Shown here piece by piece: positions 1 through 64,000 of a stretch of DNA of 64,000 nucleotides (its first letter is position 1; the number at the start of each line of letters is the position of its first letter). The stretch covers positions 30,938,650 to 31,002,649 of the forward strand of contig NC_134026.1 in assembly GCF_964204645.1 (NCBI RefSeq), given 5' to 3'. The notes beneath the pieces were generated by a model. It had not been told where the DNA came from. It searched no databases and saw nothing but the letters and a program-made list of their open reading frames with translations. A program made the translations under genes and the position numbers. The DNA comes from Tubulanus polymorphus. Lineage: Eukaryota > Nemertea > Palaeonemertea > Tubulaniformes > Tubulanidae.

Positions 1-2
1 TT

Positions 3-155
3 GGCGGAGAGGTCGTCTTCAGGTGGGTGGCTCTACGAAAAATCTTCGAAAGTATCAACTTTCTGGTCGATCCACTTCTGCGATCGATTCTGCCGACATT
101 GTTCGTGTTTGTTTCCAACATCATGCTGTTGGTCGTGCTCTACGGGAAGTTGTAG
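3..155 (+). CDS. possible C-terminal or TM-containing exon fragment, unidentified
   Basis: Reading frame 3 is open from the window edge for 50 codons and closes at TAG 153-155. The product is protein-like: a charged or aromatic stretch (FRWVALRKIF) followed by a hydrophobic segment (LFVFVSNIMLLVVLY) long enough to be a membrane helix. The helix vaguely resembles TM1 of a class-A GPCR, but no family can be assigned. The left end is cut by the window, so neither the start nor an upstream exon can be seen, and there is no good splice donor before the TAG. An open frame of this length could occur by chance. Just after it, at 178-232, a GGTACCAAGG...GGAGCAGGGCTC segment is duplicated. Confidence 0.22.
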   Translation, partial: GGEVVFRWVALRKIFESINFLVDPLLRSILPTLFVFVSNIMLLVVLYGKL

Positions 156-274
156 CAAAGCAAGGCAATCACGACTGGTACCAAGGAGAGGGGGAGCAGG
201 GCTCGAAGCTGGTACCAAGGGGAGCAGGGCTCTTCCGACATGAAGTCGACGAAAATGGTTATTACGATCGATGA

Positions 275-1498
275 GCGTCGTTTTTCTGTTTTCTGGAAAT
301 TCCGGGTTCGACTTCGAAAATGAGCGAATTGTTTTTTGATAAACCGATAGAGGTCGCCAATGTTTGACGCTCTATCCAATCCATATGACTTCATCAGTTT
401 TAAACTCACGCGTCAATTTCATTCTATATTTCATCGCCAACGTCAATTTCAGATCGATGACACACGAAATAGTGACTTGTAAGAAATAGAAATTTTGATT
501 GGAAGAATTGTGATAAGTTCCGATTCACTGCGAGTTATTCAGCACTTATTTCAATTCGAAAAGTTCAATTTTATTTCTCATCTTATCATATTAACAAACT
601 CCTGAGCGACCACGCCCTCAGATTCACCGCGGATATTCTAATCTTTACTTATTCAAATCACATTCAGATTTATTGTTCTATGCAGTGTGTACAAAAAGTT
701 ACGTTTCGCCAAAAACATTTTGATTTTCTCACGTTTCCTAGAAGCGGGGATAAGATGGATAAGCGACAAACCCGCACTTATTTTCACAGCTGTTTTTGTG
801 AATCCCGTAGCGTCAAACAAAAGCTGAATTTCCGAGTAAATGTCCACATAAAACAGAGTCGGTTTTTATAGTGTCCTCTCGTCGGGAACTGCGCCTTAAT
901 TAACACGTTAAGCGGCGTCACTGAGTAAAGGATTATTTACGCCGCTGTTATCGCGGTTAAATCCGTCAACACGATTCTATTCTACTATCATAATCTGGAT
1001 ATCAACATCGTTCTGACAGCCGAATTTTCAACGATTAGCTGCTGCGTAGAGAAGGACATTCATGCAGCCGATCCTTCGCCTATATATAATATCCCATTGA
1101 CACCTACCCAATGCTCAATCTGTCATCAACGCGCACTGTTTTATTGACCGAATTCAAACATCAACTATAATTGGGTGATTAGTGCTGGTACTGGATATAG
1201 GTGATATTTTTAGTCGTAGTCATAAATAGTTTGAATATTCGTAGTGGGAATAAACTGGTCAGTTCAGTGCACATCTAAAACATCATTCATATATACTATA
1301 TTCATCTATAGAGCTGCTGCCGAACCCAGTTGCACAATTCCACAATTCCACAGTTCCACAGTTCCACAGTTCCCGGTTAAAACGTGTCTAAGTACGTTTA
1401 AATGAAATGTTTGTGACGCATGTTCTGTAAGGTGACCCAAATGTAACAACTTGCTTCATTGGATACCTTCAATTAAATTCATATTCTGTAAATCTGGA
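275..1498. other. gene-free stretch
   Basis: AT-rich sequence with stop codons in all frames beyond about 60 codons. The only structured item is the 8-bp repeat at 1333-1372, listed separately. No RNA gene or conserved domain is visible. Confidence 0.6.
1333..1372 (+). repeat. 8-bp short tandem repeat (CACAGTTC)
   Basis: Five copies of CACAATTC/CACAGTTC lie head to tail. The CCAGTTCCACAG wording recurs in several dispersed repeats of this window (9.6 kb, 38.4 kb) and in the ends of the MITE that begins 127 bp downstream, so this may be an expanded MITE end. Confidence 0.7.
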
Positions 1499-1636
1499 GG
1501 GCCAGTTCCATAGACAGGGCTTAGACTTAAGACCAGTCTACGACAATCTTGGTTATATAGCCTATCTAACAAATAAGACCAGACTTAAGATTTAAGACCA
1601 CTTTTGGTCGTAAGTCTCGACTATGGAACTGGCCCC
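1499..1636. mobile_element. MITE-like element with GGGCCAGTTCCATAG termini
   Basis: The element has terminal inverted repeats: GGGCCAGTTCCATAG at 1499-1513 and CTATGGAACTGGCCC at 1621-1635. The ~138-bp interior is itself full of partly complementary words (CTTAAGACC, GGTCTTA). The same plan occurs at 29468-29596, and the interior recurs at 37.66-37.85 kb, so this is a dispersed non-autonomous family. It has no coding capacity. Target-site duplications are not clear. Confidence 0.7.
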
Positions 1637-1952
1637 AGGACTATTTATTATCAAACCAATCTCTGCATGTTCATCATGTTTATTATCAACTTCCATTTAT
1701 ATGTAACATATTGCATTTATATCATTGTTCTGGCAGAAATGTTCTTTCGTAGAACAATAAATCTAAATGTGAATTCATTATTATCTGACTATACTTCATG
1801 ATAACCTGCAGTGTAGATTCATTGTGAAATACAGATTGACACATACAATACAATATAAAATCCTACACTGAATATCAATAACAAGAGTCCGAATTTTTTC
1901 TTGAACTCATATTTCTTCAACATTTCGATCATATCCTTTTTAATAGTCTTCA

Positions 1953-2155
1953 GGAAACGTGAAGATGACTATCAGTATTCCTGAAGATGCTATAAGATTT
2001 AAGATAAAGTCGAAACGTCGAATGACCTACTCATGTTAGTTAGTCAAAGGAAACATTTCAGACTCTTTTTATTCTTAGAGAGTGGATTTTATACCATCTT
2101 TAAAACACGGACTTTAAGTGTTTCACCTGTTGCAGTATTTGGCTTCGTGTAAATA
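1953..2155 (+). mobile_element. dispersed repeat with hammerhead-like core (copy 1)
   Basis: The core reads CTGAAGA at 1981-1987, then a spacer, then CGAAACGTC at 2011-2019. It is followed by the family tail (AGGAAACATTTCAGACTC, TTTATTCTTAG, GGATTTTATA). The same body recurs at 6.3-6.8, 7.8-8.2, 10.2-10.8, 13.0-13.8 (reverse), 16.8, 24.3 (reverse) and 31.8 kb. No protein is encoded. It is probably a short non-autonomous retroelement or satellite founder; the autonomous partner is not in the window. Confidence 0.55.
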
Positions 2156-5100
2156 TCATTAATATAAAAAGTTTGAAATTTGCTTAAATTTTGCATGATT
2201 TTGTTCTCCACAAAAAAAGTGTTGTTTAATGATATTCGAGGTGAATTCGGTTCACTGTATACAGAACCGGTTTCTGCGGTTTTTAATTTACATTCCACGT
2301 CACTACAAATAATTCGATTTCCTTAAAATCAGCTTCAGCTTTTTTCAGAAGTTCGGAACGTTTTCTTTCATCTTCTAAATACTTCATCGGTAAAAATATT
2401 TGGAACAGGAATTTCACTGATGTAGGGAGAATTGAGTGCATTTAAAAGATGTTTCGGATGTAAGGATGTAATTTCAGCATTCTTCTCAGAAGTATATTGT
2501 AAAACCCGACGCTAGGACAAAGGACAACTCCGACTGTGGCCTTTAAATGAAGATTCTTCAGTAATTCTCCTCTTTCTCCTCTCTTTTTCTTCTCTCTCAC
2601 TCCCCTTTCTGCCACTTCCTCCTCGGCATTCAGCCTTCTTCTTAGAAGTATAAATATATACATCGTAAGATAATAGACTCTTGTAAACCGATGCTCGGAC
2701 CAAGGACATCCCACCCGGCAGCGACTGAGAGCAATTGTCATAAATAAGATTGCTGTTTGAGATTGGATGAAATGTGAGTAAAATTTGTCTTGATTGTTTA
2801 TGATTTTTAAGACGAATATGTGTTGTGTGAATTTGTTGTGTTGTGTGAATCTGTACTTGAATCTCACAGGGGTTGATGCCATTAGTGAGTTCACTTACAA
2901 CGGATCCGGTAACAAATCTTCAACTCATGGGTTTTTATAACAAGCATTAACAATCTCACTGCTCCACGAGTAATACGTATTAACGGAATAATATTTACAA
3001 AGAATTCTACTTGTTTTTGCTGAATCGGGCCATAACCTAAAATTCGGCGAAACACAAAAAAAGGATTTTCTAAAGGAAATTCGAGGGTTTTTATTCGTTC
3101 TGGCGTTCTGTCGCCCTCATTTGCATACCAGGAATGTTACGTTGTGGCCCAAATTAGCCACCAGTTTCACATTCAATGAGAAGTATAAACCGTTTTGGAA
3201 GTTTTGAAGTCTGACGATTTCAAATTGATATATTACCATAAACTTCAAAATAAAGCACAAGACAGTGTGAAACGGACAATAGCAAAACATAAATCATTTT
3301 TACCTATATATGATTTTACACTGTGAAAGTTATTAATCATTCTTTTGAATAAAGCATTTGAAATGTGGATTGACGCCAGAACGGTCAAACTACTTATTGT
3401 AAATATGAAAAACCGAAAGAGTTCATAGGAAATGTTATGAAGTTCACAACAAAGGAACACACTATATGTGGGCTTACTTGTGCACAATTGACTCTTTTGA
3501 ATTTTATCTAACCGTTTACTCCACGGTGGGCCATTTTTTCTTCTCAAACTCGTATTCAATTCGGGATCCGTTTTCAGGACATTCGAAACCGTGTCTAATA
3601 AGTCCTTACAATATGAACAAAACAACAGGGTGCATATCAGGCCAATTATTGTAATCATATATAGTGAACCCGGGAATATATTTAACACTTTTAATTCGAT
3701 AAGGTTACGTGGGAAAATTCTAGATTTTACAACGTAGATGTTAAGAGAATGAGGAGGACGGAGGTGGATGAATTTAGCTGCGGGTATGTATGCTATTGAA
3801 TCATAGTTTTATCTGTCTCATTCAATTCTATCCAACTCGACAGTCTACTTGCCGTAGGATTTGCCTTTCCACTATTTCCGTAGATTTACCAAACGAACAC
3901 TTATTTACGCGCGGCACTCTTCTATCCGTTCAGCCACCGGGAGATCATACTTTTTTTGTCCGTAGATTTTTTTTCTTTAAGCTATTAACATTCAAGCAAC
4001 GTTCGTTACCGTTAATAGATGAAATACTAATTCATAAATGTCAGAAAATTGCCCAGTCTTTATCTAGTTTCTAAAGATAACATACATTATTTTCCACTGT
4101 TGTGTGATGTTTCCCTCGGGGCGAACATGAATACCGTATTAACATCACTAAATATCTGCAAGGTGTTTCAATAAGCGACATCTCGCATACAAAAAGTTAA
4201 TGACTCGCATACAAAGTAACGCGATACATGAAATGCTTAAAGGCAGTCGTTTTTACCAGATTAGATTCATGTTCTGAAATTAATAGATTCTTTTCTTGTC
4301 GGTAAAAAGTGATACGTAATCATCTAGATTATTCTGTAGTCGTTTCAACGATCGCATCAAAACGCACATACGCACATAGGTGCAAAACCTTCCAGAATAT
4401 CTCCCAACGAAAACTGCAGGGTCTGGATATAAACTGGTTTCAGTAATATCGATCCTGAATATTGAGTAGATTAGAATAACCTTATATATAATAACTGAGA
4501 CATGTCTTCATCTGACCCTGTAATGCTTCAGCGAGTATAGGTTCGATTACCGACAAATCTAGTTTTGTCAACGACGGCCCAAGAGATATAAAGCATAATC
4601 ATTTAATCACGTGGAAATTACCGTGTATATATACACATTTCACGAGTCTGATGACATAAGGTCAGATAGATGATAGATTCATTTTCATCCTCAGTTTCCT
4701 CTATGTCCTTTACGCGCACTTTCCACACTCTGAATCCATCTTGTTTCGTCTGATAGCATCATCATCCCGACTCCATCGTCTAATTTCCGTTTATCATTCC
4801 AAACTCCGAATACGAGTTCTTCACTTCTTCATCGATTGCGAGGACACACGTGATTACTACGGAGCTAAAATAAAAGCCCAGCTCTACCTGTTGAGGCATA
4901 ATCACTACTCGTTAGAGGCTGAACAGTGACCGCTTTCAAGGATGCTTCACCTTCCTTTTATTGGATTAGATCTAATCAACTAAATGTAATTGGCTGAACT
5001 CCCCCACTTCAGCGCTACCGACCACAAACAATCTTCAATTTAAGAGTCGCTCGCTACAATAATTATATACATTTGGTTCCATCAACAACTACTGGAGTGT

Positions 5101-5199
5101 AGGTTCACTGGTAATTTCTGTTTACGGGATTTATCGTCGTGGAGCTAATACAGGTATCAATCTACCTGAAACCACGCCCCTTTCCGGTAATCACACTGT
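2156..5199. other. gene-free stretch with low-complexity patches
   Basis: A CT-rich patch lies at 2560-2640 and a 14-bp AT palindrome (GTGTATATATACAC) at about 4622-4635. Open frames of up to 150 codons on the - strand (2442-2894, 3245-3688) show no domain or codon signature and are not called as genes. No RNA gene was recognised. Confidence 0.5.
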
Positions 5200-5480
5200 C
5201 CAATATCTGGAGTGAAGTCCAGGGCCCAGTTTCACGGAGAAGTTTAAGTTTAACTATCTGGAGTAAAGTCCTGAACACACGTGAAGTGTGGACGATCAGT
5301 TTTTGGAAGTGTGCTGTTAAAATGTCTAATGCCTGGTGTTTGTAGTTCATTTTCAAATAGAAATGTCTTAGGTGAAGCACTGAACACATGTGAAGTGTGG
5401 ATGATCAGTTTGTGAAAGTGAGCTGATTAAATATCTAAAGTCTGGTGTTCGTAGTTCATTTTTGATTTAAAATGTTACGG
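5200..5480 (+). repeat. imperfect tandem duplication (~115 bp) of a dispersed repeat
   Basis: The segment with GTGAAGTGTGGACGATCAG, CTGGTGTTTGTAGTTCATTTT occurs twice in a row with point differences (5280-5360 and 5390-5470). A third partial copy (GTGAAGTGTGGACGATCAG, AGTTCTGAACACATGT) lies at 16017-16085. The preceding GGGCCCAGTTTCACGGA at about 5222 matches the ends of another MITE-like family also seen near 11763 and 39814. Confidence 0.6.
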
Positions 5481-6280
5481 ATGTGAAATGTGGACGATCG
5501 ACAATTGGAAGAATGGTGATAAAGCGACTAATGTCTGAGGAGTCCAAGCTGAAAAAACCGAATGTTCAGTTGCAGGGTTCGGGCAACAGATTGATACTTT
5601 GCTACACCATTTTCTGCATGCGAGATGACCTTTTGCTAAAATACATTACTGGAAACAGGGATCAGATTTACAGCTTTTATCTTCAGTATAACGATAAGGA
5701 TTGGTTGGGGATATATATCTTATAGAATGCAACCCGATAGAAGGCCAGGATAACAGGTCTTAACCGGGTCCCGGGTGTATACATTTAGAACACACCGTGT
5801 TTGAAGATCTTCAGAAGACGTTACTCTTACCCCAGATAAATCTCTCAAAGATCGTCGTCGATATCTCGTAAAGGTCTTATTCGTATAGATATCTTTAGAT
5901 CGACTATACTTATCAACACGTTTGACCTTGTGCTCGCGAACCCGTGAATAATCTATACACACGACCCGCGACAAAATATAGACGTGCGAACATTGATTAT
6001 AACATTACGGGTGACAACACTCGTCTCAACTTACATTTTCCGCTATTGATTCCTATCCTGATCATGATTAGATAATTAATTGAACAGATATAATTGAATA
6101 GATCGAGTCTCGTTTTCTGTTATATTGATGGTTGTTACGGCGTTATGAGATTTATTCACACAGAAACCGTGATTTCAGGCACCAACATCCAGTTGCACAG
6201 TGACCAGTAAAGTTTGACAATATCATAAAAGTTGTTATACTGAAATACACGAAAAGTCAGATAAACTACATTAGCTCAAG
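5481..6280. other. gene-free stretch
   Basis: No long open frame with protein character and no RNA gene. Open frames at 5483-5725 (+) and 5720-5974 (-) are short and without motifs. Confidence 0.5.
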
Positions 6281-6284
6281 GAAT

Positions 6285-6800
6285 ACAGTATTCCTGAAGA
6301 TGACTATTATGATACAGTCTAAACCTCGAATAAACTACACTAGCTCAAGGAAACATTTCAGACCTTTTTATTTTCAGTGTGCTGGGATTTTATATTGGGT
6401 TCGAATGTACGGCATTTGCCTTTGTAATTGAAATCTTATGAATTTAATATTCAAAATCTCATCAATTGAAATTTACATCGCAGAACGAAAAGACTGATTC
6501 AGATATAATATCTGATAGAAACTCTACTGGGTAATATAAAACATGAAAATAATTAGTATTCCTGAAGATGACTACTAGAATAAAGTCGAAACGTTGAATA
6601 AACTACACTAGCTCAAGGAATACAGTATTCCTGAAGATCACCATCATGATTAAGTCGAAACGTTGAACAAATAAAAGGAAACTTGAGTAAATTACAAATA
6701 AAAGGAAACTTGAGTAAATTACAAATAGAAGGAAACTTGAGTAAATTACTTAAGGAATGATTTCGGATTAACTTCTATTTTCAGTGTTTGATTTTATATA
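6285..6800 (+). mobile_element. cluster of three hammerhead-like repeat copies plus 27-bp repeat
   Basis: CTGAAGA cores begin at 6294, 6562 and 6631. The first has a damaged second core (TAAAC for GAAAC); the second and third keep GAAACGTT. A 27-bp unit (AAATAAAAGGAAACTTGAG...) is repeated about three times at 6665-6745. The ~90 bp upstream of the 6562 core (CAGAACGAAAAGACTGATTC and following) recurs upstream of the 7845 core, which shows that the mobile unit is longer than the ribozyme-like core. Confidence 0.6.
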
Positions 6801-7675
6801 TTTATTACTGTCCACATTGACGATGATTTCTTCCGGTGTTTAAAAGTTTAATTTTGTGATTTTTGAGGAATAGATTCAGGGGCTGCAGTTGCTCAAAAGT
6901 TGGTTAGAGGTCACCAGTGGATAGCTGACATAGTGACAAATAAAGGTCCATTATTACTATGGTATTTATGGTATTTATGCTATGAGCGATCATCTCTTGA
7001 GTTGCTCATAAACTGTAGCCCGTGCTTTTAATCTTAAATTTGTACATAATGGGTTTAAATCATTATTATACTGTCTGCTAATTTTCCTTGCTGAATCGTG
7101 TCTGCCTTTATTTTCGTTTCATCTTAAAAACACCCTTTCAATCATCTCACCTTCTCATCATCACTGATGACGTCATTTAAAGCCTTGTAAAGTACGACTA
7201 AAGTCTAATTGGTCCTGCGGATATTTTGAAAGATCTCTGATTTTGCTCGACACGCGGTTGCGGCGTTGCGAGCAGACTGTACGCGTCTGGAATGTCGCCA
7301 TGCAACGTTATCTAGCAGCGGTAGACTTTCACCGTGAAACCGCCTGATCGCCATTTCATTCAAACTGTCACTGATTCTAATGGAATATTAAGACTAGGAT
7401 TACAACGAGTTAAAAGTACAAAAGCCTTCACATAGGATTCATTCAAATTCATTGCATTTTCATCTTTGTTGCTGGCTGTCAAATAAGGTATAGGATCGCG
7501 CTTACCCACTCGGAAATATGATAAGATAATTTCAACTGACAGGTAAGTGTGAGGGTGGTTGGTGTTTTGACAGATTGTTCAGTTTAATCCAAATATTATA
7601 GAAATATAGAAATAATATAAAATGTCTGCGCACTAAGAACGAAAACATTCTAAAATATTTCCATGAGTTAATTAC

Positions 7676-7733
7676 TTAGTTCAACGTTTCGACTTTATCT
7701 TGATAGTCATCTTCAAGAATAAGTGTTATCACA
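7676..7733 (-). mobile_element. hammerhead-like repeat copy, reverse orientation
   Basis: On the + strand the reverse form reads AACGTTTCGACTTTATC then GTCATCTTCA. It faces the + strand copy that starts about 110 bp downstream, so the two form an inverted pair. Confidence 0.5.
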
Positions 7734-7749
7734 AAAACTATGAGATATA

Positions 7750-8190
7750 TATCACAATCCAGAACGAAGAGACTAATTTAGATATAAGATCTGATATACA
7801 AACTATTAGGGGTAGTATATAAAACACAAAAATACTTTGTATTCCTGAAGATGAGTATCGGGATAAAGTCGAAACGTTGAATAAACTACGCATTAGCTCG
7901 AGGAAACATTTCGGACTCTTGTTTAGTGAGGGATATTCTATATTATCTTGACGGCACGGATTCAGAGTGTTTCATCAATGGTTAAACATAAAAATATTTT
8001 AGTCCAAAGTGTTTTAGTGAGACCCATTATTCCCGTAGGAGAGTTTATTAGGATAGATCTCGAGGAAACATTTCTTACTAAATGTTTATTCTTAGCGGTG
8101 GATGTTAAATTATCTTTACAACGCGGACTCAAAGTGTTTCATCGATGTCTAAATATAGAAATATTTTGCTTCGATTAATTCATGACTGAA
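7750..8190 (+). mobile_element. dispersed repeat with hammerhead-like core and duplicated tail
   Basis: Upstream body (CAGAACGAAGAGACTAATTT) at 7761, core CTGAAGA at 7845 and GAAACGTT near 7872, then the AGGAAACATTTCGGACTC tail. The tail words (GGATTCAGAGTGTTTCATC; GGACTCAAAGTGTTTCATC) occur twice, at about 7960 and 8127, so the tail is internally duplicated. No coding capacity. Confidence 0.55.
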
Positions 8191-9561
8191 AAGCGATGAA
8201 TGACGATCTTTTACATCGTTAAAGGGCTCGCGTCGTAAAACATTGATTACTAACATCGTTTAAAATACACAATACAAAAATAGCACAATGCATGATTCCA
8301 AAATGAGTTGCCATAATAATTATCAACAAATAAAAAGAGTTTTCTTAAAATCCATATAAATCTATGGGGGATGGGATTTTCTAGCCCACAAATCAATATA
8401 ACACTGAAATAATTCTCAAATTCATTCCAACCTAACGTTTCCATACACACTCACCGGTGGCAGACTATACGGGGCGCAGATAACATTAATTGCAAAGACA
8501 AATATTTGATTTGGAACATTCCAAACATCCTTCAGTTATAATTGAATTTCTATCATCTATTTAAAAATCGTTCGGAAATTATGATGACTTTCGAATTTTG
8601 TATGAGTAACATATATTTCTACTTCGATCAGATATGTTTGGATCCTGTTCAACGGTTCTTGCATTTTTTTCAAAATTCTCAAGAGGGAGCATCCCCAAAT
8701 CCCAATTTGCGCTTACGGCACTCGCGGTCGCGTGCCTATTGTAAAACTAGGCCTCGGATGTTTTTGGCCCCACAATTCCTCGATGCGTCCCTGGAATGAA
8801 CAGATTTTTACATCGTAAATAAATGATATTTATTGTGTTTGATCCAGGCGTGAGTAATTTGTGGGTGAGCTCGTTTTGGTTTGGTTGGAACTGAACGGGG
8901 TGTGGGGCTCTGCGCGGTAAATGTTAGCGAATGTGATGCTCAGATAAAAATGGCCTCTAAATGATTCCCGTTGATCGAAGGTCTAAATAAATGGACAAAT
9001 TCGACCATGTATCATGTTGAGATAGCTTTGAGTTTTATGATTTTCATTTTTCATAACAAAACACGAGTGCAACAAAATAATTTTGGGGGATCCCGCCGAA
9101 CCCACCCCTTGATTAGATTCTAATTGCCATCTATAACCGTGTATGTTCAACTAGCATCATTCTGACTGTAAGCTCTAGTATTCTATATAAACCATGATCG
9201 CCTATATTCAGGATAAACATGGATTTTTCATGCCTTATCTTAGATATAAAACAGCGTCAAAAATTCACGAGCAGCCGCGAACGATAATAGATACTGATAA
9301 AATAATTCGATGCGACCGATTTCAATATCATCCACACACTGTCTCTATCGTTATTGGAAATATTCACAGACAGATGTTTAGTTGAATGTATGATCAACTG
9401 CTCGACCGTGTTCATTATTCTCACTTGCTTTTACGATTTAGAAATAAAGCGTTTAGCCGAACACCAGTTAATGTTCGCACAAACAATGCTGAATTATATT
9501 CATAACACGTTTTCTCTTTTATATTTGGGAATTAATTTCACATATTGACCATCGTTTTAAT
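8191..9561. other. gene-free stretch
   Basis: AT-rich sequence. Open frames at 8542-8799 (+), 9194-9385 (+) and others have no recognisable domain. Nothing else is supported. Confidence 0.5.
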
Positions 9562-9676
9562 CAGGATCCAGTTCTACAGTTCTGGACCCAGTTCTACTCT
9601 GTACCCGGTTCTACTCTGTGCCCAGTTCTACTCTGTGCCCAGTTCCACAGTGCTAAACCCAGTTCCACAGTTCTAA
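9562..9676 (+). repeat. ~17-bp minisatellite (CCCAGTTCTACTCTGTG)
   Basis: About five degenerate copies of CCCAGTTCTACTCTGTG/CCCAGTTCCACAGT are in tandem. The CCAGTTCCACAG core is the same word found at the ends of the GGGCCAGTT MITE family. Confidence 0.65.
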
Positions 9677-10184
9677 GTTAAGATTTGACTCAGTAATGAA
9701 ACACAGATACCCAAACGATATGATTACTGAAGTCAATCCAATAGTCTTAGATCAGTTGGGAATTCAAATTCATTCCCTTGCTGTATATATCATATCCACT
9801 GTTTTTGTAATAACATGTTGTTGAAACCTGGCAATCGATTTTCTACTGGCGATGATGAATTTAATATGAGGTTTAGAGTTATAAGTTAGTAGTGTCAGGG
9901 GTTAACCAGCATCGAATACTAAAACCTTTGACAACACGTGTTATGAATTACTCTGACAGAAATAACAGTCAAGCATACACAGCATTATGAAATAATGTTT
10001 GGTGTTTATTAGATTAATGCAAGTTTGAACAAAGCAATATGAAATCACACGTTTTGAATAAAAGGAGTTTGAATTGTTTATTCTGGGCTGTTATGAATCT
10101 TATTTACGCGTCATCTGATCAATTATAAGTCAGTCAGCCTTTACAGGCTATACGAAGACATAGAATTTAGAAAATAGGCTAAAT
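9677..10184. other. gene-free stretch
   Basis: No supported gene, RNA or repeat was seen. Confidence 0.5.
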
Positions 10185-10381
10185 AAACTACACTAGCTCA
10201 AGGAATAATACATTATTCCTGAAGACAACTATACGGATATAGTCTAAACGTTGAAGTGAACTACTAGTTCAAAAACATTTCAGACTCTTTTTATTCTCAG
10301 CGTGCAGGGATTTTGTATCGTAGGTTCAGGAATTACAGGTTACAACATTATTCCTGAAGATTACAGGTTACAACATTATTC
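10185..10381 (+). mobile_element. hammerhead-like repeat copy leading into the tandem array
   Basis: Degenerate core (CTGAAGACAACTATACGGATATAG, then TAAACGTT) and family tail (AACATTTCAGACTCTTTTT) at about 10218-10310. A short duplication, GATTACAGGTTACAACATTATTCCT, follows at 10345-10381. This copy abuts the 69-bp array. Confidence 0.5.
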
Positions 10382-10762
10382 CTGAAGATGACTATTAGGA
10401 TAAAGTCGAAACGTTGAATAAACTACACTAGCTCAAGGAATACAGTATTCCTGAAGATGACTATTAGAATATAGTCGACACGTTGAATAAACTACACTAG
10501 CTCAAGGAATACAGTATTCCTGAAGATGACTATTAGAATATAGTCGACACGTTGAATAAACTACACTAGCTCAAGGAATACAGTATTCCTGAAGATGACT
10601 ATTAGAATATAGTCGACACGTTGAATAAACTACACTAGCTCAAGGAATACAGTATTCCTGAAGATGACTATTAGAATATAGTCGACACGTTGAATAAACT
10701 ACACTAGCTCAAGGAATACAGTATTCCTGAAGATGACTATTAGGATATAGTCGACACGTCGG
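10382..10762 (+). repeat. 69-bp tandem array, hammerhead-like unit, six copies (+ strand)
   Basis: Units start with CTGAAGATGACTATTAG at 10382, 10451, 10520, 10589, 10658 and 10727, an exact 69-bp period. The first unit has GTCGAAACGTT. The other five have GTCGACACGTT or GTCGACACGTC, so the GAAA core motif is broken in the amplified version. Each unit also carries GAATAAACTACACTAGCTC and GGAATACAGTATTC. Confidence 0.85.
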
Positions 10763-10796
10763 ATACACTATTAGTGTTAGAAAAAAAATATTCTCA

Positions 10797-11040
10797 GAGT
10801 GTTTCATCAATGGTTATTGAAACAAGGCTTCAGCTGAAAGTCTTCGACTAATTAATCTATTTTTTCGTGCGATGAATTTGATTATTTATTTATGAGTAAT
10901 GAGAAAATACATATTGAGCAAGTTTTTATGCAAGTTTATATGAAGACAAATAGAGGAGAAATGCTATCAATTACGAGCGACCGTGGTATCAAGGGAGAGG
11001 GGAGAGGAGGGAGAGGGAGAGGCAGAGAGAGAGGGAAATA
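10797..11040. repeat. family tail fragment and GA-rich low-complexity tract
   Basis: CAGAGTGTTTCATCAATGG at 10798 is the distal tail of the hammerhead-like family. At 10992-11037 there is a short purine-rich tract (GGAGAGGAGGGAGAGGGAG). Confidence 0.5.
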
Positions 11041-13034
11041 TTATCAACAATATTAATGATGTTATCTCAGATAACAGGTGTAGATAAAAATGATGTTTTT
11101 CTTATTAATATGTTAAGAGGTCATTTGTAAAGTACGTAGGCTTTCTCAGGGATGTGAAGGGCTGATTATTAATCAGTTTTCTTCTGTGCTTCTAACAAGC
11201 ATCCATTTGCACAGTTTACATATCCATGACAGGAGAACGGGCCAAAAATTGGGAACAAACTGAATTCATCATAGATACATTTACTTTGATTTAAACATAT
11301 TCGGAAATTAGATTTTCTTAAAATGATTCTTGAAGACGAACGAGAGCTATTTTCGGAGTTCCGAAGTCTGGAACCTTTAAGTTTTATTATGAATTGTTTA
11401 TGAAATCATTCTCTTTGTGGCTATATTAATGCGTTATGTTTGAACAGAACATTCGCGTGTGGAATTTTTCTGAATTTATTCCTAAGACTCAAATTAAACA
11501 ACTCTGTGGTAATTTATAGTTTTTACTCTGTGTTTAATTGGATTTTTTCCCTACAAAACGCTGTTTAGTTTTAATTGCATCCTGGTAATTACAGATGAGC
11601 TAACGGTTTAAATCGTGTCAGGTCTCTGATGCTGATAACGCGGTAACTTTTTGAGATCTGGAACCAGTTTTCACGAATATAGTTTTACTAAAAATAATCG
11701 ATTTAATTTCATTTAAATCGATTTTTAGAGTTAACGATGTTTTTTTCTGTAACTAACCCAAGGGTCTATTTTCACGGAAAAGTTAAGATATAATCTTAGT
11801 TCTAATTGTTATTGTTGACCTCATAATTCCAACGAGGACAAAAAAAAACTTAAACTTAAGCATTTCAAGCTTGTGTTAAACATTTCCGCGAGGCTGGATG
11901 CAGGGAGCAGTCGCGCAGAGTTAATCTCAAATTTGTGGTTTATCTGCTATCGAATAATTCATCTAATCAATGTCGACAACCAATCCAAATGAAACCCAAC
12001 CCGACTCAATTCAGAAAAACAAGATTTCATTTAAATTTGCGCAACATGAAATCGAACATATGTCAATTTGATAAGACCAAATTGATATCAGAATCTTCGG
12101 CATCTGCAACAATTGTGAAAATTGCAGCTTCTATAAGCAAATATGAGTTCGGCGTCAGAGAGAAACCGGGATGGAAAGTAACGTATTTACACGGGTTCAC
12201 TTCCAGCCAACTAACGGTCATTATTTCTAGTTTGATTGCACGCGTCACGCAACTCGTCGCAGGCAATCACGTGACTCCATGTGCCGGCTTCTTACGGTAG
12301 CAAAATCACGAAGAAACATTTTAGTGTTTTCTAATCTAGAAAAAAAAAAACAATTAGATTAGAAACACTTCCCGAATTCTTCGAGGAGGGAAATATGCTT
12401 TTGATTTAAGATTATTTAATTATTGCCCCTTAAATTTCCGATCAACTACGATTGAAACACGTAGTATTGTACTTTTATTAGAAATATGATCGTTTTAATA
12501 TTATGAGTTCTGAAACTATTGTATTCATGGAATGGTAGGGTAATTGTTATTAGTGAATCACCACACGACTGACTGGTCACCAACACTGATCACTCGTCAT
12601 GTACAACACAAATCTCTAAGCTACGTCTGCCCAATCACTCAGTAAACATGTTTTTGGGTTCGAGTCCTGTTAGGGTGTTTATGCTTTGGTCTGATGATTT
12701 CTTGTTTTTTTGGTGGAATAATTTCCTGGAATATACGGCCGTGCATGTAATGCGCTTTCAGCAAAGTTATGATAAACTCCACTAGACTTTGTGTATCAGA
12801 TGTACTTATACAATTTGTATGTTTGGACGTAAATGTTTGTTTCAATTTTCGCCCAGTTTAACTTTGTTAATTCACCTCTTAATAATCGGGGTACACTTAC
12901 TCGTAATGTTTCCGATAATCAAAAGCAAACTGACGATTAACATGCATCGGTTTAAAGCAGCACCTGCTATCTTCAGTCGGTCTGTTCGGTTACGGTCTAA
13001 AGAGAATTACATCTTCATAAACATTGATGAAACA
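11041..13034. other. gene-free stretch
   Basis: Contains a MITE-like end (GGGTCTATTTTCACGGAAAAG) near 11762 and the hairpin at 12323-12368. The 121-codon frame at 11935-12300 (+) lacks any motif. Near 12656 the word GGGTTCGAGTCC resembles a Pol III B box without a convincing A box. Confidence 0.5.
12323..12368. repeat. hairpin with poly-A loop
   Basis: AGTGTTTTCTAATCTA (12323-12338) pairs with TAGATTAGAAACACT (12354-12368), a 15-bp stem with one bulge around an A10 loop. There is no flanking gene that it could terminate; it may be a relic foldback. Confidence 0.55.
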
Positions 13035-13110
13035 CTCTCAGTCCATGCTGTAAGGATTATGTAGACAGTCCCAATAAGAAGGAACAAAAAATGCATACAT
13101 ATTTATTATT
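13035..13110 (-). mobile_element. family tail of the reverse-strand hammerhead-like array
   Basis: CATTGATGAAACACTCTCAG and the following sequence are the reverse complement of the family's distal tail (CAGAGTGTTTCATCAATGG). The 13.1-13.8 kb array is therefore a family member whose core region expanded. Confidence 0.5.
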
Positions 13111-13780
13111 ACATGTTTCGTCTATATTCTAATAGTCATCTTCAGGAATACTGTATTCCTTGAGCTAGTGTAGTTTATTCAACGTTTCGACTTTATCCTA
13201 ATAGTCATCTTCAGGAATACTGTATTCCTTGAGTTAGTGTAGTTTATTCAACGTTTCGACTTTATCCTAATAGTCATCTTCAGGAATACTGTATTCCTTG
13301 AGCTAGTGTAGTTTATTCAACGTTTCGACTTTATCCTAATAGTCATCTTCAGGAATACTGTATTCCTTGAGCTAGTGTAGTTTATTCAACGTTTCGACTA
13401 TATCCTAATAGTCATCTTCAGGAATACTGTATTCCTTGAGCTAGTGTAGTTTATTCAACGTTTCGACTTTATTCTAATATTCATCTTCAGGAATACTGTA
13501 TTCCTTGAGCTAGTGTAGTTTATTCAACGTTTCGACTTTATCCTAATAGTCATCTTCAGGAATACTGTATTCCTTGAGCTAGTGTAGTTTATTCAACGTT
13601 TCGACTTTATTCTAATAGTCATCTTCAGGAATACTGTATTCCTTGAGCTAGTGTAGTTTATTCAACGTTTCGACTATATCCTAATAGTCATCTTCAGGAA
13701 TACTGTATTCCTTGAGCTAGTGTAGTTTATTCAACGATTCGACTACATTCTAATAGTCATCTTCAGCAATACTCAGAATT
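13111..13780 (-). repeat. 69-bp tandem array, hammerhead-like unit, ten cores (- strand)
   Basis: TCATCTTCAG (reverse complement of the CTGAAGA core) recurs at 13136, 13205, 13274, 13343, 13412, 13481, 13550, 13619, 13688 and 13757, exactly 69 bp apart. Read on the - strand a unit is CTGAAGA-U, a stem GACU...AGUC, GAAACGUU, then GAAUAAAC. GUAUUC precedes CTGAAGA and pairs with GAAUA, giving a stem I. All units except the last (TTCGAATCG) keep the GAAAC core. The period is not a spacer/repeat structure, so it is not CRISPR. Confidence 0.85.
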
Positions 13781-16096
13781 CCTTCTTCAGTATTTCTGTC
13801 GGTGATTATATCCATCATACATCCCAAGTTTTCTTGTAAATGAATATGCAAATATTCATCTTAATTACTGTAGATGACTATCGTAATATTCGGACTCTAT
13901 CATCTTTCTTATTGTGAGATTTCATATTAACTTCATCTTCATTCAACTAAAAACCTAACTGTGTTATTCACCTGTATTCCGTGAATAAAAACTGCTCTGT
14001 GAGAAATACTACACCACGCAATAACTACACGAACTGCAGCGAAAGACCCTCATTTTGTCGTAGTATCATTTGTATGGTTTTCCTGGAATTAGAATTGTCC
14101 ATCGAGTAGCTGACATTTCCTCGAGATTGAAAAATAGGAATCAGACCCGTTAATTAAGCGTGTAATTCCAAGCGTATCATCGCTCAGAGCTCTTTAGCAC
14201 CGCAGCCGCTCCAGCTCTTTAACACCGCTCAAACTTACATTTCAAACGTTGCGTTTGAAGTTTTGATATTATTGATAACGACAAGAACTTACAGTTCGGA
14301 TGAAGCGTATGGTATGAATTCTCTTTACCTGAGAGCTCACTCGCAGACAAACATCAATAAATGCAATGATGCGTCGACATCAAATAGTTACAACGTTTTC
14401 AATTTTGATAATTGTTTTTGCCCGAACTGAATTCTGTTAACATCAAGCACCTGCAGCTCAACAGGTTGTGCGTATACTCTAACTGCGCGGTCAGTCAGAA
14501 TAAGTTAGTTTTCAGGATCTAAATTTGGCTCTAGGTTTCCGAAAGGTGTGACCGGTGAGTTTACAAAGGGAGCAATCAAGTAAATAAAAGAGGTGATCAT
14601 TCCTATTCTAAGAAAAGAAAAATATTTTCAAATGAACTGGTTCTAACTTTATATTCAAACTTAATCTGAAAACCGTTGGTATTTTTCCCTGTTTAACCGT
14701 GTTGAATGGAAACCTAAAACTCGAGTGCTCTTATAGTGATAAACTCGGTTCTACATAGAGTGGGACCCAGGGGTTAACTCGTGTATCGGTTCTACAGAGA
14801 GTGGGACCCAGGGGTTAACTCGATTGACTTGAAGTTGAGTTAACCGCAGAGTTTGAGTCACCAGCTCTGTTAAAACCGGCCCCTGAAAACAGTAAAAGCT
14901 GGGTCCAGTTTTATAGACAGTAATTCGCTAACAAAAATAGAATCAGTCCAATATAATGTACAATACACGAAAGCTCTACTCGGCCGTCAGGTAATTGGAT
15001 ACATCGATTTGAAGTTGTATTCATCTTTGTGATCTTTTTGATGTCGGTTCTTCGTTCAAAACACACACAACTTCAGTGACTGAATTAAAGGTTCCACGAA
15101 TTGATTCAGATTAAAGAAAACAAAATTTATCCCTCTATTTTTTGCCGAAGTCAATTTTTTCTCTACGCGTCAGAAACTGATAGAAAGTCGCGCGGATGGT
15201 CATTGATTAAAAAGGATCGTCACTCGCACGATGCTCAAATGAATCAATTTTCTCAGTATTTTTTGAAATTGAAATTGAAATTGAAATTTTTTTCATTACG
15301 ACGTTACATTATTGGACGATATAATAAGTATGATTAAACGAAGAAAAATGAAACAGGATAATGAGGCTACACGGAGAGACTGAAACAGTCTATCTAATTC
15401 TATTTGTATTTTCGATCCGACCATCATCGGTATAGAATATGGAGCTATTTTTTCGAAGAAGTTTCGCTCTTAGAGATTTGTAAGATGAAAGGGGGAGCAC
15501 GAGGATGCATAGAGATGAATGTATTCTCGAGTTGTCTGTGTTCAGTGTAGTTTTTTTTGCTGCTGTTAATTACGGTCGCTGCCCTGCGGCGTTGTCTCAC
15601 TGACAATAACTGATCCGCAGGAAATTATGCCTAGCGTAAGAAAAAGCGTCCACGACAACAATCAATCCACGCGACAAAAAAAAACTGAAATATTTATCAC
15701 GTGTGTTTTTTTACGTTACTGTGGCAAGTAAGGATCAGTCAGGTTAAGTTATGCGTAATGAGGGAAAGCCTCATTTTATCTATCAGGATTTAAAAGTTAC
15801 CGATACGAAATGATGTTGTTATTCCCTTGATTGATGACATCTAGAATTAGTTTGCAACATAAATATTGCATTACGGTAATATCTTGTTTCGTAATACTAA
15901 ATTTCGGCATTTTCACAGTTAAATGGTTTATAAACTGACGGGTTTTGTCCCTTTATACTCGCAGGAATATGAAGCCCAAATTCTCTCTTCAGACACGCGG
16001 CCCAGGTTGTTGTAGTGTGAAGTGTGGACGATCAGTTTTTATTTTCAATTGAAAATGTATCAAGTGAAGTTCTGAACACATGTTAGGTGAAGATAA
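13781..16096. other. gene-free stretch with small duplications
   Basis: A ~40-bp segment (GAGTGGGACCCAGGGGTTAA) is duplicated at 14757-14784 and 14799-14825. A (GAAATT)n tract lies at 15268-15291. A partial copy of the 5.3-kb repeat lies at 16017-16085. No gene is supported; the frame at 15101-15337 has no motif. Confidence 0.5.
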
Positions 16097-16370
16097 GGGG
16101 TTTGCAGGATTCAGGCTGAGGGTTTGCAGGATTCAGGCTGAGGGTTTGCAGGATTCAGGCTGAGGGGTTGCAGGATTCAGGCTGACGGGTTGCAGGATTC
16201 AGGCTGAGAGGGTTTGCAGGATTCAGGCTGGAGGGGGTCGCAGGATTCAGGCTGAGGGTTTGCAGGATTCAGGCTGAGGGTTTGCAGGATTCAGGCTGAG
16301 GGTTTGCAGGATTCAGGCTGGAGAGTTTGCAGGATTCAGGCTGAGGGTTTGCAGGATTCAGATCTCATCG
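16097..16370 (+). repeat. 22-bp minisatellite, about 12 copies
   Basis: The unit is GGGTTTGCAGGATTCAGGCTGA with small length variants. The same GGTTCAGGCTGAGAGGGTT core builds the 24-bp minisatellite at 44552-44718, so the two arrays share an ancestor. Confidence 0.85.
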
Positions 16371-16800
16371 CAGCAATCTCTACTCGCATTCAGATTTCAT
16401 CGCCATCATTTTTCTCTCATTAGTTGGGAAAGTATATTTATCTTGAAAGAAAAGCTTTCCAACACGTGGGGGAATAATGATTGTGAATTAAAAACCTCTC
16501 GACCAGCAGTGCCGTCTTTCATATCGACTCCGACAAATCATCGTGAATTTCATTAATAAAATCTAAAATGCTGTCTTAACGCCGACAGATAACGGCGGTT
16601 AAGGGGCGTTTTATCTGCGCATAGATAACCAACGCTTCGATAAGAAAACTTCCGTATAACAATCCGTTATTTACTTACCTAAATCTAAGTGCAATTATCT
16701 TGACGTAATTGCTGATTATAGCTTAAATCAACCGGTGTCAGGCTGTTTAAATTCTGCTATTTATTGTGAACAGTGATTGAACACTGCGTGTTATAAAGAT

Positions 16801-16990
16801 GATATTGAAGATCCCACCATTAGCTCAAGGAAACATTTCGAACTCTTATCGTTCTTAGTGTAGGATTTTATATCATCTTTACAACACAGATTCAGAGAAT
16901 GTTTCATCTGTCGAGACTTTTAGGATATAATCGAAAAAGCCATTAGCTCAAGGAACCATTTCTGACTTTTTAGTTATACGTGGTGTTAGA
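16801..16990 (+). mobile_element. fragment of hammerhead-like repeat family (tail)
   Basis: TTAGCTCAAGGAAACATTTCG, AGTGTAGGATTTTATATCAT and GATTCAGAGAATGTTTCATC are the family tail words in order. A second degenerate AGCTCAAGGAACCATTTC follows at about 16941. The ribozyme-like core is decayed here. Confidence 0.5.
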
Positions 16991-17852
16991 TTGTATATAG
17001 ATCTTAGTGATAACCATTGACGAGACGCTATTCGTGTTGTGACGATATTATAACGAGAATCCCACAACATTGATCCTTTTTAATAATTTGCTTTTAGCTT
17101 GTAACTGTTTCTATGTTATTTCATTTTCTGACTTAATTTTTTTCGTCATTATTGTGAGATTCTCGTTGCATTTTTGAAAGATTATTAAGGGAAGTATTGT
17201 CATACATTCTCCTATACGATTGTCTCAGCATCCACTGTATTTTCAATCAGGAATATGACCACGGTTCGCGTCTGGGGCTCCTGTTGACAGAAAGAATAGT
17301 TACTCCGGCCGAATCAATCGCTGCCGTGATTGCCGTTCCATTTATTTCGTGGCATGGTAATTATATTTAGTGACGACGTGTGGAATCCCACTGAGGACTG
17401 GCGTATAAAAGAAATCTAAGTGACCACAAAAACAAACGTTCCCGCCGGAACACTGACCAAAATATCGTTAGACGCACGGATTTATGGACGAATATTGCTG
17501 CTGCTTTCCCTAAGAGACGCAAAATAGCAATTCGTATAAATGTAACGCTGTAATATATATAAGAAAGCTGAAGTAAACTCGGTTAACAGAAGACCTGTTT
17601 TTTACCCCGGACTCAGATTTACCGCACCTGGCAATATATACAACAAGTTTCCTGACTCCAATTTATGAACGATCCTTGTTCCGAGTGTCCGACTGGAATT
17701 CGGGTGTTACCTCGGACATAGTGTAATAGTCCCGTGAGATCCGAGGCAAGCGGAGTATAGTTCACGAGGATGTACCTGAATAACTTTATATTTCCAGTTA
17801 TGAATAATTCACAGTACTGAATAACTGTATCACATTGTAATATTTAAGTGGT
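16991..17852. other. gene-free stretch
   Basis: No supported gene, RNA or repeat was seen. Confidence 0.45.
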
Positions 17853-19565
17853 ACTTTAAAATCATTGATTTCAATGCGATAGAATAATACAATATTGATG
17901 CAATGCATCGGATGTCCGCACTGTGCTGAACCACTTTGCATATTGCATTTTTGACATGTTGTTTTGAATCTAAAATTTCTCGCATGATTTGCAACCGTTC
18001 TCCCCTCGGATAGTTAAATGATACCCCGAGGTTATTCTGAGATAATCCCCGATGAATTTTGTTTAATCTATCGTTGTGAAAATACTCGTCAAAAAGCGGT
18101 TTGAACGTTGTTACAGTTGGTGGCGTAATTAGCTTAGTTAGGTTGAATTTGATATGAAAAATACTAAAAATGTCCCCCTGGAAATGTCCATAAAGTGTCG
18201 AAGTTTCACACTGAGTTTTTATGATAATCAAATTAAGTAAAGATTTATGTAAGATGAACAAGAAACGCGAAATTTTTTAACTAGATAGAATTCTATAGAA
18301 TTGACTTGTGATTCTGTTCTGGATGAATAGTTGCGGGATTCCCATTCAAATGAATAATGACGTCACTGGAGATTCCACTCTATGAATTCCAGTCGAGCAT
18401 GTCAGTGATCATACCGGTCAGTGTGGCCGAAGGGTAGGTCGATCGCCTCAGAGACCGGAGGTTAGAGATCGAATCCTCGCTTGGGTGGCCGCTTTGAAAT
18501 ACGAAACACACACAAAACTTAAATAGATAGAATGATTAACTTTTTTCATTTTGTTCCAAAAAATCGAAATTTTCTGTTTCTATTTAGTTCCCGATAATAT
18601 TTAGTAATCGGCAGTAAATCTAGACACGGGTTTGATGGGTTCAGGTGTCCTTCAGAGTCGATACAATATACAAGAAATAAGTTTATCGTTTGGTAAGATT
18701 CGAATTTCTTTTTAGATTGTATAAAGATATATTTCGAAATTAAAAAATAAATCTTTTTTCACGCCCTAAAATAGAACCCGATATTCACGCATATTGTTTT
18801 CAAGGAGATTGAATTGAACATGCGCGAACTTTCTACAATAAATCACTCAATATTGCAGATAATGAATATTTCATTAATTGGTAACTAACGCGATGTTACT
18901 GAATCCGTCGTGAGTACTTTTTAAATCATTGATTTAAATGCAATGATGTCGATGGATTTAGAAGTATATTTTTAACGCCGTAAAAACTTGTCTAAGTGGT
19001 ACTGTAATATTCGATGGGCCTCGTAATGAACTTATTACAGAGGCCCCTCGTCAACATTTAGCCAGGAGTCCGGCGGTTTTTTTACGCTGTTAAAACATTT
19101 AGAAATGTTTTTTTACGCATTGATAACTACTATGAGTTACTTAAAGGGTACTTCATGAGTTAATGTGCACTTCGTCATCGATATTGGAGTTTAGAAATAA
19201 TAATAACGTTCATTTTTTTCATTTAACGTTCATCAATCAAATTTCATGACCGTTATTTTCGTACTTTCCTTTTAATTATGAATTACAAATTTCAAAGGCA
19301 GTTTTAATAGGGTGGTGTATGAGTTGATGTGCACTACGTCATCAATATTGGGGCTAGACCGGTTGCCGGTGAACTGAATTAAATTGAATTGAAATTGTCG
19401 ATACCACCAAATAGTGTCCATGGAGATGTAAATATCAGGCCAGCGATTTCAGTGGTACGTCATGTATTCTTTCAAAGCATCAATAAACTATAAAATTAGC
19501 TTCATTTTTAAATCATTGAATTCAATGCGAAGATGACGCTCGATTTAGAAACATATTTCTGTAGT
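17853..19565. repeat. region of degenerate direct repeats
   Basis: TTTAAATCATTGATTTAAATGC-type words recur at about 17856, 18921 and 19507. ATGAGTTRATGTGCACTWCG, followed by TCATCRATATTGG, recurs at about 19156 and 19319. These are old duplications. The 143-codon frame at 17830-18261 (-) ends inside one of them and is not called as a gene. Confidence 0.45.
18415..18500 (+). mobile_element. tRNA-derived SINE head or tRNA pseudogene
   Basis: TGGCCGAAGGG (18424-18434) fits the Pol III A box and GATCGAATCC (18467-18476) fits the B box, with about 33 bp between them. GTGTGGCCGAAGGGTAGG resembles the D arm of serine or leucine tRNAs. A standard anticodon arm and acceptor stem cannot be folded, so it is not an intact tRNA. 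It is followed by an AC-rich A-rich tail (AAACACACACAAAAC), as expected for a SINE. Confidence 0.45.
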
Positions 19566-20092
19566 TGCCGTTTTAACGATTGCAAACAGTCCTGGAATTC
19601 AAGTGTAGTACACAGCGATACGAATCTGAATGTTACAATGAAAGAAAATCGATAAAGATTAAAGACGTTTTCATTTGTTTTTATTTGCGAATCGTTGATG
19701 AAAGAAACATTTTAAATTGCGTCGTTTAACTGAAGACTCATTAAAACTCCTCTCTAATAGATCGGCACAGCTCATGAGATCGTATTTGTTAATTTTCGAT
19801 TCTGGCAACTGGAATCAAAATATCATGAATTCGTTCGTCATGAATAAAATGTCGCGATAAATCATCGCGTGCCAGAAATCGAGATATCAAACCATCAGTT
19901 TCATAAATCTAAATTCAAAAAACGGTGACTTCGCTTCAAAACGTTCAACATTCGCACACAGTCTGAAAGTCATTATCTAACTATTTAAGAAGCGGTGGTA
20001 TTTATCACCTTCAGCCAGTCTTCTAATCTTAGAGTTGTCATTTTCGTTTTGATTACTTTTCCCGATGTGTTTTTATAGCGCTCTGCACATTG
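19566..20092. other. gene-free stretch
   Basis: Ordinary AT-rich sequence. No gene or RNA was recognised. Confidence 0.5.
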
Positions 20093-20790
20093 AATGGTAG
20101 GAGAGGGAGGCAGGGAGGAGAGGGAGAGAGGGAGAGATGGAGAGAGGGAGGCAGGGAGGAGAGGGAGGCAGGGAGGAGAGGGAGAGAGGGTGGAGAGGGA
20201 GGAGAGGGAGACAGGGAGGAAAGGAAAGCAGAGAGAGGGAGGCAGGGAGGAGAGGGAGAGAGGGTGGAGAGAGGCAGTGAGGGATGGAGAGGGAAGAGGG
20301 AAGAGAGAGGGAGAGAGGATAGGAGGCAGGGAGGAGAGGAAAGCAGAGAGAGGGAGGCAGAGAGAGGGAGGCAGGGAGGAGAGGGAGGGAGGGAGGGAGG
20401 AGAGGGAGGAAAGGGAGGCAGGGAGGAGAGGGAGAGAGGGTGGAGAGGGAGGCAGAGAGAGGGAGGCAGGGAGGAGAGGGAGGGAGGGAGGGAGGAGAGG
20501 GAGGAAAGGGAGGCAGGGAGGAGAGGGAGAGAGGGTGGAGAGGGAGGCAGAGAGAGGGAGGCAGGGAGGAGAGGGAGAGAGGGTGGAGAGGGAGGCAGAG
20601 AGAGGGAGGCAGGGAGGAGAGGGAGAGAGGGTGGAGAGAGGCAGTGAGGGATGGAGAGGGAAGAGGGAAGAGAGAAAGGGAGAGAGGCAGTGAGGGATGG
20701 AGAGGGAAGAGGGAAGAGAGAAAGGGAGAGAGGATAGGAGGCAGGGAGGAGAGTGGAATAAGAGAGAGAGAGAGAGTGCGAGGAGAGACA
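20093..20790 (+). repeat. ~0.7-kb polypurine (GGGAGA/GGCAGG) minisatellite
   Basis: The + strand is almost pure A/G, with only scattered C and T at GGCAGG and GGTGGAG positions. Higher-order units such as GGAGAGGGAGAGAGGGTGG and GGAGGCAGAGAGAGGGAGG recur. Open frames in three frames on each strand follow from the absence of T-containing stops and encode only R/E/G or S/P/L low-complexity peptides. It ends ~700 bp before the adrenergic-receptor start codon. Such tracts can form triplex or G-rich structures; any regulatory role is inference. Confidence 0.9.
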
Positions 20791-21399
20791 AGGAAAAGAG
20801 ACTTCACTTGTTATTCTTAGAGCATACACGTCATCCAAGCTCAATTGAATTAAAAAGCTAAAAGCAATCCATCGGATTGGTAAAATTGCACACGCCTAAT
20901 AAGCCCCAAGCGGGCTATGTCAAGTCGGTATTGTCTTGTAAATGAACTTAAATAAATGCAAAAATTCGTCTCGTTTATTCAGTGAAACTTCATTAAGTCT
21001 ACTGCTTTATAAGTATGTTCTAACCGTGGTCTGCGCGTCGCTGCGACACAGAGAGAGCGAGAGAGAGAGTGAGAGACGACGGATCGAACATTCGATGAGC
21101 AATCATCAATTTCACCAAGCCGCGCTCCCTGGATAACCTATATTGCCATAATCCATCATTACATCAACGTTCTTTGACGTTTGCTGAAATCGGTTAAAGT
21201 CAATATTTGATTCGCTATACGTGTATATTGTCTGTATATATGTATAACTAGCTTGAGTATAATAGAATTAGGAATACATAAGACCCCTTTAATAACGTCA
21301 GTCAATTCTCTTCAAACAACAGACGAAGCCGTTGAAAACCATTAGTAAACGTTTGTTCGTAAATAATATTTAAATAGTTTTGACGTTTTCTAATTTCAG
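20791..21399 (+). other. upstream region of the adrenergic-like receptor gene
   Basis: A second GAGAGAGCGAGAGAGAGAG patch lies at 21051-21075. At 21384-21399 TTTTCTAATTTCAG followed by ATGATC looks like a 3' splice acceptor, so the 5' UTR of the downstream gene may begin in an unseen upstream exon. No clear core promoter was recognised. Confidence 0.35.
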
Positions 21400-21505
21400 A
21401 TGATCTAAAGATTGCCGTCTAATCACCAGCCGATATCAGATTCGGCGTTCAGAAAATGTATGATAATCTTCCGGCGTCTTCGTTCGTTCGAACTGACAGC
21501 GACAG

Positions 21506-22607
21506 ATGAAGGCAGCAGGTGACAGTCATAACAAGTTATATATGGAAATACATACATTTAGTGAACGCTACGAACCGAATTCAAACTCGACGACATTTTC
21601 ACAAAATGCTTCATTCGACGTTTACATCGCCGAAAAAGAAACGGATTTATTCGCAAACGAAACCGCCTTGAACGTTACGTTGAATCTGACGTTAAACAAG
21701 GAGAATTTTCATTTACCGACGGCCGTTGTTTCCGGTATGTTCCTGTCGATTATAATCAGTATGACTATCGGAGGGAATGTTCTCGTCTTGTTGGCGGTGT
21801 TCGTCAACTCTCATCTCAGGAGTACCACTAATATATTCATAGTTAATCTAGCAGTCGCCGATCTCTTACTAGGCACTGCCGTCTTACCTTTTTCGGCCAG
21901 CAAAGAAGTTATAAATTATTGGGCATTTGGTCAGACTTTCTGTGATATTTGGGCCGCGGTTGATGTTTTGTGTTGTACGGCGTCCATTATGAGTTTATGC
22001 GTGATAAGTATCGATCGATATATCGGAGTTACTCGACCGTTACAACACTCGACGATAATGACAGAAAAAAGAGCAATAATTATAGTATTATGTGTATGGA
22101 TAGCATCTATAGCAATCTGTGTAGCACCCCTCGTCGGTTGGAAGGAACCTCCCGATCCTAACCCGTTGGTGTGTACGGTCACCGAACAATTAGGATATGT
22201 GATATTTTCAGTCTCGTGGTCGTTTTATATTCCCCTGATCATAATTCTGATCGTTTACTTCCGGATCTATCGCGAGGCCTTGAAACAATCGCGTTTCCTA
22301 GCAACCGGAATTAAAACGTCGAAAGGTGGCGCTAAAGACGATGCAGCTGCGACGATTACGTTACGAGTTCATACCGGTGGTACCCGCGGCGGTACCGGCG
22401 GTAACGCGGGTGCTAGGGATCAGCCCTATACCAGTTCAAGTTCCAGCGAGCATTCGGACAGTTCTGGTAGAAAGTATCACTCTAGACTGACCCTAGCCGG
22501 TAAAATGGCTAAGTTTAAAAGGGAGAAGAAAGCCGCACAAACGTTAGGAATAGTCGTCGGTGTTTTCATCCTGTGTTGGTTCCCGTTCTTTTTTATTCTA
22601 CCTTTAG
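21506..22607 (+). CDS. alpha-1-adrenergic-like amine GPCR, exon 1 (N-terminus to TM6)
   Basis: This exon encodes residues 1-368 of a class-A biogenic-amine receptor. The start ATG follows an in-frame TGA at 21494; a second Met lies at residue 13. The N-terminus has five N-glycosylation sequons (N27, N34, N51, N56, N60). Landmarks are GGN in TM1 (N91), LAVAD in TM2 (D119), C146, the amine-binding D153 (AAVDVLCCTASIM), DRY 170-172, W198, C223 in ECL2, serines 235 and 239 at the catechol positions of TM5, P243, a long Gly/Ser-rich ICL3, and KREKKAAQTLGIVVG then CWFPFF in TM6. The VLCCTASIM and ISIDRYIGV wording is that of vertebrate alpha-1 receptors, expected to signal through Gq/calcium at the plasma membrane. 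It ends with the donor G|GTGAGT at 22608. An alpha-type octopamine receptor is the main alternative. Confidence 0.93.
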
Positions 22608-23669
22608 GTGAGTATAACACGTGAGATATTTGTGAAATTGGCACAAACCGCTTCAAACCTGATGAGCGTGCCCCGTTTGAACTGATCCGCATAAGACAAA
22701 TTACCACAAATACCAAAACCAGTAATTTCTCTCCAGCGCAGAAGCCAATTAGCCATCAGTAAGTCACGAATGATTTTTGTACCATTTTTCTGCCGGGAAG
22801 AAATTCTATATCGGTCGCGAGGGATTAGATGTAACCCTCCCGGACCGAACGCAAAATGGTGTCATGATTCCCAAACTCTTTGCGGCGATTACTTTGTTTC
22901 TCTTAATTCCTATCACGCAGTTGGCAAATTGACCAGATCGTCGTAATTGAGCTACATTTCGCCGTCGAAATGGTCTCATTCTATATCGCGGCCCCTTTAA
23001 CCGCTACTTTCTTAGTTTCCCCCCTCCCAATATCACCATTAAGTACAGTAATGCGGAATTCAGTATTTCAAAAAATGTGACTAATTATAGAATGATTTAA
23101 AAAACGACAGGACAAAAGTACTGGCTGGCAAACCATTTCGTTAGGGTTCTTTTTGTCGCCAAAATGAGCCTTTAGTTTTTACCTTTCGAACGGATAAGAT
23201 TTTGTAGACTTTAATCGTCGGGATGTCACCCGGGTGCCTTGTTATTGCTTCGATTTGCTTCACAAGCTTTGAAAAAAGGACATAAAAGAAAAAATGAAAT
23301 TAGTCTGGGATGCTAGTATTCTATCGACCAGCGAACCGCTCTCTCTCTCGAGTGTGAATAATTGGTTTAACTTAACGTCAGAAATCTGTTTGTCAATCTA
23401 ATATACAAATTCAATCGAAAACACAGGAATATCTGCAGGGCGATGTTTGCCAACTAATATTGTCTGTACAGTGATTTGTAGTGGGTTTTACCGCGACAAC
23501 AACAATATATGGACATAAACTAACAAACCATAATTATATTTCATTATACACTGTATATATTTATGCGTTCAAATCACATACGTCTAGACGCTGGGCCGCG
23601 TGTTCTGTTTGTTTGCTGTTTTATTAAGTGAATCTCCCTAGATTCGATTGATGTTGCATCCAAAATCAT

Positions 23670-23830
23670 CGAGCTACCCTCTCTTCCTCCCTCCCCTCTC
23701 TCTCTGTCCCCCATCTCTCATCTCCCGCTCTCCACCTCTCCCTCTTTCCCTCTCCCTCTCTCTCTCTCATCTTCACCCTCTATCCCTCTGTCTCATCTCG
23801 CATTATTTCTCTCTCTCTCCCATCTTGTTA
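23670..23830 (+). repeat. CT-rich low-complexity tract
   Basis: Pyrimidine-rich sequence (CCCTCTCTCTCTGTCCCCC and similar), the strand complement of the upstream polypurine type but much shorter. The 64-codon Ser/Leu/Pro frame across it is an artefact of composition. Confidence 0.75.
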
Positions 23831-24299
23831 CTAGAATGCTAACCCGACTACCCGGGAAAGAGTGCGTTTACGTGTCACAGATTATCTCAGATGTAAAGGG
23901 CTTCAGTTGTTGATATTTCAATCGTCAGTTTGAGTTGATTTGATCGAAGTCCTCGCGTAGCCGTGCGGTGTCTACCTCAAAACTTTGTAAATCGGGAATT
24001 CGATGGATTTATGGAAGTTTTCCCGTCGCGATCTGAATTTAACGAATTGATATTTTCTGTTGAGTTGGTCTTTACAAAAATCTACAAACAAGAGCGGAGT
24101 TTATATTCAAAAGCAGAACGTTCGGTTTCTGAGTAAAGACCCGCTTCATTAGGTGTGGAGAAAGTCTAAATAATGTATGAATTATTTATAGCGGGTTTTC
24201 ATATATCTATGGTATGGTTGTTCTACAATTCAGGCAACAGTCCAGCTCATTCCCTAGTATTGTAGATACCAGTGGGAGGAGGCCATAAAACTTAAAACT

Positions 24300-24480
24300 T
24301 TGAAAACCAATTGATGAAACACTCCAAGTCGTAGAGATAATATAAATCCCGTGTTAGGAATAAAAACAGTTCGAAATGTTTCCTTGGGCTGAAATTCACT
24401 CGATGTTTTGACTTTATCCAAATAGTCATCTTCAGGAATACAGGACTATAATAGGATACAGGAAATCATTGATAAAACAC
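24300..24480 (-). mobile_element. hammerhead-like repeat copy, reverse
   Basis: In reverse order the + strand shows the tail (TTGATGAAACACTCCAAG), GAAATGTTTCCTTGGGCTG, then GATGTTTTGACTTTATCC and GTCATCTTCAGG. The second core is mutated (GTTTTGAC for GTTTCGAC). A second tail fragment (TTGATAAAACACTGATG) follows at 24470. Confidence 0.55.
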
Positions 24481-25031
24481 TGATGATGAGTCAGTCAGTT
24501 AGTATAGAAAAATTGAAAATATACCAAGAAAACATTTTCGGTATCAATTTCGCTTCCCGAGTGTGGGATTTTTCTATTATTTCTATATAAAATCAAAGCT
24601 TCAGGCCGTACAATCGTTTCGCAATTTGTGAATCCTTAAAGATACATACAAAAATAGTTTGTAAAGGTGTTGAGCAGTATTTCATCCTAGCCGCAGAACC
24701 GAGTTGGCGTTATAACTGTCGCATTGACCTCGGGGAACCAAGGTCTCCTGATGTAATTCCTGATTAGCATTGCTCTTCACACTCAGTAGCTGTGTAAATA
24801 TCGGCCAGGATGTGCATATGAGCCACATCTGTGCCGCGTCCTTTCATGGGAACTAGAAATATTGAATATTTCTGTAAAAGGCTTCCATTATAGATTTACA
24901 TTAATTCAGCGACAAGGTAAATTTATATTTACCTTTTAGCAGGAAGGGATTAATCGCCTTATAAACACATTGAATATAAACCTCGCTTGCCGCATACAGT
25001 TTACACGGTCCGAGAGCTGGCTGTCTCGCTG

Positions 25032-25353
25032 TACCGTACAGTGCTGCCGCTATGCTCATCGTTAGCGGATTTTTCGTACACTAACAGGAACTAACTCTGG
25101 CAATCGACGGGTGGCGCCATCGATTACCAAAATTCAAGTTTTTTAATTCACAATTTACCTTGTTCCTAAACATCGAAATATGTGTTTATACTACCAGAGC
25201 CCTTTCATGCTAATGTTTGAACATTCTGCTAATGTTTGAGAATAGCGGCAGCACTTTACGGTATAGTTCAACAGGACCCACGACTGCCACAGTCGGCTCG
25301 TATTAGTGTATGAAAAGTCCGCTAACGTTGAGCATAGCGGCAGCACTATACGG
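25032..25353. mobile_element. foldback element with ~53-bp arms (AGCGGCAGCAC family)
   Basis: The left arm at 25032-25084 (ACCGTACAGTGCTGCCGC and following) is the inverse of the right arm at 25302-25353 (GCATAGCGGCAGCACTATAC at its core), with about six mismatches in 53 bp. A partial third copy of the right arm lies at 25226-25258. The same ~80-bp sequence is present twice in direct orientation at 43.81-43.98 kb. No coding capacity. Confidence 0.7.
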
Positions 25354-27059
25354 TTTAATGAGGATCGCCTAAAAAACTTTCCTCCGTAACAAATATTGAG
25401 TCCTTTATTTCAGGCATACCTAAAACGAACAAATGAAAGTCCTAGGGCCCCATTTTGGGAATCAGTGTTTTGAATTACTTCAAACATTATTGTCGTTAAC
25501 TGATTTGGAATGCAGGTGTGTAAGGCGGTATAAAAATGAAAATTATTTAATCAATAGATAAAGACATATAGAAGCAAAAGAGTTCATTATTCAACTATCC
25601 CTATATATAGAATCTGCTGAAGATAGAGATAGTTCATACAGTTTTCCAAAAGTAGACCAGACAACGATAGCTGGTTGAACTATAATTGAACAGATCGCTG
25701 TCACCAGTAGCAATAGTAATTGTACCCGACATTTCATCTCGCACCGTTCTCTTTTTCATACTCGACTCACATTTATTACGTTCTGGAATTAAATTTCACT
25801 GAGATTACTGATTGTATCGTGTACCACAGATTGTTCTCTACGTCTGTTCTTTAGAAGTCTTGGGTACCACGAAATTACAAGCAGAAAATGCTCCAGATAA
25901 GAAGCTTTAGCATTCTTTTGATGGCTTTATAAATGCCGGGAAGTCGCCTTCACAAAATCTTCGCGTAGAATAGAAATATCGTGAATATTCTATCCCCAGA
26001 TATGTGACACGATACACAGATATGTGAAAAATCAACGGATTACAAAGTATATATCTTGTCTTATGAATGTTAAATGTTTCAATCCATAGTCTACAACTAC
26101 ACGTACTTTACAATAATATGAGAAATCTGTGCAAGAATTTGAGAGAAACTCATGAAATCAGAATAATTTCGTCGTTACAAGAAGCCTTAGTGACATCACT
26201 CATTACCTCTTATACGTATTCGGTGTATCAGAATGGACTGGCGGGTAAACAATTGAGGGATTACTAAAAAGGACATTAAATTTGGAATTGAAACCATTCT
26301 TGAAAACACTTCAAAACGATTGTTCGTACGCGTGGTAACGTTTGTTAGAACTGATTTATCAATTTATATATTTGGAGAAATTAACTTCACAAGGTCACAA
26401 TAACACACTGCTCTTTACCCGGGCACTCTCTCGAGTGAGTATCCACCTCGAGGAGAATGCAATAAAAGTTGCGTCGAAAAGACATTTGATATCAATCTAT
26501 CTTTGTCGTGAATTTGTTCGTACCTTGGGGATTTAACTCGCTGTAAATTTTTGTCAGAAAAATGAATAGCCCCATCGGGTTGAGTTGATATTTGTGCTGA
26601 TTAACAACTGGTGCTGTTCGCCTGTTCTTACTGTGAACCAGTTCATAATGAATATTATCTAATCCACTGAACCCGGGTGAATAAATCAATCAGTGTTAGT
26701 CAGTCGAGATAATACATCGAATTTCACTCATTTCCAAGTCGAAACGCATCGGAAATACACGCGTTTTTAACAACGCCATCTATCAAACTCATATTTTGAA
26801 ATTTAAGCAGAAAATCGGTTAACACAAATCATTATACTGGTAGACATATGATAGGCCATCATGCGCAAGTCTGAGAGGCAAGAAAGCCGGCCATTCGACG
26901 TCCAGTGTGACGTATATAATCCAATCCAATTCCAATGCTTTGTGAACATTACGCCTGACAATAGACTATGTACTCATTTAAACGATTGAAAATCTACTTA
27001 TTAGATCAAATATCAAAGGACAAGACACTAGAATTAGGTTTAAATCTGACGCGTTCTCT

Positions 27060-27086
27060 ATTGAGACTGAAATGTTCAGTCTCAAT
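27060..27086. repeat. 12-bp perfect hairpin with ATG loop
   Basis: ATTGAGACTGAA (27060-27071) and TTCAGTCTCAAT (27075-27086) are perfectly complementary around a 3-nt loop. The function is unknown and the arms are too short for a miRNA precursor. Confidence 0.6.
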
Positions 27087-27956
27087 TTTTGATTCATTCG
27101 ATAAAGTTCGTTTTTATCTTGTCTAAACTCGTAGGCTATAATTCAGTTATCTATTCCTTGAGTCTGAGTGCGCGGGCTATTTCTCTTTGGTGTCTGACCT
27201 TCTCGTTATGATCTGAAGCCAAACCTGACGAATCCTGATCATTACTACTAATAAATCTTATGGCTTGAACGAAATTTCGAAAATAATCTGCTCCGTTTTT
27301 TCCGTGTTTGGAACTTCACGCGAGAAACCATCATAAACTGCATCGCACCGAGTAGACTGCAATTATTAATCTCTCGAGTAATGAGCTGTGTTAGTCTGAA
27401 TAACCCGACCCCATCAACAGTCTGTGACACGGAATCGACAACCTCACAAAAAAATCTGCCGCATGTTACCATGTCCTCCCTTGAGGCTTGTGCAATCAAA
27501 GTTTAATTCATTCCAAGATGGCGATATCGCACTGCTCGCTATCATCTCTCAAATATCGATAGAATGAATCAGATATTATGTTGATTTTAAAAATACGGTC
27601 ATTGCACAAATTCGTTTGCTTGTGCACTTTGAGAACGTATCTGAAAAATAGAAAGATATCCGATACAACTTGAGGAGTAATGAATATTTGCGCGGAAGAA
27701 TCTGATGCCAGAAGATGAAGGGTATAGAATTGATGCGTCAATCGTTAACATTGAGAAAGAGCTGGTTAATTATCTGAGCTTCAAGCGAAAAACTGATATT
27801 TCACAAACACTTTTACGATAGAAGAGTTGATAACGATATATCACGATATAGCTCGCTGAAATCTCAAACTGTATTATGATATCAGATTTAATGCTATATT
27901 TCCAATAACAGTTTTTATTCATTAAAAAGACACCTACTATATTTCGACAAATGTTC

Positions 27957-28100
27957 ACCAAGAACCTTAGTGTCTGATGTTGGTTACACTAGGATCGTAG
28001 AGCGACGGAGATCACGTGGAGACAACCACTGCCAGGACTGGGTGAAGATAATTGAAGTAGGGCACTTTAAAGGTTGTTCGAAGTACGAATACTATACTTC
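27957..28100 (+). repeat. degenerate direct repeat flanking the 28.2-kb element
   Basis: CAAGAACCTTAGTGTCTGATG and GCCAGGACTGGGTGAAGATAA here match, imperfectly, CAAGAACCTAAGTCTCTGATG and GCCAGGACTGGGTGGAGATAA at 28628-28720. The two copies bracket the foldback element. Confidence 0.45.
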
Positions 28101-28171
28101 AGTAGCTTGTAGTAATCAGACTGATGATACCTGTACACTATTACCTGTTTCATATTTTAGAGTTGACACTA

Positions 28172-28570
28172 CTAATGTCTATTTATTAATGGATGAGACC
28201 TGTTTTTCTGGGATATTTTGCTTACTTTTTGGGGTACATACCTCATTTTTGTCTTAACAGAATGCCAAAAGTCGCGGACAACAACTGAATATCCGATATA
28301 TTTCCAGTTCTGTACCAATTAGATGGATTGGCAAAAAGACTCCTTAAGTCCAGTGGAATGAGAGAGAAAATCCTCCATTTTGTGAAATTTCTTGAATTTT
28401 TACATTGTCACCATGCCTACGAAATGAAGTTATTTTTCTTGTGGGGTCTCAACAACTAATCAGGGTGGCGTAGGCATGGTAACAATGTTCAAATCCAAGA
28501 AATTTGACAAAATGGAGGATTTTCTCTCTCATTCAACTGGACTTAAGGAGTCTTTTTGCCAATCCATCTA
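28172..28570. mobile_element. foldback element with ~100-bp inverted arms
   Basis: The left arm (TAGATGGATTGGCAAAAAGA at 28320, through CACCATGCCTACG) and right arm (CGTAGGCATGG at about 28470, to CCAATCCATCTA at 28570) are near-perfect inverted repeats around a ~55-bp loop. Positions 28172-28522 recur almost identically at 36319-36669, so the mobile or duplicated unit also includes ~145 bp upstream of the left arm. No protein is encoded. Confidence 0.8.
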
Positions 28571-29467
28571 TTAGGTTAATACGACTCCTCTTAAGATTGA
28601 ACCTAACACCTCTTGATAAAACTTTAGCAAGAACCTAAGTCTCTGATGTACCACAGTTGGGTAGACTAGGACCAGACACAGCCACACTGCACCCGCCAGG
28701 ACTGGGTGGAGATAAAACGAATCTACGTTTCTATCGGTATTGAACTTATTTCAAAGGTGGAATGATTCGTTCTCTTAAACTAACAATAGAAACAGTTAGA
28801 ATGCGCGCGCGTGCATTGGAATTTAGATTGGTTGAATGTTTTAAATCAGATCAGTTCCAGTTTGAATCTGTCAGTCACGTGTTCACGCCATGTTGACAGC
28901 TCGAAATCCGAGTTGATTTTCGCGCTGTGGACGAGAGACAAAATACATCGCTTAAAACAACAACAAGATTTTGCAATACTTCCTTGTTTTGCGCCACATG
29001 TTCGGTTCTCAGACACAGTATGAAACCGTTCCTTGGGAAGAAAGACGTTTCTTATACGAAAAGAAATTCTTGATTTTCAAGTCTGTATCATTCTGCGAAT
29101 TGCTAAAATGTAGTTACGAAATAATCTATAAATAATCAAAATAGTCAAACTTAATCGCCAACACTGTGTACTGGGTTTTTGTATTGGTTTTAGAGTCGTG
29201 AGTTTTGACTCGATATGAAACCCGTGACACAAGCAAAAACTGTTCTTTTCTTGTGGAAACGTTTTCGATGTGTTTTTGTTATTCTGTGAGCTTTGAAGTC
29301 AAAACAGGAAAATGCCGAACAGAAAAACGTTTTTGCAAAACAAGCACCTGTTTGATTCGCATAGAATCCCGTTATGCCGTTTGCGTTGGGAGTCAAGAGT
29401 CAGATTTAGCATAGATACCCCTGTTTCATTCGGTTCTGAGTCTATATTCTAATTGTGTAAAAATCCT

Positions 29468-29596
29468 GGGGCCAGTTGCACAGTCATGGCTTAGAAGACT
29501 TTTCAAAGACCATCTTAGTTCTAAAGCATATCTAACAACTTAAGACCAGTCTTAGACCAATTTTGGACTTAAGTCACGACTGTGCAACTTGAGCCC
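29468..29596. mobile_element. MITE-like element, GGGGCCAGTTGCACAGTC termini
   Basis: Inverted ends GGGGCCAGTTGCACAGTC (29468-29485) and GACTGTGCAACTTGAGCCC (29578-29596). The interior has CTTAAGACCAGTCTTAGACC, as in the 1499-1636 element. Confidence 0.7.
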
Positions 29597-30993
29597 TGAG
29601 GTACAATATTGACTTAAATAGTAATCAGTAGGATTTTGATCCTATAACCAATCTAATAAATTAGATTTAAAGCTGATTTTTGAATTCAAGTCACGCCTGA
29701 ACCGCTCCGAACACACCAGCGACGAGTTCTCAGCTGAGGCGTTCTGCTAGAATGGACTGTGAGATTCTATTGTTACTTTGTGATAAATTATTGTAAGCCG
29801 GAAGACAAACTACGACAGCAACGCGTAATAATTTTAAGCCGTTCTTATAATAATAACCGTGAAATGTTCAACGGATTAAATTAGAAGCATTTTGAAAAGA
29901 CATATATATAGAGCTATTGCAGCTGACGTCACACAACGCGTCATACTGGACGACAAGCACAAGTTGATAATTATGTGTGGGCCCCATGTGTAAAATTCAG
30001 TCGATTTTAGTTCCTGGGCCCAGTTTATGGACTGGAATCAACTTAGGCCCAATAACTCAATTCATTTTCAATTGAGTTGATACTTATCTATAAAACTACA
30101 GCTCCTGAGATGTCGAGTAGGCACACTATTATGTGGTCTCCGGACTGAAAAAAGTCTTCTGCTCAAGTGCAAAAAACTGCGAGTATCTGGTTATTCGGTT
30201 AGTCTCAGAGAATCTCAGCTGACAAATTCTGTTACGAGGATAATATAATCAACCGTTAAGTTGTTAACGTTGTTATCAAGATATTGGCATTGAGATTTAA
30301 TATCCCCGGATGAGAGGTAATCGCAAAATTATGGCGATACAAAACAAATTTATTGTGTTCGACCACTTGGGAAATTTCAGCGCTATTTCACGATTGTCGT
30401 GGAAAGAAAGTAAATTCTAGCAATTTCTGGCTAATTTCGAAATTCCGTGTTAGACGAAATCGAATAAAGAATTCTTCCCTTTGCGACGTGCGGAGGTGAG
30501 GCTTTTTGACTGGTAGCAAATAAGATTGATTTTTTTCGGATGGAATAAAAGCTCGCAAGCTTTCAAACTGGTTTATACGGACAGACAGATGAAAAAATGC
30601 ATTCATCGATTTTGTCATGAGAAAAAAAACTTACCGAAAGTTGTATATGGGTTTATTAATTAGGTGGTCGCCATTTCCTTATATGGAATGAGGAGTCACG
30701 TTCCAGACATGTTGGTAATCAGTATTGGTTACTGTTTAATGTATAGGCTCGTACTGTGTGCAACTAACCATCTTCTATCATGCTCAATCATTTTGTCAAC
30801 TTATGTTTAATGGACAGGACTCACGCTAATAGATTCACCAGACTACGACTCGGTTGCATTTTGCGACGCGAATCTTTTGCTCGGGCGGCTATGTGGCTTA
30901 ATAAGGCAGGTTTGAACGTATACCGGGCCTTGCGTTTATAGTCGTGTAATCGAGTAAAAAGTTGTTATTAGATCTCAAGATTGGTTAGATGAA

Positions 30994-31030
30994 CCAGGGA
31001 AGTGAGATGGGTCTCATCACACTTCCCTGG
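30994..31030. repeat. strong 37-nt hairpin
   Basis: CCAGGGAAGTG-A-GATG, loop GGTCT, CATC-A-CACTTCCCTGG: 15 base pairs with a single A/A mismatch. Flanks contain AGATCTCAAGA and TTAGATCTTA words that could extend a weak outer stem. It could be a small foldback or a structured RNA; no family is recognised. Confidence 0.6.
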
Positions 31031-31764
31031 ATGAACTATAGAATCGATTATTGTGGGTTTCTTAGATCTTAGTCTTGATCGCTTCTATCAGGTTAACGGA
31101 ATAGGTAAGAGTATATTCTGGCCGAGACAAACGCATCAGAAGGGAATTACGGAATTGGTAAAGACCAACCCGCGAAAGCCTTAATTTTTGCACAAAATTT
31201 GGCTAGGTTTGTACCTCCATGCTACGGACCCGTAATTAAAACCTGCCTAACTCGTTTGAGATATCTTCTCGTGAAGAAAACTAAGTCACGTTTTCGTATT
31301 CTCGCTTCACTGGCCTTCATTTATCTTTAAACACTTGTTGGTTTGTAAACCACGCGCGTTGAGAGAGGATAGGAAAGTAGGAAAAAGTACACCGATAACG
31401 TGGTTCGTTCGATGTTTCAATATCTGCGATGATGTCGAACAGTTTTTCCAGCGGCGACGAATCTATTCATTAATCAGTGTTTTATAGAGATTATGCTTTA
31501 ATGAAATTTTAACGTTTCTATCCGGAAGTGACGCCGTTAGTAGAATAATGAGATATAAAGGCAGTAGATTAGCGGTAACTGCGCTTTATATCGGCTTCCT
31601 TCGTGTGTACCGATACCACGCAGTATAAAAGATGCGTGATAATTAGAAAGAGAAGAATTTTGGGCTTTCCTAAGTCTGTTATCCCCCTTTTTAACGTTTT
31701 GTCGGAAAGGATGATATTAAATCCCCGCACGATAAGGATGAAAGGAAAAGTGCGAAAAGTTTCC

Positions 31765-31895
31765 TTGAGTTCAGTATTCCTGAAAATGACTATGATTTTG
31801 ATAAAGTCGATTTTCGGACTATTTTTCCTGCTGACAGTGGGATTATCGATATTAATATTCCTCGCGGATAGAATGTTTCATCAATGGTTGTTAGA
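31765..31895 (+). mobile_element. degenerate hammerhead-like repeat copy
   Basis: TTCCTTGAGTTCAGTATTCC, CTGAAAATGACTATGATTTTG, AAAGTCGATTTTCGGAC and GAATGTTTCATCAATGG follow the family order, but both core motifs are mutated. Confidence 0.5.
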
Positions 31896-31935
31896 AAATG
31901 ATAGTAATCAGAGCTGAACCGTGAACTTTATAGTT

Positions 31936-32095
31936 TTTACCCCCGGGGGTTAACTCAATTAAAAATGAATTGTGTAGTAAACTCAATTAAAAATGAATCA
32001 AATTTACCCGTGGCGTTGTGTTTAGCCCCTTGGTCGAGTTTTATGGGATTGTTATACGTATTAACTTTAACCCGGGGGTTTAAACTGAATTCCAC
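31936..32095. repeat. MITE-like fragment with GGGGGTTAACTCAATT repeats
   Basis: ACTCAATTAAAAATGAAT is duplicated at 31952 and 31980. CCCGGGGGTTAACTC near 31943 and TTAACCCGGGGGTTTAAACT near 32069 share the CCCGGGGGTTTAA-type word found in MITE-like sequences at 14.78 kb. Confidence 0.4.
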
Positions 32096-32214
32096 TTCCA
32101 GTCTATTAGAATAAAACCCCTGAAGTTTATGACTCGCCCTGAGTAGTCAAACATAACTATTGATACAAATACAAATGGTTGTTTTTGCTGCCGCGACTCA
32201 AAAACACCCGTAGG

Positions 32215-32556
32215 ACTGCGGCAAGCGAGTTGCCGGTGATGCTGTATGTGGGTGGGAGCTGCGGCGAGCGAGTTGCCGGTGATGCTGTATGTGGGTGGGA
32301 GCTGCGGTGAGCGAGTTGCCGGTGATGCTGTATGTGGGTGGGAGCTGCGGTGAGCGAGTTGCCGGTGATGCTGTATGTGGGTGGGAGCTGCGGCGAGCGA
32401 GTTGCCGGTGATGCTGTATGTGGGTGGGAGCTGCGGCGAGCGAGTTGACGGTGATGCTGTATGTGGGTGGGAGCTGCGGCGAGCGAGTTGCCGGTGATGC
32501 TGTTTGTGGGTGGGAGCTGCGGCGAGCGAGTTGCCGGTGATGCTGTTTGTGGGTGG
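32215..32556 (+). repeat. 43-bp minisatellite, eight copies
   Basis: GAGTTGCCGGTGATGCTG recurs at 32227, 32270, 32313, 32356, 32399, 32442, 32485 and 32528, exactly 43 bp apart, followed by TATGTGGGTGGGAGCTGCGG. The period is not a multiple of three, and the long - strand frames simply cycle through reading frames of the repeat. It is GC-richer than its surroundings. Confidence 0.9.
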
Positions 32557-33393
32557 AGATCGAATAAAGACATCTTGTCACTTTCCATATTTCCGTCAGG
32601 TTTACTCGTCGGTGATTCAATACGACACGAGTTTGTCGTCATCAGCGAATACACCGTGATGTGTCTCCGATGATTTAAGTGCCGGGTCCAGATCGGACGC
32701 CAGTTTTAGAGGAGGTGGTTTACAAGGGTTTATCCTCTACTCACAGTGATCAGATGTAAACTCGTGAGCCGAGGCTAATAGTGTAGAGACTATTAGGATG
32801 AACGCATGCCGCTGAAAGAGATCTGATCAACAGGGAATGATTGAATACATCTCATGGGTTTTACCGTCAAATAACGGTTGATGAATCGAGTTTTCTGAAG
32901 ACAGGTGCCTTAACGGCGTCTGTGCCTGCGATGGCAGGTGCTAGCATCGCCGCAAGATAAATGGACAGTCACGTGACCTGAATACCCGATCATTGGATGG
33001 TGGTTTTTCTGGCAGGTGATTTCAGGAAGTTCACTGATACATCATTAGGTTATATATGATTCATTATTAACTGCTTTCAAGCGATTCGTAACGACTATGG
33101 TTCCCTGCTTCATTGTCGATATATATCCGTCAATTATATTTTCATGTTCTCTGACTACTATATTGAGATAAGATTAAGAGACTGATTAAGTAATACTATA
33201 TCATACAAACCAGGGGTTGTATCTAAGATAAGAACACTACGAGCTAAATAATATGACCAACATGACATTTTTGGCGCCATAAATAGAAATTTAAAAGATT
33301 AGAAAATGAATTTATTTTCCAGCTCTACGGACTCTCTATATAGAGGCCATGTTAGAAAGTTACTTTTTGAACGAAAAAAAAATTTAAAAGAAA

Positions 33394-33430
33394 CGACTTG
33401 TCGGACTCTCTTCAGAGACCACTGTCAGGT
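33394..33430 (-). repeat. decayed hammerhead-like foldback relic
   Basis: On the - strand CCTGACAGTGGTCTCTGAAG then AGAGTCCGACAAGTCG: the same layout as the 44.16-kb element, with CTGACAG for CTGANGA and GACAA for GAAAC. Stem II (GGTCTCT/AGAGTCC) is retained. Confidence 0.4.
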
Positions 33431-33923
33431 TCTATTTCGACGTCTGAGAATAGCTGTTCTGCTATTGCTTTGAACTGTTGATGAAACTTGATGCTAGTTG
33501 TATGAACTTATAAATATACCGCCGATAAAGCCACTCCGTAAAACAACAGACACTAATTGTAACTTCACTAATGATCAGACCAGACTGTTTTTTTTCCTGT
33601 TACGAAATTATTTCCTAGAAATAGTTTGAATGATCCGCGAAGATCTGATGAGGTAAGATTAGTGCCTTGATCGAGTGTGTACCCTCAGGATAGCTCTTAG
33701 ATAGCTCTACTATTCATCATGTCTCTGACAGATAGTTTGCAGCCAGTAATTCCTCTTCTCCAGACGACAGTGAAAAAGGTCTTCACGAACCTTCTTCCTT
33801 CTAGTTTAAGTTTACTTCGGAAAACTTTTCGTTCACGTAATAAGTAAAAAACCCACGCCGTGTTCAAAATGTACGAGATTAAAAGCAAATATCATTATTA
33901 AAGAAATTAAAACCAAAACACAC

Positions 33924-33960
33924 GATATTTCGAACTCTCTCTAGAGACCATCGTCAGGTG
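33924..33960 (-). repeat. hammerhead-like core relic
   Basis: On the - strand CCTGACGATGGTCTCTAGAG then AGAGTTCGAAATATCG. It keeps CTGACGA and GAAA, but the GAAAC.GUC segment has drifted to GAAATATC. Confidence 0.45.
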
Positions 33961-36084
33961 TGCTGCATTCCAACGAAAAATATTCCGTTCGAAGGAAATG
34001 CTTTTCGTTCCCACGAAAAGAATATATTTATTATGAAAATGAATATATCGTAGAAAAGGGCCAAGCTGAAGGGAAAATGTGAGGGTGAATGTTTGGGAAA
34101 ATGTGATCTGAAAAGATGCAATCTCCGGCAGGATTAGAGTAAAAACGTCCAGGTTTTAAAGGCTTTCGTCTTGACAAAAAGTGCAACGTCTATTGGGAAG
34201 GCAGGGATGCGTTCCACGTGTTGTTGTGAGTTTAGAATTAAACACTTACTCAGCTCAATAACTGTTGAACTGAATCTAAAGGTTCAGACCTCCGATAATA
34301 CCCTGCACAGAACATTCTAACGACACGATATCTAAAACTTCCCCTCTCTGCCCTCGTAACCGAAACAGTCCTCATCCGGTATTAGGCGTACTTTCATCAG
34401 AAACAACGCGCGATACAAAACAAAAAAAAGGAATTGGCCAATTTTGCGAGAACAACTGAACGACGTCGCAGAGAAATGAAATTGGCGCAGCGCAAGACGA
34501 TAATAATGTGATAATGAAAGGAAGCTGACGCGCAGATTGTGCTGTTGAGATCCGAAGAAAGATTTGTCTCTGAGGTAGAAATCCAGTAATTCAAAGGTAA
34601 CCTGTCATTGGCTCATGCGTGACAGATCATGCGTTTATACCAACACCGACATAACAACATACAACATACAACATGCAACATGCAACACCCCATACAGTTA
34701 CTGTAAATCGGATTACTATTAGGGACTGCGCCCAGATTTCTACAAATTAAGTAAAATCCGAATTACGAAGAATTGTTAACACGGTTCCAGGTTAATTGGA
34801 CCAAATATTTCATCCGAATTAAATGAAAATCCGGATTTTAAAATTCTAATTATTAAGCGAGTTCTACCATACATGGCTATAAACGGGAGAATTCATGAAT
34901 TCATATACAGACCTCTTAACCGTCGATAGTAATAACTGTAATAATTGTAGGCGCCAATAATGATGAAGAGCATCCGAAAAGATGCCACCACAGACTGTTT
35001 TCAAATATATAGTAAAATCTAAAATGGAAAAATTCTTCTGATAAAATGATTTAATCATTAATATTATTACAGTTATTACCGTGATTAAGTCGGAATTAAA
35101 TGCCCACCGGGCGATAAAAAAAACCATAAAATTCAATTTAGAAAATTGTATGGTTTATAAAGCATGATTTCAAGGTTTAGACAAAAATGTATTATTATAC
35201 ATGATTATGGAATTTCATATAAAACGGATTATAAATATTCTATCAATGAAATATTGTCCAGAGTTCAACTTTCAAATTAGATCATCCATGATCAACAACT
35301 ATTTAATCAAACGTGAACAATATGAGGGCAACAAACTACGGACTTAAACACTGGCAATGACGTCACTACAATCAAGTTCAAAAGGGTCAATGCTTCAGCT
35401 CTGACATAGATAATAGAAGAAGGACGCTGCAAAGATGAATAAAAGCGACAATAGGACAATGCGAAGATCTACAAAATAAAAATACTGGCAATTTGACTCG
35501 TCAAAGGGGTTCAAAAAGTCACTGCTTCAATGGATGAAGGATTAAGGACGTTGCATAAAGCCAAATAAAAACGCAATGTCAGAGCTAGGTTCAAAAAAGT
35601 CACTGCCGAAATAAATGTGTTATGATGAAGGTGAATGTGATCACGTAATCCAACGACTGGATGGCGCATCACAAGCGTGAACATTGATCTGTGATAGATG
35701 ATGAATTCTGTTTGGCTGATAAATGCCCTGTCCAGTTTATATCACCCATTTGGCAACTGACAACATCTACGCCGGCGTCAAAGCTTATACCAAGCGCATG
35801 ATTCTAGATATGAAATTTGATGGATACGATTGCGCAGAGACTATTCGCAAATCAGTGACTGACCCTCCATCGCTTTCTGAGCTACATCAATACATCAATT
35901 TTTTCATATATCATGAGTAAATGTAAAGACAGATCGTATTTTGAAGGTTAACTTGATTTTATCAAGTACGAGCTTTCACTTCAAGTGTGAGCAGTAGCTT
36001 ACATTCATTTACTCGATGAGAAGATGATTCACGTTGTGTTAATCTGGTGTAGAATTAATACAACCAGACCAGTAGTACCTGATC

Positions 36085-36215
36085 TCACACCTTACCATGA
36101 TCTCTAGGGTGAGATCGAAACGTCGTGTATTCTATATATTTTAGATTGGATAAATAAATTCTTGTTCTTAAATTCTTTTAATCTGTAGATAGTGGGTTTT
36201 TATCTTATCAGACGA
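36085..36215 (+). mobile_element. 5'-truncated hammerhead-like foldback (copy of 44.1-kb element)
   Basis: GATCTCTAGGGTGAGATC, GAAACGTCGTG, TTTTAGATTG, AATAAATAAATTCTTG, TTTTAATCTGTAGATAGTGG and GTTTTTATCTT match the 44121-44283 element in order. The CTGACGA core half is replaced by TTACCATGA and the left terminal arm is missing. Confidence 0.65.
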
Positions 36216-36318
36216 GTAGTACTTTATAAGTGTGACTAGTTTATTTGAAGCATGAGCTTTCGCTACTAATGTAGCATCATCATTCCCATGGTGAATATAG
36301 GCCGACTAAACACTAAAT

Positions 36319-36669
36319 CTAATGTCTATTTATTAATTGATGAGACCTGTTTTTCTGGGATATTTTGCTTACTTTTTGGGGTACATACCTCATTTATGTC
36401 TTAACAGAATGCCAAAAATCGCGGACAACAACTGAATATCCGATATATTTCCAGTTCTGTACCAATTAGATGGATTGGCAAAAAGACTCCTTAAGTCCTG
36501 TTGAATGAGAGAGAAAATCCTCCATTTTGTGAAATTTCTTGAATTTTTACATTGTCACCATGCCTACGAAATGAAGTTATTTTTCTTGTGGGGTCTCAAC
36601 AACTAAATCAGGGTGGCGTAGGCATGGTAACAATGTTCAAATCCAAGAAATTTCACAAAATGGAGGATT
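36319..36669 (+). repeat. 351-bp near-identical copy of 28172-28522
   Basis: By eye only a handful of substitutions and a one-base indel separate the two copies. The right arm is cut exactly at GGAGGATT, where the outer element's ATTAGTAGCG arm begins. The copies are 8.1 kb apart in the same intron and in the same orientation. Confidence 0.85.
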
Positions 36670-37654
36670 AGTAGCGAAAGCTCATGCGCCAAATAGAGAA
36701 GTTAACCTATATAGTACTACCATTCGTCTGGTTGTATTTATTACACACCAGACTACTCTACGAATCCTCTCGTTCATTTACCCGATGAAGCTGCTGCACT
36801 ATTAGTAATTAAACTCGTACTTCAAATAAATCTGCCTCCAAAAAGTACTATTCTTCTTTACGATTTATTGGGTTCAGTAAATTTACGACGGATCAGTATC
36901 GCATCATTCAGGTGATTAGAGTCTATAAAATGTGAAAGGCTTTCACAATGTCTATAGATATGCTATTATACGTGTTTTGAGCGATTCAAAAAGTAAGCCA
37001 AAATAAGTCAGATAATATGGTAATTTGAATTACATCTCCATACGGACCAATTGGCTAAAACTAAATTAAAATATATGTAATGCAATGCGATCTTGTTGCG
37101 TGGGTTTAGTCTCATCGGGTAGATGCCCTCTGAGGGGGAAATATACAGAATGTCTATCATATACTTAAGTATCATTTGCTTAATGAAAATTTATAAGGCA
37201 GTAATGTCAGACTTGTTATGCTTGATTGGTGAATGGATATTTATAGTTTGCAGTAAATCGTTGCCTGGTTACATTGTTTTATTGTTGTTTGCGAGGAGAG
37301 ATGTCAGACCGGGGTGACCGTGTCTCAGAACTAGGTCACTACCGGTATTGAATTCGCTATTATGATTGATTGAGTGATCAAAGTAACAACATATTTTTGA
37401 AATATCTACGGGAATTCGACCTAGTCCGATAATTTCACACGTTGTTGACAGAACGAAAATGTTCATCGTAAATTGCAATTTTAACTGTCGGGTCCAGGCA
37501 GCGGGCTTCAAATATCGAGGAAATGAACTTGGAATTTCGACTATTTGAACCAGTTCTAATACAAAACTGTTGAACTGGGATAAAATTGCGTGAAAACATT
37601 AATTTCTTCATCGATTAAGTATTTGATCGCCAGAAATAGTGTTTATAAAACAAA

Positions 37655-37855
37655 AATGAATTAAGACCGTTAGATTGGTTATGGAACCAAATTGGTATTG
37701 TTAGGCTGGTCTTAAGTTGTTAGATTGGTTAAAGAACTAAAATGAGCTTAGACTGGTCTTAAGTTGTTAGATTGATTATAGAACTAATAGAACCAAGGTG
37801 GTTTTAGAAGACGGGAATCAAGTCTGAGCCTTGACTATCTAATTGAGTCCAGGCA
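37655..37855 (-). mobile_element. GGGCCAGTT-family MITE interior with tandem expansion
   Basis: GGTCTTAAGTTGTTAGATTG, GTTAAAGAACTAAAATGAG and CTTAGACTGGTCTTAAG are repeated about three times. They match the reverse complement of the interior of the 1499-1636 element. The ends are not intact. Confidence 0.55.
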
Positions 37856-38387
37856 TTTATACAGAGAATTAATAGACTACTGCGACATACAACTACAGAT
37901 ATAAGATTCAGTTCTATGCGTCGCGCAATCTCTCCTCGGTGATATGGAAAGTTCGCGTCAATATTTGGTTAACGGAAACCATCGCAAAATGACATGATCT
38001 TTCCTTCTGTTTTGATAAGTTCTGTCAATAGTCACCAAGATGATCGGCTCAGCGCTGTTCATGAATTACATTATCCGCTGTGCTTATGTGCAAAAAGATA
38101 TCTTTCACCCAGTAAGCCGCTGTGTTCATGTGATCTGAAGCAATTAATTTGAAAGAAATTGCCCTAGGGGGTAGCACTCCCAAAATACAAATACCAGACG
38201 TCGCGTAAGAGGCTTACAGCGAAAAACCTATTCAAATAGTTCTGATGCATTATTTTGCATCCAATTTTTCAAGGTGGTTCATTCAGTTTGTTTTTTAAAT
38301 CTAAAAAAGAAAACATGTCATCCAGTTCCATTGAGTTGTAACCTGTCATTTGAATTAGGGAGTATAAAGTGAGTATGAAGTGATTTG

Positions 38388-38563
38388 AACTCAGAGTTAA
38401 CTCAACTCACAACTGTGGAACTGGACCATGAGTTCAGAGATAACTCATACTCACAACTGTGGAACTGGATCTTGAGTTCAGAGTTGACTCTAACTCACAA
38501 CTGTGGAACTGGATCTTGAGTTCACAGTTGACTCTAACTCACTACTGTGAACTGGATCCGGAT
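38388..38563 (+). repeat. ~44-bp minisatellite, four copies
   Basis: GAGTTCAGAGTTGACTCTAA, CTCACAACTGTGGAACTGGA is repeated four times with mutations. It ends ~180 bp before the acceptor of exon 2. The CTGTGGAACTGG word is again the MITE terminus word. Confidence 0.75.
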
Positions 38564-38743
38564 TTTTAGTTATTTATTGGTCAAACATATTTCTGATGAA
38601 ATCATTGGGAAACTTGAACCCGATCTATTGTAATAAAATGGTTACAACATAGAAAAAGCTGCAATATTTCAAATATTTTTCCGTTACAGATTCCGATCTC
38701 AACATGTGTTTTTAATGAACATATTTTCTATCATATTTTGTAG

Positions 38744-39555
38744 GTGCTTTGTGTCCAAGTTGTTACATACCAGAAATGGCTTTTAAGATATTTTTCTGGC
38801 TGGGATATTGTAACAGTACAATGAACCCTATAATCTACGCCTGTTCGAGTCGCGAATTCAAGCGAGCTTTCAAGCGAATCCTGCGCTGTCAATTTCGGCG
38901 ACGTCCTCGTAAGTTTCTGGATACCGCAGCCGAACCGAGTACATCAACTACCGAGATTTGTCGTTTATCGGTCGCTAATAGCAGCCGACATAAATCGAGT
39001 CCCGATTCGGAACGCGGACCTTTGCGCTGGTCGATGAAAAAGAGTTTCAGTAGCCATTTTCCCGGTAGTCGTAGGTCGTCGTTGGAAGATTCGCCGATTT
39101 TACCGTTAAGGCAAATCCTCGAACGTTCTTCGTCATCGTCGAGAAAACGGACGGGGAACGAAACGCTCAAACTGGACGAGGATGACGTTTATAACGGCGA
39201 TAACTCTGACGACGAGAAACAATCGGATTCGTTGAGTCCATCGAATTCGAAACATACATCGCTTAGTCACGTGAGCACTCCTCCGAGAAGTTTAAACGCT
39301 AGCAATAGCGGTAATTTTAACGGTTTGTGTCCCGGTAAAACCCCTCTTCCCGGCACGGGAGCGGCCGTTAACGGTCGCGTTAAACGTGGTTCCGGCGTCA
39401 TTAATTTCAGCAGTCATAAAATACCCGATATAAAGGTGCATAGTGCGGAAAATTGTTCAAGCGAAGCCAGATCTACTGTCGATGTGTCCTCTGAGAAACA
39501 TGCGGGAATCAGTAATCAGTTGCGGATGCCAAGAGCTAGGAGTCATTACTGGTGA
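38744..39555 (+). CDS. alpha-1-adrenergic-like amine GPCR, exon 2 (TM7 and C-tail)
   Basis: Follows the acceptor TATTTTGTAG and completes Gly368. It encodes ECL3 ([12 protein letters not shown]), TM7 ([17 protein letters not shown], with NPIIY at 395-399), helix 8 ([15 protein letters not shown], possible palmitoylation at C416) and a long Ser-rich tail to residue 637 (TGA 39553-39555). [20 protein letters not shown] is the alpha-1-adrenergic TM7/helix-8 signature. The tail is rich in Ser and acidic clusters, plausible kinase and arrestin sites. Exon 1 plus exon 2 gives 1914 nt, exactly 638 codons. The tail is longer than in human ADRA1A. Confidence 0.93.
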
Positions 39556-39856
39556 CACGGTCCGGTCTCCTATCGGTACGGTATGTGACCAGCACTGATT
39601 CTCAGCAGAAACAGCCATTACTGATAATACCGGTCTCCCTGTACCGTCAGACCAGTTCTCAGTACGCCATGAGACCACCACTGATTTCTTGGTAACGGTT
39701 AAATCATTGTTTTGTTGATACGAGACGCGACCAAGATTTGTGTTAACGATATTCATAAAAACAGCGATGAATGTTTTTACGACGCAGAATAATTTCATGA
39801 TAAACACATTGGACCCAGTTTCACGAAAGAATTCGAGTTTGATGCGATTATGTGTG

Positions 39857-39862
39857 AATAAA
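39857..39862 (+). terminator. candidate polyadenylation signal AATAAA for the adrenergic-like gene
   Basis: Canonical AATAAA about 300 nt after the stop codon. The intervening sequence is a plausible 3' UTR and contains a short MITE-like word (GGACCCAGTTTCACGAAAG, 39810). Another AATAAA lies near 40194. Confidence 0.4.
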
Positions 39863-39939
39863 AGAGTTTATACACAGGAGATAGTTTCTCAGAAACAAAC
39901 ACCACGATTTATCTATCCACCAGAGCCTGGTCCCAGTTT

Positions 39940-40005
39940 ACTTAAACATTTACGACCATATCCTAATAGTCATACGTGACAATAGACCGGGTTCGAACCC
40001 GGGAC
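39940..40005. repeat. hammerhead-family relic joined to a B-box palindrome
   Basis: ATATCCTAATAGTCATAC (39959-39976) is the reverse stem II part of the hammerhead-like family. Next to it CCGGGTTCGAACCCGG (39987-40002) is a perfect 16-bp palindrome identical to a tRNA T-arm/B box. There is no A box upstream, so it is not a tRNA gene. Confidence 0.4.
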
Positions 40006-40442
40006 ACCCCCATTTGAAATAACTGTTTATATATTTTGCGAGATTGAGAATTCATGAACGTTGACAAAATATTTGTACATTTTGTATTCTCTCCACGAAT
40101 GTAAATAACCATGAAATATCGCGTCATTTCAAAGCAAAAAGAGCCAAGAGAAAATGCTACAATGTATTTATCACGTTATTTGACGTGAATATGAATAAAA
40201 CCTCGATTAACCCAATGAGAAAGAGTCGATAAAAAAGAACAGTTGCATAATAATGTTGAGGATATAACATCATATAGAAATCTCAATTGTTTATAATGAA
40301 AAGAATATATCATATATAATATATATATATGTATTAGTAAAATATTTTCAGTAAGTTGTTCGTTCTTTCTTACTGCCATCTCGCGGAGCAGGAGACATCA
40401 AATAATTCGATTTTTAGAGAATTATTGTTCAAGAGCTTCAAT

Positions 40443-41270
40443 TCACTGTTCTAAGTTGTTAACTTTTTCACGAAATGTTTCAATGTTTTCTATCAGCGAT
40501 TCGAGGAATTTAACACGATTTTCTAAATCCATTAATTTCTCGCTCAGTGGTTTATTCGACGTTACAGGAGTCAAAGGCTCCTCGGTTGGTGCTGGAGTAG
40601 AGGGCTCCTCGGTTGGTGCTGGAGTAGCGGGCTCCTCGGTTGGTGCTGGAGTAGCGGGCTCCTCGGTTGGTGCTGGAGTAGCGGGGTCCTCGGTTGGTGC
40701 TGGGGTAGAGGGCTCCTCGGTTGGTGCTGGGGTAGAAGGCTCCTCGGTTGGTGCTGGAGTAGCGGGCTACTCGGTTGGTGCTGGGGCAGAGGGCTCCTCG
40801 GTTGGTGCTGGAGTAGAGGGCTCCTCGGTTGGTGCTGGAGTCGAAGGCTCCGCTGTTGGCGGTGTTCGAGTCGCATATCCTCTGATGCAAGGTTCACTAT
40901 CCCGAAAATGGCTACAGTTCATTTTTTCTGGCCATTGAAATCCGAGCGTGTCACAACCATTTCTAGCAAGTTCACAGAGTGATTTACACGGTGGTTCAGA
41001 AGAACAAGGTGGTGCGTACATAGCGCATAGAAACTCCCTTAAATTCGGACTGCATCTCACCTTAACCAACGGAAATAACTGATGTAACTCCAGACCTGCT
41101 TCTTCTTGGTTTTGATGATGAAAACTATTCGGCATTTTTGTTTTATCGTACGACAATCCTACTTTACATAGTGGTATCTGTATACGCTCACAAGTTTCAC
41201 GTCTGTTGATGTAGACACTTTCATTAACACCAAAATAAAACATTAGCATCAAAATCCAAATCAGAGACAT
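40443..41270 (-). pseudogene. secreted Frizzled-CRD protein with repeat stalk and coiled coil, interrupted by one TAG
   Basis: The start ATG (41268-41270) opens a signal peptide ([13 protein letters not shown]), then a Fz cysteine-rich domain with exactly ten cysteines (27, 35, 73, 82, 89, 95, 99, 106, 119, 128). It carries the hallmarks [38 protein letters not shown] and [10 protein letters not shown]. Fz domains bind Wnt lipids; a secreted form could act as a Wnt antagonist (inference). A TPAPTEEP(S/A) 9-residue stalk follows. At codon 168 (40767-40769) GAG has become TAG. The frame then stays open for 107 codons: more stalk, a VTSNKPLSEKL linker and a C-terminal coiled coil (LENRVKFLESL and IENIETFREKV), with TGA at 40443-40445. 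The intact length would be 275 residues. If the TAG is real, a 167-residue CRD with short stalk is made. It may be a polymorphism or sequencing error rather than a true pseudogene. It is convergent with the adrenergic-like gene. Confidence 0.8.
40571..40868 (-). repeat. 27-bp coding minisatellite (TPAPTEEPx), about ten units
   Basis: The in-frame 27-bp unit encodes nine residues, as expected for a mucin-like, probably O-glycosylated stalk. Units differ mainly at Ser/Ala (GAG/GCG context) and once at Glu/Asp (GGGTCC, 40682). One unit carries the TAG at 40767-40769. The period keeps the frame, so copy-number changes would alter stalk length without frameshift. Confidence 0.85.
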
Positions 41271-41312
41271 TTTGCGGATCTGATCCGTTCACTGCAGTAC
41301 AGACTAACAACC

Positions 41313-41320
41313 AATATATA
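41313..41320 (-). promoter_or_regulatory. candidate TATA box of the Fz-CRD gene
   Basis: TATATATT on the - strand lies about 45 nt upstream of the start codon. It would place transcription start near 41285-41293, with a very short 5' UTR. Position and match only. Confidence 0.35.
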
Positions 41321-41479
41321 CTGAATATATTTTAGCCTAAAAAGTGGTTTACTAACATTTTTTATGTGTGCTTCATGTATATCTATTTGTAGACTCAGGT
41401 CGTGTACAGCCCCTTATCCCCAGAATTTCGTTTGAACACATGTTATCACAGTTAGACACACAATATCCGTGTATGATGA

Positions 41480-41620
41480 TGACGAGAGATATCCCACAAT
41501 AACGAAAGTACGCCTGATGATGGCTAACAGTTGTTAGCCGAAACGTCGCTCCTCAAATACAATCATTCTGATATAGAATTTTTCAATCTTGGCTTCGTTA
41601 TTGTGGGATTTCTCTCGTCA
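41480..41620 (+). mobile_element. foldback element with hammerhead-like core
   Basis: The arms 41480-41506 and 41594-41620 are inverted repeats matching at 26 of 27 positions (core ATCCCACAATAACGAA). Between them lies CTGATGA (41514-41520), U, GGCTAACA (41522-41529) pairing perfectly with TGTTAGCC (41532-41539), then GAAACGTC. This is the same architecture as 44121-44283 with unrelated arm sequence. It sits ~200 bp upstream of the Fz-CRD gene. Confidence 0.65.
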
Positions 41621-41675
41621 TGTTATCAAAGGTCCAGGGGCCCTACTAGAAAATTAAAGAATTCTTCCTCTTCCA

Positions 41676-41699
41676 GGGTTAGGGTTAGGATTAGGGTTT
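41676..41699 (+). repeat. short interstitial telomere-like tract
   Basis: GGGTTAGGGTTAGGATTAGG continues to GGTTT: about four TTAGGG units with one variant. This is the usual animal telomere repeat. It is too short to indicate a fusion point, but a telomerase-mediated repair patch is possible. Confidence 0.7.
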
Positions 41700-41930
41700 C
41701 GTGGGGTCGTTAAATCTAATTTTCCCCACATCGACCCACCAAGAATAATTCTGTTCGTCGATCGTTTCGGGTCTCGAAGAAAATTCGTTCTTAGAAAATC
41801 CACTAGTAACAGGCCAGATCCGTGCATGCAATTATTTGTAAAATTTATCACATGCTTCAAGTTTACAAGCCCAAAACACGAATTTAAGCAAAAAACGAAA
41901 TCTATTATTTATGAATTGAGAATAAACGTG

Positions 41931-41960
41931 TCGGATTCTAGAAACAATTGTCAGGTTTAT
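41931..41960 (-). repeat. decayed hammerhead-like relic retaining stem I
   Basis: On the - strand AATAAAC-CTGACAATTG, then CCGACAC-GTTTATT. The 7-bp stem I is perfect, while the cores have become CTGACAA and GACAC. It matches the 44150-44209 element in stem I wording. Confidence 0.4.
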
Positions 41961-42245
41961 TTGTAGTTGCGATTATCATGTAGTGCCAATAGGGTTTGTG
42001 TTGGCGCAGCTTCGGCGGGAGGCAATCAAGCCCTGGTAGGCGAGGATCTGATCTGGAACGGGAACTTATAATACATGTACGGCTACGAAAGCTTATATAT
42101 AACTGGGCCGGGTCATGACACCATTGAATCAGTTCCTTAAAGATTGGTTAGAGCTGAGACGACCATCGGATAGATGTTACCCCCATATCGGATAGATGTT
42201 ACCCTATGGTGCAAAACCTGAACAGATTAGAGAATGATCCATTAA

Positions 42246-42251
42246 TTTATT
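42246..42251 (-). terminator. candidate polyadenylation signal of the orphan GPCR
   Basis: AATAAA on the - strand, about 35 nt past the stop codon. A very short 3' UTR would result. Confidence 0.4.
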
Positions 42252-42285
42252 TCACACCCGAGCGAGTTTGGCGTCCGCCAGTATT

Positions 42286-43311
42286 TCATCTTCGACAAGA
42301 ATTGTAAACTTGATTTCTGAATTTATCATTAGTTGAAACGTAGATGAAAAAATTACAATAAGAGTTGATTTTTGACATGACGCCCCCGAAAGCAGAAAGA
42401 GCAAGTTGATTGGAGAAAAGTTCCTTGAATTTTCGTCTGATTTCACCAGTGCCTAACCTGGCATCTACGTGATGTAAGGCGTGGGGTATTTCCAGTAATA
42501 CAAATACCACGATTACAACCAGCGCCGTCTTAGTCGCCGCAAAGTCGTCATTTTTAACTTCTTTCTCAGGTTTTTGAACGAGTGTTTTACGTTCTTTGTT
42601 GATCGTATGAATTTTAGCGATGATAAAAGTGTTCGTTATCAGTAGAATGATCATCGGGACAAATGATTCCATCGAGGGCGTCACGATCCCTAGATAACGG
42701 CGTTTAATATCACCCGTGAAAGATCTCATCAACCAACCCGGTTGACCATACGGACATTTCTTCTCCACGTAAACCACTCCTTTATACAAAAAATTCATAA
42801 TACACAAACCCGCTAAACAAGTTATCAAAGTTAGTAAGGTGATGTTACAATTATATTTTGTCAGCCAAAGTCGCGACCTCAGCGGATGGAATATCTTTAT
42901 AAAACGTTCGATACCCAGTAAAGCTACCATGTTGTTGCGAATATATTTGGTGAAATGTCGTAAGGGTTGAGCTGCGAAGTGAACAAACGGAAAAATCGAC
43001 GCGCTTGGCACTCGTACCAATTCAGCACCGTAGATCATAACGCCGATTACGTAATGCATCTGTTCGGCTATGAAAGTCGCGAGTAAAAATGCTATATCGG
43101 CAAGACTAGCAATTTCCAGTAGATAGTACAACGAATGAAATTGTTGAATTTGAATTCTGCGCAGAATCACGAAACTGACGCCGTCTAAAATACACGCCAC
43201 AACGACCAACGGAAAATTGATATAAACTTGAAGAATGAATTTGTGAGCGATATTTTTCGGCGGGCAGTTGAATTCAGGTTGGACCGTAGATACGTTAGAA
43301 GTAAGATCCAT
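42286..43311 (-). CDS. orphan class-A (peptide-receptor-like) GPCR, intronless
   Basis: A 341-residue seven-helix protein with a single N-terminal sequon (N6). TM1 is about 25-50, TM2 61-84 with D72 (SLADIAFLL), TM3 105-137 ending ERF (135-137) instead of DRY, TM4 155-176, ECL2 with C186, TM5 208-234 with P219, TM6 260-281 with LEIPHAL (P276) in place of CWxP, and TM7 304-324 with NSYCNFFIY (316-324). The NSxxNFxIY form is typical of the FMRFamide-receptor-like branch of invertebrate neuropeptide receptors. No cysteine is present at the TM3 top, so the usual TM3-ECL2 disulfide cannot form. TM1 also lacks the conserved Asn. ATG 43309-43311 is the first Met; the stop is TGA 42286-42288. Ligand and coupling are unknown. 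It has the same orientation as the Fz-CRD gene, 1.0 kb apart. Confidence 0.85.
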   Translation of the reverse strand: MDLTSNVSTVQPEFNCPPKNIAHKFILQVYINFPLVVVACILDGVSFVILRRIQIQQFHSLYYLLEIASLADIAFLLATFIAEQMHYVIGVMIYGAELVRVPSASIFPFVHFAAQPLRHFTKYIRNNMVALLGIERFIKIFHPLRSRLWLTKYNCNITLLTLITCLAGLCIMNFLYKGVVYVEKKCPYGQPGWLMRSFTGDIKRRYLGIVTPSMESFVPMIILLITNTFIIAKIHTINKERKTLVQKPEKEVKNDDFAATKTALVVIVVFVLLEIPHALHHVDARLGTGEIRRKFKELFSNQLALSAFGGVMSKINSYCNFFIYVSTNDKFRNQVYNSCRR

Positions 43312-43813
43312 GATTATCCCACTCTGGCTGTTACTTGTCGCTGGTCGATAACAATTTTGTAACCACTCGTTGTTCGGGCTAATGATCGATTTCCTCCAAA
43401 TCGCTGATAATGAGGAACAATTTGAATTCTGAGCTCAACGACTGAGATCATTAAAGTCTCTTTCTAGTGAAAATCAATTGGAAATAAGGATTCATTAGAG
43501 TTAGAATCGTCTTCGAGCGCCTTGGGGGCCCTTCCGGATCGAAGAAAATAATTTAGGAAGCCAAAACTTATTCTATTTTGTCATTCTATATTGTTCATTA
43601 TCTAAGGCTATAAGATTCTTTCATCCTCTTGTACCCCTGCGCACCCAACCGGCCGGACCGTACCGCGCCGAACCGCAACTGTGGCCCACATGAGAAGCGT
43701 TGTTTTTTTCAGATAGGAAAGGAATCACCTGCTCGTTGCGAGAATAGGTACAATAAAGTCTTCATTTCATTGGATATTTAGACTGGTTGCCGTTTTCTAT
43801 TTTCGATCCCTAG
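43312..43813. other. upstream region of the orphan GPCR
   Basis: No clear core promoter. A GC-rich patch (GGCCGGACCGTACCGCGCC) lies near 43650. No gene. Confidence 0.4.
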
Positions 43814-43985
43814 ATTGCCAGGGTCGACTTATGTTGGTGTACGAAAATTCCGTTATCGTTGAGTATAGCGGCAGCACCTTACGTTCCCGGGCCAGCGCGT
43901 TGACTGCCAGGGTCGACTCGTGTTAGTGTATGGAAATTCCGTTATCGATTACAATAGCGGCAGCACCTTACGGTGTAGCGAGACA
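43814..43985 (+). repeat. two direct copies of the AGCGGCAGCAC repeat
   Basis: GCCAGGGTCGACTTATGTTG to AGCGGCAGCACCTTACG (43818-43885) and GCCAGGGTCGACTCGTGTTA to AGCGGCAGCACCTTACGG (43903-43973) are ~80-bp direct repeats. They match the arms of the 25-kb foldback. Confidence 0.75.
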
Positions 43986-44120
43986 GTTTCAAATCGTATT
44001 ACGCCAATGATTTATATTTGTGACTGTGCATTTAAAACTAATTGCCTTTAGTAGAGTTATCTTACTAGAAGATACACGTAGAAAAGATGTAATTACGCTA
44101 TCAACCATTTCAATGGTTAA

Positions 44121-44283
44121 AAAGATTAAAACCCACTATTAAACCCACTATAAAATAAACACCTGACGATGATCTCTAGGGTGAGATCGAAACGTCGTGT
44201 TTATTTTATATTTTAGATTGTTCGAATAAATAAATTCTTGATTTTAAATTCTTTTAATCTGTAGATAGTGGGTTTTAATCTTT
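44121..44283 (+). mobile_element. compact foldback element with complete hammerhead-like fold
   Basis: Terminal arms 44121-44139 and 44265-44283 are 19-bp perfect inverted repeats (AAAGATTAAAACCCACTAT). Inside, 44150-44162 and 44197-44209 form a perfect 13-bp stem I (ATAAAATAAACAC/GTGTTTATTTTAT). It flanks CTGACGA (44163-44169), U, GATCTC/GAGATC stem II (44171-44176/44183-44188) and GAAAC-GTC (44189-44196). This is the layout of a type I hammerhead. The departures are one extra U before stem II and no loop on stem III (ACGU is self-complementary). No protein is encoded. Confidence 0.75.
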
Positions 44284-44551
44284 GTATCCGTTCACCACGT
44301 TTGAGTGTGGATATCGTACTGTTTCAATGGTGTTTGTATGAGGAAGAAAACCAGTTTACAAAAACACATGAATAAAAACATTAAGTATTTTAGTTGTAGC
44401 TTTTTTGTGTCCGTCGATGTCTTTAACTTCATGTAATGTGGATAAAGTTTAGGGAAACGACACTTAAATGGCAAATAATTAGAATTGTTGAGGGGATCAT
44501 GTGCAACAATTAATATGATCTCTGATGGATAACATCTACATCCACTTCCAG

Positions 44552-44718
44552 TCAGGCTGAGAGGTTTGGAAGGGTTCAGGCTGAGAGGGTTGTCAAGGTT
44601 CAGGCTGAGAGGGTTGGCAAGGTTCAGGCTGAGAGGGTTAGCAAGGTTCAGGCTGAGAGGGTTGACAGGGTTCAGGCTGAGAAGGTTGGCAGGGTTCAGG
44701 CTGAGAGGGTTGACAGGC
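44552..44718 (+). repeat. 24-bp minisatellite, seven copies
   Basis: The unit is CAGGCTGAGAGGGTTGGCAA plus GGTT, with small variations. It shares its core with the 22-bp array at 16097-16370. Confidence 0.85.
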
Positions 44719-45181
44719 CGTAGATTGATCTTGTATTAATCTCATCGGTGTTCATCTCTTTTGAGGAGATTCAATTATAAAAGATTCTATCTAATCCGTG
44801 GTCAGTGGGGAATGGACTCTTGCCCAAATTACTGCCCAAAGTCAATTGGTCGATATGAAACAACTACAAACACTTGAACAGGATTTTATTATTAAAAACA
44901 TCAGGTTTAAACCAATATCAAGAGTAAAACCTGCTTTGATGAAAACAAACAGAGCCAGACACTTGATAAATCACAGTAATAAAATCAAGACTAATCAAAT
45001 TAATCAACAACAAATGATAAGATAAGATATATTCAACTAACGAAGTATTAGATCATTAAAATAATTTAATGATAATAAATCCACCAGACATTTGACACTC
45101 TTTATAAAAACATCAGACTTAAACAAATACTATTAAACACAAACTAAACTTTAATAACTTTAATCTATTTTCCATTTTACT

Positions 45182-45409
45182 TTAAGTGTTACATCATACA
45201 AAAAAGTATTGATACTAGACTCCGCCCAAACATCCGACCCTCTTAATGAAAACTACAGATTAAAGATATTTTTTCGATACAAAGATATTTTTTTCTATAG
45301 AAAGATATATTCTCAATACAAAGATATTTTTTTCAATTAACTTTAAGTGTTACACCACACAAATATGTATTGATACTAGACTCCGCCCAAACATCCGACC
45401 CTCTTAACT
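45182..45409 (+). repeat. ~160-bp-spaced direct duplication
   Basis: CTTTAAGTGTTACATCATAC, TATTGATACTAGACTCCGCC and CAAACATCCGACCCTCTTAA occur at 45182-45245 and again at 45343-45408. The sequence between is made of AAAGATATTTTT repeats. Confidence 0.7.
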
Positions 45410-45670
45410 ACAATTACAACTTACAAAATGTTATAGTGAACAAAGATATTTTCAACTTACTTTAATAACTTTAATTAAATGTTTCATTATACAAATTGAA
45501 TCATTTGATTCACAGATACTACTTAGAATATAGCGTAGTACGCTACAATACGAACAATGTCTCCGATTCAGGAAATACCACAAATCTGATGCGAGAAATT
45601 CAAGATCAAGAAATGACCCTCTTGATCTTTATTAACAATGACAGACTATCTGAATCAAATCATCAATCGA

Positions 45671-46293
45671 GCATTCTATGATATCAATCATTTATTTTTG
45701 AAGTTGATGGATTTTGTTTAATTGTGTGTTGGATTTTATTTGGTTTAGTGTTTGTTTATCATTAATTGAGTCCATAGAATGCTTCTAAGCGATCGACACA
45801 AAGAGATCCGAGTCACTGCTTACCGTACGTACAGTCCTCAGTTGCCAGAGACTGCTCTTCGATTTTCAACAGAAAGCAGTATTTCATGTATCGGAAAAAC
45901 ACTTCTAACTTATAATCAATTCAATAATTCTCTAACAATATAAGATAATCATACAGTGGAATTTATTTTTCAGCATAATGTTTCAGGTAACAACAATTAA
46001 AAAGTATTGTAGCTACAAACACTAATTCCTTATTAACACGACTCATAAAATACCAAAAACACCGAAATACCCGACTTTGAAAACAGTATAAGAGGAAACT
46101 TGATTGTATTGAAGTCTTGATTATAAAGGAAAACTTGATGAAACTTGATTATATTCCATGAAGTATCCAGCATTCTATCATATCTTAAGTAGTTGGTTTT
46201 TGTATTTTTGTGTTTTCAGTGGTTTGTATTTCAATGTGTATTTAAGTTTTAAGTGTTTGATTGTTTATGTGTAGTTGAGCTGATAGAATGCTG
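45671..46293. repeat. two GCATTCTAT...ATAGAATGC inverted-repeat units
   Basis: GCATTCTATGATATC...CATAGAATGC (45671-45782) and GCATTCTATCATATC...GATAGAATGC (46171-46292) are each ~115-bp units with short inverted ends and T/G-rich interiors. Each is followed by a similar GATC/CCGAG...CAGTC segment, so the ~500-bp block appears duplicated. MITE-like. Confidence 0.5.
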
Positions 46294-47390
46294 AAATAAC
46301 ATCACGGTCCTCGACCGACCGGAGGCTCGTACACTACAGACGACACACATCCTCAGTCAATAATAAACTGCTCCTCTCTATTTCCGGCAGGGTATTTACC
46401 GAATTGGTATTCTATGAATCGTCAAATGTTACATTATCTATTGAAAACAGTTTAATTAAACCAAGTCGTCCACGTAAAAAACAGTGACTCCAAAAATGAA
46501 GAGTGTATGGTATAACACTTAGCTGGAGACAACCGCAAAGAAAACTGCTGTTTCCTGAATTCTGCGTGCCATCCTACTAAAATCCTCCGCACTAAAACCA
46601 GAGACATTCCTAAACACTAAGTTCACTCTGGAAAGCGCAAGGTAAACAATCTATAACTAATTTAATTCATTTTTTTACATTATTATTATTACTACTTAAA
46701 AAACTTAAGTTTTACATTGTTTTTTTTACATGTTTTTCTACATTAATATTATTGAAACTTGAGAAACTAAGTTTTATATATTTGTTTTTCATGTTTTTCT
46801 ACATTAATATTATTACTACTTGAAAAACTAAGTTTGACATTTTTTTTCAATCAAAAATTATTACAAATTTTTTTTTTTTTCGTTAATTTTCCAGCATCCA
46901 TAAAACAATGAATATTCACATTAAGTGAATGGGAGAGGGGGTTTTAAAGGAAACTTGATCTTTAATCGTTTATTAGGCACATCCTATCGTGCTGCCAACA
47001 CCGGGCTTGTTAGTTTAAAAAAAAATAAAAGGGTTTGTTAGTACGCTTTGCGCTTTGTGCCTAGGATGCTTAAATAAACACTTAAACGATCAAGTAAAAT
47101 ATTGATGAAAGTGAATTGAATAGTTTAAGGGGAGATGTTTTATGAATGAAAGGAAAACTTATTTTGATTTCACTAGAAAAAGATACCAGATGTTGTAAAT
47201 AGGACTCATACATAACACACAAATTCACACACAGATTTACACACAGATTCGTACATGACCAACAAATACACATCAGAATCACACCTACCTTACACCACCT
47301 CCATTTGCATCATACTGCATCTGTTTCATCGTGAATTTCGGGGCCCCTTTTTAGAAATGCGCACTACACTAAACAATTGTTCGCTGATCA

Positions 47391-47518
47391 CTGCTGCTCC
47401 TTCGATATATTGTTCATAAAAACTCTGCTGCTCCTTAGATATATTGTTTGTAAACTCGGCTAATCCCGCATATATTGTTTGTTAACTTTGCTGCTCCTTC
47501 GATTGTTGCTGGTTAGTA
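47391..47518 (+). repeat. degenerate ~55-bp repeat leading into VNTR
   Basis: CTGCTGCTCCTTCGATATAT, TGTTCATAAAAACT and variants occur about three times before the 18-bp array. Confidence 0.5.
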
Positions 47519-48345
47519 GACTCTCGGCTGGTGGTAGACTCTCGGCTGGTGGTAGACTCTCGGCTGGTGGTAGACTCTCGGCTGGTGGTAGACTCTCGGC
47601 TGGTAGTAGACTCTCGGCTGGTAGTAGACTCTCGGCTGGTGGTAGACTCTCGGCTGGTAGTAGACTCTCGGCTGGTGGTAGACTCTCGGCTGGTAGTAGA
47701 CTCTCGACTGGTAGTAGACTCTCGGCTGGTGGTAGACTCTCGGCTGGTGGTAGACTCTGGACTGGTGGTAGACTCTCGGCTGGTGGTAGACTCTCGGCTG
47801 GTGGTAGACTCTCGGCTGGTGGTAGACTCTCGGCTGGTAGTAGACTCTCGGCTGGTAGTAGACTCTCGGCTGGTGGTAGACTCTCGGCTGGTAGTAGACT
47901 CTCGGCTGGTGGTAGACTCTCGGCTGGTAGTAGACTCTCGACTGGTGGTAGACTCTCGGCTGGTGGTAGACTCTCGGCTGGTGGTAGACTCTCGGCTGGT
48001 GGTAGACTCTCGGCTGGTGGTAGACTCTCGGCTGGTGGTAGACTCTCGGCTGGTGGTAGACTCTCGGCTGGTGGTAGACTCTCGGCTGGTGGTAGACTCT
48101 CGGCTGGTGGTAGACTCTCGGTTGGTAGTAGACTCTCGACTGGTAGTAGACTCTCGGCTGGTGGTAGACTCTCGGCTGGTGGTAGACTCTCGGCTGGTGG
48201 TAGACTCTCGGCTGGTGGTAGACTCTCGGCTGGTGGTAGACTCTCGGTTGGTAGTAGACTCTCGACTGGTAGTAGACTCTCGGCTGGTGGTAGACTCTCG
48301 GTTGGTGGTAGACTCTCGGCTGGTGGTAGACTCTTGGCTATAGAA
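47519..48345. repeat. 18-bp VNTR, about 46 copies
   Basis: The unit is GACTCTCGGCTGGTGGTA with a GGTAGTA variant and rare CTCGAC, CTCGGT and CTGGAC forms. Because 18 is a multiple of three and the unit contains no stop in several frames, long open frames exist on both strands (TTSRES, PPAESL, LVVDSR repeats). None has a plausible non-repeat domain. Variant units occur in blocks (GGTTGGTAGTAGACTCTCGA at about 48120 and 48246), which indicates higher-order duplication. Confidence 0.9.
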
Positions 48346-48542
48346 AAATGACGATGCAAAATATATCAATAAAATTCGATGAGATATTACTGCTTGGATA
48401 AAACATTTAATCTAATAATGAAATCGAAATTTCTTACCATAGAATTAACTAGAAACCATGACCTTTCTTCAGTCTTATTGTGGTTACACTATTGTCTCTG
48501 CTGCTCCTAAACTGAATTCTGCCATTACTGAACGTCACTGCA

Positions 48543-48812
48543 ACTCTGCTAACTATCTGGAACTCTGCTAACTATCTGGAACTCTGCTAACTATCTGGAA
48601 CTCTGCTAACTATCTGGAACTCTGCTAACTATCTGGAACTCTGCTAACTATTTGGAACTCTGCTAACTATCTGGAACTCTGCTAACTATCTGGAACTCTG
48701 CTAACTATCTGGAACTCTGCTAACTATCTGGAACTCTGCTAACTATCTGGAACTCTGCTAACTATCTGGAACTCTGCTAACTATCTGGAACTCTGCTAAC
48801 TATCTGGAACTC
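48543..48812. repeat. 19-bp VNTR, about 14 copies
   Basis: The unit is CTGCTAACTATCTGGAACT, nearly homogeneous with one CTATTTGG variant. It lies immediately before the first macrosatellite unit. Confidence 0.9.
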
Positions 48813-48889
48813 TGCTGGGATTTTCTGATGTCATCATAGCTGCTAAATTCGTCATCAGTTATTGTCTGGTCATCTCATCTCATGGCTTC

Positions 48890-51800
48890 ATTTTGAAACA
48901 TTCAGCTGGAAAGAAATGATATTTTTGAGGTGTACAATCCGTTCGAACATCTTATTATTTTACATGGAGAAGTTAAAATCAGTCCCTGTCGTTTACAATT
49001 GCAATAATTGTATTATTTGATCAGTGATTGTCAATAAACCCCCGATTGATTAGTATTAGTAGCGTTAGTTAATCACTATTTAAGACAGTGATCATTAACG
49101 TAGATTTCTCTGATACAAGATCAGTTAACGTTGATTTTATACAAAGTCCGCAGTGTCTTTAAAAAGACATTGAGATCCTACTGAACCTCATTGTCCGAGG
49201 AGTTTTGATTTTCTTTTGACATTTTTCGGGGCTGTCTATTCTAAGACGATTTTTCTTTGATTAGGCGGGAAAAGGACTAATTGGAGTTTGTTAAGTTGGG
49301 AGCTAATAGAGAGACTGGTAACGCCACCTATTGCTCAGGCCTTTTAGTCTCTGCGCTCTGATAGGAATAGACAGTACTAAAAGGTGGATGTGCGAGTTCT
49401 AGGCGACTGGTAACGCCACCTATCGCTCGTCACCATCCTACCTTTAGCACTGAGAGTTGGGAGCTATAGGAAGGCTGGTAGCGCCACCTATTATTGCTCA
49501 GGCACCATAGTCTCTGCGCACTTACCCGATGCTCTGATCAAAGTTTAATGTATTTTTAGTTTTAGGGGAGTTTTTGAGATCTAAGAGCTATAGGAAGGCT
49601 GGTAGCGCCACCTATTGCTCGGACACCATCATCTCCGCACACTTACCCGAAGCTCTGATTGTAAGGTTTCAGTGATCTTGGGAGAGTTTGAGAGGATGGT
49701 AGCACCACCTATTGGTCAGGAATGGTCTACTCTTTGTCTCTGATAAGGCTGAATGCGTGGCTACCACAAGTGGCCAAGTGTCAAGTCAAACACAACTCAT
49801 TGTGATAAGTAATTACAGTCTCATGGATGAAACCAACTTCTTATTAATGCATTTCAAGAGGCACAAAATGTGACAGAACACTTTTAAACCAGTGTGCACT
49901 AAATATCAGTAAATCATATGAAAATATCAACTTGTCATCAAAAAGTGAAGCTTTGATTGAAAGAGATCTTGAAATGACTCTTTTTGAAATTGAGATTCCA
50001 CAAACAAAGATTGAGCCTTCAGTAAGAAGACATTTCAAATATTGTCAAAACTCTTGATATTGAGAATCAAGTAACAAAGATTCACTGACAACACTTGATA
50101 TATCAATATCTACTAATTGATGATATATCAAAATACTGATAGAAGTGACACAGTAATTAGCAACTAACATTCATAATTTCACATCAAAGGTTTCTCAAAT
50201 TCTTTTTCATGGATGATATTATCAGCGACTGGCTCTGAAATTCTCGATATCCTACAGTTTTTTTCAGTCAATAAGAAAAACACAAAAATTCTAATGAGTT
50301 TTTTCCGTCAAATAGAAAAAACAGAACTGAAGTTTTTCCGTCAAAATGAAAAACTCAATGTTAAGTGATACAGTAATTTTGTATTTCAAGTTTCAGATGA
50401 AATAGCGACAACCATTATTCATGCAGGTTTCATCTCTCAAATATTATTAGTCTGGTTTTCTGAATTCAAACTTAAGGAGTAGCGCAGCAGCAGCAGCAGC
50501 AGCACCAAACAAACATAGAAATCACCAAATAATTTTGAGAAATTCTTTCACATTTTAACTGATGACATTCAGAATACAATACATGTGATTAAAACAAATA
50601 TAATGATTATGCAAATGAGATTGGAGAGAGTGCCACAAATGAATCGGGACTTTCATCTAATACGAGCACGCTGAAAACAGAAACATGTGTTAAATTGAAT
50701 GAGGCAAACCATAATGTATAAGACACGAATGAGTTCGCGGTGGTCCTTTTTGACCGGTTAAACTGACTTAACAAAGAAAGAATGGTGAAATGTTGAATTG
50801 TAAATTTGTACTCGGAGAAGTCCCAAAACGACACCTCATCACTCATTTATTTTATCTCTAACCTAATCTAAACCGGTGTAAATATTGAACTCAACAGAAC
50901 TTCACATAAAATGAGATTGAATCATTAAGATGAAATTTGAAATATACATCAAAATTACGATATTTTGATAAAGTGCCATTGAGTGTATAAAGGACTTCAG
51001 TCTAATACGAGTACAAACAAATTAACGGTAAAAAATATGTGAAAAATATGAATGAAGGTAAATTGATTGAAATCGAACCATTTATGCAGAGCATTACATA
51101 AAATAACTACTACATAAATAAGTTCACACTAGTGGCCTTGAATTAGACCAGATTGAAACTGATAAATCTTTAGAATTGTACTCGGACAAGTCCTGTATTA
51201 ATTTCAAAAAAGGCACTTCATTTTTTTCTAGTTCCTTATCATTCTATTGACACTGGTATCACTGATATTTATTATCAGCAAAAATATATTAAACTAAATT
51301 TGAAGTGAAGTTTCAAAGCGTCAAAGCTTTTACTCACTACACTTTATTTCCAGGGATTTCTACTTTTGATTGTTTGGTGCAAATTTAATCAATTAGAGTA
51401 TTTTAAATAACCAGACATTTTTTCATTTTGACTGAAACCTGCTCCAAGAAGGTTGCGCAGATTTGTATATAATTGATAATAAACAGATTAAATTTCTACT
51501 TAATTTCAATAATTCTATAAGATATTCATATCTATATAAATATCAATATTCAATATCGAAATTAATTTTTTCGACTTTACTTCAAATTGAATTCACTTAC
51601 GGAATTTCATTTTTCAAAACAATGAATTCGAAGGTAAGAACTTCCCTTGATTTTCTGAGAAACAATAGTTTTGTATCGAAATGATATTTCATGAACAAAG
51701 TGAGAAGGAAATTCAATCGATTCCTTTCAAAATAAAGATATAACTAACAAAGATGGAATGACGATTCTTTTACGATCAATTTTCACAAGATTCAGACGAT

Positions 51801-53660
51801 TGACTAAGATTAAAATGAGATACTTCAATTGATTCAATTCAACTTTTTAACTTCACTTCTAAAAGCATTTGATCATCATCGATATTGAAATATTGATGTA
51901 TAAAAATATTGGATTTATTGTGAATCCTTTGCAAAATAGAGATTTCAGTAACTAAGATGGAATGATGATTTTTCTTCAGAAGATCAAGATTTCACTATAA
52001 ATTCTGTAAGTTGACCTTAATTTGCCTAACACTTACTGGGAATCCAGAACTTTCAAACAAGTAAAACTAAATATCAACTCCACATCAAAATATGAGGCTT
52101 CATTAAAAGAGATCTCGATGATTCTTTTTTAAATTGAGATTGAGAAATCGGTAAGAAAATATTTGGAATATTGCAAATACTTAAGCGATTACGATTTCAA
52201 GTAAAAAAATACTGAACACCCCGAGATTTTACACATTTCTACAGAGACAATTAACAAATTAATTAAAAGAATTTATCTTTAAGAATTTATTTCAAATTGA
52301 GGAATAGGAACTTTGACGATAAAATGATTAAAACAGAGCTTGCGGAGATGATCTTATTACACGTAAAGGCACAAGACAAGCGTGCTCACCACTGAACCGA
52401 TAGAACTTAAGTCTAATTAGTCAGTGATTAAACAGCGCTTGATTTCGTTATACAAAATACTATGAGAAACTAGTAACTATTTTAAACAGTTTCTAGTTTC
52501 TATAATACACCTTTCACAGAGCTCACAGAGACAATTTGAACTTTGTTAGTAGGATTTAGGGGGGCTAGCGATCGAACTAATGGTTATACACCTTCATATA
52601 ATCTTTTCAGTCAAACAAACTGTAACAACTAATATTCTATATTATATTCTCTCCTATATTGAGTCACATTATTTCTCTATCACAGAACTTTATAAAGATA
52701 AACGTTTAATACTTTTTGGGCTAGTGAGACTATGTTTAGTTAGTACATCTAGCCAAGTGAACTAGCGTCCACGCGACTAGTGACTAAACAGCTTATAAAA
52801 TACTATAACGAGACAACTTATTTTCAGACGCTGCAAGCGTGCTCAGCATTAGACCTAGAGAACAAGTCAACTAGGCTAAAATATACACCTTTTAACAGTT
52901 ACACATTTCAGAACAGATACTGAATTCATAACAGCTTACAATGATTTAAGGCAAGCTCATTAAACCACTCAACATTTACAAGATTATTACTGATCAATAA
53001 CTATATCAAATTACTGCTTGGCAGATGTAATAAGAATTTACTAACACTTTTACAAAGCAAGTTCTTTCTATCTTAACACACGAGTAAAGCTAATATACGT
53101 TATATTAATTCCAGCACAGAGCTAACAGAGACAAGATCTTTTTTTGAACGATTTTGTTAGCAAAATTTTGGCCCAATAGAGGTTTTGTTATGAGGCTGAT
53201 AAAGAGAAAAGTCGTTTTACGATCTTTTCCTTTAAGTTTTCTTATGTGAAGTAATGATTGTGAACTCGTGCGGTGCAGACACAGAACATCGTTTAACGAT
53301 TTTGTGTCATTTGGATGATTTTTTTTCTTTTCACTTTCAGTTAGATATTAAGCGTTAGAAATCTAAGTTTTTTGAGAGGAGCTTTTAAAAAAGCTTTTCG
53401 ACACCTCATTCTTAGTGTATTTTTACACATTCTACTTTTGGGTTTTGTAAACCCTGTAGCGCTCCACTCTATCCTTTCTCTCCCGCAATAGAAAAATAAA
53501 TCAAACTTAGCTTTTTTATATTGCGACAATCATCAGTGTGGATCAACTGCGAGGTAGTGTGGATCAACTGGTGGTTCCACGATGCATCTGTTGGATTCTT
53601 CTGGTAGTATTTATGAACATGACTGTGCTAATTCCGCAGCATTACTTATCGTCTAGATTT
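48890..53660. repeat. macrosatellite unit 1 (~4.77 kb)
   Basis: First of three head-to-tail copies starting at ATTTTGAAACATTCAGCTGG. It is non-coding and AT-rich. Internal landmarks are five GGTARCGCCACCTATTGCTC sub-repeats (49318-49720), a (CAG)6 tract at 50485, two pairs of inverted motifs GGACTT...CGAGYAC/GTACTCG...AAGTCC (50647-50823, 50992-51193), and old internal duplications (CAGAGCTCACAGAGACAA at 52517 and CAGAGCTAACAGAGACAA at 53115; AAGCGTGCTCA at 52379 and 52836). It differs from copies 2 and 3 most strongly at about 50860-50950. Its function is unknown. Confidence 0.9.
49318..49720 (+). repeat. CTGGTARCGCCACCTATTGCTC sub-repeats within unit 1
   Basis: Five copies near 49318, 49409, 49477, 49600 and 49698, with irregular spacing of 68-123 bp, interspersed with CTCTGCGCACTTACC words. 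The same set occurs in units 2 and 3 (from about 54088 and 58907). Confidence 0.8.
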
Positions 53661-56600
53661 ATTTTGAAACATTCAGCTGGAAAGAAATGATATTTTTGAG
53701 GTGTACAATCCGTTCGAACATCTTATTATTTTACATGGAGAAGTTAAAATCCGTCCTTGTCGTTTACAATTGCAATAATTGTATTATTTGATCAGTGATT
53801 GTCAATAAACCCCCGATTGATTAGTATTAGTAGCGTTAGTTAATCACTATTTAACACAGTGATCATTAACGTAGATTTCTCTGATACAAGATCAGTTAAC
53901 GTTGATTTTATACAAAGTCCGCAGTGTCTTTAAAAAGACATTGAGATCCTACTGAACCTCATTGTCCGAGGAGTTTTGATTTTCTTTTGACATTTTTCGG
54001 GGCTGTCTATTCTAAGACGATTTTTCTTTGATTAGGCGGGAAAAGGACTAATTGGAGTTTGTTAAGTTGGGAGCTAATAGAGAGACTGGTAACGCCACCT
54101 ATTGCTCAGGCCTTTTAGTCTCTGCGCTCTGATAGGAATAGACAGTACTAAAAGGTGGATGTGCGAGTTCTAGGCGACTGGTAACGCCACCTATCGCTCG
54201 TCACCATCCTACCTTTAGCACTGAGAGTTGGGAGCTATAGGAAGGCTGGTAGCGCCACCTATAATTGCTCAGGCACCATAGTCTCTGCGCACTTACCTGA
54301 TGCTCTGATCAAAGTTTAATGTATTTTTAGTTTTAGGGGAGTTTTTGAAATCTAAGAGCTATAGGAAGGCTGGTAGCGCCACCTATTGCTCGGACACCAT
54401 CATCTCCGCACACTTACCCAAAGCTCTGATTGTAAGGTTTCAGTGATTTTGGGAGAGTTTGAGAGGATGGTAGCGCCACCTATTGCTCAGGAATGGTCTA
54501 CTCTTCGTCCCTGATAAGGCTGAATGCGTGGCTACCACAAGTGGCCAAGTGTCAAGTCAAACACAACTCATTGTGATAAGTAATTACAGTCTCATGGATG
54601 AAACCAACTTCTTATTAATGCATTTCAAGAGGCACAAAATGTGACAGAACACTTTTAAACCAGTGTGCACTAAATATCAGTAAATCATATGAAAATATCA
54701 ACTTGTCATCAAAAAGTGAAGCTTTGATTGAAAGAGATCTTGAAATGACTCTTTTTGAAATTGAGATTCCACAAACAAAGATTGAGCCTTCAGTAAGAAG
54801 ACATTTCAAATATCGTCAAAACTCTTGATATTGAGAATCTAGTGACAAAGATTCACTGACTGCACGTGATATATCAATATCTACTAATTGACGATATATC
54901 AAAATACTGATAGAAGTGACACAGTAATTAAACTAACATTCATAATTTCACATCAAAAGTTTCTCAAATTCTTTTTCATGGATGATATTATCAGAGGACT
55001 GGCTCTGAAATTCTCGATATCCTACAGTGTTTTTCAGTCAAAAAGAAAAACACAAAAATTCTAATGAGTTTTTTCCGTCAAATTGAAAAAAACAGAATTG
55101 AAGTTTTTCCGTCAAAATGAAAAACTCAATGTTAAGTGATACAGTAATTTTGTATTTCAAGTTTCAGATGAAATAGCGACAACCATCATTCATGCAGGTT
55201 TCATCTCTCAAATATTATTAGTCTGGTTTTCTGAATTCAAACTTAAGGAGTAGCGCAGCAGCAGCAGCAGCAGCAGCAGCAAACAAACATAGAAATCACC
55301 AAATAATTTTGAGAAACTCTTTCACATTTTAACTGATGACATTCAGAATACAATACATGTGATTAAAACAAATATAATGATTATGCAAATGAGAGTGGAG
55401 AGAGTGCCACAAATGAATCGGGACTTTCATCTAATACGAGCACGCTGAAAACAGAAACATGTATTAAATTGAATGAGGCAAACCATTATGTATAAGACAT
55501 GAATGAGTTCGCGGTGGTCCTTTTTGACCGGTTAAACTGACTTAACAAATAAAGAATGGTGAAATGTTGAATTGTAAATTTGTACTCGGAGAAGTCCCAA
55601 AACGACACCTCACCACTCATTTATTTTATCTCTAACCTAATGCTATTAATAGAACTCCACACAAAAAAACATAAAACAGCCTTAAATAAATGATATTGAA
55701 TATGAATTTTACCTCAAAATACCTCAAAATTACTATATTTTGAAAAAGTGCCATTGAATGTTGAAGGACTTCAGTCTAATACGAGTACAAACAAATTAAC
55801 GGTAAAAATATATTCAAAATTTGAATGAAGGTAAATTGATTGAAATCGAACCATTTATGCAGAGCATTACATAAAATAACTACTACATAAATAAGTTCAC
55901 ACTAGTGGCCTTGAATTAGACAAGATTGAAACTGATAAATCTTTAGAATTGTACTCGGACAAGTCCTGTATTTATTTCAAAAAAGGCACTTCATTTTTTT
56001 CTAGTTCCTTATCATTCTATTGACACTGGTATCACTGATATTTATTATCAGCAAAAATATATTAAACTAAATTTGAAGTGAAGTTTCAAAGCGTCAAAGC
56101 TTTTACTCACTACACTTTATTTCAAGGGATTTCTACTTTTGATTGTTTGGTGCAAATTTAATCAATTAGAGTATTTTAAATAACCAGACATTTTTTCATT
56201 TTGACTGAAACCTGCTCCAAGAAGGTTGCGCAGATTTGTATTAAATTGATAATAAACTGATCAAATTTCTACTTAATGTCAATAATTCTATAAGATATTC
56301 ATATCTATATAAATATCAATATTCAATATCGATATTAATTTTTTTGACTTTACTTCAAATTGAATTCATTTACGGAATTTCATTTTTCAAAACAATGAAT
56401 TCGAAGGTAAGAACTTCCCTTGATTTTCTGAGAAACAATAGTTTTGTATCGAAATGATATTTCATGAACAAAGTGAGAAGGAAATTCAATCAATTCCTTT
56501 CAAAATAAAGATATAACTAACAAAGATGGAATGACGATTCTTTTACGATCAATTTTCACAAGATTCAGACGATTGACTAAGATTATATTTACATTCGAAA

Positions 56601-58480
56601 TTACATGAACAAAATGAGAAACTTCAATTGATTCAATTCAACTTTTTAACTTCACTTCTAAAAGCATTTGATCATCATCGATATTGAAATATTGATGTAT
56701 AAAAATATTGGATTCATTGTGAATCTTTTGCAAAATAGAGATTTCAGTAACTAAGATGGAATGGTGAGTCTTCTTTAGAAGATCAAGATTTCACTATAAA
56801 TTCTCTAAGTTGATCTTAATTTACCTAACACTTACTGGGGAATCCAGAACTTTCAAACAAGTAAAACTAAATATCAACTCCACATCAAAATATGAGGCTT
56901 CATTAAAAGAGATCTCGATGATTCTTTTTTAAATTGAGATTGAGAAATCGGTAAGAAAATATTTGGAATATTGCAAATACTTAAGCGATTACGATTTCAA
57001 GTAAAAAAATACTGAACACCCCGAGATTTTACACATTTCTACAGAGACAATTAACAAATTAATTAAAAGAATTTATTATTAAGAATTTATTTCAAACTGA
57101 GGAATAGGAACTTTGACGATAAAATGATTAAAACAGAGCTCGCGGAGATGATCTTATTACATGTAATGGCACAAGACAAGCGTGCTCACCACTGAACCGA
57201 TAGAACTTAAGTCTAATTAGTCAGTGATTAAACAGCGCTTGATTTCGTTATACAAAATACTATGAGAAACTAGTAACTATTTTAAACAGTTTCTAGTTTC
57301 TATAATACACCTTTAACAGAGCTCACAGAGACAATTTGAACTTTGTTAGTAGGATTTAGGGGGGCTAGCGATCGAACTAATGGTTATACACCTTCATATA
57401 ATCTTTTCAGTCAAACAAACTGTAACAACTAATATTCTATATTATATTCTCTCCTATATTGAGTCACATTATTTCTCTATCACAGAACTTTATAAAGATG
57501 ATGTTTAATACTTTTGGGCTAGTGAGACTATGTTTAGTTAGTACATCTAGCCAAGTGAACTAGCGTCCACGCGACTAGTGACTAAACAGCTTATAAAATA
57601 CTATAACGAGACAACTTATTTTCAGACGCTGCAAGCGTGCTCAGCATTAGACCTAGAGAACAAGTCAACTAGGCTAAAATATACACCTTTTAACAGTTAC
57701 ACATTTCAGAACAGATACTGAATTCAAAACAACTTACAATGATTTAAGGCAAGCTCATTAAACCACTCAACATTTACAAGATTATTACTGATCAATAACT
57801 ATATCAAATTACTGCTTGGCAGATGTAATAAGAATTTACTAACACTTTTACAAAGCAAGTTCTTTCTATCTTAACACATGAGTAAAGCTAATATACGTTA
57901 TATTAATTCCAGCACAGAGCTAACAGAGACAAGATCTTTTTTTGAACGATTTTGTTAGCAAAATTTTGGCCCAATAGAGGTTTTGTTATGAGGCGATAAA
58001 GAGAAAAGTCGTTTTACGATCTTTTCCTTTAAGTTTTCTTATGTGAAGTAATGATTGTGAACTCGTGCGGTGCAGACACAGAACATCGTTTAACGATTTT
58101 GTGTCATTTGGATGATTTTTTTTCTTTTCACTTTCAGTTAGATATTAAGCGTTAGAAATCTAAGTTTTTTGAGAGGAGCTTTTAAAAAAGCTTTTCGACA
58201 CCTCATTCTTAGTGTATTTTTACACATTCTACTTTTGGGTTTTGTAAACCCTGTAGCGCTCCACTCTATCCTTTCTCTCCCGCAATAGAAAAATAAATCA
58301 AACTTAGCTTTTTTATATTGCGACAATCATCAGTGTGGATCAACTGCGAGGTAGTGTGGATCAACTGGTGGTTCCACGATGCATCTGTTGGATTCTTCTG
58401 GTAGTATTTATGAACATGACTGTGCTAATTCTCCGTAGAATCTTCCGTTGGTCTCGCAGCATTAGTTATCGTCTAGATTT
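53661..58480. repeat. macrosatellite unit 2 (~4.82 kb)
   Basis: Starts with the same ATTTTGAAACATTCAGCTGG and is collinear with unit 1. It carries (CAG)8 at 55256, the inverted motif pairs (GGACTTTCATCTAATACGAG at about 55420; GGACTTCAGTCTAATACGAG at about 55766) and a 27-bp insertion near 58437 in the linker. It shares indels with unit 3 against unit 1 (for example AGATTATATTTACATTCG near 56580). Open frames of 60-65 codons recur in all units but their changes do not favour synonymous sites. Confidence 0.9.
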
Positions 58481-61400
58481 ATTTTGAAACATTCAGCTGG
58501 AAAGAAATGATATTTTTGAGGTGTACAATCCGTTCGAACATCTTATAATTTTACATGGAGAAGTTAAAATCAGTCTCTGTCATTTACAATTGCAATAATT
58601 GTATTATTTGATCAGTGATTGTCAATAAACCCCCGATTGATTAGTATTAGTAGCGTTAGTTAATCACTATTTAACACAGTGATCATTAACGTAGATTTCT
58701 CTGATACAAGATCAGTTAACGTTGATTTTATACAAAGTCCGCAGTGTCTTTAAAAAGACATTGAGATCCTACTGAACCTCATTGTCCGAGGAGTTTTGAT
58801 TTTCTTTTGACATTTTTCGGGGCTGTCTATTCTAAGACGATTTTCTTTGATTAGGCGGGAAAAGGACTAATTGGAGTTTGTTAAATTGGGAGCTAATAGA
58901 GAGACTGGTAACGCCACCTATTGCTCAGGCCTTTTAGTCTCTGCGCTCTGATAGGAATAGACAGTACTAAAAGGTGGATGTGCGAGTTCTAGGCGACTGG
59001 TAACGCCACCTATCGCTCGTCACCATCCTACCTTTAGCACTGAGAGTTGGGAGCTATAGGAAGGCTGGTAGCGCCACCTATTATTGCTCAGGCACCATAG
59101 TCTCTGCGCACTTACCTGATGCTCTGATCAAAGTTTAATGTATTTTTAGTTTTAGGGGAGTTTTTGAAATCTAAGAGCTATAGGAAGGCTGGTAGCGCCA
59201 CCTATTGCTCGGACACCATCATCTCCGCACACTTACCCAAAGCTCTGATTGTAAGGTTTCAGTGATTTTGGGAGAGTTTGAGAGGATGGTAGCACCACCT
59301 ATTGCTGAGGAATGGTCTACTCTTCGTCTCTGATAAGGCTGAATGCGTGGCTACCACAAGTGGCCAAGTGTCAAGTCAAACACAACTCATTGTGATAAGT
59401 AATTACAGTCTCATGGATGAAACCAACTTCTTATTAATGCATTTCAAGAGGCACAAAATGTGACAGAACACTTTTAAACCAGTGTGCACTAAATATCAGT
59501 AAATCATATGAAAATATCAACTTGTCATCAAAAAGTGAAGCTTTGATTGAAAGAGATCTTGAAATGACTCTTTTTGAAATTGAGATTCCACAAACAAAGA
59601 TTGAGCCTTCAGTAAGACGACATTTCAAATATCGTCAAAACTCTTGATATTGAGAATCTAGTGACAAAGATTCACTGACTGCACGTGATATATCAATATC
59701 TACTAATTGACGATATATCAAAATACTGATAGAAGTGACACAGTAATTAAACTAACATTCATAATTTCACATCAAAAGTTTCTCAAATTCTTTTTCATGG
59801 ATGATATTATCAGAGGACTGGCTCTGAAATTCTCGATATCCTACAGTGTTTTTCAGTCAAAAAGAAAAACACAAAAATTCTAATGAGTTTTTTCCGTCAA
59901 ATAGAAAAAACAGAATTGAAGTTTTTCCGTCAAAATGAAAAACTCAATGTTAAGTGATACAGTAATTTTGTATTTCAAGTTTCAGATGAAATAGCGACAA
60001 CCATCATTCATGCAGGTTTCATCTCTCAAATATTATTAGTCTGGTTTTCTGAATTCAAACTTAAGGAGTAGCGCAGGAGTAGCGCAGCAGCAGCGGCAGC
60101 AGCACCAAACAAACATAGAAATCACCAAATAATTTTGAGAAACTCTTTCACATTTTAACTGATGACATTCAGAATACAATACATGTGATTAAAACAAATA
60201 TAATGATTATGCAAATGAGATTGGAGAGAGTGCCACAAATGAATCGGGACTTTCATCTAATACGAGCACGCTGAAAACAGAAACATGTGTTAAATTGAAT
60301 GAGGCAAACCATTATGTATAAGACATGAATGAGTTCGCGGTGGTCCTTTTTGACCGGTTAAACTGACTTAACAAATAAAGAATGGTGAAATGTTGAATTG
60401 TAAATTTGTACTCGGAGAAGTCCCAAAACGACACCTCACCACTCATTTATTGTATCTCTAACCTAATGCTATTAATAGAACTGTACACAAAAAAAACATA
60501 AAACAGCCTTAAATAAATGATATTGAATATGAATTTTACCTCAAAATACCTCAAATTACTATATTTTGAAAAAGTGCCATTAAATGTTGAAGGACTTCAG
60601 TCTAATACGAGTACAAACAAATTAACGGTAAAAATATATTCAAAATTTGAATGAAGGTAAATTGATTGAAATCGAACCATTTATGCAGAGCATTACATAA
60701 AATAACTACTACATAAATAAGTTCACACTAGTGGCCTTGAATTAGACCAGATTGAAACTGATAAATCTTTAGAATTGTACTCGGACAAGTCCTGTATTTA
60801 TTTCAAAAAAGGCACTTCATTTTTTTCTAGTTCCTTATCATTCTATTGACACTGGTATCACTGATATTTATTATCAGCAAAAATATATTAAACTGAATTT
60901 GAAGTGAAGTTTCAAAGCGTCAAAGCTTTTACTCACTACACTTTATTTCAAGGGATTTCTACTTTTGATTGTTTGGTGCAAATTTAATCAATTAGAGTAT
61001 TTTAGATAACCAGACATTTTTTCATTTTGACTGAAACCTGCTCCAAGAAGGTTGCGCAGATTTGTATTAAATTGATAATAAACTGATCAAATTTCTACTT
61101 AATGTCAATAATTCTATAAGATATTCATATCTATATAAATATCAATATTCAATATCGAAATTAATTTTTTTGACTTTACTTCAAATTGAATTCATTTACG
61201 GAATTTCATTTTTCAAAACAATGAATTCGAAGGTAAGAACTTCCCTTGATTTTCTGAGAAACAATAGTTTTGTATCGAAATGATATTTCATGAACAAAGT
61301 GAGAAGGAAATTCAATCAATTCCTTTCAAAATAAAGATATAACTAACAAAGATGGAATGACGATTCTTTTACGATCAATTTTCACAAGATTCAGACGATT

Positions 61401-63160
61401 GACTAAGATTATATTTACATTCGAAATTACATGAACAAAATGAGATACTTCAATTGATTCAATTCAACTTTTTAACTTCACTTCTAAAAGCATTTGATCA
61501 TCATCGATATTGAAATATTGATGTATAAAAATATTGGATTCATTGTGAATCTTTTGCAAAATAGAGATTTCAGTAACTAAGATGGAATGGTGAGTCTTCT
61601 TTAGAAGATCAAGATTTCACTATAAATTCTCTAAGTTGATCTTAATTTACCTAACACTTACTGGGGAATCCAGAACTTTCAAACAAGTAAAACTAAATAT
61701 CAACTCCACATCAAAATATGAGGCTTCATTAAAAGAGATCTCGATGATTCTTTTTTAAATTGAGATTGAGAAATCGGTAAGAAAATATTTGGAATATTGC
61801 AAATACTTAAGCGATTACGATTTCAAGTAAAAAAATACTTAACACCCCGAGATTTTACACATTTCTACAGAGACAATTAACAAATTAATTAAAAGAATTT
61901 ATCATTAAGAATTTATTTCAAATTGAGGAATAGGAACTTTGACGATAAAATGATTAAAACAGAGCTCGCGGAGATGATCTTATTACACGTACTGGCACAA
62001 GACAAGCGTGCTCACCACTGAACCGATAGAACTTAAGTCTAATTAGTCAGTGATTAAACAGCGCTTGATTTCGTTATACAAAATACTATGAGAAACTAGT
62101 AACTATTTTAAACAGTTTCTAGTTTCTATAATACACCTTTCACAGAGCTCACAGAGACAATTTGAACTTTGTTAGTAGGATTTAGGGGGGCTAGCGATCG
62201 AACTAATGGTTATACACCTTCATATAATCTTTTCAGTCAAACAAACTGTAACAACTAATATTCTATATTATATTCTCTCCTATATTGAGTCACATTATTT
62301 CTCTATCACAGAACTTTATAAAGATAAACGTTTAATACTTTTTGGGCTAGTGAGACTATGTTTAGTTAGTACATCTAGCCAAGTGAACTAGCGTCCACGC
62401 GACTAGTGACTAAACAGCTTATAAAATACTATAACGAGACAACTTATTTTCAGACGCTGCAAGCGTGCTCAGCATTAGACCTAGAGAACAAGTCAACTAG
62501 GCTAAAATATACACCTTTTAACAGTTACACATTTCAGAACAGATACTGAATTCAAAACAACTTACAATGATTTAAGGCAAGCTCATTAAACCACTCAACA
62601 TTTACAAGAATATTACTGATCAATAACTATATTAAATTACTGCTTGGCAGATGTAATAAGAATTTACTAACACTTTTACAAAGCAAGTTCTTTCTATCTT
62701 AACACACGAATAAAGCTAATATACGTTATATTAATTCCAGCACAGAGCTAACAGAGACAAGATCTTTTTTTGAACGATTTTGTTAGCAAAATTTTGGCCC
62801 AATAGAGGTTTTGTTATGAGGCTGATAAAGAGAAAAGTCGTTTTACGATCTTTTCCTTTAAGTTTTCTTATGTGAAGTAATGATTGTGAACTCGTGCGGT
62901 GCAGACACAGAACATCGTTTAACGATTTTGTGTCATTTGGATGATTTTTTTTCTTTTCACTTTCAGTTAGATATTAAGCGTTAGAAATCTAAGTTTTTTG
63001 AGAGGAGCTTTTAAAAAAGCTTTTCGACACCTCATTCTTAGTGTATTTTTACACATTCTATTTTTGGGTTTTGTAAACCCTGTAGCGCTCCACTCTCTCC
63101 TTTCTCTCCCGCAATAGAAAAATAAATCAAACTTAGCTTTTTTATATTGCGACAATCATC
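58481..63160. repeat. macrosatellite unit 3 (~4.7 kb, diverged right end)
   Basis: Collinear with units 1 and 2 until CGACAATCATCA at about 63160. There the linker (GTGTGGATCAACTG...) is replaced by a 75-bp minisatellite. The CAG tract is interrupted (GCAGGAGTAGCGCAGCAGCA). It resembles unit 2 more than unit 1. Confidence 0.88.
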
Positions 63161-63189
63161 ACTGGGAGGTAGTGCTCTCAGTAGTTCTA

Positions 63190-63450
63190 GTAGTAGTAGT
63201 TCATTTTCTAGGAGTTCATCTTTTAGTTCTAATAGTTCATTGGACCCTAGTAGTGCCGTAGTTACTAGTAGTAGTTCATTTTCTAGGAGTTCATCTTTTA
63301 GTTCTAATAGTTCATTGGACCCTAGTAGTGACGTAGTTACTAGTAGTAGTTCATCTTCTAGGAGTTCATCTTCTAGTTAGAATAGTTCATTGGACCCTAG
63401 TAGTGCTGTGGTTTCTAGTAGTAGTTCATCTTCTAGTAGTTCTAGTAATT
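63190..63450 (+). repeat. 75-bp minisatellite, three copies
   Basis: The unit is AGTAGTAGTTCATTTTCTAG followed by GAGTTCATC, TTCTAATAGTTCATTGGACC, CTAGTAGTGCCGTAG. Three copies are followed by degenerate TAGTAGTTCATCTTC. One frame reads as Ser-rich (SSFSSNSSLDPSS) over 77 codons but has no other domain. The unit occupies the junction where another macrosatellite unit would be expected. Confidence 0.8.
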
Positions 63451-64000
63451 AGTTCATCTTCTCGATGTTCTAGGTCGTGGCTGGTCGACAACTTGGTTCA
63501 TCTTGCATTTGATGCATTCTTCTGACGGTCTCCATAAAAAAACACTTTCTGCGGCTGGAAATAAAGAAAATAGTAGATAATTTCTTGGAATCAGAATGTT
63601 AACGTTTACAATATGAAGCAAAGAAAAAAATATAGTTCAATCTCTGCGAGTAGAAACATGGATTATTACAACAAAATGAAAATAAATTGGGAATACAAAA
63701 AATTACGATTTATGAAAATGATTCTATGAAATTGTTATCAAAGTGTTCACAACAACTTTATTAGATGCAATGTTACTGGATATAAGACAATTACAATCAA
63801 TCCATAATTTAGAATTCAAACTTTCTCACCATGAAAACGGATGTTCTTGTTCTTGTTTTATTTAATTCAGCCCAGCACATCAGGACAGCATACAGGCAGC
63901 ACGGTGGCTCAGACATGAGTGCGGCGATTTAGACAGGGCGCCAACTGCTCTCAAACCTATTGACGCGTTACCGGATTAGGTTGGGAGACTATAGGCAACG
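63451..64000. other. right-edge region, possible SINE-like start
   Basis: GATGCATTCTTCTGACGGTC near 63511 loosely matches the linker word GATGCATCTGTTGGATTCTTCTGG of units 1-2, so this may be decayed array. At 63897-64000 GGCAGCACGGTGGCTCAGAC resembles a tRNA-derived SINE head, but the B box is not evident and the window ends. Confidence 0.3.

What the first reader, a model, noticed from the sequence alone, without database searches (positions are those of the whole stretch)
44121..44283. Compact foldback element carrying a near-complete type I hammerhead-like ribozyme
The sequence directly shows a perfect 13-bp stem I, CTGACGA, a perfect 6-bp stem II and GAAAC-GTC, all inside 19-bp perfect terminal inverted repeats. 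Known type I hammerheads have CUGANGA / stem II / GAAA / stem III / UH flanked by stem I, and are reported in Penelope-like elements and retrozymes with minimal stem III. Two features argue for caution: an extra U between CTGACGA and stem II in every family member, and a loopless stem III (ACGU). The latter would require dimeric folding. The pairing of ribozyme stem I with outer arms in a 163-bp element looks unusual.
Basis: partly seen in the sequence, partly recalled or inferred. Interest (0 to 1): 0.75.

Follow-up and report, generated by a model that had tools for sequence, protein, structure and literature searches.

The report
Penelope retroelement scrap with minimal hammerhead
The foldback is a short, dead insertion of a Penelope-like retrotransposon whose end carries a known kind of minimal hammerhead ribozyme; its inverted ends look like a by-product of how such elements insert, not a ribozyme design.

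Summary
The motif is real, but the setting was misread. The element is 44118-44321 with a 10-bp target-site duplication, not 44121-44283. It is the terminal region (pLTR) of a Penelope-like element (PLE): the same unit adjoins RVT_1 ORFs in 5 of 5 family A relatives tested, and two related families have RVT_1 plus GIY-YIG. A pattern for the minimal hammerhead core with its extra U matches 3,888 times in this genome (reversed control 1). In rows chosen for an intact core, stems I and II change by compensatory substitution between families. PLE hammerheads lacking helix III are published, so this is a new member of a known kind. The long stem I is private: 14 bp here, 0-7 in 113 other motifs. 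The foldback reflects head-to-head insertion: in 59 of 61 classifiable pairs the arms end at two different sites, about 33-35 nt apart. This favours priming from both DNA ends over published self-priming. Inserted 5' ends cluster near a predicted transcription start, not at the ribozyme cut (0 of 164, families A-C). Side finding: 69-bp tandem hammerhead arrays biased to chromosome ends, two in this window. Catalysis is untested.

The parts
44118..44321 (+). whole PLE pLTR insertion (204 bp): short inverted arm, sense arm, tail
   Evidence: exact 10-bp flanking duplication; homology to PLE ends
44108..44117 (.). target-site duplication, left copy TTTCAATGGT
44322..44331 (.). target-site duplication, right copy TTTCAATGGT
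44118..44139 (-). outer part of the inverted arm, no tail (BLAST match 44112-44139 = reference 167-194; its first 6 bases fall in the duplication)
44141..44158 (-). scrambled inner part of the inverted arm: repeat of AAACCCACTAT, then (44149-44162) the reverse complement of this copy's own 44197-44210, joined to the sense arm through ACAC
   Evidence: parsed by eye
44159..44319 (+). sense arm, reference 61-221, 96% identical, with the tail
44159..44162 (+). stem I 5' strand ACAC (family A stem, 4 bp); predicted transcription start (A of TCA in relatives) at its first base, inferred
   Evidence: promoter reading by eye
44163..44169 (+). CUGACGA core
44170..44170 (+). extra U between A9 and stem II
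44171..44188 (+). stem II GATCTC/GAGATC with loop TAGGGT
44189..44196 (+). GAAA, self-complementary ACGU (loopless stem III), C17; predicted cut 44196|44197
   Evidence: cut site inferred
44197..44200 (+). stem I 3' strand GTGT
44287..44319 (+). 33-nt tail with AC-rich hairpin CCAC..GTGG (44295-44310), between the two inferred RT start sites (about 44286 and 44319)
   Evidence: PMC11167929
36079..36208 (+). second family A copy, single arm, core mutated (CTTACCA), 14-bp duplication with one mismatch
33918..33963 (-). third, diverged hammerhead copy
10373..10770 (+). 69-bp tandem array of minimal hammerheads, 5.8 units; five units have GACA instead of GAAA
13115..13773 (-). 69-bp tandem array of minimal hammerheads, 9.6 units; 8 of 10 model matches have both core boxes intact

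Best explanation
The feature is a short, non-autonomous insertion of a Penelope-like retrotransposon. Its sense arm is the 5' part of the pLTR: a minimal type I hammerhead without helix III, a leader, and an AC-rich tail hairpin. Shown: homology, duplication, PLE ORFs next to the same unit, covariation, and the two-end rule. Inferred: transcripts start at a TATA/Inr just 5' of stem I. The PLE protein cuts both target strands, and each broken end primes a cDNA on the RNA, one at the near site (about reference 188) and one at the far site (221). The cDNAs meet head to head, one or both cut short, giving inverted ends with exactly one tail. Here the second cDNA was reduced to small scraps, which happened to lengthen stem I to 14 bp. 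The ribozyme probably works, if at all, on tandem PLE transcripts as a dimer through ACGU/ACGU and perhaps with the protein; this copy is a dead end.
For: Relatives: 64 matches in 40 scored of 1,455 candidates. The same unit lies just past PLE ORFs; RVT_1 above the Pfam cut-off in 5 of 5 family A ORFs, RVT_1 and GIY-YIG in 2 of 2 ORFs of families B and C. Core: 3,888 matches against 1 reversed; intact in 107 of 118 arms spanning it. Model R1, built without the window copy, scores it 70.3 bits. Covariation: 89.9% of cells paired against 70.9% in shuffles, score 0.583 against 0.233 and at most 0.140 when slid; stem II 97.6% and stem I 78.3% paired. Head to head: 69 of 77 neighbouring same-family arms within 700 bp are -+. 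Two-end rule: 59 of 61 classifiable pairs near+far, 0 far+far, 8 more not classifiable; explore set 23/24, later test set 36/37, p 5.5e-10. Exact duplications of 10 bp or more in 47 of 69 pairs, mode 12-13. 5' ends, families A-C: 95 of 164 at reference 51-70, 0 at the cut 96-102; 3'-anchored sample 20 of 31 at 53-69.
Against: No activity or transcript data. Rfam finds no hammerhead in the window or five other loci. Pfam finds GIY-YIG in 0 of 5 family A ORFs at E 0.01; there the domain rests on similarity to families B and C (48%). Counts of two mixed pair types (shuffled 7.9 against 8 observed; further types 22.4 against 21) do not favour the structure, though the small family set does (3.2 against 8). 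An alternative hairpin, GANG:CGUY, is 95.7% paired in the same alignment (slide +2) and appears in the predicted fold of 5 of 6 sequences, so the monomer may be inactive. This copy's own inverted scrap ends at reference 99-102, at the predicted cut; I read it as ACAC microhomology, but one processed template cannot be excluded. Two of 61 pairs are near+near by the script; on reading both hold remnants of the tail's far end, a judgement made after the fact. No exact repeat of 7 bp or more was found at 12 of 69 pairs. The PAc paper saw no strand difference in RT start in vitro. Family D was left out of the 5'-end count because its reference starts at 57; with it 1 of 188 falls at the cut.
Confidence: 0.87

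Rival explanations
1. Self-priming: the head-to-head arms arise by snap-back of one cDNA or from an antisense template, as proposed for A. vaga Penelope (PMC3846280), rather than by two priming events.
For: In some pairs (L032, L091) the arms share one hammerhead hairpin, as a palindromic turn-around would. Partner arms are more alike than other arms (94.5% against 90.0%, 94 arms), which also fits one RNA.
Against: A snap-back copy should end where the first arm ends; 59 of 61 pairs end at two different fixed sites. Near and far arms are about equally long (median starts 61 and 63).
Confidence: 0.12
2. A conserved hairpin, for protein binding or priming, that only resembles a hammerhead; no catalysis in the element's life.
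For: The alternative hairpin is 95.7% paired (slide +2) and is in the predicted fold of 5 of 6 members. No insertions of families A-C start at the cut. In PAc, ribozyme mutants still insert and no RNA ends were detected at the cut.
Against: The alternative does not explain the conserved CU, A and GAA nor the free N7 (C 56, T 26, A 25 of 107); family B (A7) breaks it; it shows no pair with changes on both sides, while stems I and II do. PAc RNA with this kind of motif does cleave when protein is added.
Confidence: 0.2
3. A foldback/MITE DNA transposon with terminal inverted repeats that captured a hammerhead by chance.
For: Perfect inverted ends and a short duplication in this copy.
Against: The two ends differ by a tail in 59 of 61 classifiable pairs, arms are truncated at many places, exact duplications range from 10 to 17 bp, and the same unit adjoins PLE ORFs.
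Confidence: 0.02

Closest known systems
Minimal type I hammerheads of Penelope-like elements (Cervera & De la Pena 2014; Lunse et al. 2017; neither is held here: known through passages of PMC7761336 and PMC6155905 and through reference lists)
   Same: Position in the pLTR, hammerhead core, helix III missing, proposed dimeric action, thousands of copies in animal genomes
   Different: Whether the extra U is general in the published set could not be checked; the window copy has a private 14-bp stem I
PAc/Poseidon PLE of Anolis carolinensis (PMC11167929, main text read)
   Same: RT plus GIY-YIG ORF, hammerhead by the ORF start, AC-rich stem-loop, tail between two RT start sites, both DNA strands cut and extended
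   Different: Here genomic pairs use one site per arm in 59 of 61 cases; in vitro no strand difference was seen
Penelope elements of Adineta vaga (PMC3846280, passages read)
   Same: Inverted pLTRs, 31-bp tail on one of them, TATA box and Inr-like site, short target-site duplications, head-to-head arrangement
   Different: Very many short copies here; the data favour dual priming over the self-priming proposed there
Non-LTR retrozymes of animals (PMC7229834, passages read)
   Same: Tandem type I hammerheads, for the 69-bp arrays only
   Different: Known RNAs about 170-400 nt with canonical hammerheads; here 69 bp and minimal; no circular RNA shown

Membership tests
Type I hammerhead, canonical | CUGANGA, GAAA, UH core | tested here: met
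   107 of 118 arms spanning it
Type I hammerhead, canonical | stems I and II, kept by compensatory change | tested here: met
   stem II 97.6%, stem I 78.3% paired
Type I hammerhead, canonical | helix III closed by a loop | tested here: not met
   ACGU without a loop; CGT follows GAAA in 103 of 107 intact-core arms
Type I hammerhead, canonical | stem II directly after A9 | tested here: not met
   extra U in the window copy and in 105 of 107 intact-core arms
Type I hammerhead, canonical | match to Rfam hammerhead models | tested here: not met
   window and five loci
PLE-type minimal hammerhead | core without helix III, located in PLE pLTRs | tested here: met
   definition from PMC7761336
PLE-type minimal hammerhead | self-cleavage as dimer or with protein | not testable with these tools
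   needs bench work
Penelope-like element (window copy as a derivative) | RT in ORFs adjoining the same unit | tested here: met
   RVT_1 in 5 of 5 family A ORFs
Penelope-like element (window copy as a derivative) | GIY-YIG endonuclease in those ORFs | tested here: inconclusive
   Pfam 0 of 5 in family A; 2 of 2 in families B and C, whose copies match the family A C-terminal query at about 48% identity
Penelope-like element (window copy as a derivative) | pLTR with tail, inverted partial arm, target-site duplication | tested here: met
Retrozyme | two or more sense hammerheads bounding a monomer | tested here: not met
   one sense core in the window element
Foldback/MITE DNA transposon | same ends on both sides | tested here: not met
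   one tail per pair in 59 of 61
Foldback/MITE DNA transposon | transposase-bearing relative | not tested
   no transposase search was made

The most novel reading that the evidence does not exclude
The same minimal PLE hammerhead has been amplified into 69-bp tandem arrays concentrated near chromosome ends (two in this window). In such arrays neighbours can form the nested double hammerhead that single copies cannot, so array transcripts would be cut into 69-nt RNAs, possibly circles: a retrozyme-like satellite several times smaller than those described in the papers seen here.
Probability: 0.15. Interest if true: 0.7.

Novelty: new member of a known kind. Interest (0 to 1): 0.42.

Why it matters
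It explains a puzzling foldback as ordinary PLE debris. It shows that one genome holds thousands of matches to a hammerhead core of a kind that Rfam's models missed wherever they were tried here. And it offers a genomic test of an open question, how PLEs make head-to-head inserts and optional tails: one near and one far end per insertion points to priming from both DNA ends.

Tried and rejected
Rfam search of the segment, the window and five other loci: no hammerhead. Weak snoRNA and other matches are taken as chance; miRNA-precursor matches of head-to-head loci (below the curated scores) as palindromes.

Foldback DNA transposon: rejected (unequal ends, PLE linkage); no transposase search was made.

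Ribozyme-cut RNA as insertion template: tested, no enrichment at the cut (0 of 164 arms of families A-C; 1 of 188 with family D).

Core conservation in the 69-bp arrays as evidence of selection: 133 units, mean variation 0.014 in the core against 0.030 elsewhere, p 0.42. The arrays were chosen by intact cores, so the test is biased and gives no support.

Double-hammerhead fold of two 69-nt units: possible and nested, but -16.9 against -25.1 kcal/mol for the best fold.

First indexing of the alternative hairpin was off by two columns; the right register is the +2 slide.

Telomere link: no array of TTAGGG repeats in the last 4,149 bases of contig C3, beside which an array lies.

Organism: a COX1 search gave nothing, the rRNA search failed; species not identified. 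Three short frames from L039 gave no Pfam match. The family B ORF has no relative in the PDB by sequence at E 0.01. The L040 stretch holds no frame of 100 aa.

Full report
Observation. The fold is far below shuffled sequence (z -9.9). But the element is larger. A perfect 10-bp duplication, TTTCAATGGT, lies at 44108-44117 and 44322-44331, so the insertion is 44118-44321, 204 bp.

What it is. A search of the window's own genome (268 Mb, 77 contigs; the window is C2:30938650-31002649) gave 64 matches among 40 scored of 1,455 candidates. I fetched 38 places from that list. One sense arm (L009) lies just after a coding end that reads like a PLE C-terminus with a GIY-YIG-like stretch. A protein search with that piece gave 150 matches among 150 scored of 565 candidates, many in long open frames. 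Seven full or partial elements were fetched. In the five of family A (L041-L043, L046, L047) the unit lies within about 20-135 nt past the ORF end, and families B (L044) and C (L045) have the same kind of hammerhead on both sides of the ORF. Pfam finds RVT_1 above its cut-off in 5 of 5 family A ORFs, but GIY-YIG in none of them at E 0.01; ORFs of B (833 aa) and C (817 aa) have both. Three short L039 frames gave no Pfam match. So the window element is a piece of a Penelope-like element; for family A the endonuclease rests on similarity to B and C.

Is it a hammerhead? The pattern CTGANGAT-N14-22-GAAACGTY occurs 3,888 times, its reversed control once. A like pattern with a non-T in the extra place and a spacer one shorter gives 146 (control 12), part of which are plainly unrelated sequences. 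Of 118 arms spanning the motif, 107 have both core boxes; 105 of these have the extra T, 103 have CGT after GAAA, and N7 is C in 56, T in 26 and A in 25. Many of these arms were fetched through the core pattern, so this is not an unbiased estimate. In 76 distinct 46-mers chosen by exact CTGANGA and GAAA (which biases the core but not the stems), stems I and II are 89.9% paired against 70.9% in shuffles, with covariation score 0.583 against 0.233; slid versions reach at most 0.140. Two of the five measures there (pairs with double changes, further pair types) do not exceed the shuffles; in the six-row family set four of five measures exceed every shuffle. Stem II changes from GATCTC/GAGATC (A) to GACTAT/ATAGTC (B), GGCTAA/TTAGCC (C) and GGCTGT/ACAGCC (D). 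An alternative hairpin, GANG with CGUY, is 95.7% paired (slide +2) but has no pair changed on both sides, and family B breaks it. It is in the predicted fold of 5 of 6 sequences, so the monomer may well be inactive. Rfam finds no hammerhead in the window or in five other loci. A model built from the 76 rows, which do not include the window copy, scores the window copy 70.3 bits and finds 28 places in the window at E below 0.01.

Why the foldback. Neighbouring arms of one family within 700 bp are head to head in 69 of 77 cases; many loci were picked because two matches lay close together, so this is not the share of paired insertions in the genome. 3' ends fall into two classes about 33-35 nt apart in the four families mapped. 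Of the 69 head-to-head pairs 61 could be classified; 59 have one end of each class, two are near+near and none far+far. I noticed this on L001-L038 (23 of 24) and then tested it on loci fetched later, L048-L107 (36 of 37). The two exceptions, L032 and L098, contain pieces of the tail's far end on reading; that is a judgement after the fact. Exact duplications of 10 bp or more were found in 47 of 69 pairs, mode 12-13; in 12 no exact repeat of 7 bp or more was found. In the window copy the inverted arm ends at reference 194 (near) and the sense arm at 221 (far).

Mechanism. The PAc study found that the enzyme cuts and extends both DNA strands and starts RT at two sites bounding the tail, with no strand difference (main text read; its supplement not seen). 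The A. vaga study noted a tail on one of the inverted pLTRs and proposed self-priming (passages). My counts favour two separate primings, one per site, since a snap-back arm should end where its partner ends. This is inference from genomic copies. Partner arms are more alike (94.5%) than other arms (90.0%; 94 arms), which fits one RNA or RNAs of one source.

5' ends. For families A-C, 95 of 164 arms start at reference 51-70, 32 upstream, 11 at 71-95, 26 at 103 or beyond and 0 at 96-102, the ribozyme cut. Family D was left out because its reference begins at 57; with it 1 of 188 arms falls at the cut. In the sample anchored at the 3' end (33 matches; 31 used, the window and one unfetched place left out) 20 of 31 start at 53-69 and none between 92 and 108. 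In A, B and C a TATA-like stretch lies about 30 nt before this point, with an Inr-like TCA (read by eye; PMC3846280 reports a TATA box and Inr-like site in A. vaga). So templates seem to begin at a start site just before stem I and were mostly not cut by the 5' hammerhead. This agrees with PAc, where ribozyme mutants inserted normally. Against this, the window's own inverted scrap ends at reference 99-102; I read that as ACAC microhomology between the stem I strands.

The window copy's long stem I. TATAAAATAA before ACAC is the reverse complement of this copy's own TTATTTTATA after GTGT. In 113 other intact-core motifs the contiguous stem is 0-7 bp, mostly 3-4; here it is 14. It is a remnant of the second arm, so it says nothing about ribozyme design. 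The element has one sense core, so it cannot dimerise in cis.

Prior knowledge. That PLEs carry minimal type I hammerheads without helix III, perhaps acting as dimers, and that many animal genomes hold thousands of them, is in PMC7761336, PMC6155905 and PMC7229834 (passages). The primary papers (PMC4209133, PMC5785218) are not held. That a viroid hammerhead has an extra residue between A9 and stem II is recalled only. I saw no paper with the one-near-one-far count in the listings, which cover open-licence papers only.

Side finding. The window holds 69-bp tandem arrays of family-B-like hammerheads at 10373-10770 and 13115-13773. Genome-wide the unit junction occurs 1,142 times (control 0), and intact tandem pairs 735 times (control 0). 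Only the first 100 places of each are listed. The 21 clusters among the listed pairs (contigs C1-C6) lie 0-2.6 Mb from contig ends, and 16 clusters of a variant listed in full (33 places) 0.3-3.5 Mb; 0 of 20,000 uniform draws were as close in either set. Contigs C1-C12 are taken as chromosomes and clusters as independent, both assumptions. Arrays give neighbours that could pair as a double hammerhead, but the best predicted fold differs, a core-dead unit is itself amplified in the window, no selection on the core was seen, and no telomere repeat was seen at the end of C3.

Noticed in passing
window 10373-10770 (+) and 13115-13773 (-): 69-bp tandem arrays of minimal hammerheads; the genome holds over a thousand such unit junctions, and the clusters listed are biased to contig ends.
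   Followed up: partly
window 10445-10766: Five array units share GACA instead of GAAA: a core-dead unit was amplified.
   Followed up: partly
L048, L071, L073, L074: Extra copies of about reference 57-90 (hammerhead 5' part to the end of stem II) sit between or beside arms, as if the polymerase jumped at stem II.
   Followed up: no
L049, L052: Head-to-head pLTR pairs give Rfam miRNA-precursor matches with low E-values but below the curated scores, some on both strands: a likely false-positive source.
   Followed up: no
window 42286-43311 (-) and 38749-39555 (+): Open frames that look like parts of seven-transmembrane receptors (by eye).
   Followed up: no
window 40767-41270 (-): Open frame resembling a Frizzled-type cysteine-rich domain (by eye).
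   Followed up: no
window 47460-48369: Long minisatellite-like stretch, open in several frames on both strands.
   Followed up: no
L002 594-745: A second, diverged PLE end (68% to family A) lies right beside the family A insertion.
   Followed up: no
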